From: Branchiostoma floridae
Taxonomy: Eukaryota > Chordata > Leptocardii > Amphioxiformes > Branchiostomatidae
NCBI RefSeq assembly: GCF_000003815.2
Contig: NC_049983.1
Span: forward strand, 12,431,454-12,495,453
Direction: 5' to 3'
DNA length: 64,000 nucleotides
Shown here: positions 1-64,000 of the stretch, piece by piece
How the letters are laid out: every line of letters starts with the position of its first letter
Numbering within the stretch: the stretch's first letter is position 1
Position numbers and translations under genes: made by a program
The notes under the pieces: model-generated
Database searches by the model: none
What the model was told of the DNA's origin: nothing
The model's input: only the letters and a program-made list of their open reading frames with translations

Positions 1-828
1 CACATCGCACCACGGATGTCACTTTGACAAATTGACCAGTTTTCATAAGTTAGAAATTGTGTTTATAACTTATCCTTCATGGACAGCACGACTCTAAAGT
101 CTACAAATTCGTAGGTTGACAAAAATAGCTGTTTGGAAACAAAGCAATCTGTAGATTGTAACCGTCCATACTCTCCTGCGTATCATTGGATGCCAAGATC
201 GTGGGAAGTGCTGTATTCGCCGCGATGAGCCTCCTAGCTTCTGCTTTAAAAATGTAATCGATATAAGCAGATGTCATTCAGCGGCGGAATCAAAGGGTTG
301 GAATCGACAAGGGGCTAAGCACTCTTTATGTGCGCAGGCGTCGTTGTCAGACTTTTCCCGTGGCTGACCAATGAGAAGGCCTGCTTCCATGTGGGCCCGT
401 CACATCCCCTCACGTGAGCATAATTTTATCTCATTCGGGGGCGCTATTTTATTGTTATTATTTTGAATGTGTTTTCCTGAGGCCCCCATGGCTGTTGTGC
501 CAGCACTCATGTAGGTTTATCCACCCACGGCTATACCTTCGGAATATTCGCTCGATTACTCACCGGGTCGGTATCCACGTGCATTTTCGGGAGTTGCCAG
601 TCCCATAGAAGTTGCCGTTGGCGAAAGGAGGGTTTTCCCATTCCCGACGACAAGTCCGGGGCGCGTTTTGGTCAACCTCGGCGGTTCCCGTGAGCGACAG
701 CAAAAATTTCGGGTTTTGACTTAGGCGGCGAAGTGTTTGACCCTTTCGCGGACGAGGCGAGAGAGGATCTACCCTTCCCTGCCGTGGACCCAGTGCAACC
801 GAACGGACCCAACTTTGAGGCGGAGAAA
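1..828 (+). promoter_or_regulatory. 5' flank and 5' UTR of the HMGA gene
   Basis: No gene is recognised before the HMGA start codon at 829. The stretch is less AT-rich than the later introns. It holds an NRF1-like GC-rich motif (TGCGCAGGCG near 332) typical of TATA-less promoters, and I see no convincing TATA box. The reading frame is open upstream of 829 to about 733, but the upstream residues do not resemble HMGA, so this is most likely 5' UTR. The transcription start is not determinable from sequence alone. Confidence 0.4.
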
Positions 829-3800
829 ATGAGCCAAGCGAAGCGAGAGGCAGGCGAGGGCCAGCCCGGGACTTCGGAGGAGGCAGCGCCGCAGCCCGTG
901 AAGAGAGGTCGCGGCAGGCCGAGAAAAAATCCGGAAAGTAAAGTGTGTACACAAGCTGAGTACCCATTTCCGAGTCTTGCTCTGCGGTTTCTGCGGTTAT
1001 ATTGTCATAATTTCTGTGTAATTCTGACAGCGGTTTGTCTGTATTTCCCGATTTTCTAGCCTCCCGAAGGTCCGGTAGTGAAGAGGCCGCGGGGAAGACC
1101 ACCCGGTAGCAAGAATAAGAACCCTTCCAAGCGAGCGCAGAAGGTTTGCATTGCTCGGTTACATATCCCTTGATCGTTACCCTTTCCCGCTGTGGCTGTG
1201 ATTTTCGTTGTGACAATCAGGACGGGCTCATAAGGTTCCCACCACGAGAAATCTGTGAAAAAGGCACACATTTCTAAAGGGTAAAGAACGGATTTTGGGG
1301 GAATGAAGAACCGTTCGATAGCCTGCATTGGTTATGAGGTGAGGTTTGAGCTGTGTGTTTTGCGCTTCCTGGCTATAATCGGCTTGACCACTGATAAGCA
1401 AATGCATTTTAGCCACTGCCCCTTAGCACGGAAGACGTGCAGTGGCACTATCATGGTTTCTGATCACTCCAATTGTAACAGTTTCAGACTTATTTCGTGA
1501 TCTTCAACTTGGCGAGATTTTAGCCCTTGAGGTACATTTTTGCGCGGGAGTTTCATGTCGTCTGCTAGCAGACGACCTAAAGGCGCTCAGCCGCCATGAC
1601 TGCCTCACGGTGTTGATCAAGTGTCGTTTCAAGCTCCCCGTTATCTATTAAATCTACTTCATTCCGGACATGTCGTCTTAATATAGCATTATCCAGTCTT
1701 CCTTTGATTATGTTTGCACTTGAAAATTTTTGTATTTCCAATGAAACTAAAAGTTGCGGGCTTTGGGCGGCTGGACAGTGTTTGTAGCGGGCTGGGTGCG
1801 CTTTCGCAGTAGAAAATGTATCGCCCATTTTCGTCCAAATCCGGCCCTAACACTTGCATCAAACTGTATTAATTGTTTTGAGATGTGCATAGAAATGTAC
1901 ACAGAAATATGCAAGGATACTGTTTCTGATCTCTCTATCTTTCGGTAATTTCAAGGACGCTCCAAGTCCAAAGCGGTTTGTCCTGTGATGTGATCTGAGG
2001 TATGCCATGAATTGACTGAGCCGACTCTGTTCGTCTGGCTCTATTCGGAAACTATTAATTACAGTTTTAATCTAGACTGTGTGCACGAGTCGGAAAACGT
2101 ACCTACAGTCAAATTTGATAGGAACATAGCAAATAAGACACACAAACTAGCTATATCGCACAGAAATCCCCCCGCTACGGTAAAATCGGTAACCTCTGAT
2201 GAGGTGATAATCTGAACGCAGTGTAAAATACCTAAATATTTAGACAACATTCCTGGTCGCGCTATACTGACCATGGTGTATTGTGACTTATCAATTCCTT
2301 TTATGTTAGTCATTCAATACAAATGATGAGGTGTCACAATTGTATACCAAACCTAAAATATACACAACCTTACCGTCTTCATTGATGCCTGTAGAAAACG
2401 TTGCTAGCTGTTGGCCTACATATGTAGACAACAAGCTAAGGTTTGTGTATCTTTTGGCATTTAGCAGTATTAACAACTGTTTTGTGCACAGAATGCCTGC
2501 TCACATCACTCCCCATTGTTGAAATGTGTAATAGCTTGTGAAGGGCTAAAATCAGAAGAATGCAAATGTTTTCTTATGGGATTTGCAGCCAGTCATTAGT
2601 GCTGGTTGTGGCCAAAGCTTTCGGAAACAGCTCATTTGATTCCATCCATCAGCTCTCTTCGTTTCTGGACTTTGGTTGGCAATGAATAACCATCCCATTG
2701 GTTTATCAGCAACAAAAGACATTACCTTAGACTAATGGCAGTTTGTCCTGGCCTTTGTCTACTGTTTTATGTACATATTTGACCCGACAATTCAAGCATT
2801 CTGTGGGTTTAAAGAGCCCAATCTAAAGGTGTCCTGTCCACCAGCATGTACTAGTTAAATCATCACTGCTGATCGCTTGGATAAGCTTCATTTTCATAAA
2901 TGACTGTAAGGAGACAAGCAAACAGAGCCGTCCAGTTTGTTTTAGGGGTAGGCGGAAAGTGCTTCAAGAAGTTGTCACTTCAAAAGGGCCTGCCGTTGCT
3001 CTTGCAAAGTGCATCTAATACTGTGTTTAATGTTGCCTCACAACTTACCTGTGTACTATTTTGTCTGTTGTGCCTGACAGGAGCCGAAGAAACCCAGAGG
3101 CAGGCCACGTAAATGGGTAAGCATGAGTTTTCCTTCCTTTGTTTATGTGGAAACAAGTCTGTCAAGAATACTATTGCTGGCAGGTTAACATGTGTTCACC
3201 TTTGACCCGTTGGAAGGGGGGGTCATCAGGGACAGGAGGGCTGCAAACTGAGCAGTACTGTGTTGGAGGGGAGGGAGGTGTTGACATGTGAGTCATGGTC
3301 ACAAGACTAGGGGGGTGGGGTGAGCGACGTGGGCGGAGGAGGGGGGTCATGTGAGACCTTCTGGGGGTGGATACACTTCTTCAGCACTTGTTTTTCCAGC
3401 CACCACACAAAGGAATCCTAAGTCCACAATTATCAGAGTGGGTGGCGCAAACAGCCAAGACAAAATAGTTTGCTTTTATCTTCAAATACCTTTTACACCT
3501 ACAGTTGTTTCTGTTTTTCCCATCAGTAATAAAGCGCAGTCAACTGACAGGCATGCAGTGGAAGGAATGCGACCGACTTTACGTTCCTTACCTTGAATCA
3601 ATTGCCTTACTAAAGTTGACACAGTAAGCATTGAGGATCGGCAGTTTCTGTTGTTCAGTGTGTCTCCAGAAGTGTGGTAGCCATTACAAATGTGTTGGCA
3701 CTGATTAGGTGTAGGTTAAAGAGCCTTTTTACAACTTCTACCTCCAGGGGAGAGAGAAAGATTTCCGGCACTTCAGGCATTTCATTGTAGGGCAAATAAC

Positions 3801-6800
3801 TAAAAAATGCTTCGCTCAATTACTGTCAACTTTTGCCCCCCCTAGATATATCGTCTATAAACTGAGGAAATGCAACCTTGTGTCTGCAGATGGAAGTATC
3901 TGGCACTTTTATTTAGTTTTAAACTATGTCCTTTATGAATTTGTTGGTTTTATTATTCTGAGGAAAGGCATTCCATTTTGGTGTGCAGGATAGATGTTAG
4001 ATAGGTGCAAAAAATCGGGGCCAAAAAAAGCATCTTTGTAGCATACAAAAGTGAGGTCGAAACCGTTTTGAATGATCAAAGCTTTCACTGATATGACATC
4101 AGATTCTCACCTTTTTTGAAAGAACAGATGTGTTACGTTTTGAATATTTGTTATTGTTGAGAAACAATCTGCTACTTATTACTGCTTGCTGTGGATTTGT
4201 AGTTACAATAGCCTCAATAGAGATTTTGATATTTTTTCTGCAACTGAGTTTTGTGTTCTTCACTTCTTGGTTTCTTTGCTTCTGAGTTTTTGTTCCAGAA
4301 ATGGCCACAGTTCAAGAGGGATATGGTATTTGCATACTCCCGTGGCATGTTATTCAAAAGTAGTATCGTCTCTAAACTGAGTGTGTGTCTGAAGGAGTGA
4401 AATCTGTTAAGTGCACCAGTTTTCTTTATGTGAAAACAGAACCCCACTTCCTTGACCTTAGGTTTGATGCTGTGCACTGAAAATGTCCTGGTCAAGAATG
4501 TCTGTATAGTTCAGGGTAAATAGTGGACATTTTATGTACACTACGTTGCCATATCAGCATATGCTACTTGTTCTAGGGGCCTCGAATGGGCCCTGTTGAA
4601 TGAGAAAGGGATGTGAGTGCCTAAAGTAAACCACAAATACCAAGAATATCCTTCTCCTAAATACATTTCAAGCTGTCCTCTGTTGAACCAGCCTTACTAG
4701 AGAGTACATGTCCAAAGTGCTGCAGTCCCAGCAACCAAAGGCCTGTCCTTCCCCTGGTTGTACCTCTTTGAGCAAATGCAATTCCCTGGCCACTGCTTGA
4801 ACTGCCCAGGGTCAGCCAAGTTGGATGGCATGTCGGCATTGTTTGGGTATGGGGCAATTGCTTGTAGCAGAAACATAGCGGCTTGCAGGGGCTCCCAATT
4901 CTATCACATAGATTTCTGTCACCTTTCTGCTATATTTAGCATTGGAAATGACACCTAAAGCTTCTGCAGTATTCTTCCTGTCAATTATTGTACTGCGGTC
5001 TTTTTCGTTCATTGATTACTATGGATGGTTCTCACTACAAGGGTCAAACGAATGTACTTTTGCTCTTGTGATCAGAACTCTGCCTACATACTTATCATAC
5101 TGTAACATATTCCTGTATAAAATGGGACTGTTACAAAACAACCAAGGACAGCAGAAGAAAGCTCCAGAATGATTTGGGGCATTCCTCCAACAAAGGATGG
5201 AAACTGGGAGGTCAAGAAATTATTGTTCCAAGATGTGTAGTGAGCATGGATAATAGGATTAGCATTGGTGCAGGGCTGGGCTCACAAGCATGTCATGTAT
5301 GCAGAGTTGGAGTGGTCAAGTTGTGCAGTGGTCATACATGTAAGCTCAATGATACATGTTGGTCCTGTACACATTTAGTTCCTTCTATGATGGCAGCAAC
5401 ATTGTATCTTCGTGAGAAGATTTTACAGATGGTGTTATTATAGGACTGGTACGCACATATCAGGAATATCTCCAGGGCAGGCTGGTACAGTATGGGCCCA
5501 TGATATTCCATATTTGAAACATCAGTAATTCATCTATTCTACTCTACTCAAATGAGTTTCGACAGTAGGAATTGTTTTCATCTATGTTGAATAATTCTAG
5601 TACCTCAAAACTGCCTTTCTTGCAAGTCAACAGCTAACCAAATAATGAGACAGACATGTATTTGACATAATTCACTCTTTTTTGATGGAAATAATTTTCA
5701 CATGAGACAAAGTCATGTTGCAAAGAGTAAAAGTGAAAACTGAATCATGAAAATGTCAGTCTTTTGATAAGCATGTAGTTCTGCTCCATATATACCCATT
5801 TCTTTACTTCTTCATTGAACTTGACCATTACAGCATGGATTTTCTTGCTTGTTTACCACCTTGCGCCATTTTTTATGAGAAGATGAAATGTTTAAACTGG
5901 AACATTTTAGAGCTGTGACAGAAGATAGGGGGAATTTGGGCATTCCCAGTGCTCTGGAGTGACAAATTTGGGGTCAGATTTTTTAATTTCCAGCTCAGTG
6001 TTTCAATTAACCCACAGTCCTGGCGTTTTCCACTTGCCGCTGGGAAGCCAAGGACAGCAGAAGACCAAATTAGTCAAGAATTTGTCATGGAAGCTACTGT
6101 GCAAGCTTTCCTCAGTTCTGAAGGGTGTTCTAGCTGACAATATACACTTGCTGGAAGTATGGTATGGTTCCTTGTGAGTCAGACACAAGGTATGATGCCT
6201 TCAGGGCATCTGCGCTCCAAGGCAGTGGATGCCATACTAGATCCCATCATGGCACATATTTGTGGTTTTAAACATTGTGAGGATTCTTGCTCCCTCCTCG
6301 TTAAACATAGCAGTGGGCGTCACCTTTGTTGTTACTCTCTTACACAAGAAACGATCTAGCACCACATGCGGCGTGTGTTCTTTATACCAAGTCTGTGTTG
6401 GTATCTGCTTTAAAAGCCACGGTCAAGGGGTGTGCATCTATTCCGATTGGCCTTGTGGTTCTTGTGAGCAGGAGCCAGTTACAATAACTTCCAGTGTTAC
6501 TCGTTTCCTAGCTTACAGCCAAAAAGTGAGGATCACAGCCAGTGAGTTCAGCAAGGCGAGCCTTCTCAATCAGTCGTGCAATTTTTGTCATTATTACCAC
6601 AACAAGTAAGAGAGAAGGAAATGTCCACTTCTCCCAGTAGACAAGGATTACCCAGATTTCCCCTCTAGGCATGTCATTTTCTGAAATATTTGCCCTGTTT
6701 GACCTACAGTACAGGGAGGCCATCGGTGATTATAGGCATTCAAATGCAGACATTTAAATCTGTAGTCGGTTCAACTTAAAGACTAGGAGATCTAAACTGT

Positions 6801-9800
6801 GGGTATGTTCTGTATATAGCTTAGCTGAATAAGTGGCTCCTTAAACAGAGACAACCATGATCTGGTTTGTAGTTAAGACATACCCCTGTGGAGCCCCTTG
6901 TCAGCTGGTTAATACTGGCCCTTTAAAAATGGCCGCAGCCCAGGATAGCCCTTTAAAAATGGCTCCCACTTAGTAGTAGGGCTAGGTAACAAACCCTGCA
7001 GACCTGTCATGTCCTGGACTCCGTAAACGTGTTGGCCACTTTGAGCTCTTTGATTTTGTAAATTATAATAATACCCATGAATTTAAATAGAGGATAAATC
7101 TGTAAAATGGAAAAAATATGTGGTCTAAGCTTTTGTGCAATCAAGGAGATCAAGAGGAGTAGCAGGTGTGGTAGGACAGAAAAGGTAACACTTAATGGTA
7201 ATAAATCATTGGAAGCTTAATAAGCTCAAATCTGGTGGCTAATTTAAGGGGCCCTGCAAGGGTGAAAGGTGGCCCTGTGTGGGACTTACCTGTCCCAAAT
7301 AGAATCACTACATGGAAATGAGCCCTGGAATGTGTGCATTGCAGCAAAAACAGCTTAGTATTACCTCAATGTGTTTGCTTGGGCTCTTGTTACCCAAACC
7401 AGATGCTTGAGCTAGTCCTTTCATTGACCCTGGGACCTGAGCAGTGGGCATTCACGTGCCAGGGGCAGGATCCCTACACTAGCTCTACACGCTGAGTGCA
7501 AACCCTAGTCCCCTTTTGTTGACCCAAGCCTACAGGTACAACCGTCCTCTGCCATGATACCAACCCCAATGCGAGTGTGGCAAAGGATTAAAGTCAAGTA
7601 TTGGCACATTCTTTGAAAAGTGTGGAATTTCTTCAAGTATTTCATGGGTCAGGCACCCTTAATAAGGAGGAGGAGCAGAGTGGAGTTGGTTCCTCTGAGC
7701 CTGCCCAAGTCCTTTTCTCTGCTGATCTCCAGGGTGACTCCTGGGAGGAGTACAACACTCCTGGCTTTGTTGCCTGGCTCTCTAGAGGGGCCTCAGTGCC
7801 AGAATGTGAGAAATTCAAGGATGTTTCGCCAATAAATCAAGGCAAATATGTAGGACAGTGCTGGCCTCTAGATTTGTCAGCATGTTGGGGTGGGTCATCC
7901 TGTCATGCTGGAGAACACTGTTGGTTTTCTGTGTTAGAAACCATATGGTGGGCCGGGGTTACAGCAGGAAGGCACAGTCAGTGTTGTGGGAAGTGGGAGG
8001 GGCGAGCGCCAAGTTCAAAATCACCACGCAGTTTCCTCCGCCACCGCCGGGCCCCTGTAGAAAAGGATGCAGGAACTTTTGGTGAAGTGTTTAATCAGGA
8101 GACATCTTTCAGCCCGGGAAGGCTTGCTGAAGGCAGGAAGAGCCAAGGATAACCTGAGCCTTCTTGTGGCAGAATGTAAACAGGGACCCCGGAGAGCTCA
8201 GGTTTCCCTCCATTCCAGCGCTGTGGGGCATGACCCACTGGGACAGTACAAGGACAAGGTCACTGAAATACAACTCTCCAGCATTCCGTTTTCGCTGTGA
8301 TTTTCATTTTGTTTTTCCTTTGTGAGAAGCCTTTGTGGACTGATGATCGTTAAATATACAGTATCTGCTTATACTATAGGAGCAGTCATGTTTTAGATCC
8401 TTTCGTATGTTTACCGTGTAACGGTATGCAAAGGTTATGTGTATCTTAATGTTTTGTATCAGTCCCACATAGATCGAAATATATATAAACAAGTTGAAGA
8501 AAAAAATCTATCAGATAGAAATACAACATAATTGACACACATTGGAGAGCATGTATAGCCATTGAAATGATGCATAAAAATGATATACCTGTCACTAAGG
8601 CGCGATCTACACACAGTTTTTCCCGATATCGGCGAGCCTACTACCTCTCGCCGACAGCTTTTTTTCAGTGTCTAGATGCAACTACTATATCGCCATTACT
8701 ATATCGGGAAAATTTCTCTCGAATGGTCCGGACCATTCGTAAGCCATCTAACGATACCTTACCGATACCTCAGCAGGGGTCCCCGACATGTTCCGGGCGC
8801 GTGTAGATGCTCCGCGAATTCGCGAAGTTCATTAGCATATAACTACAGTTAACGCGGGCTCATTAGCATATCACGCGGGAACAGCGGCATATTAGCACGG
8901 GAGAGCAAGATGGCGGAGGGAAAAGCTGGGCGCTCCCGTTGCACATGGAGCCTTGCAGAAACCGCCTTTCTTATAAGTGTATGGTCGTCGGAGGAGATCC
9001 CAAAAGGACGCGGGATTCCTTGGTACACCCCTGTGTACAGGCTCTCCACCCTCCGCCACAATCAGGACAGCGAGAAAGAACGCTGCGTTCACTCTAGCCG
9101 GCCGCTGTCATCTCTCCCTGTATCTCAATCGCCTCCTGCGCCCTACCCTTGCATGGCGTCTCATGTTTAAGATCACGCGCATGAGATACAGAAAGAACAT
9201 TACCTGATTGATAACGAGTGGAAAAGCTAGCGGCATTCCCGCCATTTTGAAATCCGCGGGATGTGTCACCAGAGGTCAAAAGGGGTCACGAATGTTCCGC
9301 GCCGCGGGTGTTCCGCGCTACGAGCGGATATCCCGCGCTACCATTGGCAAAATGTGTCTAGATGCGCTCCGATATCGGCCCCGCCGATATCGGCGGATGC
9401 GGCTATATCGGGAAAAAATGTGTCTAGATCGGGCCTTAATCCATCGGTTTGGATTTCTAGCTGGTTCATTTTTTTTTATACCCAACCTATGGATATACAT
9501 GTACCTCTTGAGACCCAGGGATGCCTGCACTATAGAGTCCACTAGTGTTTCTAATCCTCTTATCACCAATGTCTAGCCAGGTTTAACATTTAAACATGGA
9601 AACCATGACCATATCTCTTGAATTATGAGTGGCAAAGCTGGTAAGAAATTCAGCCAGCCAGCCAGCAGGCTTTTAAGTCCTCTTATTGGCCATATTGACA
9701 GGAGCGGCTGCCACATAGAAATGCTTTTAAAGCGACATAAGTCCCCCTGCCAATATTACTCTCACCATACTGCCTCCACAGGTTTTACATGTCACTGAAC

Positions 9801-12800
9801 ATAATGTGGCCGATATTGATGGACACAAAGTGATATTTTTACGATGGATTTAGGTGTTTCATGACAGCCTTCAGGAGGATTACCGTTTGCGGTTTTGACA
9901 AGTTCATAGAAGAAATGATGTGCAAAATGATTACTTCAATTCCAAAAACCGTTTTTGGTTTGACAGATCCATTGATCAAACAGATATTCTTTATTTGCAT
10001 GTTATGTTCACTGTTGGTCCCTCTGGACAATGAACAGTTAAGGAAATGAGTTATATATTTTACCAGCCTTGACGGCTCATGTAAGATATTGATCACTTCT
10101 GAAGCCTCAGGATGTGAGAGATCTGATCAAGGGCTTGTATTATACTGAAACCAAGGAGTGAAATGTGAGTTATAGGAAGATTCATTGGAATTTCTCTGAG
10201 AAAAGAGATGTTCAATGTCCTTCCTTTCATAGTTGTTTGCTTCAGAAGCTTGATTGACTTATTGAATGACTACCTTTATTGTACATTTATGCTCTCTAAC
10301 AAGCTAAGTACAGTCAAAGGTGAATAGAGTGCAGCTCGTAGTGGTTCTAAGTACAAATTGTGTAAGGTTGTGATATAAAGCTAAAACTACAAAGTCTAAA
10401 GTACACTAGTATGCACAGGTTCAACATCTTCTCACTTCTTAAGACAGTTGTAAATGTATTAAGCCGGTAATTTTCATCATGTTAGAGATTGGTAACAGAA
10501 CACAAATGCTTGTCCAAAAATATGAGCATATTCTTTTTCAGAGTAAAGCTCTAAAAATGTCAAGAAATTGTTGTAATACATAGTAACATACTCCACAGGG
10601 TTTGAAATTTAATTTTGGGAAGCACCTTTACATGCATAAACATAGAAAATTACCTAGTTGCCCTGCTGAAAATACACAAAATTGAATATGCATCAAATAT
10701 TTCGAACGCTGCCCCATATTTTAGATTTTTTTTTACTGAAAGTGTGCAACAATAGTTTGGCAATGTCAGATGTTATTACAATGTAGCCTCTATAGACTAC
10801 CTCAGTAGATCACGAAAAAAGAAAAAAATGTTCGAATGTGCTTTGATATGAATTTTTAACTGACACAGGTGAATACTGCACATTTTTTTTTTAGATTGGG
10901 TTAATTACAGGTGATAATGAGCTGGTCGAATAATTTGTTTTGGTGCTTAATATATGTAATCATTGGTTAATGTTCTATGAATGTGTTTTAAAATATACAG
11001 CCAACAAGATAACTTTTCAAAGCGACATAACTGGCACTGAAGTATATGCAAACAGCATTCACCTGCAGCAGCCTCTATGAGGAGTTAATATTTTGGTCTG
11101 AATTTATAATTTCATTACCATACAATTCAGGTGATTTAGAATATTGGTGATAGACTGTTTCATCATCAGCTTGCAAAAGGGATTTACTGTTTACTTTTGA
11201 TCAATCACCATATGGCAGGTATCCAGGGATCACAGCATAACAGTATTTACTGATCTCTTTAATTCCTTACAAATGATAACTTTGTATTATGATATCAGTC
11301 CATATAAGCTGGAGTGGTGATACAGTTCCACATAGGCTTGCCAACAAGGTCCTAGTGACAAATGGGTGGACAAACTCCTGACATATGCTGTACTTTTAAA
11401 AATAGACTGTAGCATGGGAGTGCAAAGTCTGCAATCAAGCAATCAATGTCACTGTGCTGAGTTTGAGAGTGAGAAAGGGTTAATCTTTTAAATGTCAAAA
11501 TCCTTTTACCAAAATCAATTACTATTCTGTTAAAAAAATTAGGACTACTATGTTTTCAGTAGTATTCTCTCAGCCATGGATTGTAACTGCATATGATTCT
11601 GATTTTTGGTACAAAGAGAGCCCTTTTCGTTGCGATATATTGTTGTGAAGCCATTGATATGTATCTAGTTGGCCTGCACTGCCAGTAGACTGCTATTGAC
11701 TCTCCACACTTGTCTACTGCTAATGGCTTCTCCATCATGAGTGGTCTGGTACATGCATGGGGAAGCAAAAGCCACATTAATATGGATGCTTAGATATAGA
11801 CACATTGCTAACTTGCAATCAAAGGCAAAGTGCTTTTGGGGAAATTCCAGGTACCAGAAAAAGCCAATCACAATCAGGAGTTTTTCAAAATCTTATTATG
11901 CATGTATACTCACATACTTTGTACATATAAGTTAGATGGAAATTCTTAGTCATTTGTCTCGGCTACAGATTCTGTTCAAAGATCTCTTGAACTCTTGACT
12001 TCTCTAGCTAGGTAGGTTTAATCTCTGTAGCAGTAGTACCCATCTGTCTAATGAATATGGTTTGAGTATTTTAGAGATCTTCAACATGTATATCAGGGGA
12101 ATGGGTAAAGGAATTTTTCAGATGGTAACAGGTTGGAGTAGAAGTTTAAGAGGAGGATGCACTTAATTCTACATGAGTTGAGATGAGCTGTAGGTACTTG
12201 CCATGAATGGAGGAAAGATGAATTAACTTATTTCAGTTCTGCAATGTGTTAAACAATCACTAAGGATGGATGGATGAACGAAACAGGAAGATAACCATTC
12301 ATACAGCTACATGTGCGTGCGTCGCATGCCTTTCAGGGTGATTGATTTTGTGATGTTACGTGTAGATTATGCATTAGCACATGAGTAAAACCTGCCAGCA
12401 AGCAGTATGACTCCTTCGAATGATATTTGTGAATATGCAGTGTACTTTATGTGTATTATTATACATGCCCTCTTACACATTTCTGTCTTAATCAGTGCAT
12501 CATATCATGCCTGTTGTAATGTATTGTGTAAAAAAAATATTTATAATGTTCTTTTCTTGTGTCTGTTGCAGCCTGCAGCACAACCAAAGGTGAGCTGATT
12601 TCATTACAAATTTGTCCATTAAGAAGGAATGCTTTAATACAACATGTATGCAATTTATTCCTCTAAGTAACAACTTAAATTAAGGTTTAGCCTTGTTTAT
12701 TGTTGGATCAACTGCAACTTTGCATGTAGAAATTTAGGTCCTTATTAAGAGCTTTGACCTATTTGCTTGAAATGACAATGATGATGACAAAATGCATTTT

Positions 12801-12999
12801 AGCTGTAAATAAAGGTATTTACATTGTAGGTTTTGTTGTAGTGTAAAATTGAGTTGAGTTTAACACATTGACCAGTTACTGTGATACTGATAAAGCATTC
12901 ATCTTTGTTTCCATACAGAAGGAGGCTGAAGCTGAGGGTGGGGAGGCAGCAGCAGCCGCTCAGGAGGAGGAGTCAGCAGAGGGAGAGGAGACGGAGTAA
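829..12999 (+). CDS. HMGA: HMGA-type high-mobility-group AT-hook chromatin protein, 5 exons
   Basis: Exons: 829-942, 1060-1143, 3081-3116, 12572-12589, 12919-12999. All junctions are phase 0 with GT/AG borders and encode 110 residues; vertebrate HMGA1 and HMGA2 have about 107-109. Exon 1 carries AT-hook 1 (KRGRGRPRK). Exon 2 carries AT-hook 2 followed by a GSKNKNPSKRAQK segment nearly identical to HMGA2. Exon 3 is a 36-base exon that is almost only AT-hook 3 (KKPRGRPRKW). Exon 4 is an 18-base microexon (PAAQPK). Exon 5 is an acidic tail (EEESAEGEETE then stop). HMGA proteins bind the minor groove of AT-rich DNA in the nucleus and help assemble enhancer complexes. The start at 829 gives a vertebrate-like MS- N-terminus. 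The five-exon plan with a very long third intron matches vertebrate HMGA2. I see no frameshift or missing motif. Confidence 0.93.
3216..3350 (+). other. G-rich tract with G-quadruplex potential
   Basis: About 135 bases contain at least eight runs of three or more G on the plus (transcribed-sense) strand, separated mostly by short loops. The tract starts 100 bases after the third HMGA exon. Intronic G-runs can act as splicing enhancers or form quadruplexes; no function is shown here. Confidence 0.4.
8596..9438. mobile_element. Non-autonomous DNA transposon with 32-bp terminal inverted repeats
   Basis: The left end (from 8596, TAAGGCGCGATCTACACACA) and the reverse complement of the right end (ending 9438, TAAGGCCCGATCTAGACACA) match over about 32 bases with three mismatches, continuing into a TTTTTCCCGATAT block. 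The motif GTGTCTAGATG recurs just inside both ends (near 8670 and 9353), and the right end holds a CCGATATCGG-rich palindromic stretch. There is no transposase frame in the 843 bases. A TAA/TTA border would suit a PIF/Harbinger-like element, but I cannot confirm the superfamily. It lies inside HMGA intron 3. Confidence 0.75.
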
Positions 13000-15075
13000 A
13001 GTCACCTGTCAGCTGGGGCTACCACAGACATGTTGGTTGAGGGACAACCACTTCTGACTACTTTTTCACCACTTCCCTATAAAACAAAACAGCCTACAGG
13101 ACTGATGGTTAGAACTGTACTCAGCTGTACATGTAGAAACCATATATATGACAATGTATGGAAGAAGACTGACTGGCAGCCAACTTTAAACATGCAGGTG
13201 GAGTGGACGACCTTACAGGGAGGGAAGATTGGAATTGTGAAAGGCTTTGTGATCCCCATTACTCATGGGGAGCAGTATTAATGCATCCACTGCCAAGACA
13301 TGTTGTCTCTCCTATGGTTTACTCTCTTGATTAGGTAGAGTTTGGAGTTTCCAAAGAAATTGTAGGGGATGTATGCTGTTGAAATAAGATATGGTAATGA
13401 AGATAGTGTAGTGAAAGCTTGAGAGAACGTGTAATATGATAAAGGTGATTGCTTGTTTGTAATGAACCAGGATGGTGGTAAAGTTATATATATGTAGCTC
13501 TTTTACTGCTCTTTCTGTGTATCTGTTGGTAGTATCTCTTGTTCGTATTGTTTCTTGAGGTTACATTCCTTATTTTGTGTGGTACAGTGACAGGTGAAAT
13601 AGGCTATTGTTTAATGAAAAAAATATAACTTTAACTTGTAATTTCAAATGATGAAATACACAGATTGCAATGTGATTCCAGCACAACAGTCTTGCCGTAC
13701 AAAACTTTTGTTTCAGTTCTTACATCGTCTTCTGCTTTAAGTACTGCCCTCAAACGCTCAAATGTACTACATCCCTTACCTCTGTGCCCATCACAGTTGG
13801 GAATTACTGGACTTTGGACTTGTTTATTACTTATTTCTCTGTAAGATTACTCAAATGAAACAAAACTTGTTGTGCTGTGGTCAGTTGGTCTTATATACTG
13901 AAGGATTCTGTTAATCATTTCACAGATGTGCCAATTGCATGTAATCAGTAGCATGGGCTAAAATTCTTGACCATGTAAAGACTGGCTGTGCCACAAAGGC
14001 TTACTTTCTCCCAGGGGCTATATATTCAACCACCAGCACTGTAAAGGTGCCTTAGTGCACTACATTTCTACTGGAACAGTACTAGTGATACGTTAGAGTG
14101 GTAGTTCACTCTCTCATGCTCACTATCAGGTTTATCGTCTTGTTCCCCGTTGGACGAGGGCTAGATACCTTATAGACATCCTTTGGGAAAAGTTTAAAAT
14201 GATGACATGAATGAGGGGAGTATGACTCATAGGTGTGAAATAAAGGGAGGTGTGTTGATTGAATAGGATCATCATACGTAAGGAACAAGAAGTCGCATGA
14301 TGGTAATGTAGGCATGAGATTGACATAAATGTGACTATGACTCAGAAAAACTTTCATGTATGTTTGTGGATGATGAAAAACAGATGGGGTGAGAGAACAG
14401 TAGGACAATTAATGAGGGCTTAAATGCTGATCTTTTCTCAACTACATTTTTAAGTACGATTTCTTTCAAACACATTTGATACAATGCTCTAGGCAAGTGT
14501 CCCTAAACAAGAGGGCTCACACAGAGTTGACATCCATGTTGTCAGTGCTAATTTTGAAGGGTATCGTTGGTACTTTGTGATGCCATAAGGAAGATGTGAG
14601 TGTTCGTAATATTTTACAATACTGTTAGAAGAATATATATGAAGTCATACAGCCAGTACTGTTCGTACTCCTGTACTACTGTGGATGCACCCTTCAATTT
14701 TTAAGGACTACTAGTAACTTAAAGGAAGCACCTTCTGACTTCAAGTGTTCTATGTGCCATTGGAGTCAAGTAGTTAAAACAATGGTTCTTATATATGTTC
14801 AATTTCTTGGTTTCAGTTAGTATGTGGTTAGTTATACTATGGTAGATGTAGTAAGGTTATATGTTTACCTTTTATGATTTGTTATAAAAGATATTTCTAT
14901 AGTTTGAAAGTTATGTGTAGATATTTGATAAAGACGACTCTGACATATATATGTTTAATCTTCATATACTGACAACCGAATGCAATATGATGCCATACGT
15001 CAATGAATACTGAAGGAGTTATATGATTGGTTGAGGTGGAGAAAGAATATATTTTTAAACCAATCAGACAGTTTG

Positions 15076-15109
15076 TACCTCAAGATGTTAATAGAATGAT
15101 GGCTACCTC
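15076..15109 (+). promoter_or_regulatory. Pair of let-7 microRNA seed matches
   Basis: TACCTCA at 15076-15082 is a 7mer-A1 match to let-7, and CTACCTC at 15103-15109 is a 7mer-m8 match. A weaker six-base match (TACCTC) lies at 13777. Vertebrate HMGA2 is a classic let-7 target through multiple 3' UTR sites. Whether these bases are inside the mature HMGA transcript depends on the unknown polyadenylation site. Seven-base matches arise by chance at a modest rate. Confidence 0.35.
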
Positions 15110-15904
15110 TGAGGTTTGTAATGTGCTGTTTTTCAGATAGATAATTCATACAGATACATTGATATACAGGTACTAGACAAACAGGGGTAATAAGATAAGG
15201 AAGGCTGATAGGAAAATATTTTCATGCAACTTTGTGATGAATCTGGTGCTGGAGTCAGTAACAATCCATTTTGTAATACTGTAACAGGGTGTGAAATAGA
15301 CATTTCAACACCAAAGTCCAAAGTTCGGCTGCTCAATATTTTTTGAGGTTGTTCACTACTAGTTTATCATATAACCATCAAAAGTTAGAAACCAAGAAAT
15401 TGATTTGGTGTGGCTAATAGCTTGGAACAAAAACTCTAGCTAGCTAGCTAAGCTACCATGGATTCAGAAACTGGGTATCCAGGATTAAAGTAGGTTGCAA
15501 AAAGCTAGCAGCAATCCTCTATTTTGCACCCTGTTCAGACACTGTTTTTGTTACATAAAAAGGAAAGACATATCTCTTTGGCTGGTGCACCATATAGTAT
15601 GGGTCTCTTTGGACATTCAGCATGGGATTTAGGGTAATTCTTTCTTTTAGACGTAACAGCAGTGCACAAGAACATCTAACACTGAGCCGTGAAAAAAAGA
15701 TCATCAGCTGTGAATGTGATGTGTCCAGTATATATCAATGTCTCAATAACAAGAGCTCCAAGGTGCCGTGATATATGATGGATATACATGTAGATAACAA
15801 GTGTATGCGCAGCATTTCTCTGTATTTCTGAATATCGTTTTGGTAGTAATACAGTTCTTTAGAAAAACAACAGTTGTGCAATGGTGCATGTAAAACCTTT
15901 GTAG

Positions 15905-15918
15905 TTGTGTGTGTGTTT

Positions 15919-15949
<31 letters not shown>

Positions 15950-15964
15950 AGCATGTGTGTGTGT
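15905..15964 (+). repeat. GT dinucleotide microsatellite
   Basis: Sixty bases of nearly pure GT repeats with a few TTTGT and GAGCATG interruptions. Confidence 0.9.
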
Positions 15965-16944
15965 AAAAAAAAGAACCACTTCATAGAAAAACATTTGGAT
16001 ATCTTTACAGGTTAGTTCCATAGCTACTGTCGTGGTAAATTGGCGCCCCTGTCCCATCCAGTTTGATAAATGATGAAGGCACAGGAATTATCAAACATCC
16101 CTGGTGTGGGGAAGCACCTGAGCCAGTGGGATTGGTGATGTTGCCACTGGCTGTAGCCAGACCTACTACAGTTGTCCACATGCAATCAAATGTGTAAACC
16201 ATCTAATGTTAACCATTCTTGAAAAGGTTGCAAATGAAGGCAGGCATAGAAGATGTTCAGTCATTGAGACTCTCAATTCAAAGAGCTTATATTTATGAGA
16301 TGTTGCCATGTTAAATTGTAATGGAAGTTCAAGGCAGAAACATAATAGTGTGCTTGAGAGAATGAGCCATTTGGATGACAACTGTCATGATTTTAAGTGG
16401 CTGGGAATTTGACAGTCAAAAGTTTTCTATCAGGTTCCCACATGTCTAGTCAGGCTGTCCTACAAAGTCTCCATGTGTGAGACCAACCCAAGGAAATGCA
16501 TGAGATCGGTTTGTAGTGACCAATCTGTGCACCTGGTGGTGAAAGGATGAAGACGATAATAAACTGTTGTCACTATAGATAAACTGGACTACATACACCA
16601 TTTCAAGCAAGGAGCTTTCATCAGGATAATTTCAAGCTAAGTAATCAATGCAAAATAAACAGAATGATCAAGAAATGTAGCTACCACCAGGGTCACTAGT
16701 GGAAGAAATACATGGTAAATGTGTATACATGTTTGAAGCCCCTTATTAGCTAAGGACTTTGGAAATATGACACATTAAATTTACGAAGATTTGATTAAGA
16801 AATGACGGCGGGACCAATATCAGAGTTCCACAGCCATGACAGTCCTATTCTTTTTGCTTTTCAATATCATAAAGCCACAGTAACCTGACCATATGGCTAT
16901 TTGCATGCACCTTGATTTTGGTCTGTTTCCCCCCCAAAAATGCA

Positions 16945-17044
16945 NNNNNNNNNNNNNNNNNNNNNNNNNNNNNNNNNNNNNNNNNNNNNNNNNNNNNNNN
17001 NNNNNNNNNNNNNNNNNNNNNNNNNNNNNNNNNNNNNNNNNNNN
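16945..17044. other. Assembly gap (100 N)
   Basis: A run of exactly 100 N, likely an arbitrary-size scaffold gap. Confidence 0.98.
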
Positions 17045-17888
17045 CGGATTACTGAATGGAAGAGCTGATATAAAAATTAAAAATGATCTGATGGAGGAAA
17101 ACTTTCAAGGTCTTGTCTGAGGCCAGAAAGTACAGAAAATACAGAAAGTTGCACTTATATGTAAACAAACTGCCTTGCAATTTCATTTATTTGCATCATG
17201 GATGCCAAATTTCAGAAAACTTTTGTGAGATGCTAAATGCACAGTGTTACACTGTTCCCTCACTACACATGCTTTACAGTCACTCATTAACACAAACATC
17301 ACCAGTACTACAGGTGCATAGTATTCCTGTACATAAACAGTTAATGTACCCTACACTTGGGCAGTCATAGATACATTATAATATCTTCATGGGAAAGAAA
17401 GACTTCAAGCAGATTGACATGCATATATACATTTTGTATTGTATGTTAACATGCTATTGGTTTGCACAGACAAGCAGTCATGATATTTCTAACTGTCTAC
17501 ACTAAGATAAAGGACATTTTAAACATTTTTTTACATTAAAACTTTGTAAGCTTTCAGAGGACATCCATAGACCATATTCCAACATCTGACCTACATGTGT
17601 GTTGAGCAACAGGTGTTAGCCTACAAAAGGAAAACAACATACGAATGACGCAGCTGTATGTACGTGAGCCTTTCAACCTTTCCACATGTATGTTTCCCAG
17701 AAAGCATAGTTGGATGGATGAATGCAAAAAGCTCCAGAATCATCCATCAGAGAGGAATGTTAAGTGTTGCGCTGCAGACGGATTTCCTGGTAGAGAAATG
17801 TGTTTTAGGCCTTCATGGCCACGTACACCACTTGGCAGAATACATAATGGAAATCACTTGTATAACATGACTCTCCACTGATACATTC

Positions 17889-17963
17889 GCCTACGCAGAG
17901 GGGACCAAAGTCGTCACAAAATTCCTCTTGTTTTGAGACGACTTTGGTCCCCTCTGCGTAGGC
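17889..17963. repeat. 75-base hairpin: 27-bp perfect inverted repeat, short loop
   Basis: Arms 17889-17915 and 17937-17963 are exact reverse complements over 27 bases. After one mismatch the pairing continues for five more (CAAAA/TTTTG), leaving a loop of about nine bases. The length resembles a pre-miRNA, but the stem is unusually perfect, so a foldback or recent inverted duplication is equally possible. Confidence 0.8.
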
Positions 17964-18323
17964 CATAGCAATGATGAAGATATACATGCATCTACGTAGC
18001 TCTTAACCATTTCATGGCTCAAACAACAATTTGTTGGTTTCTCTTTTTAGATGACAAAAAGGAAACAACTTTATTTTTAAAGCCACTTCCTGAAGAACAC
18101 AGACTGTAACAAACAACTGAGTTGAGAGTCACATTGTGAAAAAAAAACCTTCCAGCCACAAAGCTGTTACATAATAATGGATTTTCTGTCAAGCCAGACA
18201 TCTTGAGACATCATCTTTGTTCGTTGATTGATCTGTTATGGTGGTAAATAGAAGTGACTTGAGATTTCCTGCATTTCAATGTGGGAAGTCTAAATCAGAG
18301 ATGATATTATGGAAGGTGTGCAG

Positions 18324-18477
18324 TTACAAGACAAGAGAAGATGCGGCCGACTATCCCTGGCTCTTAAGAGGGTGATTGAGGAGGATGTTGGCCTCCAAGA
18401 CGGAGACCTCCTGTCTGTCATGAGCCACAGAGTAGTCTGGAAGAACTTTATACTAGTTTCACCTGACAAGGATGACT
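18324..18477 (+). pseudogene. Possible C-terminal fragment of a LINE reverse transcriptase
   Basis: The plus-strand frame reads RRCGRLSLALKRVIEEDVGL and continues into a W-containing segment ending at a stop near 18477. This resembles the tail seen after the reverse transcriptase domain in CR1/L2-like LINEs (a charged helix then a W-x-x-x-V block). The following AT-rich stretch has repeated ATTGTAAT. No upstream reverse transcriptase frame is present, so it would be a 5'-truncated copy. This is recall only. Confidence 0.3.
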
Positions 18478-20782
18478 GAATTGAACTGTGCAGTTACCTT
18501 GTGTGTCTCCCTCTTGATACAGAATCTGATTGTAATGCACTAACATGTGCATGTACATTGTAATACAATCATTTGACTGTCTGGAAAAGTTTGGACTCCA
18601 TCAAGTGAATGGATTTGAAAACACACTGTAGTCCAGTAGAGGGCACTTATTGACAGAAATAGTTACTATTTCTTTTTTATATTCTGTACATATACACATT
18701 GTAAATCTTTTTGGAAAAGGTGTTTTTATTCAAGAATATCACAGGTGGAGTGAACAGATATGGCTATAAAAGGAACAAAATATTTAAAAAATCCCATTTG
18801 CTGGAAGCTAGTACATTAAAAGAAATAAGATGGAATGAACTGCAGAATGGGAGAAATATGGGGAAATGTTACTGGAGAGAATGATATTTTTGTTACCATT
18901 ACTTTTCATTGAAAGGGTACATCTGGTTACTCTATTCTTGGCAGAGCATAATACTTCCTAAGGTGCAACAATACCTTTTAGTCACAACATGAAGTATTGT
19001 GAAATAATATTTCATTGTTTTCAGAGTGATGAAGTCATCTTACAAACTTGATAAATGCTCCTCATTCCTGTCTCAAGCACTAGGTGAAGTACATCTGATT
19101 GATACAAGTACGTTAATGTATTATCTAAAGATAGACAGTCTTTATTGAGAGTCCTTTTTGTTCTAAAAATAAAGGTAGCAGTTTGAAATCATTATTTGTA
19201 CAATGACCCCTCTTGTTAACAGCAATGAATCCATTAAAGACAATTGACATTTCTGAATCTGCCAGTTTGAAACTATCATTTTTCATAAGCTGTCTTCACC
19301 AGAAAGTTGCTTGACTGCACTTTCTGAACAGAGCCAGAATTAAAATTAACTTTTGTCTTCCCAAACTAAATATCATCACAATACATCTCACAAATATCAG
19401 ATCTGTAGACACAAACACACCTGATACAATACCTTCATTTTGTTATGGAGGCAACAAATACATGTACCAGTATGTACAAAAAAATGGAACAATGATATGT
19501 TTATGTTGAGGGCTTTACTGACCAGTAGTGGGCTGAGTACAGACATGAAAAAAAATATCACAAACATAGCAGCAAATCACAACAGGCACCACATGCAATT
19601 TTACCTGAACCAGGGCAATTTCACCTGGACCTTTCCTCTCATTAAGAGAGCAGCTAAATCTATTTTCAGCTGGAGGCCCAGCAGGTTACGGAATCCCATT
19701 CTGGCAAATTAGGCTGCCTTTCGTAGAAAACTGGGGGCCAAAATAGTCGGTTAAATTCTGTTCTGTGTTGATTTCATTAAGATGTGAGCCTGATGGCTCA
19801 TTCCCGGGATTTCCTCTTGTAATTACTAATCAGCAGAGACACATGCAGCCAGGCAAACCTTGTCCTTTGGCCCCAACAATTCAACTGATTGGTTAAATTG
19901 TTCCCTTTAATCAGCAATTCTGCTGCAAAATCTTGGTCAGCAGATGAGTCGATGATTGCACGAGCACAGGACGTTGAATAATATCTAATGTAAAAATGCA
20001 CATCATTAAAAGCACACAATTTATAATGATTGAAGAGTACTGAATAGAGAAGACCTATATTGACATTGTCATGGACACAATTGTCATTTTACCATTCATT
20101 CTTTCAAGGAATCTCCTGTTGCATTTTTTCTGCAGCAGGTACATTGTAATTGTCATCGGATGGGCCGATAACATGCAGTCTTCAATGCAATGTCACTGGA
20201 AATCTTTACTTTACTTGATTGTTTTGAATTCAATCAATAACCTTTATTTCAACTGGATGGCCCTGCAGACCTTAGCCGTTCTTCCCAGAGGTGAATCTTA
20301 TGCGCAGCAAAATGTTGTTATGCTTTCTGGCATTTGCAACTCTTCTTTGAATAAAAAACAGCTTGCCTTTAATTGTAATATTGAAAAAAAAATATTTTCA
20401 ACTAATTCAACAACCGATAATGCATCAGTCCTGGCATTGGAAGGATGAAAGATTTTAAGTCTGTTTTGTTGTGGCTGTAAAGGCCAGCACTGCATCAATT
20501 TTTCTATTGCACACAATGGTCCTGGATGAACAATCCCTCTGGCTGAGCTGATTAGGTCAGGTCCCAGCTGAGCACTCAGCATTACACCACTTCCCTCCAA
20601 ATTTGTCTGGAGGAGGGAGACTTGTCTCTGATACCTCCCCAGCTAACATGTACATGGTTTGTTAGACAAACAAAGGGAGAATCAAATAGCAACTTTCTTA
20701 AAATATCATTCTTGGTATTACCAAGGACATCAATGATCATCTCTATATTAGGTCCTTGTTATAACTACTACAATAATTAGAA

Positions 20783-20986
20783 TACTGTAAATGCATTTAA
20801 TTTCGCGGGGATTTAATTTCGCGGTAGCGGGGAAAACTGACTTTTTTTAGTTTCGCGGTAACACCATAGACTGTAGTCTAATAGTATATATAAAAAATGT
20901 TCGTGGTGGTTTTAAGTTCGCGGTGAAATGGTCACCGCGAAAACCGCGAACATAAATCCACCGCGAACATTTCTGCATTTACAGTA
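20783..20986. mobile_element. MITE, copy A (TACTGTAAATGCA termini)
   Basis: The element begins TACTGTAAATGCA and ends TGCATTTACAGTA, an exact 13-bp terminal inverted repeat bounded by TA, as expected of a Tc1/mariner-like non-autonomous element. The interior is dense in TTCGCGGT repeats and has an internal inverted repeat (GTCACCGCGAA region). Related copies lie at 53578-53790 and, degraded, near 52408. Confidence 0.8.
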
Positions 20987-23714
20987 GTTATTTGTACCCT
21001 ATTATTGTGTTTACCTGCCACTGGTATTCAAAATGTTCTCTACATCATGTCATGAAGATTTTTGGGCATAATCATAAAGACTAAAGCCTTTTATCTATTT
21101 CACCCAAAACTCAAATCACTGTTTAATGTCAGTGGGTTAGAAGCCAAAAAATCATGGGAGAGGAAGAAACTGGAAGCTGGAACTGCCATAAAATCTATGA
21201 AGACATAAGCAAAATGTTCATGAGGAATCTCTTAGAAGTATGTTTGCTGAATTTAAGCACAGAAAGATGTTGAACCCTTAATTAAATAAGGTGACCCCAC
21301 ACCTCTTGTTGCATCATTCATTTTTCCTCTCCCACTTATAATGTTACTCATTTGCAAAATGGCTTTGCATTTTATGATTCTTATATTCTCGGCCACAGCG
21401 CTCTCCTTCAGCGAAAGCTGTTTAGAAGTAACTTTTATGGCATGCAGGTCTTCGATGGCTTTACCCTGAAATAATGGTAGATGGAGGGCTTTTTGTAAGT
21501 CATGATGCCATCTCAAATAAATCTGAATAGATCCTGCTATATACATGTAATTGTCTGAATTTGCATATTTGTTTGAGGAAGAAACATTTTTCCTAAAATG
21601 ATTCACTTCCAGGTAACAGCTAACAAAGCTCTCTAATTGTTTCACCCCATATCTAATACTGCAGAGGAGGCAGGCATCATCAAAAATAATTGCTGTGAAG
21701 CATACAGCCCTCAGTTGCATAAAACCATTTGATTGGTACAGCTATAATAGGCCCAGCCTGATTAGAGCTCTTGAGCAAATCAGACCCACTTTGTCATCTC
21801 CTGACCCAGAAAGTGTCTGCTTGCCAGAAAACATAACACTCCTCCCCTGTACACACTGTACTGGGTCATGCACAGCATTAACCACATGGTTAAGGGTCAC
21901 TGGTACAGCCACAAATCATGTACATGGGAGGAACAGAAGGGGTTTATTTTACCTCAAAGTTAACCAGCAGCAAACCAAAAATTTCAAGCTTTCTCCTCCC
22001 TTTCCCTAGCTTCAAGTTAAAGGTTAAATCCTTATCATCATTAATTAATTCATTTCCAATGAAATCTTCTTTACAAAAATCCTAATCCATTTTGGTAAAT
22101 TACAAATCGATTGTCACCTATTTCTTTCACACTTTGTGACAAAAAAATTATCCTGTACCTTTGATGCTCCAGTAATGTCTGCCTTCCCTGAGCATGCTAT
22201 TGTTATCCTAAGCTTTTTCCCTGTGGCTGCACTGCTCTTGACGAGTATCAGAAGCGCCCCCTATTGTCTAGCAGGCAAACTTCAAGGCAATCATCTGTAC
22301 AGTATAAGTATTTTTGCTAGATTCATGATAACACAGACACTGAAGAGCATGATAATCTATCATTATCTCAAAATCTTTCATGACAGGGCAACTTAATTTC
22401 CAATCAATTGAAGAACATTATCGGTACATCTTATAAATACTTCAGGTGCAGATGAATAATGCTCCAATCTGCCAATGTTTGAAAGATTGCAGCCATTCCA
22501 GGTAAGATAATATCATGAATATGTAAATTAAACAACTGTACATTGGGTGTGTATGCTGGGTGCATCCTTCCTGAATCAATTTTCCATAGTCTGTCTCACA
22601 AGCATTCTCACTAGCATGTTCGGTGAAACCTTTTCACTTCTTTTATGTAAAGTGAAGTAAGTTTTGAATAAGACAACCAGAAGTGAGATGCAGAAGTTGT
22701 TCAAATTCACCATACATACATGATATACACCCATAAAAATCCAGTTGGCTGTTTTAATACACATCATCCATGACAAAATTTTATACATATCCTCAAAACA
22801 CTAACATTTAGATATGCATATATTAAACTACTCTTCTTAATATCTATATCTATATAAATCTTTTTCTCAGTTTGACATACAACACACATTTTCCCACTTA
22901 CCTACAGCAACACATTTTCCTTGAAAAGCAGCAAATATAAAGTATAACTTTTCACTGTTTTTTTTCTGTAACCTGCCTGACTTCTAATCAAAACACATTT
23001 GTGTAAATCCTCTGTTCACTGGCTTTTCAAGATGTGGAAGACTGTATGTTGAGACTTACATGCATATGCACATGTAATAATGAAGTATACAATATGAAAC
23101 TGGTTTGTTATGCTGGGAGGTCAAGTTTTCTTTTTCCCAAACCCGTCATGATTTATTGTCTACCAACTATGATAAAAATTGTCAATATGTGTCACTTCCA
23201 AATTCCCTAATCTCACAAGGTACAAGTAACTACCAAACTAGTTCCTTACTGGCTTACTTTCAGTATGTGATATTGTGCTACAGAACCACAAATTTTGAAT
23301 TTGTCTCGCAAATACGATTATTTGAATGGGAGATCAAACATTTACATGTAGGCATACTGTATATCCTGATACATATATCATGTACATTTAGCTGTCTTCA
23401 TAACTTATTGGTGTTTCCTTCACAGAAGAAAACCTACCGGTATGTCCAGGTTGTGTGGTAGTTTACCTATAAAAGGTAGCTCCGTGTGGTTCAAGGGCTA
23501 GCCTGATTAAATCTCGCTTATAGCAGCCTGCCAAACATCCGCCGGCCCCCGTGGGGAGGGGTTCAGTTACAGCCCTGGACAGCGGAGTTTGTGTTACACA
23601 GACTAGTTCAAGGGCTTGTTCAATAGAAATTACATAAGTGGCAGTTGGACAGGTTGTCTGATGAAAAAGAGCCCTGACCAAGTCAACAACCTACTAGTAT
23701 TACAAGTATACAAC

Positions 23715-23940
23715 ATAGCCTCCTTCACAGACTTCAAGGGGGGATGGCTGGGAAATTGGGGAGTCCCCCTCCAGGCGGGGCGAAACTTCCTTCCACAGCA
23801 AACTACTTTTCTAGGCAACCTCCCTTTCTCGGCAAACTACCTTTCCCGACATAAGAGAACCTTTAGCCAATGGTGAAACTAGTGAACCAGCCCCAATAAA
23901 ATAGAAGCCAACCCCACTCAAAGTCTGGAAAGGAGGCTAT
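23715..23940. mobile_element. Putative foldback/MITE with imperfect inverted arms
   Basis: The left arm (23715-23749) and the reverse complement of the right arm (23906-23940) share ATAGCCTCCTT followed by CAGACTT, then a G-rich block and TGGCT, with several mismatches and small indels. There is no coding capacity. Boundaries and target duplication are unclear. Confidence 0.45.
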
Positions 23941-24235
23941 ATACAACATACTACACAAGCTCCTCGTCAGGCACACAAGGTTTAAGACCAACATCATTGA
24001 CAATTTTTCTTTTAGACACATCAATAGACACTGCAGCACATCACCTTGATCATTCAAACCACAATTTTTCTGTCCATGATCATACTGACAAAATATATAG
24101 ATAGAAACTGCACATTACTTTTACTGTAGTACTCTATACACACAAGATGTAGGCACATGTTTACTTAACAGTTTGTTCCTATATTTCTCATAGTAACAGT
24201 TTGTGTTACATGTTGATATATAAAAGGAAAGCAAT

Positions 24236-24279
24236 TCTATAACTCATGAATATGTAGATACATATTCATGAGTTATAGA
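24236..24279. repeat. 44-bp AT-rich palindrome
   Basis: Arms of 21 bases (24236-24256 and 24259-24279; core CTATAACTCATGAATATGTA) are perfect reverse complements separated by two bases. Such structures can extrude cruciforms. No gene context is evident beyond lying about 450 bases downstream of the stop of the minus-strand C3orf18-like gene, possibly in its 3' UTR. Confidence 0.8.
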
Positions 24280-24728
24280 GTAGAGTCCAATACCTTTACG
24301 TTTTGTTAAATTACTGCACCCTGCCTATGTCATGTATCTAGAAATGACATGAAAGGCTATTCTAAATCAGGTTGAGCAATAGACTTAGAATACAAATTGA
24401 AATGAATTTTCACAAAAAATGTCAGCAGTACCTTCTTGTGCAATAGGAGCGCGTTTATAGTAAAATGTTACATAAATTGTTTTGCTTACAAAAGTCCTGC
24501 AATCAAAACATATTCTATATGAAATAATCTTACCAAACCAAAAAAGTGGTACAGCTGTATAACATCTGAGTGAACAAGCATCAATGGCAGGCATACAGCA
24601 CTGTCAATAATGTAGAATCAGCTCCTTAGTGCTTTTAATATATCTACATCTTATTAGCAACAAAACTGGAACAGTTGAAGAGAACTGAAGACAAAGCTTG
24701 GAAAGTTTGTTCTCCTTGGTACATACCG

Positions 24729-28641
<3,913 letters not shown>

Positions 28642-28644
28642 CAC

Positions 28645-28834
28645 TTGAATAATTAGTTAATAATCGTCAATAATGTATCTGATTGTGCGGTCATCGATAA
28701 AAATCGTCTGATTTGGCCGCCATTTTGTTTGCGCCTGCGCAGAGCGAAGTCTCGTCAATCGCGAGATCTCGCCAGGTTCGACATTTGTTGCGAGATTTGG
28801 GAGCACGCCGCTGGTGAGCCTGCTACAAACTTTG
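28645..28834. promoter_or_regulatory. Bidirectional promoter between the C3orf18-like gene and DCAF1, with DCAF1 leader exon
   Basis: Fewer than 200 bases separate the minus-strand start codon (28641) from the probable DCAF1 leader exon. The interval has a YY1-type GCCGCCATTTT (28716-28726), an NRF1-type GCGCCTGCGCA (from 28731) and CG-rich ATCGCGAGATC-like sequence near 28757, all common in TATA-less bidirectional promoters. Candidate leader splice donors are GTGAGC at 28814 and GTACGT at 28835. The leader would splice to the acceptor at 30413-30414, 16 bases before the DCAF1 start codon. Confidence 0.6.
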
Positions 28835-29844
28835 GTACGTTTATAAGTCTTTTTACCACTTCAAACAGCTTTATAGCCCTGAATTACACACTCTATCTGC
28901 TACCCCATAGCCTTAAGGCCGCGGGAGAAAGTAAGCGAAGCCTACAGGAGGGGTTTTTCAAACGATCAAGACAATTTTCGTGGGTTCTGGGGCTGGAAAG
29001 GTTGTGAAGTTTTGTCAAGAGTTTTGTTTCTGAACTGGAAAGTACTGTGGGTATGTAGGTAATGAATGGATGGATGAACAACAATATTGAGAAACAACAG
29101 AACAATAAAACCACAGCAGGTCTGCACCTGCTTGGTGTCCACGCATATGAGGGCAAAATATGTGGTCTTTCCCGTTTCTAAGCATCATAGGTCACAAAGA
29201 AACGAAATGTGTAGTTGATGTTGTCTGTAGTCTCCAAAATTGTGTTTGTGTGGAGTGCATGCTGTGGACAGATATAGGCACCTGTTATCAGCTATACATG
29301 AGTTCATCTATCATTTTAGTATTTTGGTGAATTTTTTCAGTTCTACCATGTCCGTAATATACCAAACCTATGGAATTTGAAATGAGATGTGGACCATTCG
29401 CTGCTGTAGTCATTATTGCGTAATGACATTGTGAAGAGACAAATCCGAACATGATCCAGCAATGAGTCCTGATGGACCAATTTTTCACATACCATGATGT
29501 GTCGAATAACAGACATCCAACAAAACACACTAACTTGTCTGCATTGTTGATTAACATGCATATCTATTTGGAGCTCATATTTTTTATTACTTTGGGCTAA
29601 TTTGATTGTTAGGTACCTGGGTTGACCTCTGACCCCTGAATCTGACATCAGATGATTTTGTACCCAAGTAGGGATGAGTCAATAATCATCTGAGTGGTGT
29701 GTAGAAATTTGTCTATTTTGATTGTCGTGAAGACCTTGGTCATGGAAAAATAGACATGATATACAAGTATGTATGATTATGTACATGTATATGACAGACG
29801 GACGGAGGCCAGTGATGATGATATGACAGTATATCCCCCATTAC

Positions 29845-29960
29845 CTACCTACCTACCTACCTAGTCCCTTGACTTCCAGGTCGTTGGGGGGACAAGGTAG
29901 CCCATTAATGACTTGGCAGTTAATTGTTGTCTATTTGAATTGTAATAAAGATATTATCAT
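29845..29960 (+). repeat. CTAC-type tetranucleotide repeat and LINE-like 3' end
   Basis: An ACCT/TACC tetranucleotide run (about 29846-29862) precedes a stretch ending TTGAATTGTAATAAAGATATTATCATCATC. Such endings are typical of CR1/L2-like LINE 3' tails. No coding part is visible. It lies in the DCAF1 leader intron. Confidence 0.35.
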
Positions 29961-30430
29961 CATCTATATGATAAAACAATCATTGAATGTCAAAAAGACT
30001 TGAATTTATTGTCATATTGTGACATGGAAACTTGCTGTGCATTTGTTGGATTTTCGTTGTTTCATTTGCATTGTGATATTTTTGAAGTGTCATGGAAATA
30101 AACTGATTATTGTGACAAATTACATTGTTAGATTAACTTTTGGATCGCTATGGCAGCTTTTGGTTGGACAAGGTACAGTTTTAGGTTAACTTGTGTCAGT
30201 GTGATGACTTTGCCTGGTGTTTTGTGTCTGAATTATTATGTATCTGAAATATAAGGAGTAGCTCATTCAGCCTCATTGACAGGTGCTCCAGAGATGGTGT
30301 TTGTGAAACAATGGAAACTCTTACTTAGTCTAAGGTGCTTGAAAAAATTACCAACTAACTTGTCAGATGATTCAGAACACTGATGTTTGTCCTACTGTTG
30401 TGTTGTCCCATCAGAAGTTTGCATCACAAG

Positions 30431-32949
30431 ATGGGGTCCCGCAACACCTCCCCATCAGTGGAGGCAGTGGTGACCATCCTCCAGCAGTGGGAGAGGGACA
30501 TGGGCAGTGCAGTGGACCCCGTGCCAACAATTAACAGGTACATGTCCATAGAGCTACATAAGGGCGAGATATTCACTGGGTTTTAAACCTCTTGGAAATT
30601 GGAATGACCTATACTCATACACTAAAGTAGCCTGATCATATACATGTACCATATGATGATTATTTATATAATGTATGTAATAATAATTCACACTTGTTTG
30701 CTGTTTCATTAAGTTCAATAATGTTTTGAATTTGAGAATTCTGATACTATTGATATAAGCAAGAAAAGAAATGTTTTAGTTTCTGATGTTTTGCTTGTTT
30801 TCCCCTCAGTTTGGCAGAAATTGTGGAGCGTGAGACAGAAGAGTACCTGGGACAGGACCCGGACCCATTTGATGACAGACATCCAGGTGTGGATCAGTGT
30901 TTCCGCCAGAGGGGCGTCCACCCGTCCAATGACGGTCTCATTTCGTTTTGGACGGCTTGAACGCAACCAGAGGCCGTCCTCATAAAAAAATTGCGACCCA
31001 CATTTTGCCGAGAAATCTGTACAAAGTTGATAAATGTAAACCGCAGTTTTGTGTTTTGTATTGAAGCTAGAGGCTTGGGACGCCGTCCACAGTCAGAAAG
31101 CCGCTCACTGTTTGTTTTGCTATTGTTATGGTTGTTGACAATGTGTGTCGGCGGCCTTTCGCATACGATAATCAAAACCCGTTTTTCAAGGCCTCAGTTA
31201 CACGAATTTGCCCTGTCACATAATTCGCAAACTTGGCGGTAGGTCGATCTCGCTATAAGTATAACACTACAAACTAAACTTTGTTATTGGGAGAAATTAG
31301 ACAACACACTATTAAACTTTGTCTAGATTAACAACTTTAGTCTCTGTTTTCATCGTCAGTCATCGTAAACAAAACAAAACACAATCAGATACATGTGCCC
31401 ACCGGCCCGGGTGCTCGGCACGGGAAATCGACCTCGTTCAAGTTCGCTATCGGCAACACAGCGGAAAAATAAAGTGTTCACATAAGAGATGATGGACGTA
31501 AAAAACATCAAGTATAACTTTGGTTCCTTTTTATATGAGTTTTGAGCCCGAAAAATCTCCGAAAACGGCAGAAATTTTCGGGATAAATGTTGTTGTTGTT
31601 GTTGTTGCATCAAAAATGGCGGTCGGTAGTTGTTGTGTATCCTAGCCAATCACAGCGCTAGTTTCCCGTGACGTCGCTAGCTTTCCCAGATCTCGCGAGA
31701 AGTCACCACGTGAGATTGCGGGATTTCAGCCGCCATTACGCTCACTGTCGCCGATAGACTATGTTTTTCGTCATTTCTGAACGCAAATTTCTCGATCTAT
31801 GGAAGGTTTTAGATGATTTATAAGTATATCACAACATAAAAGAGAATATATACAAATGCTATTTCTTTTTTGAAAGTCCAAGAACCGTTTCTAGAACTTT
31901 TTAAAAGTCGTAGTACCCGTTCGGTGCGGCATACCGGTACGCGGCACAGATCATAACACTTCGGCACTGAACTTAATCGGACGTTAGTTGTTTTGTTTTT
32001 TCTTGCGACAGTTAACCATTAACTTTAATTTTCGCGATTTTACAATTAAATTTAATTTTCGCGGTTTTACAATTAAATTTAATGTTCGCGGTTTTGCAAT
32101 TAAATTTAATTTTCGCGGTTTTCGCGCCCCAAGGTGGACGGCCTCCCAGCTGAGGTCTGGCGGAAACACTGGTGTGGATTGTACATTCCATGATGACATT
32201 ACCAGTGTGATTCATGTGTTTGACAACATTCCTTTGGTATTTGTTGCACCTGAGCACAACGTTGCTCATAGTATGCTACAGCAATATGAGACATCTACGG
32301 CTGATGCACCCCCTATCAAACCATAATTTCCCTTTGTTCCTCCCACGAGGTGCACTGTACATGTAGAATTGGGTTCAGTGTGACATGTACTACTGTACGT
32401 CTTCAATTATCATATTCACAACAAATTCTTTCTCCTTCCTCTACCAGGGAGAGCAGATCCTGACAGCGGTTTCGGCCTTGTCTTGAAGACGTTGTTTAAA
32501 GACAATGACTTCATGAACACACTAGTGAACAACTACATCCTGACACAGGAGAGAGATAACATTGAACTTGTCACAGCAGCCTGTCGACTTCTTATCGACA
32601 TCTTACCAGGACTGGAAACATCTGTTGTCTTCCAAGAAACGGTAAGCAGTTTAAGGTGTTGCTCTTTTGACGTATAAAACTAATAAACCCAAGGCACCTT
32701 ACCTAAAATGTTGTGTATCAACTCTCCAAGAGTGCCACCTAATCTTAACCCTTTCTCTGCTACCTTAGCCCATATCCATGCAAGTTTGGTGCCAAATTGT
32801 TTCCTCAGGTTGTTTCCTGTTGTTTCCTTAGCAGGGAGAAGGTCAAGTAAAGCCATCATTGTTGTATTGATCTCAGTCAGATAATTGATTACTGTATTAT
32901 TGTACTATATTCTTACACACACATAAACACACAAACGCGAGCACACACA

Positions 32950-33000
<51 letters not shown>

Positions 33001-36000
33001 GTATATTTATCAGGGTAGAGACTCAAATCTGGCAAAATTCACCATATATATGAGTGTAGATTGACTAACTAAGGCCATTTATAAATGTTTTGGATGATGA
33101 TGATGATGATGATAAATCTGTGTGGTATTTATTCTGGATGGATGTGTTATCTAGGATGGCATTGTAGAGAGACTGTTCAGGTGGACAAAGCTGGAGCATG
33201 AGCCGCTGAGTTCTTATGCCACTGGCCTATTGGCTGCTGCCATGGAAACACAGGATGTGGCAACCAACTACAGGGAGGATAACTCTGAACTGGTTGGTGT
33301 ATACTTGTAACAAGTAGACTGCATGGTTGCAAATGTTATGAATACACATGTGCTAAAAGCAAAGAGGCAAAATACTTCACAGAAAAGAGATGCTTTCAAA
33401 AAAGATGGAAATACGGCCTAACTGTATGTACTAACGTTTGTGCTAATGGTAGCCACTGCAATATTCAATAAGTAGCTATTACACTTAGAGATGTATGTGC
33501 ACATCTTGAGAAGGCTGTAGTGCTGCCCCTGTGCACGACAGTTGGTAATAGTGTGCTACAGCAATGTGAGATATCTGCAGCTGACTGGCAACATGTTTGC
33601 CTAGACAATGTAGATGTCTTCTATAATCTTCTTTCTTAAGGAACAGTTTGTAAGATGCTTTCTTCTCTTTATGTTTTTGTGGTATCAATGTATGTAAATA
33701 GCGGCGAACGTAATTATTTGACTCAGGGTCAAAGGCCCATATTGACTCAACAGATAATTGGGTACATATCTAAAAAGTAAAAGAGTGAAAGAAAAGTACA
33801 AGCCTTACAAACCTTGTGGATATGTGTAGATAACGTTCATTTCCATATTATCCAATAATCATGATGATACAACAGTGTCTGATGTCCGTTCCTCCCAGGT
33901 GCCTCAGATGTTGGCTAAACTGAAGTGCCTACGACAACAGATGGAGAGAGAGAGATGTCACAAGGCGGAAGAAGAAGTGGGCGTGGGCCTTGACAGGCCG
34001 TTTGCATGTTTCTCCAGTCCAGATGGCACAAGCAGCCCTGTAACTACACCGACCAAAGTGGAGTCACAGATACCCAGTGGCACCAAACCTACAGACACTG
34101 GTGCTGGAGATGTGGGACTGACAGTAGCTAACGGGCCAGGCAATACGGAGGAAGCAGCCATACGCACAGCACTGCCCCCTAGTGGTAGAACTGAGGGGTG
34201 CAGCAACGGCACACCAAAGAGCACTGAAAACTTAAGCACAGGGAAAAGGCAGCTAGCACCAGATGACGATAGCTCAAGCAAACGGACCAGAACTGAGGGA
34301 TCTGTCCCCCCTACGGCGGGGATGTTCACCTCCCCGCTGAAAGTGCCTTCGCGAGCCGGCAGCTCCATGTCGCTCTCCCTGCACGACTGCAGCAACAGCA
34401 GCTGGAAGGAGCAGGTGCCGTACCTGATTGGTCGCCACCAGATGTTTCCGCTGGACCTGGTGATGAAGCAGAGACTCATCCTGCAGTACTTGACTCCACT
34501 GGGGGAGTATCAGGAGGTTAGAGGGACACAATACATCCTTATAATTTGTTATGTATTTTCCAACTGTCACTTGCCATGTAAGATTGTAGAATAAACATAC
34601 ATGTCTGATGAAGGTCTGATAAGAATTCTGTGGTTTGGAAAGTCACAGGACTTCAACGAAGTCTTTGTTTTGTCCTCCTCAGTTTAGCTCTAGCTTTTTT
34701 CCCCAGGCATAATGATTACTCTTTGTGTCACTTCAGTTGCTGGCCACATTTTTTGAGCTTGGTGCTATGGACTTGGTGACTTACTACATGGACCTCAGGA
34801 ACACAAGAGATGTTAGGTTGACGTTCGATGCTCTTAAGGTACAATCTCTCTGCCTTCAAGAAGTTGATTTTATCATTAAAGCATCAGGGATATATGTAAG
34901 ACTCAGTTATACCCTCCTACTGTTACCTTATTACTGTATGTGCACATCTTGAGAAGGCTGTAGTGCTGCCCCTGTGCACAACAGTTGGTAAAAGTGTGCT
35001 ACAGCAATGTGAGACATCTACAACTGACTGGCAACATGTTTGCCCAGACAATGTAGATGTCTTGAACAGTCTTCCTTTTAAAGGATTAAATCAGTTTACT
35101 CCTGTTATGTCTTGCATGATGCAAGTAATCTGTAAGAAATAAGTCAATCCGATCTGCCAGTTTGCTAACTATTCTCAGATCTTGGATACGTTTCCAAATC
35201 ATATCCAGTTACTTGAGTAACTGTTTTTTGGCATATTCTCAGCTCTACCCATAGTGTATTTGTAAATTGTAGTGTTCCCAGTATAGTTGTAGTGGGTAGG
35301 ATGTAATTGTAATGCCATGTTGTGTGGTGTTGTCCAGTGGCTGGCGGCCCTGCTGTGCCATAAGAAGTTTGCTGCAGAGTTTGTGTCGCAGGGCGGACTG
35401 CAGAAGTTACTGCAGGTTCATCGCCCCTCCATGGCTGCCACAGGCGTGTCCATGTGTCTCTACTACCTGGCTTACAACGAGGACGCCATGGAAAGGGTGG
35501 GTTATTTATTTTACTGGATATATTTCTACAGGATGACACCATAATACAGTATTTGAATTCTGTACACAAAGTAAATCGCTTGTCAACAAGCTTTCTCTCT
35601 CTCCAATTTATCTCAAGTCGAAATAACCTAAAGCCCAGATAGATATATGTCACATGATATGAATGAAAGCGTGATGTCAGCAACTGGTCAAAGGTGAATG
35701 GCAGTTGGAAACACCCACGGCTGGGATAGTTGATAGCCTCTGATCAATTACCCTTCCAGGTGAACTTTCATTGGATTGCCTTAATAGTGTTATAAAAAAC
35801 AATATATATTGACCCTGGTCCTATTCCAATCTCACAATGAAAAATACAATTTTGTTTGTACTCTCTATACGTTTTCTTTTCTTTGAAATATTGTATGCAC
35901 ACTCATGTGCATTTAGATTGTCACTATGTAGTAAGTATACACAAGCCTTACCCTGTGTCATCATTAGGTGTGCCTCCTCCCACATAACGTCCTGTCCGAC

Positions 36001-39000
36001 CTGGTGGACTACACCCTGTGGCTGCTGGAGTGTTCGCACGAGTCGGGCAGGTGTCACGCCACCATGTTCTTCACCGTCACCTTCGGCTTCAGGACCATAC
36101 TGGAGCTGTTCGACAGACAGGACGGGCTCAGGAAACTCTACAATCTGGTAATGTCATGGTCTGCTGTTAGCTGTTTTAGCTGTTACGTATCCTGGATTTC
36201 AAATGTTGAAAAATATTGTTGATATTTTAATCCATGTAAAATGTTTCAGCTGACTACGTACAGTGTACAGATATCGTTTTATACAACCATTTTGTGCTGC
36301 AAACTTTTAGCTTTTGTAGTGAGGGTATAATTCAGGCTGCTTCAAGCATGCAAGTTCCTTTTCAGAGCAAATGCAGTAAAACCATTATCATACTGTTGGT
36401 ATGGGTTTGTATACAATGTCTTTGCATTTATTGAGATGCTGCTGCTCTACATTACCAAATCTTAAAGCTGGAGCTGCTATCACATAGTTTAAGAATAAGT
36501 ATGCAATGTTATTTTTTGAAACATTAACCTATCCTATGTTTCTTCAGATGAGTACGCTACAAATCCTGAGGACAGATGACCAAGGTGAGAACATGACAGA
36601 CGATGATATCTACGCCAGCCGGCAGACGACCAAACACGTGTGTACGGCGCTCAGGAGGTATTTTGAGGCACACCTGGCCATCAGAGTGGACGCCATGAAG
36701 AGGGCTTTATCAAGAACAGGGGGAGGGTCACCGGTCACTCCTGTTCCTCCTTACAAGGTGACTCTTTCAATTTCTTGTTTCATTGTATATTTGCTCAATA
36801 ATCATTGAAAATGAATGATGTGGGAATGCAATAATTCAACAATGAACTAAAATATAACACTAAGCTCTGGTTGGAACAAGCTCAAAGTACTGTGTGCACC
36901 AAAAATTGAAGCTGTGTACCTAATTTTTGTTACTCTGATGCACCTACACCAATATTTGTTAAGGGTTGCATATAAGAAGGTACTATTGCACACTTAAATA
37001 CACAGCATATTCTTGACATTGGAGTGTCATAACAATAATAATTAGACTTTTGTTGTATTACTGGTGACTGTTTTGAAACTAGTTATACTTAAAGGATTAA
37101 GGTTCAATTTTTCAAACCTTGAAAATGTGTTGAAAGGCTTGGGCTGACATTCTGCTTTATCTTATGTTCAAAAGTTTTGGGTGCACCCTAGATTTTGAAC
37201 TTAGACGTACCAGGGCACCTATTTCCCCCAAAATGAATTTGGATTCCTATTGAATGTGCGCTGATATGTCATTACAAAGGCTGGAGCCCTGACCCGAGAG
37301 GCCATGATGGGGAATATGGAGATGGTAGTGGAACATGCGCCGGTCAGGTGGCACTGGGAACCTGCACAGGAGTTCTTCCACCTGGGAGGGGTCAACCTGC
37401 TTCTACAGGTGAAACACTGATTTCTTCTGATGTTTAAGAAGCTGTTAAGAGTCATGGAGTTTTTCCTTGGAATCTTTCTGTTCAGTTAGGTTGCTTTAAG
37501 CAATGATAACACGTACATATATATGTGGTTTGGTGGTAAGAAAGCTCTTTTATCCTCATCTTTGTTTCATCATTTTCCACCTTTAAGTTGGTGATGGTAC
37601 CATGGACATCCATACACATCTTATTATCTGGTGAAACTCTTTGGGTTCTTGGGTTTTCCCTGCCTTCCCTTCCCTGTCTAACATGTGCGACTGCAACGCG
37701 ATGTCTGCTACAAGCAGATGCTTGGTTCTTCTCAGATGATCGCGTTGTCCTCGGAATGGAGGAATTACGGTGGTCGGTCGGACACGATCCGTGCGGGACT
37801 GGACATCCTGGCGATCCTGACCGTCACGCCCAAGGCGCAGCTCCTGCTGTGTGAGCCCGTCACCCTGCCGGAGTCTTCCGCCACTATCGGGATCAACATC
37901 ATACTGGGTATGTGGGGTAGGAGACAACAGGGCAGACTCATACAGTATCATTTAAGCCTTATTGACACGACAACAAGTACAGTGACTTTCATATGGTCAA
38001 CTGTATACTATAAAATAGGGATACAGACTTGTACTGATTAAAAATTCTACTGACTAAAGTATATAGGATAACAAAAATATGTCTGAATATCGTCTGCTTT
38101 AACCTTTACAAACCTGCTAAATAGCCAAATTTAAAAAATGAGGAAATTACTCCACACAAATTGGTTTTGTTCTCTTTTACATGGACACTGCATAGAGTTG
38201 TGTTAGAAGCTCAGGGCCATTTTGAAGCTTCAATCAATGTACCAGTGTAAGGCCCAATTAAGAACAGCTGTATCCTCTCACCTCTATCTTCTCACCTGTC
38301 CCGTAGGCATGGCAGAAGGGGAACACCTGACCACACCTGACGCTGAGGTACAGAAAGCAGCCTTACAGGTCATCATCAACTGTGTCTGTGGACCCACAAA
38401 CAGGTGGGAGGGTCTGCCACAATACTGGCATCAAATTATGATACCCACAGACAGGATAGCCTACTTCCTGAAATGTATAACTATCTACATAGGCAATGTT
38501 AGATTTGTGCAGCTGATGTAAGTTTGGAGAGATTTACATGTATGATGATATGATCAAATGCAAGCACCTCAGGTCAAAAAGCTACTTCATGTAGTGATAT
38601 CACCTGTAATATCATGTCACAGTCATATACTTGACATCAAACAGTCAAGATCATTAACCATCATTAGATAGATGTGCAGAGGTTAGGTGTGACGGATCGT
38701 TCAGTGTAATATAACCAGCTGCTGCCGCACTGCGTGCCTGCAAAGCTGGTGTGTTTCGCCGAAGAGCGGTTATACCGGCTATATAGATACAGATACAGAA
38801 CCACTAATTCACTATAACTTATAGTATAAGAATGATTTCTAGGTTGTCAACATCTTGTCTGAACATACAAAAGTGTACTTTCCTCCATGTGTAGGTTGGG
38901 AGGAGGTGTGGGGAGGGTGGGGAGTGGCACTCCCCGGAGGAGGAACATCTGAGGAGTGGGGAGGACGTACTGACCAAGATGTGGCACTGTGTCCGGGCAA

Positions 39001-42000
39001 ACAACGGCATCAAGGTAATCCACTTAGTATCCAGTTGCTTGAGTAACTGCTTCTTGGCATATCTTATTACCTGGATTACCTGGATGTCTAACCTTCAACG
39101 AGTTTCACCATTCTTGACTACTATTGCAGGTCCTGCTGAACCTATTCACTGTGAAATCACCAATCACCGATGCTGACGAGATCCGTGCCATGGCGTGCCG
39201 TGCTCTGTGTGGTTTGGCACGCTGCGACACCGTCAAGCAGATCATCAGCAAACTGCAGCTGTTCAGCTCGGGGGAGATGCAGCGCCTGATGAAGGAGCCC
39301 ACCCTGCAGGAGAAGCGGCAGGAACATCTCAAGTTTGTGAAGTACGCAGCCGAGCTGTTGGAGAGGATATCGGGCAAGCCGGTGTTGTCTGGTTACGAGG
39401 CCACGCTGGCAGGATTGAACAGGGCGGACATCGTCGCACAGACGAGGATCGCGTACAACTCCAAAGAACTGATGCAACTCATCCACAACCACCTCCTGCA
39501 GAATGGGATGATGGAAACGGCGGCGTCCCTACAGCGGGAGGCGGGATTGGGCAGGGTCTCCCCGCACCACGAGCCAATCAGACACTCCGCTGCACACCAC
39601 ACTCCCATACCCATGGCGGCGGCACCTCCTCAGGGACACAAGCTGGTCAGGGTTCCGGCAGGAAACATGGGTGCCTCAACCAGCTCCCCTTTGAGCGGAC
39701 ACTTGAAATTTGTACCTCCCATGTCGGGAGCCTCCAGGACCAACAGGACTCCGCACTTTGTCCGACAGAAATCCCAAACAGCCGGCGGGAACTTCATGCC
39801 GAGCCCTGTGATGAGGAAACAGATGATGAAGACGTCCCCCGCCCCTCCCTCACTGGACAACATAGTGAAGAAGTACCTGGCAGAGCAGCACTCGCACTGC
39901 AGGAACCCTGTCTCCACCTGCCCACCGTTCTCCCTCATACAGCCCCATCACTGCCCAGAACCCAAATACCGCAGACAAGCACCAAACAATGTTGCAGCGC
40001 GTCTCGTCCGCAGAGCGGCCTTCCCCATCTACGGCGGGCTGGACGGGTCTTCGTACGACCGTCAGTTCATCTACAGCAGATTCCGACCGGTCCGTATGCT
40101 GAGAGACCCTGAAGGCGACAGTTCCTTCACGTGCTGTGCGTTCATGCCCTCCTCCTTCTACCATAAGTATGTGGCGTTAGGGACCTACTCCGGGGAACTG
40201 AAGATGTACAGCCTGATCTCAGGTACAGAGGAGGGGACGTACGTGTGTCATAACTGTGCAATCACACACTGTGAGCCCTCTAGGGACGGCAGTCTCATGC
40301 TCACCTCTGGTTCGTACGGTCGGCCACTGTCGGCGTTGTGGAGCATGAACGGAGTGTTCACCAGGAAGATGTCTATAGCTGAGGACAACCATGTGGAGTT
40401 CAGCAAACTGGTGCAGGTTGGTGGGAATCTATGTAATCTATAAAAGATAGCTGTGACACAGTAAGACTGTTAAGTCACCAATTTGGAGGCAAAGCCTATA
40501 CTATAAGAGAAAGGTTCCTTGACTCATTTCAGCGAAAATTATGATTGGGTAATGTTTAAGACAGATTTCTCATATTTTTAGGGCTGTCTACAGCTTAAAA
40601 CTTGTTTCCATCCCACTCATTGTTTGGGAGCCCATGTTGTTGATTTTCATGTTAAGCTTATGAAAATATGTTTTTATGAATCATATGTCATAAATTTAAG
40701 ATTTTTTGACAGGCGGGGTGAACTTTTGTTCCATCCCAACAAGCAAATTTCTTTTCTGGGACAGAGGAGAGAGAGAGAGAGAGCCCCAAATGTAATCTAC
40801 ATTGCAAATGTAACCCACTTTGTCCTCAGGACCGAGTCATTGGTACCAAGAACGAGATCGCCCATATCTACGACATCCAAACGGGCCAGAAAACCCTGAC
40901 CCTGGTCGACCCTGACCTGACCAACCGCTACAATAAGAACAAGGCCACGTTCAACGCCACCGACGACATGGTGCTTTCAGACGGGGTATTATGGGATGTC
41001 AGGTCGGCGAAACCCATCCACAAGTTTGACAAGTTCAATGGGAACATCAGTGGTGTGTTCCACCCCAACGGTCTGGAGATCGTCATCAATTCTGAGATTG
41101 TATCCTTTCAACTCAGTTAAGGTGTTGTACATTTGCTAAAACATACAGTCAAACCTGGCTGGCCAACCACCTGGCACAGGCAGCCACCTTCAGTAACAAC
41201 CCACATTGCAACAGTTCTGTCCAACTTAAAATATTTAAGGCCCTCAGCTAAACAATATTTACTGTCCCTGTCCACCAATATTTTATCTATGTTTAATGCC
41301 TTTGCATTAATGAGGTTAAGTACTGTACTTTGGATAGAATTCTTTTGCCCTGTCGCCGTTCTGCATAGATGTGTGAACAAATTGAACTGGTTTGGTCTAA
41401 TGTAGCTATTACACATTTTTGAGGTTTGTTTCCATCGTTTATCATGAGTCAGGGCTCGAAATACTTTTTTCTGCATACCTGCACTGGTGCAGGTAACATT
41501 GAAAATTACCTGCACCAGACAAATTTTACCTGCACCACTCTGAATTTAGGAAGTATGGATCATACTAAAATTGTTAAGGAACCATTGTTATTTTTTTCTT
41601 TCAATACATAATCAGAGGCGGCGGCAGGAAATTTCGTCTGGGGGGGCGAACTTTTACTAACAGAATTTTGCGGCTCACGCTTACGTGGCACGACCACGCT
41701 AGGGGGGTCCGGGGGCATGCTCCCCCGGGAAAATTTGAAATCTAGACCCTCTAAAACGTCATTTCCTGCGTTTTGACGGGCAAATCTTGCTGCCAGACTA
41801 AGCAAAGTTTGATGGCAATTCTGTTAGAAAGACACATGGTTTTAGCGAGGGCGATGCCCCCAAAATATTTTCACGATTTCGAGTGCCGAAGGAGCGAGCT
41901 GTCGCAAGGTTGGTTTGTCTTGGGAAATTTCGAAATCTGCACCCTCTGAAACGACATTTTCTGTATTTTGATGGACAAATTTTGCTGGCAGACTATGCTA

Positions 42001-45000
42001 AATCTTATGCCATTTTTGTCAAAGAAAAAGATGTTTGAGGGTGATGACCTAAGCTACCACGCACAAATTTTCACCATGTCGTTGTGAGCGCCGGAGGCGA
42101 AATTCATCGCTTGGGAGGTCCGGAGAAAATTTTAAAATCTTGACCGTCTGAAACGTCATTTCCTGCATTTTAGTGGCACTTTCTGCTTGTAAACTAAGCT
42201 AAGTACGATAGTACAATTTCTATTGGTTTAAAAGATTTTTCAGAGCAATGCTACAGCAAAATATTGTCCTGCGCAAAAGACGCAGCCGTCACAAGGGAGG
42301 TCTGGCGAAATTTTGAAATCGGGACTCTCTGAAACGCCATTTCTTGCATTTTCAGGGGTAAATTTTGCTGTTAGACTAGCTTGATTTTATGAAATTTCCA
42401 TCATCAAAAAAATACACAAGGTTTTAGCTTGATAAACATATAACATATTTTCCGGGGGGGGGGCAGCCGCCCCCCCTGCCCCCCGGTGCCGCCGCCACTG
42501 ATAATAGGTGTTAACAGTCAATGCAGCTAATAACAATCCACATACACCTACGTCATAGGACAATTATGTATAAAACCCAGTACATCGACCAGTGCAGGTT
42601 AGGTGCAGGTAGACATCAGAAATACCTGCACAGCTCCAAATTTACAATTACATGCACTTACTTGCATATGCAGGTGGTATTTTGAGCCCTGTGAGTGTAG
42701 TATAGCCCAGTATTTTGGCTGTTGTGTGAATACAAATCCAATGTGTGCAATGCAAACAAATGAAACCTTGACCCTGACCCAGTGGGACATGCGGTCCTTC
42801 CACCTGCTGCACACGGTGCCCTCTCTGGACCAGTGTCAGGTGGTCTTCAACAACAACGGAATGCGTATGTCGCAGGTACGTGATNNNNNNNNNNNNNNNN
42901 NNNNNNNNNNNNNNNNNNNNNNNNNNNNNNNNNNNNNNNNNNNNNNNNNNNNNNNNNNNNNNNNNNNNNNNNNNNNNNNNNNNNNNNNNNNNNNNNNNNN
43001 NNNNNNNNNNNNNNNNNNNNNNNNNNNNNNNNNNNNNNNNNNNNNNNNNNNNNNNNNNNNNNNNNNNNNNNNNNNNNNNNNNNNNNNNNNNNNNNNNNNN
43101 NNNNNNNNNNNNNNNNNNNNNNNNNNNNNNNNNNNNNNNNNNNNNNNNNNNNNNNNNNNNNNNNNNNNNNNNNNNNNNNNNNNNNNNNNNNNNNNNNNNN
43201 NNNNNNNNNNNNNNNNNNNNNNNNNNNNNNNNNNNNNNNNNNNNNNNNNNNNNNNATTGATGTGAAACGGAACATCTTTGACCTGGACACGGATGCCTCG
43301 GACCATTACTTAGCGCTAATCGAGGTGAGACATCTCCACCCCATGCTGTACATGTGACAACAAGTGGAACTCAGGGGTACCACTAGCACACACGCACGGC
43401 TCTTTATGTTAGCACAATTAGGAAAATAGTCTTTCTTATCAGTGTGGGAGCGACAGGTTTTCCCTGCATAGGCATTTGTGGAAATGACTTTGCCCACCTC
43501 TGGCCCGGACGTACGTGTGTGTCTGCACACATGAGCCACAGCTGCATGCACCGTTGGTAACCGTGGTGATGTCGACATGGGTGGTAGAGTAGCGCGCCTG
43601 TATACCTGTACCTGTCCGGTGTTTCTGGGGTATCACAAAAACTGCCTGCAGAAAAGGCAGATATTAGTAAGTAACATGATTAGATTGTATTGTTGAGGTA
43701 CATGTACACACTATTGGTAAAGTATTGACTGTTTAGATATGATGCTGATATTATGTTTTGGTGATTTTGGAGTGTCAGAAATTCTGTATGTCTAGTGAAG
43801 GAAATTGTTATTGAACAATAATGTCAATTGTGTTCTCAGCAACAGATGCAGAGGCATGCACATAACTGAGAGCTTTCCCATAGGATTGCAACAACCATTC
43901 AACAGAGCAAAAACTAGTAAAATCAGTGATTTTTAGCAGATCAGAGTTGATACCTTGTTTTTCTGTGTTCAGAATCAAGGCAACATGGACTCCCTGTCTG
44001 TGGAGAGCGTGTGTCGGCTGTATGAAGTGGGGCGGCTCCGGGTGGATGGAGAGGATGATGAAGATGAAGAACAGGTAGGCTAGATCTCCTCATCACAGTC
44101 AGGGACAGGCTTTTAGCCAGGTGGGTGTACAATGTACACCCTGTTAAGAAAATAGCACAAATTGTACACCCTTACACTGGGAATCAGATCCTCTGACAAG
44201 CATGAAATTCTGATTGACCAGGGATGCTGCAGGTCACACTTGGCATGTCTTACAGTAAATTTGCACCTCAAAATGTGGGAAATGATGTTTCAGAGAGTTA
44301 TAAATTTCAGAATTTTCTGAGTGAGGATGTCCCCAGACCCCCTACAATACTCGTGCCTGCAGCGCTCGCCTGATGGCAAGAAATTTGGACACCCTATGGA
44401 AAAATCCTAGCTAAAAGCCTGGTCAGGGATCAGGCAGTAGTGTTCTGGGCCACACTAGTAACCCCATGAGTTAGTTATCTATATATATATATAGCTCAAT
44501 GTTTTACTCTCAAAATTGATGCCTTGTAGTCCCTGCCTAAAGTGACAGCCACAGGTAAATTTGTATTTGTTTTAGCAGTTTTAGTATGCCTTTTAAAATG
44601 AACAAACTAAAGGGCCTAGGTTTTCTCACAATGGGGCAGGATCCTTTAGAACAACCCATTGATGCAATGCTTGATCTATGCTAAAAGTTGATCACTTAGT
44701 CCTGGTGTTAAGGCCTACTCAACGCAAGTCCCAAAGGTCTGTTCGCAACTTTTTAACTTAAATGTGTAGACAATCCTACTGAAAAGTCTCATTGGATTGA
44801 ATGGTAATTCATATTAATTGACTCTCCATTGCCTTGTTATTTTGAGCTATACCCAACTGAATTTTCTGGGCATCTTTGCTGATGTCTAAGATAAGTCTCT
44901 ATTGTTCTCATACACCAGCCATTTTTCTTCCCTGCTGACTTGCAAATTGCCAGCCTTATCTGTGTTTTGGAGAGCAGTGTGGAATGATGAAGTTCCCGGG

Positions 45001-46785
45001 AGGGATGTCGTTACAGTTATGTTGGTGTTATCTGTTCAGGTTAGAGCTCGGAGCGTGAAGGACAAAGGTTACATGGAAATATACAATCTGCCTCTCATCT
45101 TCTGCTCGTGCAGTTTGGGCCCAACCAATGCAGTTGATGTAGCTGCAAATGTGCAACAATGAGACAAAAAGTATTCAGATTCCTTTCAAACACTGCTTGG
45201 AGTTCCTTATAAAAGAAACAACGCTCAAGAGTTGAGACTTGAAAAGTTTCTTCAAGATTGTCTTATCATCAGTATTCAGATTCCTTTTGTTTTCAAACAG
45301 TGTTGGGAGTTCCTCATGGAAGAAACAAGGCTCAAGAGTTGAGACTTGAGAAAAAATTCTTATTAGATTGTCTTATCAAAAGCCGAGTATTGTTCAGGTT
45401 TTATGTGTACGTTCTGATTAATGATTACCTGAGTGTGGCACATTATTTGCATTGGGTTTTTTTTCACAGCTGATGACACCCATCTTACATGTACATTAGC
45501 CACCATTGATTGAAAGTCACTCAACCACACACCTAGATACATGTAGCTGTTCATTACCTTAAAGAACCATTCATCCCTGAAATTTGGTTGTGGTTTTGGT
45601 CAGATTAATTAGTAGTTGAATGTAGAAATACATTTTGGATTTCCTTCCGGAAGGCATTCCTGCTATATTGCGCTGGTGCAGTATTGACTGCATAGCAGGG
45701 TGATTAGTACATGGTCAGAATGAACCCACCAAGACAATTTTGGCGTCCTTTTTATGTTTGTTGCTGTCTTCTTCCAGACCTACATTGTATATTTGTAAGG
45801 GTTTCAAACTGCATCATCTACATTCAGAGACTTTTTAAGGCAATTTTCAGGATGTTGCTCTTCTGCCCCTAAAAATTCTATTGAACCAGCTGGTTTGGTT
45901 ATGGATACATTTCATGTCTTGAAAAGGCAAATGTACTACAAAAATACAGCATACATACAATTGAAGGATCTGAATAACAGTGTATTTGAAGTCTGATCTG
46001 AGCCTGTACCATTTCTCAGGAGGAGGATGAAGAGGAGGAGGAGTTAGATGATGATGATGATGATGATGAGCTGAGTCAGGAGGAGATGGAGGATGGAGAT
46101 GGGGAGGACAACATGGAGGATGAGGAGAACCTAGATGAGGAGGGTGAGGAGGGCGGGGATGACGATGATGATGATGATGATGGGGATGAGGATGAGTTTG
46201 ACATCGACCTTGAGGACAGCGATGACGGTGAGTCATATACCTCTTACCAGGAATCCATTTGTCTGCTTTACTGATGCAAATCACTCAAGTGATTGATGAT
46301 ACTGCGGTGCTCATCGTAATTTAATTTAAGTCTGATTGATAGAAATGCGTGTACTTGTGTTAGACAGTAATCAAGCAGAAAAAGATTTACTCATGTTTCA
46401 GTGTCTCTTATCTAAAAAATTGACTTGTTTCTGTTGAAAACTTACATTCTTTGGAAACCCAAAAGTTAAGAAAATTATGCTTTGAAAATGGTCTGAAGCA
46501 GTATGATTAATTTTGACTGTATAATTTAAGCTGGGACAGTCAATTTTACTGGTAATATGTCTCAATATTATTCTGTACATATGCAAGTTTTAACCAATCT
46601 GATCTAACATGTACGTAATTTAAGCATATTATTATTTTTTTAGCACAAGCACAATTCACACAACTGTGGTTGAATGTGAGGCTTTGTATATTTCATGTGA
46701 CTACTTAATAAGCTAATCTTACTTACCTTCTTCAGATGATGATCTGTCCGATATTGATGACGACATGCTGTTCGCCCTCTCCTGA
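30431..46785 (+). CDS. DCAF1: DCAF1 (VPRBP), CUL4-DDB1 ubiquitin ligase substrate receptor
   Basis: Coding exons: 30431-30537, 30810-30886, 32448-32641, 33155-33292, 33899-34516, 34737-34838, 35338-35496, 35968-36147, 36548-36757, 37280-37408, 37736-37907, 38307-38403, about 38895-39014 (5' border uncertain), 39130-40416, 40830-41099, 42783-42875, one lost in the N gap, 43256-43324 (partial), 43973-44074, 46020-46227, 46736-46785. Together they give roughly 1,490 residues; human DCAF1 has 1,507. Landmarks in order: N-terminal helical-repeat blocks [27 protein letters not shown] and VIINCVCGP; the LisH motif ([15 protein letters not shown], near 39480); a WD40 region with two WDxR boxes (WDVRS near 40999, WDMRS at 42783) that contact DDB1; and a long Asp/Glu tail. 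In the nucleus it recruits substrates to CRL4. Known family facts: it dimerises through LisH and is the host partner first found through lentiviral Vpr. The gene is intact except for the assembly gap. Confidence 0.95.
30887..30894 (+). repeat. Target-site duplication (left) overlapping a DCAF1 splice donor
   Basis: GTGTGGAT here is repeated exactly at 32172-32179 on the other side of the hAT-like element. Bases 30887-30888 are the GT of the donor that ends the exon at 30886, so the duplication restores donor positions +1 to +8. Confidence 0.85.
31612..31737. promoter_or_regulatory. Promoter-like motif cluster inside the hAT element
   Basis: Within 126 bases: AAAAATGGCGG (31612, YY1 type), CCAAT (31646), TGACGTCG (31669, CRE type), the palindrome TCTCGCGAGA (31691), CACGTG (31707) and GCCGCCATT (31729, YY1 type in the opposite orientation). 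This motif set is typical of ubiquitous CpG promoters. Activity is inferred, not shown. Confidence 0.45.
32024..32122 (+). repeat. 27-bp minisatellite, about 3.7 copies
   Basis: The unit TTTAATTTTCGCGGTTTTAC plus AATTAAA is repeated with few substitutions; the last copy is interrupted. It sits at the right end of the hAT element, 50 bases inside the terminal repeat. Confidence 0.9.
32172..32179 (+). repeat. Target-site duplication (right) of the hAT element
   Basis: GTGTGGAT, identical to 30887-30894. Confidence 0.85.
32941..32999 (+). repeat. AC dinucleotide microsatellite
   Basis: Near-perfect AC repeat in a DCAF1 intron, ending in TATATGTATAT. A short GAT repeat follows near 33098. Confidence 0.9.
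33492..33639. repeat. Dispersed intronic repeat, copy 1
   Basis: About 145 bases (TGTATGTGCACATCTTGAGA through GTAGATGTCTT) recur with roughly ten percent difference at 34935-35084, and a shorter part (GCTACAGCAAT, GAGACATCTAC) recurs near 32258-32312. All three lie in DCAF1 introns in the same orientation. The class is unknown; it could be a SINE or part of a larger element. Confidence 0.7.
34935..35084. repeat. Dispersed intronic repeat, copy 2
   Basis: The second copy of the family at 33492-33639, same orientation, in the next-but-one DCAF1 intron. Confidence 0.7.
35200..35236. repeat. Second short dispersed repeat (also at 39026-39065)
   Basis: The stretch ATCCAGTT, CTTGAGTAACTG, TTGGCATAT recurs at 39026-39065 with three or four differences. 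Both copies lie in DCAF1 introns. It is probably part of a common amphioxus interspersed repeat. Confidence 0.55.
38680..38800. repeat. Probable interspersed-repeat remnant in a DCAF1 intron
   Basis: A CG-rich 100-base stretch (ATAACCAGCTGCTGCCGCAC through GCGGTTATACCGGCTATATAG) ends in an ATAGATACAGATACAG tail, the usual look of a retroelement 3' end. Its composition is unlike the surrounding intron. The family assignment is a guess. Confidence 0.35.
41450..42691. mobile_element. Outer inverted-repeat transposon, split by a nested element
   Basis: Termini CAGGGCTCGAAATAC (from 41450) and GTATTTTGAGCCCTG (ending 42691) are 15-bp inverted repeats with one mismatch, flanked by TGAGT at 41445-41449 and 42692-42696. 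The termini look hAT-like, but the duplication is 5 bp rather than 8. TGCAGGTA-type motifs recur inside. Without the inner element it would be about 350 bp. It lies in the DCAF1 intron before the exon at 42783. Confidence 0.8.
41613..42500. mobile_element. Inner nested transposon with four internal tandem repeats
   Basis: Termini CAGAGGCGGCGGCA and TGCCGCCGCCACTG form a 14-bp inverted repeat (one mismatch), flanked by ATAAT at 41608-41612 and 42501-42505. The interior has four diverged copies of a module of about 180-200 bp, each with GAAATCT, CTCTGAAACG, CATTTCCTGCATTTT and AGACTA blocks (near 41730, 41926, 42126 and 42308). There is no transposase frame. It is inserted into the outer element. 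Confidence 0.8.
42885..43255. other. Assembly gap (371 N) removing DCAF1 coding sequence
   Basis: By comparison with the human protein, the residues between the WDMRS exon (ending 42875) and [10 protein letters not shown] (from 43256) are missing: roughly 30-40 codons including the YGAML segment. The exon that resumes at 43256 has lost its 5' border. Confidence 0.95.
44106..44421. mobile_element. Small hAT-type MITE in a DCAF1 intron
   Basis: Termini CAGGCTTTTAGC and GCTAAAAGCCTG are perfect 12-bp inverted repeats, flanked by an exact 8-bp direct repeat GTCAGGGA (44098-44105 and 44422-44429). It is 316 bp with no coding capacity, and begins 31 bases after the end of the exon at 44074. Confidence 0.9.
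45171..45381 (+). repeat. Tandem duplication, period 101
   Basis: GTATTCAGATTCCTTT begins two adjacent units (45171 and 45272) that share AAGAAACAA, CTCAAGAGTTGAGACTTGA and GATTGTCTTATCA with small indels. It lies in the DCAF1 intron before the acidic-tail exon. Confidence 0.75.
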
Positions 46786-47015
46786 AGATAGCAGCCAATT
46801 TGAACACTTCTGACATGTGGACCACAGAGGGGATGTTGAACCCTTAGTGCAAAATTTTCTGCTATACTGTCTGTCCAGTATTTCTCTGAAATCACACTCC
46901 TGAACATCTACGATCTGGCAACATTATGATAAGGAAATGTTCTGAAGTGAGAGGAATAGAACATGTACCCCGTATTCTTAATAACAAGTATCATTTCAAC
47001 AACATGAATATTTCC

Positions 47016-47021
47016 AATAAA
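47016..47021 (+). terminator. Probable DCAF1 polyadenylation signal
   Basis: An AATAAA lies 231 bases after the DCAF1 stop codon. It is the nearest canonical signal. A later one lies near 47922. Confidence 0.55.
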
Positions 47022-50000
47022 GTATGCAGCAATATTGACATGAATATATTTCAGTTCTGCAAAGCTTTGAGTTTCTGTGAAGTTCTTAAGAGTATCATGT
47101 ATACCACATGTGTATTTAAGCTACATGACAGCAAAAACAGGAAATCTAGACAGATGTGCTTACCTAAGTGTTGATTTTATCATCTTCTGATGAATGTACT
47201 GGTATCTACATATAAACTGGCTGGGACGAGAAAGAAGTGAGGCAATATTGAGAACACGTAACTGTAAAAAATTCCATGGTTCAAGCTACGAAAGGAAAAA
47301 TGTTGCATGGTGAAGACATTGCCAGTAGAAGTGATGGCCACTCATGGATCTCAGGAAGTTGTGCTTGTCTTTCCATAGAGGATATCTGTATTGGCCCACA
47401 GGTATATACTTCATGACAGGTGCTTAACTGTGAATGTAAGGTTCTGTAGATTTTCCCAGGGGATGAAGTGTTAAGTGATCTGTACAAATATGTGTACTTG
47501 GTGAGGTCTGGTAGAAAACACTTAATTTTCAACAGCTCTGTTTTCCTATCTAGTGTCATCAGGCATGTCAAAGGTGGAAAGGGTTTTATTGTATCATGCA
47601 GGTATTTAAAGGTAAACTTAAAACACTGCTGGGTCACTCTGGTTTTAGCCATATGTATTATTTATAGATTTTTTTGTCCGATTCTGTTACAAATTAAATA
47701 CTTGTATATATCTTTTCCCTGCAATATCATTTTTGTTTTCATCAACTCTTAAAATGATAGTCCTCTTGTGAAAGTACTGTAGTAGCATAGAACATCTTTA
47801 TGTATGTTGAGAATGCTTTTAAACTACATCAGGGAGAATGTGTATGGCTCTTTTGATCCTTGAATTAATATAAAGCAACAAGCAATACAGAACCTGCTAC
47901 GATGTACAAGAATGTGTAATAAAGGAGAGATGATAAATCAGAGATTGATGGTAACTTCCTGTATGTATGGTTATGGTAGTGAAGGAGTGACTGGTATGCT
48001 TTTATGGTGCCCCAATATTCAAACACATGAAAAGGAAAGTGGGTAATTTGGATGAATGAAGGATATCAAAATGCAAGATAAAATGTGACAAGGTTTCAGT
48101 GGTGTTGAAGAAGTTAAAGGGAGTATGAATGCTTAAGTAATAAGGATTGACTGGCTGAAAACATTACATGTAACTTCTACTAACACTTCTGTACTTCTGT
48201 GGTATCTCTCTAGTTTGGTTGTACATGTACTTGTAAGTTAAGTTGTAGATTGTACTTCAGTGAAATGAGCCATGATTACTGCCAGGTGCCTTTTATGTGT
48301 GCCACCTCTTTGTACCAACATATTTCCGAGCTGTAATATTAAACATGGTCTGGGACAGACTCGTTTCTTGTGTGGTCCTTACATGTGCCTTCATGCTAAA
48401 AGCTGCCTAGCCTGTGCTTACACATTCTCTGTCTGGGGTTAATGACCACCTCCCCAAGACAACTGTGAGGCTAGGAGCAGATTTTAGTCATACTGCCATG
48501 CCTGTTTACTTTTAACAGTATGCTTTTTTAGAGATGTTTTTTTGGGGGTATGCTGTGAAGTAACTGCTGTTCCACTCACCTGTCACTGATATGTGTATCA
48601 CTATGCATTTTCATTCTAGAAACTGCCCCTTAAGCGCTCAACTTTCAGAATTACAATACTAGTACCTACATTTTCAAGAGGACACAGTGACATGATACAG
48701 TTGTCAAAAACAAACTTGTTTAATTAACAGTGAAGTTCAGAGCTTGGTTTGCATCTACATGTACAGGTAACAGCTACCTACATCCAAAGTGAAATTTGAC
48801 TGTTCAACGGATGTCACTCCTTCAAGATTTGACAAGCTGCTGCACATGCACCCAAGGAGGAACAGAGAACGGCAAACATATCATTGAAGTGGAACGGCAT
48901 GGTCATTGTTTTCTTCTTTCTTGTCATGACCTTGCAAAGGGCATCAATATACTTCTACAATGATCACTACATACATGTACATGTATTTTGTTCACATGAA
49001 GTTTGCCAAAAGGACAGTATTAAGTTCCTCCTCATAATCAAAAGGCCTTCATTACTGATTTTGATAGTTTGTTCAATCTGGAACACAAAGCTAATTTTTT
49101 TGCCCCACCATGCCATCCCATTCAGAATAATACAATAAATAGAACTACATGCATGCTTTTGTACACCCCCTTCAACAAGTAAATGATCTATTACAACAGT
49201 TTCATCACTTTGTCCATGTTGTTTAGAATCTAGACTTCTCAGGAAGCTGTTAACATCAAATTTACAGGTACATGTACACCCCCCTCCCCAATGAAGCGAG
49301 CAGTGCGATCACACCCATCTGCTTTTGCCAGTCTTTCTATCCTTGGCCATTTCCTTCTGTAGCCAAGCCACGTTATTTCTTTGGCTGTTAGATGTCTCAA
49401 AATAGAAACATGTAAAGCCTTGAAAGGAAAACATGCTATATTTTGTGGCTGTAGAAAATGTGGACTTAAAAATAACTGAAGTAGATAATACGTAGTCTAA
49501 CAACCAATGAAATAACCTGGATTGGTCAGTATTGCCAGTACACATGTTGCCCCTAGCCTTCTGTGCAGGTGAAAAGGAACAAACGTATTTTTCTACACCA
49601 TTTATTTTCATGGGAAAAAGTTTTTATATCTGCTATGGGGGCTGGATAACCCAGAAGTTTCAGCAGTTTGCGTCCATGTACCAACACTACTATCCTCTAT
49701 TGCCTGCCTTATGTTACCAAAGCTTCATTATTGTGAATTACTTTCCAGCAAGCACATACACACCGGTAGGTATGACTTTGAAATTCTGGTAACAGAAAAC
49801 CTGTTAAGCATCTTTTTGTTACACATCCTACCTCATCAGTAAGAATTCTTTCTACTGTAGTCTATCTGAAACTCGTGCTATTTCTCCACTTTTCCCAGAA
49901 ACTTTCTTGATCTCTCTTGAGAAAACATTTCTTAATCTATTCTTTGACAGCTGTATAAAGAATATCACAATGATGTACGAACCAAACACAGACCTTTTTG

Positions 50001-50798
50001 ACTGTAAAGGACATAAACAACATCACAGTGTACATTTTACATCAATGTAAACAGAAAAAACAAAACTAAAGCTACCTACATATACTCGACATTCATCCGA
50101 TATCAATCTAATGTATATGCTTTCTGAGTTGGTGAATATGCCAAAACTTTTTATACAAACAAGTTTCGTATACATTTTTTTGTATATATTGAACCAAGTA
50201 AATAATCTGACCCCAAGTGAACATGATGTGATACAGGAGTGGAGACTAGATACAGCACAGATCAGAATGGTTCATCGCATTGCTGACAGTACTTGGGTGT
50301 CTGGCAGGCGTGACACAAGGTTTCAGTTTAAAACTATCGTGTCCAAAAGGTGTGGACTGGGACAAATTTGTCACCCCAGTTCACCATTTTCACACTGCTG
50401 CTGTGAGATGCTGAAATTATTACAATGTGCATTCTATAAAATCAGGAACGATTCTGTACAATGGTACAAAGAAAGATAACGATTACTCTCCATGCAGAGG
50501 TTGATGGGGAAAATCGTGACCACATATGCCATCTTTTTCTGAAAGCTGGCAGAAAAATACAGCATGTACGGAAAAGGTCACTATCAACCTTTGCTTGGAG
50601 AGTAGATAACAATGGGATTAGCAGACAATGAGAGCTTAGTTTAGAACATCAACCATCCAAGTTGATCCTGCAGTGTGGAAATAATCTGCTAGGGGTCACT
50701 GCTAGAAGGGAGGGAAGGAGAAGGTTTCCTCTCCATTCACTATTGCTAGGTTGATGGCATCCCTACAGTGTTGAGCTGCTTGACCCTCCTCCCCACCC
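47022..50798. other. Intergenic region between convergent DCAF1 and UBE2N
   Basis: No further gene is recognised. It should contain the UBE2N 3' UTR on the minus strand; a minus-strand AATAAA lies near 49601. TACATGTA octamers are frequent here (48166, 48221, 48761, 48970, 49267). Confidence 0.5.
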
Positions 50799-53700
50799 TC
50801 AGCTTTTCATGGCATACAGTCGCGTCCATGCTTTTGCTGTAATGAAGAAGAAGACCAGTATTTAGACCACAGTATCAAAATTATATCTACATGTACATCA
50901 ATGTACTACAGATAAGTTGCACTTTTTTCACTTAACTGTTTTGTGTTTGAATGACCCTACTCCCTTGTAATGGAATATGTTACATTTCCTACTAGGCTCA
51001 GCTAGTGCCCCCTCTCATGAAGGATCTTAATATGCCTCCTCAAAAGTAAACTTTAACAACAACAACCACTGGGTCCAATTTTGACCCATTACAATGCTTC
51101 TGGGAATTGTTTTAACCACAAAATAATGCAGGACATAAGGACCAGTACATGTACATGTATTTAGGAAGTGATCATTGGAGCGAATTGGACAGTATTTCAA
51201 GCTACTTCCCTCCCTCTAGTCTCCAGACCAACCATACGCACCTGTCTCTATTGCATGGGACTCGTTCACCTTCCACTGCTCTGCAACGTCATTGGCTAGT
51301 GGGTCGTCAGGGTTGGGCGCGCTCAGTAAGGCCTGGATCGACAGCAGCACTGTGCGGATTTGCAATGCTGGACTCCACTTGTCTGTATGGACAAATATAA
51401 AGGAACAAATTCATTAAGTCTAGTACATTCTCAGTTTCAACAGACAAAACATACCTCACTCTTGATCTTGTGAGGAAAATAGAAATGCTACAATGTTTCC
51501 TTGTGAGTTTTGTGTCCAAAGGCATATGTGCAGTAATTTTTCTATGTCTAGTATGTAGTTTTTAGAGATTGAGAGGTAAAAATGAAGTCCAAATTTTTCT
51601 AGCCTTGTATCTAACTCCAGTTTGCACCTCTGTTGGCTTCCCTGCTGAAAGTGTGACCAAAGGTGACATCTGGAGATAGGAAAAGCTGGCTAACATTTTT
51701 CAGTCTTTCCAGGGGAAAAAAAGTCCCCTTACAACTTACGCTCCTTTCCTTGTTTATCCCTTACCTTTCAGGATGTCTAGACAGATTCTCCCCAGCTTGT
51801 CTATGTTGGGGTGGTAGATCTTGGTCATAAAGCGCACTTTGGGCGGGGCCATGGGGTAGTCTTCTGGCAAGAACAACTCCAGCTTGAATGTACCTCCTTC
51901 AAATGGGGACTAGAGAAGAAAAAAAGCACATCTGATGTGAACGATATGATTACATAATACTTCACTCCTGTGAAAGGTTCATAGTCCCATAGCCTTTTGA
52001 AGGCAGCTAAGAGCAGTAGGCTGTGTGTAGGTATGGTATTGAATGGCTCAGTCCATCCTCTCCTTTGACTTACTTTTGCCTTTCCAACTGAAGTCAGGTA
52101 CCCAATTCTACACCTAGGTGGTGTAGAATGCCTTTTCCAGGGACACAACATCTAGCCAGTAATGAAAGATCTTCAGACCCGCAGAACCGTCATTCAACCC
52201 AAATGAAATCTTGATAATGTTGTTTTTGTGTAAGACTAAAAATATAATCACCAACAGATAATACAGAAACTATTAGAAACAACAGTTTACCCACAAGTTC
52301 CTTTTTGGTACAGATCAATTGATTTTTTTTCAGCAACATCAATTATTCAACAGTTCACTTTTGCTGCACATTATAATAAGGGCCACCTGGTCTGTAAAAA
52401 CTGAAAATACTGTAAATCCATCTATTTTTGAAGGGACTTCACATTACAAAGGTAATTGAGGTGTTTTAAGTTCACTGTAGAAACAATTCTGTAAAAAAAT
52501 AATACAAAACACATCTTCACAATCACATAGTTATGATTTTGCAGCAAGAAGTAATTGTGAAAACTGAAAATAAAAACCACCCTGCTGAAGGTGGTCTTAC
52601 AGTACTCAGGGACCTTACATCTATTACCATTATCAAAAGTAAACAGTATCAAAACCTTTCTTCTGTGTTTTCATTTACAAAGAAACCACTACCGAACAAA
52701 TTAACATCACTCTAGCAAAGGCGAGCTAATGTTAAATGATCTATTGAACACAAATATAAGTTTTAATTTAATTAGAGAAGAAACTGTCTCTTACCTCAGA
52801 TGGGCCCATGACATCCACATGGAAATAGCGAGCATTTTGTTCGTCCGGAATGGCGCTGATTCCCGGCACAGGCTCGTGTGTCAGCCGCTGTGTCTCCTGC
52901 GCACACACAAAATTTGTCAGTGGATCATCATCATGGGGAAGTATTAGACTACTTTAGTGTAACAATACAAAACAACCGTTGTGACTGGTCCATGCTCTCA
53001 TCACATTTCATGCACTGGGTAGTAGGAAAGATTTGATTAGTTCTTGCTGTGTTGACCTTTGATATCCATGACTTGAAAGGACGACATAAATTTTGTAGCA
53101 GCAGTTACAGTAATTTGCAAGTTTCTTTGGTACAGACAAACTACCTGACAAGTAAATGAACGAAATATACTAGTACTGGTAATGTTTTATTTCAGTCAGT
53201 AACGTTTGAACATCACTTTGTGGTGATTCCGTGATATTGCCGTCACTGGAATACATGTTCTGTATCTTGCTGGCTGAGATGACACTTTCCAATACATAAC
53301 ATGATACTTTTTTCATCAATCTTCATGTACCTTTATTGTATTCCTGTGGTAACTGAATCTGAATTGGTAACAGTTATGCACTTGATTAACTCAGTCTTGG
53401 CAGCTGTGATTCTGGCTTCCTTTATTAATAAAACATTAAGAATCAATGTAGTAATTAGCGACAGCAAAAGCAGGTGGTGCTTGAGCACCAATGTACAGAT
53501 ACCCAGGCTAAGCACAGTTTTGTATGTGAGCATTACAGGAAATTTTATTCTCAACATTTTTTTTCCTTCTTACTACTTACTGTAAATGCATTTAAGTTTG
53601 CAGAGATCTAATTTCGGGGTAGCGGGGCAAAAGGACTTTTCGCTGTGGTTTTAAGTTCGCGGTAGCCCAATGCACTGTAGTCTCTTACTGTCATAGAAAA

Positions 53701-56089
53701 ATGTTCGCGGTGGTTTTAAGTTTGCGGTGAAGCGGCCACTGCAAAAACCACAAACATTAAACCACTGCGACAGTTTCTCCATTTACAATAAGCTAGCTTA
53801 GTAGCTATAGAACCTTTCAGTTTGATCCATGTTTATATCTTTAATTTAAGCATCTAAGCTTCAGAAGTTCTGGTTAGACAAGCCCTGCTTGCACAGTTCT
53901 TACTCAATTTTTTTGTATTGTTGGAATTTCAAAATTCCTGTATACTCATACTGTGCACCTAACGTACATGGATCCATATGCTAGGCATATCGCTGCATAA
54001 CAAATTCTGTACTGATATCATGGAAAAATGCCAAACAAGGAATTGACTTATTGAGATGATTTCAAACAGCATCCAGTTGATGTGATCCATAATTCTTATT
54101 CACCGTCGGTTGGCATTCCGTCTTGGGATGGAAATGTCATTGGCCATTGGATCTAAATTTGCTGGCCTGCCATAAGTTACAGATACTACTCATACTAGAA
54201 ATGTGTTCAGAAGCAGTCCAGTTTTACACAGTTCATAGCTGCATTGTGTTGAACAATGAATAAAAGGCTTTAAAATAGAACCAGGACCAATCAAGACAGT
54301 TTTCCACACAAGGAATAGAAGGCGTGAATGTAACATTGAATGTTACCAGCCCCTACATAAGCATGCAGATACTCCAAGCACTGATCAGTGATGTCAACTC
54401 ATCTCTAATGTCTGTTTTCTGGCTATGTATCCATCTAAATACTTTTTGTCGTTTCAGTTCTCATCTCCAATACTTTGACCTTTTTCGACTCATCAAAACT
54501 TGATCAAACATTGATTTTTTTTTAAATTTTACCTTTAAGATGTGCATTATAGTAGTTATACCTAGTAGTAGTACATGTAGCATTGGTTCTTCAGAGATTG
54601 AATCGCAAATGTAGCCTAGTGGCAACCCACCCACATACTTTTCTATGCTACCAATCTAATCCGGGTGGTCATTGGTCAGGGCTTTCTACAACAGGAATTT
54701 ACAGGACAATGAGCAGCACTTGATACCCTGCTGGTGTAAATCTACTAGTATGTATAACCTTGTGCCAACAGTAGCATTTATCTGGGTCAAAATGCACTTC
54801 AACCACTACTGTTTTGTGTCCCTGAATTCAAAGTAAATACAGGACAGTCCTACAGACTTGATAAAGGTAAAGTCTTCCTGACCCAAATACAACTTGTGTG
54901 ACAGAAACATGAACCTTACATTGATGCGGAGCGTGAACTCCTACTCAACCGAAAGAAGTCTACTCTACTCTACTCTACTTTTAAGGTTTAACGCCTGTTT
55001 GGAGAAAACAGGCTACAGTTCACTTCAATCTTGTAAGTTACTGATAAACAGTGTTACTTTATCACCCTCACCCTTGATGATAACCTTTCAATTTTCAACA
55101 GCATGAGATTTAAGAGGCGCTAAAAACATCTTACTGGCAAAAATAAATTTGTGTACACTTTCACTGAGATTGATAATGAATTAATATATACTGACCTCTT
55201 TGGAGTAAAATCATAATGTAAACCTGCTAAGTTATATAGCTACTTCTCACCACTTATCGTCAAACATGTTGTACATAGAGATTCAAAATAAAGTAATACT
55301 TTTATGTGTTCTGGGAAATTATAGATAACGTTACTGCGAGATGACAGTTTTGGACGATCCGAAATCAGTATTGAAAACCTCATAAACATAAGCAATGAAT
55401 ATGACTCCAATTGATCTGACGAAAGACGTGCCTTCTTAAGATACTGTTGGGGAAATGTGAAATATTTGGATGACTGTAAATGACACATAGTTTACTGACT
55501 GGATGACTTCCTCTAGCTCACAGCTACAGCTAGCGTTACATGCAACTCTGTGTCTTGGAGTTGAAGAGTGAAGAAAGACGTAACTGTGGTACATCAAAGA
55601 AACCAAAAAATTTGCAGAAATTGGCAGCATTTGGAGTAAATATCACCAAAATTTTTTCATCCTTATAATAGGTGGGAGGAGAGCACGGAAACAAGTTTTC
55701 ACTTCCTTTCTTCCCGGGGCGCTTTGCGGGCGTTTTCCTCCCACAGCTCCGAAAATACGCTTTGTCATACGGAGAACTGTGGTTTCCGTGCCATGCATAA
55801 TGCATTGTCAGCTGCAGATCTTCAAATCTTGAAACACGTCGTTTCTGGTGGGTCCTTGTAAGAGGGTTTTAAACAATCACAACAAACAATGAATATGACA
55901 AAGTATTTGGCAACTCGCTGAAAATATTCAAGGGTCGCCATTTTGGACGGGCAGTTTGCTGTCCACCTGAGCTCAGCCCCGGATGTCACGTGTAGAAAAC
56001 AGCATTTCTGGCCGGTATTACATTAACCTATGGGATGTTATAAAGCTGTTGTTTACCTTGATGATTCTCCTGGGCAGACTGGCCATCAT
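50799..56089 (-). CDS. UBE2N: UBE2N/Ubc13 ubiquitin-conjugating enzyme E2, 5 exons
   Basis: Minus-strand exons: 56057-56089, 52795-52896, 51765-51909, 51242-51382, 50799-50836. All junctions are in phase and give 152 residues from the first Met or 151 from the second, which aligns with the human start ([10 protein letters not shown]). Human UBE2N has 152 residues. The HPN motif (YHPNIDKLG) and catalytic cysteine (GRICLDILK, Cys87 in human-equivalent numbering) are present. The [13 protein letters not shown] loop and [20 protein letters not shown] block are almost identical to vertebrate Ubc13. The C-terminus is RLYAMKS instead of RLYAMNNI. With a Uev partner it builds Lys63-linked ubiquitin chains, acting in DNA-damage tolerance and in TRAF6-type innate immune signalling. 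The gene is intact. Confidence 0.96.
52408..52490. mobile_element. Degraded partial copy of the TACTGTAAATGCA MITE
   Basis: It begins TACTGTAAATCCATCTATTT and retains GAGGTGTTTTAAGTTCACTG, parallel to the intact copies at 20783 and 53578. The right end is not recognisable. It lies in UBE2N intron 2. Confidence 0.45.
53578..53790. mobile_element. MITE, copy B (TACTGTAAATGCA termini)
   Basis: This copy has the same left terminus as 20783 and a decayed right terminus (CCATTTACAATA). The interior shares GGTTTTAAGTTCGCGGT blocks with that copy. It lies in UBE2N intron 1. Confidence 0.75.
54952..54980 (+). repeat. TCTAC pentanucleotide microsatellite
   Basis: About five TCTAC units in UBE2N intron 1. 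Confidence 0.8.
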
Positions 56090-56240
56090 GTTAGAATGTA
56101 GAGGTCTGAGAAGCCGCTGGAATCAGGGGAAACCTCACCACTTGCAGGCTTCGCACTCCGGAAATCGCGTACAGGCTACCAACGCGCAGGCGCGTCTATC
56201 AGGGAATGCTGGGTATGTGCAAACGCCCTCTGGCGACATG
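56090..56240 (-). promoter_or_regulatory. UBE2N 5' UTR / promoter region
   Basis: The bases just upstream of the minus-strand start include an NRF1-like GCGCAGGCGCG near 56189 and are richer in CG than the intron. No TATA box is seen. The transcription start is not determined. Confidence 0.4.
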
Positions 56241-56329
56241 TGATAAATCACACCTCTCTCAATGAATGGCTTCATAATATCTACAAAACGCCTTTTCCAT
56301 CATCTATACGAAGGGTCAATAAACGTTAA

Positions 56330-56690
56330 AATGGAAGCAGTCGATAGTTTATTACACAGGTGAACATTGTGGCAGTGACAGGCCATAGGGGCATGTTCGG
56401 GCTTGACGCACCCATCATGACACACGAGTCAGGGGTAGGAGGAACCCCTTACATCCTTGACTGGAACTCCTCCTAGGAGACGGATACTCCGAACAACAAA
56501 GCTGCATCTGCTGGAGCCGTCTCACACGTTGCATACAGTTGCCCCTGTGAGACTTAGTGCTCCAGTAGACGAGAGGGTGGAGAAGGAATTGCACACCCCT
56601 CCTTCACCATAAAAAAAGTCGCTGCAGGTCAGGCAAACAGGCAAAATGTCTATCTGCCTCCTCATCTGTCAAATCGACAGGAGAATTTTA
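56330..56690 (-). other. Possible retroelement or transcript 3' end on the minus strand
   Basis: The stretch is less AT-rich than its flanks. In minus orientation it ends with AATAAA (near 56350), and it has structured blocks such as GGGGTGTGCAATTCCTTCTC. No convincing protein frame exists. It could be the tail of a retrotransposon or an antisense transcript between UBE2N and the next gene. Confidence 0.25.
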
Positions 56691-56860
56691 AAAAATGTAA
56701 AATTGACTTGAAAAATGAATTTGAAAAGACGAAAAATTGCTCTGGGCGCCTTTAAAAGAAAACAAGTGCCATCTTATATAGAACGCTGATTTTTATTTTG
56801 GGCATGATACTAGTAACACACCAGATATTATTATCATAAAATCATTGAAATCTAAGCTAG

Positions 56861-56908
56861 TGACGTTACATGACGTAGTTGACGTATGTATATGACGTAT
56901 GTTGACGT
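56861..56908 (+). promoter_or_regulatory. Cluster of five TGACGT (CRE/ATF-type) motifs
   Basis: TGACGT occurs at 56861, 56871, 56880, 56893 and 56903, all on the plus strand at roughly one helical turn. Several are followed by ATG or TATG, making TGACGTATG repeats. The cluster lies about 160-200 bases before the start codon of the secreted cysteine-rich gene. CREB/ATF or bZIP control is inferred. Confidence 0.5.
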
Positions 56909-57065
56909 ATGTATGTCCCCGGCCGGGCCAACTACAATCGACAGTTCTAAAGAGTTCCAGAATAAGTTCCATCTCTGGTTGCTAGGATACGGGTCTGCGT
57001 CGACTGGTTTCGAATCATCGTTGACATTCTCTAGGTTAAAACACGGAGAACAGGAGAGACTGAGG

Positions 57066-58173
57066 ATGGTTTTGTCGTTTCGTTTTTCCCTGGGGGTGGT
57101 ACTTGTACTCCTGGCCATGGGGCCAGTTGTACCAGGCGCACAGGTTAGTATAACTACGCCCTGAAGTTGATGTGTACCTTACCAGAAATCTTCAGTTCTA
57201 ACATTACAACCGGATGACGTTCGAAAATGCGCTTTTAGTTACTGAGTAGATCATGTGGCACCGCCACAATAATCTTATTCATTTACCGCATTGATCCATC
57301 GGATCCACCTGTCTCTTACTAATCGAAAGATGGCCTGTAGACCGCGAAAGTAATTATGACTCCTGGCAGTGAGGAACATATCATTGTCTGACAGAGATTT
57401 ACACACTGCAGGCCAAGTGGACGAGCCTAGCCCGAAGCCGTCGTGCCGGAGTCCTTTGCAAGTCGGTCGCAGACTGTCAGTCCGGAGAGTGCTGTCCCGA
57501 GCAGCTGGGTCGCTGTCTGCCCCTGCTGACCGAGGGTCATCTCTGCCGCCCCTTCTCCATCCAGCGCGGCCATGACTGCCCCTGCACAGTCGGACTTCAA
57601 TGTAACATACCGAACCAAATGAAGAGTCGGCCCGTGGTCGTCCAATCTGGCACATGCGCATCGGTAGAGGCGCAAGAAGAGCAAGCTCAGGTAAGTTGAA
57701 CGTGTGCAATATGACAGGATGTCCACATCTAGATAGACGCCATGAAGTCAAATGTTACCTGTGTCGACTCTTAACACCTTTAAACTCACAAGTCTACTTA
57801 CTTAGTGCTGACTAGACTGCACAAATTACTTGATTATTTGTGGTGGCAACGGGTGCCATATGGCTTAGAATTTCACCCGGTAGCTGCTTTCATCAGCGCT
57901 AAGATGGTAATTTCGAATTCGCATTAGCATGAACATACTTACTGACGAATTACAAATGCGGACTTACACCATAGCTGCTTTGTGTTTTTTCCACATCACC
58001 AGGAGACTAGTAAACAGGCACCCCGGCCTGGCCCCAGTGCCTTCCGCCCAGGTGGCGGGAGGAGGGTCCCCTCTCAGGAGCGGGTCCGTAACCTCATCCA
58101 TAAGATGGCCGGTGCTACAGCTGTGGGCAGGAGGATGCCTACTTCTACTGGCAGGAGAGTCTGGCGGGGATAG
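57066..58173 (+). CDS. Secreted ten-cysteine protein, prokineticin / Dickkopf-C2 fold, with GRR-rich tail
   Basis: Exons 57066-57143, 57412-57690 and 58003-58173, all phase 0, encode 175 residues. Residues 1-26 form a signal peptide (LGVVLVLLAMGPVVPGAQ). A dibasic RSRR precedes the core. The core has ten cysteines (residues 42, 48, 53, 54, 61, 71, 82, 84, 90, 108) with spacing C-x5-C-x4-CC-x6-C-x9-C-x10-CPC-x5-C-x17-C. This pattern is shared by prokineticins, astakines and the second cysteine domain of Dickkopf proteins (compare the PLLTEGHLC and CPCTVGLQC blocks). The N-terminal AVIT motif needed by prokineticins is absent, and there is no Dickkopf C1 domain. The tail (120-175) is basic, contains three Gly-Arg-Arg sites (138-140, 161-163, 169-171) and ends in Arg-Gly. 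It is likely a secreted ligand; its receptor and function are unknown. Confidence 0.8.
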
Positions 58174-59620
58174 ACCTCAGGATAGTCTCAGCTTCATCTT
58201 CCGGGAAAGATCCAAAGTTGTACTGTCAGTTGTCATGAGAAACCTTCTCACATTCCTTTCGCCTGTGCAATTAATCAGACAATACTACTACTACCACTTC
58301 TTGCTCAACGATGTGGAGGAAGACCAATTCTTTTTATAGAACATCTTAAACATTTCTGTGCATGAGACCTAGGAATGGAACGCATTGCTTTCTGTCTTTA
58401 GTAGAAATCACTTATGGGTTGACTCACCCCCTGGCTAGTGCTTGTAATGCTGTGTGTCCTAGCTAATACCTATGGAAACGGAGCCACCCAATACACAGTT
58501 ATCTAAATATAACGTTAGTTCTGGTACATGTTCGTCTTTTTGTATGCGTCTCTGTACAATTCACATGCACTTGCAGGATATCTTCGGTACGAGTTACCAT
58601 TACGCACACGCAAAGGTTACGTAACTGAAGAACTTAATGTTAGTAAAAATCTTCTGGAAGGTACAATGACGTACAGTCTGGTGCATGGCGCCCATACCGA
58701 CCATACCGGCCGATAACAAAGGTTGCTTTTATAGTATGGTGTGGTATGGTATGGTATGGTATGTCAATGTTTTAGCAAATAACCACGTACAGAATTCTAA
58801 AGATGGAGTGACATTGAACCCATGAACAAATACGTTTGTAGTTCATGAAGTCAAAAGCCCTACGTCCCACTTATTGCGCATTGTTTAACACAAGCGTTGT
58901 AGTCTAGGTAGTACCGTCTCCAGTCTCTATCAAAGGGTCGGCTAACGCACAGGGAGCACACTACTCAGTCTACAAGCTCAGCTGTCTGACGTTAACACCA
59001 ACGGTTGACTCGTTAGGGAAACATTGATCAGTCACTTATCAATAACAAACTCATCTCGCTCCACTGACATCAGGCATAGAACAATGGGGAAAAACAAGAC
59101 AAACCGCGCGTTGGTATTGATTGCTGGCGTACAACACCGCCAAAATATCGATAAAATTAGGTGTAGTCCATTCGGACATTACTTTGTAAGATCATGGCGT
59201 CTGATTATTTTTGTGACCATTCGGTAGCTTACGGTGACACGCCTAGGGAATGACGTACATTATCCAGCGATGCTGTTTTATGCGAGACTTGCGTGAGAGC
59301 CGGTCCCAGAGGACAAGTTATTTGGAAGGGACCGAGTAGTGCCTCCGCGTTGTCCAGGTGAAACTCACCTGGGACAAAGGTGGGCACGGAAAGTGTGTTG
59401 ACCTGGATATCTGACGCTTTTCACAAACCGCGTGGGATCACGTGACCGGTGGAACGTTACACCTGAGGCAACAAGGTGGAACAAAAGGGACGAACTCCAA
59501 CCTTTCAACTTGGCGTGCCTGAGGGGGTGGGGTGAGCAGGTAACCACAGTACACATCTGGACGGGGGAACGGCAGACTGGAAACGGTCCCCTCTTCACCT
59601 GAAGCAAAGGTTCCACAGCA
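58174..59620 (+). other. Downstream region of the cysteine-rich gene and 5' flank of the TIR gene
   Basis: I see no gene. It contains a GGTAT microsatellite (about 58738-58763) and, near 59438, TCACGTGAC, an E-box of the CLEAR/MITF type, about 180 bases before the TIR gene start codon. A small CCAGGTGA/TCACCTGG inverted repeat lies near 59356. Promoter function is inferred from position only. Confidence 0.4.
58738..58763 (+). repeat. GGTAT pentanucleotide microsatellite
   Basis: About five tandem GGTAT units. Confidence 0.85.
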
Positions 59621-62600
59621 ATGGAGACTGCCACACCTGAACCAGGTCAGAAACTGTCACCATCGGTAGTTTATAAAATGTGCCGTTTTTCATGACATGA
59701 ACCGCTAATCTATAAATCATACACACAAGTTCATAAAGGGAACAATACAGTGCGCCCTTTTGGGTCACACCTTTTCGAAGACGTGTCGCCATTAGCTTTG
59801 TATGCTAATGTTTCCAACGATCCCCGTTTAAAGGTTTTGTTAAATATGGGATCTTGTTACGACTAGATGCTTTAATACTGTAACTTAGTCGTTGTTAGTT
59901 TTTCGCGAAATGATACGCCAAAACATCCAACAACTGACTTGTTTTATACGAAGATTCATTCTGGTTTGAACAGATGCAAGGTATTGTTTTTTTAATGAAT
60001 TGCACAATGGCAGTGATGTATTCTCCCACGTACGGCTCATGTGATAACGATATTCGCGAGCTCGGCGTTCGTATGGACCAGTCGGGGAGAACAAAGGAAC
60101 TGCAATGTGGCCCGGGGTCACCAGTACCGCTATAACAGATGATGTCAGTCCCAGGGACCAATCATTTTTATGTGATGAGAAATGTGTAGACACGTGAATC
60201 CTTCTTACAAGCGATAAATCCGGTAGCCATTCTTGGCATCGCGATAAGATCCTAAGAAATCTTTTATCAATCAACGGTTAATGATACGACACCCTGCTTG
60301 CTGCTCTTAGATAACGTATCTCTTGGGGTTCAAAACGTGATTCCGATTAAGTAAAGAGAATCATTGACTTGCGTCAGACGTCGATAAGAATAAATAGAAT
60401 ATACAAAACAATAAACTAAAGCATGACGTCTCCCCACCTATTGTACGAACATCTGGCAAGCGTGTATCCACAGCTCATGTGTACTGTTAAATCTTTTAAA
60501 TATTTGATTGTAAAATTTCTCTACGTGCCGTATGTATGTATGTAAGTACATGTACATGTTCATGTACTCAATCTTTTTAGCGAAGGCTACAGTATTCAAC
60601 ATAGTTTTATGAGACAAAGGTATATGTGGCTCCAATTGACAGTACATTTTCCGCTTATGTACTGCAGCCTGCCAGCCGCCCACAGACGATGACGTGGACT
60701 ACATGTACGATGTTTTACTGTCCTACTGTGACAGGAACCGGCCCTGGGTACTGTACACCCTCGCTTCGGAGCTGGAAAGGGACAACAGCTTCGTACTGTG
60801 TCTCAGAGACAGAGACTACGAGTCTGCTAAGCCCAGACTGCAGAACTTCGTGGATTTTGCCCACATTAGTGCGAGTATTGTGGTGGTGTTGTCGGCGGCC
60901 TACTTGGCGGATGGACCGTGTCAGAAAGAACTAGACCGCGCCATCGCGTCAGGGAGGACAATGGTGGCCGTGCGGTTTGATGGATGTGAGATTCCTCCTC
61001 CGCTCAGGGAGAGAACAGCTGTGATGTTAGACCGCAGTGACGCGGCTTTCTGGGACAAGTTACACAGCTTTCTCCGCACCTATCAGGTCTCCACGCCTTC
61101 ACATGCAGGTAAATGTTAGAAAACACTGGAGTTTACTTTCTTTACGTCCTGCTAGAAGAGAAAAGGAGAGAATTTAGTGTTGGGATAAAAGGACAATCGA
61201 GATTTTGGTCTACATACTTTGTTGAAAAGTACGCCACATTGATGCGTCAGTCATTGTACGTAAAAGACACGTCAATCGTAAGATATTTTCAAGAAACAAT
61301 TGACGATAGGAAATGTGAATATATGTACAGGAAAGTGTATTTGTGACCCCACCGACCTCCGCCATGTCTCTTCTCTGATTCCTGACAGGTGCATGCTGCT
61401 ACCAGAAAGGGAGAAACACTAGTTTTCCCATCATGCCTCGCGTGGTGGTGGAGCGTCCCCATGACGTAGACGCTGTGGTGGTTCTGGTACAGATTACCAT
61501 GGAGACGCTGAAGGGGCTGGGGAGGGCAGGTGGGAGGAGACGGGAACCCCATGTCGTCGGGGTTGTGGGGGAGGCCGGTGTTGGGAAGACCGTGCTGGCT
61601 CTACAGGTGGCGCGGAAACTAACGGAACTCGGCAAAAAGGTACGATCTTTTCTAAGGATCATATCCCATTGATTTTGATTCGCTACATACTGATTTTGCT
61701 TTTAGCCAATCGGAGTTGTCGTTACAACAAACGTTTGACAGTTCCTGTCCGTGGTGCTGACTCGACTGCACAACTCTGAACTGAAAAATATTCTACGACA
61801 GAGCGCTATTCATAGTGGACTCTTTGTAATACCAAATACCAAACCTAGCTATTTTTGTCTGTCCTGTAGGTTTTCTGGATGTCTGTTGGTGCACACCCTG
61901 ACATTCTCCACAACCTTACACGTCTGGCAGCCGCCATGGCCGGCCGGCAACTTTTCTTCTCGGAGCTGCCTGATGTAGTGAACTTTCTCATGACCTTCAC
62001 GGCAGGCAAAGACTATGTCGTCATTTTGGACGACGTCCAGGACGCAGCTGACGTCTTCGACGTCATATGCTCTCTGGCGGGAAGCTGTGTGGCGTTCGTG
62101 ACGTGTAGAAATCAGGGGATGTTAGTGAGACTTCACGTGCCGCCGTCAAACGTACACGTTCTGGGCGGCTTGACTGGGACCGCGGCCGAGCTCCTGCTTC
62201 TGCGTAGTGCAGGGCTTCACGGAGAGTTAAAGCAGGGTGATCCGAGAGCTGAGGCGGTGGCATCGATAGTACAAGTGTGTAACTACATACCCGCGGCGAC
62301 TGTTCTGGTTGGGTCGAGCGTTTGGAACCCGAAAGACCCCGACTGGTGGAAAGGAACTGCCAGGGATCTTAAGGAAACTGAAAATGATCCCCACACCAGC
62401 AAGATATTAGGGAAAGCGTTGCACGTTAGTTATGACTCTCTGCGAGGAGAAACTGTGCGGCTCTGTCTTATTGACTGTTGCGTGTTCCAACCGGGAAGAG
62501 ACATCCCTTTGACTACACTGATAGTGTATTGGAAGTACCGGAGGAACATATCAGAAAGTAGCGCGCGAGGCGCCCTGTATCAGCTGTATAGTCGCTCTTT

Positions 62601-64000
62601 TATTCAAAGGGGAGGTCAACATTCCAGTTACCGCTTCCATACGTCTGTACTCAGTTACGTGAAGGCGATGTTGAAGGAACCAGAGTCTCAGCTGCATAGG
62701 GATCTTCTGGAGTCTTGCCGTACGGTGGGAGGGGGGACATGGGCGGAGTGCCTCCAGGACGGGTATTACTATCAAAATGCCGCTCATCACTTCGTCAGGG
62801 CGGGTTGGACCAGTACACTTGTCAATCTTTTGACGTCATTTCGTTGGCTTAAAGTCAAGCTCACGCACACAGATGTAACGTCATTATTGTCTGATTTTAA
62901 GGACTTGAAAGCACTGACGCCTTTTCCTTCTCCTATACAAGAAGTACTAGATACAATTCGTCTCTCGGGTCTTGTTCTTGCCATCGACAAGTCCCAATTT
63001 GAAGGACAGTTCCTGGGTCGATTGTTAAAATCGTCTCATCCTCGTATTCAGAAACTGATCTCTGAGATCCAGCGGGAACAGAGGGGTGATGTTGCCTTGT
63101 ATCCATCCTCAGCGTGCCTGGGTCGCCCGGGAGGATGTTTAGTTCGGTCGTATTATGGGCACACAGACGCAGTGTTGTGCGTTGTGGTTACAAATTTTCC
63201 CGACAGAAAACGCGTCTTTACGGGCTGCAGAGACTTCACCATACGGTCCTGGGAGCTTGGCTCTAGCCGGGACCTGGGCGTTCTACGTGGTCACCGCGGC
63301 GAAGTGTGTGCGCTACACCTGAGAAAGGACGACAGGTTACTTGCCTCAGCGTCGTGTGACTGCACCATCAAACTGTGGGACACAAACAGGCTCGAGCTGT
63401 CCGCCACTCTGACTGGTCACGAGGCCGGGGTAACAGGAGTAGCGTTCACTCTGGACGGGAGGGGTTTGGTCTCGTGTTCTCGTGATGGAGTGTTGAAGGT
63501 TTGGGAGGACACAGTTCAGATACCGTCTGTTTCAAGACTCTCGGTATACAAAACCTCGATGACGCGTTCGCTCTCCTCGTACGGCAGTTCCTGGAACATC
63601 AAGAAAGACTTGGTCGCACACAGCAGTCAGATCACAAGCCTCTGTTTCTTTCACTGCAGCAGTAGGGTGGCCACTTGCGCTGCTGATTCGCTGATCAAGA
63701 TTTGGGATCTGCAAGAAAAAGATCCAACAAAACGTGCTGGCACGCTCAGAGGCCACCGGGATATCGTCCGCAGCGTGACCATGACAAAGAACGATGCGTA
63801 TCTCATATCCTGCGCAGACGACAAAATCATCGCTTTGTGGAACACTGAAAGATCACTTCTCGTCAGAACCTTGGTAAATCCAGATGGACCTGTAGCCGCG
63901 ATATCACTGTCGCCAGACGATACCACACTTGTGTCAGTAGGTGGCGCTTCTGAGTCAAGTGTCAGACTGTGGAACCTACACACAGGACAGATCATTGGTA
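59621..64000 (+). CDS. TIR / NB-ARC / WD40 STAND-type receptor, 3' end outside window
   Basis: Exons 59621-59645, 60668-61108, 61389-61639 and 61870 to beyond 64000; phases agree (1, 1, 0). At least 949 residues are visible. The small first exon (METATPEP) is inferred from its matching phase. TIR domain, about 19-145: box 1 YDVLLSYC, LCLRDRDY, and SAAYLADGPCQKEL, in which Glu96 aligns with the catalytic Glu of NAD-cleaving TIRs. NB-ARC, about 180-510: Walker A GEAGVGKT (216-223), Walker B VVILDDVQ, sensor FVTCRNQ, winged-helix SYDSLRGETVRLCLIDCCVF, and an MHD-like FHT. Then a helical linker like that of Apaf-1-type proteins (DGYYYQNAAHHFVRAG, QFEGQFLGRLL). Then at least six WD40 repeats from about 664 (GHTDAVL, GHRGEVC, GHEAGVT, AHSSQIT and GHRDIVR blocks). 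It is probably a cytosolic oligomerising sensor of immunity or cell death, Apaf-1-like but with TIR in place of CARD. The ligand is unknown. Confidence 0.9.

Follow-up and report, generated by a model that had tools for sequence, protein, structure and literature searches.

A TIR-bearing Apaf-1-like gene and two predicted paralogues in the lancelet Branchiostoma floridae

The combination of TIR, NB-ARC and WD40 domains in lancelets is already known and was published in 2008. In amphioxus, Zhang et al. 2008 (PMC2575513) listed "TIR-[NB-ARC]-WD40s" genes, in the plural, and read such genes as linking apoptosis with innate immunity; this type is not among the cDNAs that the relevant section of that paper names. 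A single amphioxus Apaf-1 homologue with TIR in place of CARD (TIR-NB-ARC) was described by Zmasek et al. 2007 (PMC2246300). Both studies used B. floridae JGI models. The genes in these two accounts share their domain order and animal group with the gene analysed here, and probably include it; the passages that treat them give neither the exon structure nor the helical domain, both of which are given below. These accounts rule out a 'never described' architecture. Two further systems are close by description: a TIR-NBARC-WD40 protein named from the red alga Chondrus crispus (PMC9806590), with the same three-domain order, and the lancelet NB-ARC protein BbeApaf-J of the Apaf-1 group, which together with Apaf-1-like receptors was presented as a DNA sensor, with dsDNA binding tested (PMC11747288). 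In the parts of the open-licence literature covered, we found no functional study of TIR-NB-ARC-WD40 lancelet proteins.

The window analysed here is a 64,000-nt stretch of the Branchiostoma floridae genome (GCF_000003815.2, NC_049983.1, 12,431,454-12,495,453, forward strand), in which the gene spans 59621..64000 and continues past the end. The predicted features are as follows.

59621..59645, + strand: exon 1, 25 nt; putative start of the coding sequence, with an ATG and a phase 1 donor, CAG/gtcaga; from sequence only
60668..61108, + strand: exon 2, 441 nt, flanked by phase 1 introns; the TIR exon, matched by TIR_2 and TIR
61389..61639, + strand: exon 3; linker and start of NB-ARC, Walker A GEAGVGKT at aa 216, phase 0 donor
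61870..64000, + strand: exon 4, the last exon as far as the window end; remainder of NB-ARC, then the APAF1_C helical domain and the first WD40 repeats
within 61870..64000, + strand: exon 4 motifs; Walker B VVILDD at aa 289 and, in the MHD position, FHT at aa 495
within 62437..63129, + strand, stretch scanned alone: partial APAF1_C (PF17908), profile positions 3-79 of 135
66103-66105 in window-extended coordinates, + strand, beyond the window end (contig to 12497558): TGA that ends exon 4

The four exons join in one phase-consistent frame, as the initial annotation had proposed: the three introns are all GT-AG, with phases 1, 1 and 0, and the spliced sequence runs for 949 residues inside the window with no stop. 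The last exon runs through 1411 open codons before reaching the TGA past the window, giving a protein of 1650 aa with no internal stop across the model; the chance of such openness at the local base composition is about 1e-29. For the TIR exon the corresponding chance is 0.003, weaker than for the last exon, although its TIR domain match is not weak. The 25-nt exon 1 is the least certain part of the model, being proposed from its ATG, donor site and phase; an in-frame TGA lies upstream of it, at 59600. The window holds no second copy of the gene, which matched only itself at E below 0.5, and Rfam and ARAGORN gave no match within it. Bacterial contamination was considered and rejected in view of the spliceosomal introns, the chromosome-scale contig and the two paralogues described below.

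All three domains proposed initially exceed their Pfam cut-offs, in the proposed order. TIR_2 (PF13676, cut-off 28 bits) reaches 41.0 bits in the spliced protein and 45.3 in the TIR exon taken by itself, where TIR (PF01582, cut-off 21.3) scores 28.0; on the spliced protein, NB-ARC (PF00931, cut-off 23.5) scores 55.7 bits and WD40 (PF00400, cut-off 27) 145.5. Six WD40 repeats pass singly up to aa 949, and residues 950-1650 reach 83.6 bits with no repeat passing singly; WD motifs and length along aa 664-1600 would allow two beta-propellers. Between NB-ARC and the repeats, APAF1_C (cut-off 22.8) scores 35.6 bits over part of its profile. The N-terminus contains no CARD domain, and a TIR is found there. 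The APAF1_C match above cut-off therefore points to an Apaf-1-like protein with a TIR where CARD would be. Against the PDB, residues 207-582 match Apaf-1 best (E 5.4e-11), with the plant NLR 8zf0 near it (E 8.9e-10), and the last exon matches 2ymu best, a generic WD-40 repeat protein. Walker A (the P-loop) and Walker B are intact. Bacterial models matched poorly: NCBIfam gave one weak match over NB-ARC (E 1.7e-5; 23.2 bits, where the cut-off is 1125), and in PADLOC no anti-phage family matched the TIR exon, exon 3 was matched weakly at its P-loop (E 0.004 and 0.007), and exon 4 was matched by a HEAT-ARM model over the WD40 part only.

Canonical Apaf-1 is among the closest known systems, and the same genome carries a separate CARD-NB-ARC-WD40 gene on another contig (C7), whose CARD (PF00619) is matched at E 6.8e-19. 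This gene bears out the earlier statement that the TIR occupies the place of CARD. Like the window gene, it has NB-ARC, APAF1_C, C-terminal WD40 repeats and a coding sequence lying mostly or wholly in one exon; it differs in its N-terminal CARD and is 22-24% identical. When a profile of the NB-ARC regions of the window gene and its two paralogues was run on 12 NB-ARC loci drawn from the listed genome matches, it scored the CARD-bearing gene at 78.8 bits, and of nine other loci outside the family three scored at most 16.5 bits and six had no match. The NB-ARC tree (8 rows; the 5 of 12 loci with no match were left out) is poorly resolved, with weak support of 73/81 for the trio, and no argument is built on it. 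With a TIR in place of the N-terminal CARD, the window gene is classed as an Apaf-1-like paralogue and not as the canonical Apaf-1.

The two paralogues lie on other contigs (C4 and C6; the window gene is C5), so by prediction the B. floridae genome holds at least three TIR-bearing Apaf-1-like genes. All three agree in domain order, strand and intron phases, and each ends in a single giant exon; the exon 2 phases and the exon 3 boundary are the same in C4 and C6, and each of the three has a partial APAF1_C match above cut-off. The three TIRs group together (support 92/96). The initial annotation had called the domain order uncommon. Within this genome it does look rare, a TIR match lying close upstream in 3 of the 20 NB-ARC matches listed; the architecture itself is already published. 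The NB-ARC and TIR lists are lower bounds, the latter taking in only TIRs similar to the window's, and the NB-ARC search also matched 6 of 14 control genomes, above cut-off in 3.

The paralogues bear indirectly on whether the locus is one gene. It could instead be two adjoining genes, a small TIR-only one and an Apaf-1-like one, that never share a transcript: the TIR frame, if read on into the intron, meets a stop only 9 nt beyond the donor (61117-61119), and an in-frame Met in exon 3 before the P-loop (FPIMPRVVV) could start an NB-ARC-only product. Such an arrangement is very improbable, given the phase-consistent GT-AG introns, the codon-level conservation of the TIR exon, and the persistence of order, strand and phases on three contigs across TIR-to-NB-ARC introns of 280, 864 and 488 nt. 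Because two paralogues keep the same order, strand, intron phases and giant last exon, and the TIRs group together, the comparison argues strongly that TIR, NB-ARC and WD40 belong to one predicted gene.

Of the three, the window copy has diverged furthest, with identities of 510/1516 to C4 and 564/1576 to C6, against 727/1561 between C4 and C6. Its MHD position reads FHT, compared with IHR in C4, LHD in C6 and VHD in the CARD-bearing Apaf-1, and the loss of the Asp from the window copy and C4 implies that nucleotide control may differ in them. This divergence and the altered MHD position would fit a copy that is decaying or has been neofunctionalised, acting as a constitutively active protein or a regulatory partner and not as a sensor. 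We regard this as unlikely: the 1650 codons are uninterrupted, both Walker motifs are preserved, C4 likewise lacks the MHD Asp, and identity is highest at codon position 2, then 1, then 3 in all nine region-by-pair comparisons, the TIR exon included, a pattern of constraint found in all three regions.

The kind of TIR was assessed with a profile built from the TIRs of the three paralogues and searched against solved structures only, at E up to 10. It matched Toll and TLR structures (E 1.9e-13 to 6e-5), MyD88 (3e-9 to 4e-9) and a metazoan TIR-STING (E 6.7e-6), and marginally the TIR of plant RPS4 (E 0.4); no SARM1 or bacterial TIR structure was matched at that limit. The window's TIR exon by itself has the TLR2 TIR as its best PDB match (E 1.6e-7), and all three paralogues retain the FW of TLR box 3. 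From its sequence, the TIR thus reads as one of the TLR/MyD88 kind rather than the SARM1 kind. None of the three has the Pro-Gly pair that marks the BB loop of TLRs (RDYESA, RDYDVG and RDFEPD; the Gly is kept in C4 and the Pro in C6), and they may therefore not dock in the classic TLR-MyD88 manner; in a count by eye over 20 further TIRs from this genome, 19 have the BB-loop Gly and 8 the pair. AlphaFold gave the TIR exon alone a mean pLDDT of 41.5.

These matches also weigh on what the TIR would do. Plant TNLs, like the window gene, place a TIR before NB-ARC; they differ in having an LRR sensor in place of WD40, the window gene further differs in its APAF1_C after NB-ARC, and the resemblance to the RPS4 TIR is marginal. 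The locus might accordingly encode an animal resistosome, in which oligomerisation turns the TIR into an enzyme that cleaves NAD+ and so kills the cell or makes a nucleotide signal, in the manner of plant TNLs, SARM1 and bacterial TIR-STAND proteins. The TNL-like placement of a TIR on an NB-ARC oligomer, the RPS4 and TIR-STING matches and the missing Pro-Gly pair would suit such an enzyme. So would the Glu of the C-x-x-E-L (CxxEL) motif, which we take, from SARM1 and plant TIRs, to be the catalytic position and which is kept in all three paralogues. The same Glu is present in the TLR2 TIR, regarded as a scaffold, and is therefore not diagnostic of an NADase. With this, and with strong matches to TLR, Toll and MyD88 but none to SARM1 or bacterial TIR structures at E up to 10, we consider the enzymatic resistosome rather unlikely. 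The profile matches make scaffold signalling likelier than NAD cleavage for the window TIR, NADase activity being possible given the conserved Glu. The product had been put forward as an NAD-cleaving or signalling immune sensor; of these, the NAD-cleaving part is the less likely, and the immune-sensor role is putative.

The reading that we prefer, with somewhat better than even confidence, is a lancelet Apaf-1-like gene in which CARD has been replaced by a TLR/MyD88-kind TIR, the Apaf-1-type wheel clustering TIRs for signalling. Its Apaf-1-like part is argued by the domains above cut-off, the Apaf-1 structure match, APAF1_C in all three paralogues and the score of the CARD-bearing gene with the NB-ARC profile; its TLR-type part by the profile matches and box 3. 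On the model of the homologous Apaf-1 apoptosome, WD40 propellers would keep the protein closed until a ligand binds, and exchange of ATP or dATP at NB-ARC would then lead to wheel assembly. In the wheel, several TIRs would come together in the place that the CARDs take in Apaf-1; once clustered, they may contact adaptors of the TLR pathway (MyD88-like) by TIR-TIR association, with inflammatory and/or death signalling as the outcome.

Several observations lie on the other side of this Apaf-1/TLR reading: the lost MHD Asp, the absent BB-loop pair and a plant NLR match close to that of Apaf-1, and also 2ymu as the best match of the last exon, the trio's NB-ARC tree support and the low pLDDT.

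A bolder and unlikely extension is a chordate 'TIR apoptosome', in which a ligand-sensing Apaf-1 wheel would cluster NAD+-consuming or filament-seeding TIRs. There, a phase 1-1 TIR exon would have been inserted for CARD and kept as three ancient paralogues, making an independent animal counterpart of the plant TIR resistosome.

Beyond the published lancelet architecture, this analysis contributes a model of the 1650-aa protein, identifies an Apaf-1 helical domain in it, adds two members that share its exon structure, and indicates that the TIR is of the TLR/MyD88 rather than the SARM1 kind. The gene illustrates how a cell-death scaffold may be rewired to immune signalling through the swap of one exon, and lancelets offer a setting in which such rewiring can be tested.

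The initial annotation had read the gene beginning at 59621 as four exons that join in one consistent phase to encode a TIR / NB-ARC / WD40 receptor. This reading was borne out by the intron phases and by Pfam searches, which give the following model:

59621–59645, forward strand: receptor exon 1, from splice-site and frame reading
60668–61108, forward strand: receptor exon 2, TIR_2 and TIR (Pfam)
61389–61639, forward strand: receptor exon 3, in which NB-ARC begins (Pfam)
61870 onwards, forward strand: receptor exon 4, remainder of NB-ARC and WD40 repeats (Pfam)

All introns are GT-AG, with phases 1, 1 and 0, and exons 1–4 form a single open frame. In the profile search that the initial annotation had proposed as a check, TIR_2, TIR, NB-ARC and WD40 each exceeded the curated Pfam cut-off. 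The last exon reads through 1411 codons without a stop before reaching a TGA in the locus downstream of the window (L009), giving a protein of 1650 aa. Past the window, the receptor sequence reaches 83.6 bits for WD40 (cut-off 27), with no individual repeat passing alone there, and a partial APAF1_C helical domain lies, above cut-off, inside a 231-aa stretch C-terminal of NB-ARC. Runs of N occur at 16945–17044 (100), 42885–43255 (371) and, in the extended window, 66937–68883 (1947 bases); the receptor gene is free of them. The gene is real, was read correctly, and is longer than is visible in the window.

Just upstream lies a gene (57085–58173, forward strand) that we take to encode a small secreted Cys-rich protein resembling prokineticin/Dickkopf-type folds; a signal peptide and a CQSGECC pattern were recognized by eye. 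Downstream of the receptor, a related arrangement of cysteines is seen in an ORF (L009, 6818–7303, forward strand), and a short TATGG tandem repeat occupies 58730–58763, in the stretch that separates the receptor from the Cys-rich gene. Farther upstream, ORF reading identified one more feature, which we presume to be DCAF1/VprBP-like:

39118–40443, forward strand: 441-aa open frame

Among solved structures, the top PDB sequence match of receptor residues 207–582 is Apaf-1 (E = 5.4e-11), with a plant NLR near (E = 8.9e-10), and that of the TIR is TLR2 (E = 1.6e-7). The whole last exon matches a generic WD-40 repeat protein best, with Apaf-1 ranking lower (E = 1.1e-37).

The genome (513.4 Mb, 431 contigs) yielded at least 20 matches to the NB-ARC model, some of which may be other P-loop ATPases, because the same search also matched 6 of 14 control genomes, in three of them over the cut-off. 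Three of the 20 matches listed are preceded at short distance by a TIR match in the same orientation. They are the window's gene, on contig C5 (where the window spans 12431454–12495453), and two paralogues, on contigs C4 and C6. The TIR search finds only TIRs similar to that of the window's gene, and the C6 TIR was listed as a fragment. The three genes share intron phases (1 before the TIR exon, 1 between TIR and NB-ARC, and 0 just past Walker A), and the remainder of each gene is one exon, 4.1 to 4.3 kb long. The C4 TIR passes for TIR_2 (50.1, cut-off 28) and falls narrowly below for PF01582 (20.6 vs 21.3). The C6 TIR is split by an extra 79 nt with TTTA repeats (L028, the C6 locus, 3109–3187), which could be interpreted as an insertion or a short intron with GT-AG ends; the donor on the 3' side of the C6 TIR, AAG|gttgtgg, is weak. 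Protein identities are 510/1516 (C5–C4), 564/1576 (C5–C6) and 727/1561 (C4–C6). In all nine comparisons (three pairs by TIR, NB-ARC and WD40 regions), conservation is highest at codon position 2 and lowest at position 3, a pattern consistent with that expected for coding sequence under selection.

A separate gene, on contig C7, is a 1280-codon single open frame with CARD, NB-ARC, APAF1_C and WD40; judged from its sequence, it is the canonical Apaf-1:

L030 (G000:C7) 4313–8152, reverse strand: canonical CARD-NB-ARC-WD40 Apaf-1, 1272-aa coding frame, apparently intronless

The vertebrate Apaf-1 gene, in contrast, has many exons. A profile built only from the NB-ARC regions of C4, C5 and C6 was run on 12 of the 20 NB-ARC loci listed, among them the C4 and C6 loci that are also in the profile. 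The C7 gene scored 78.8 bits; of the other nine loci, three reached at most 16.5 and six had no match. A tree of the NB-ARC region (eight rows, five loci without a match being excluded) was poorly resolved, with support of 73/81 for the trio, and carries no weight for the Apaf-1 relation. The MHD position reads FHT in the window's gene, IHR in C4, LHD in C6 and VHD in C7; given these differences, regulation may differ among the paralogues.

The TIR exons of the three genes have lengths divisible by three (C4, 396 nt; C5, 441 nt; C6, 209+217 nt) and lie between two phase 1 introns, as an exon suited to shuffling would. Among six other TIR exons of the genome that were examined, five (on contigs C8 and C16) show a phase-matching candidate acceptor near the TIR, along with candidate acceptors of other phases; at the sixth, on C7, no clear same-phase candidate was seen. 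Similar TIR exons (YDVFISYSS...), five with a candidate phase 1 acceptor, are clustered at G000:C16:4.05–4.11 Mb and C8:24.4–25.0 Mb. In the simplest account, an Apaf-1 copy with few introns would have exchanged its CARD for a TIR exon, and duplication would afterwards have carried it to three places.

In a tree of 23 TIRs (the trio and 20 of the 26 other genome places listed), the C4, C5 and C6 TIRs cluster together on long branches with support of 92/96, just under the tool's starred level. Their joint profile matches Toll, TLR and MyD88 structures in the PDB, followed by a TIR-STING fusion (6.7e-6) and plant RPS4 (0.4); neither SARM1 nor a bacterial TIR appeared at E up to 10. All three retain the FW of box 3 and the CxxEL glutamate, which cannot separate enzyme from scaffold because TLR2 has the same residue. 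The BB-loop Pro-Gly pair is missing from all three, C4 retaining the Gly and C6 the Pro; by eye, the 20 other TIRs have the pair in 8 cases and the Gly in 19.

The TIR-NB-ARC-WD40 architecture has already been described. Zhang et al. 2008 found genes for 'TIR-[NB-ARC]-WD40s' in the amphioxus genome and treat them as connecting innate immunity directly with apoptosis; the cDNAs named in their section 9 are for several hybrid genes, this type not among them (PMC2575513). Zmasek et al. 2007 reported one amphioxus protein of TIR-NB-ARC architecture, with CARD replaced by TIR (PMC2246300). Other reports place TIR together with NACHT/NB-ARC in Hydra viridissima (PMC7642931) and describe TIR-NBARC-WD40 from a red alga (PMC9806590). 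A search of open-licence papers found no functional work on the architecture. The additions made here are incremental: a complete gene model, a gene structure shared by three members, the helical domain and the TIR type.

By homology to Apaf-1, the receptor would rest as a closed monomer, ligand would bind the propellers, and nucleotide exchange would be followed by assembly of a wheel that clusters the N-terminal domains. Nucleic acid is a reasonable candidate ligand, since dsDNA binding is reported for the B. belcheri relative BbeApaf-J and likewise for Apaf-1-like proteins of fly, mouse and human (PMC11747288). Given the TLR/MyD88-like TIR, the output would likely be the recruitment of TIR adaptors.
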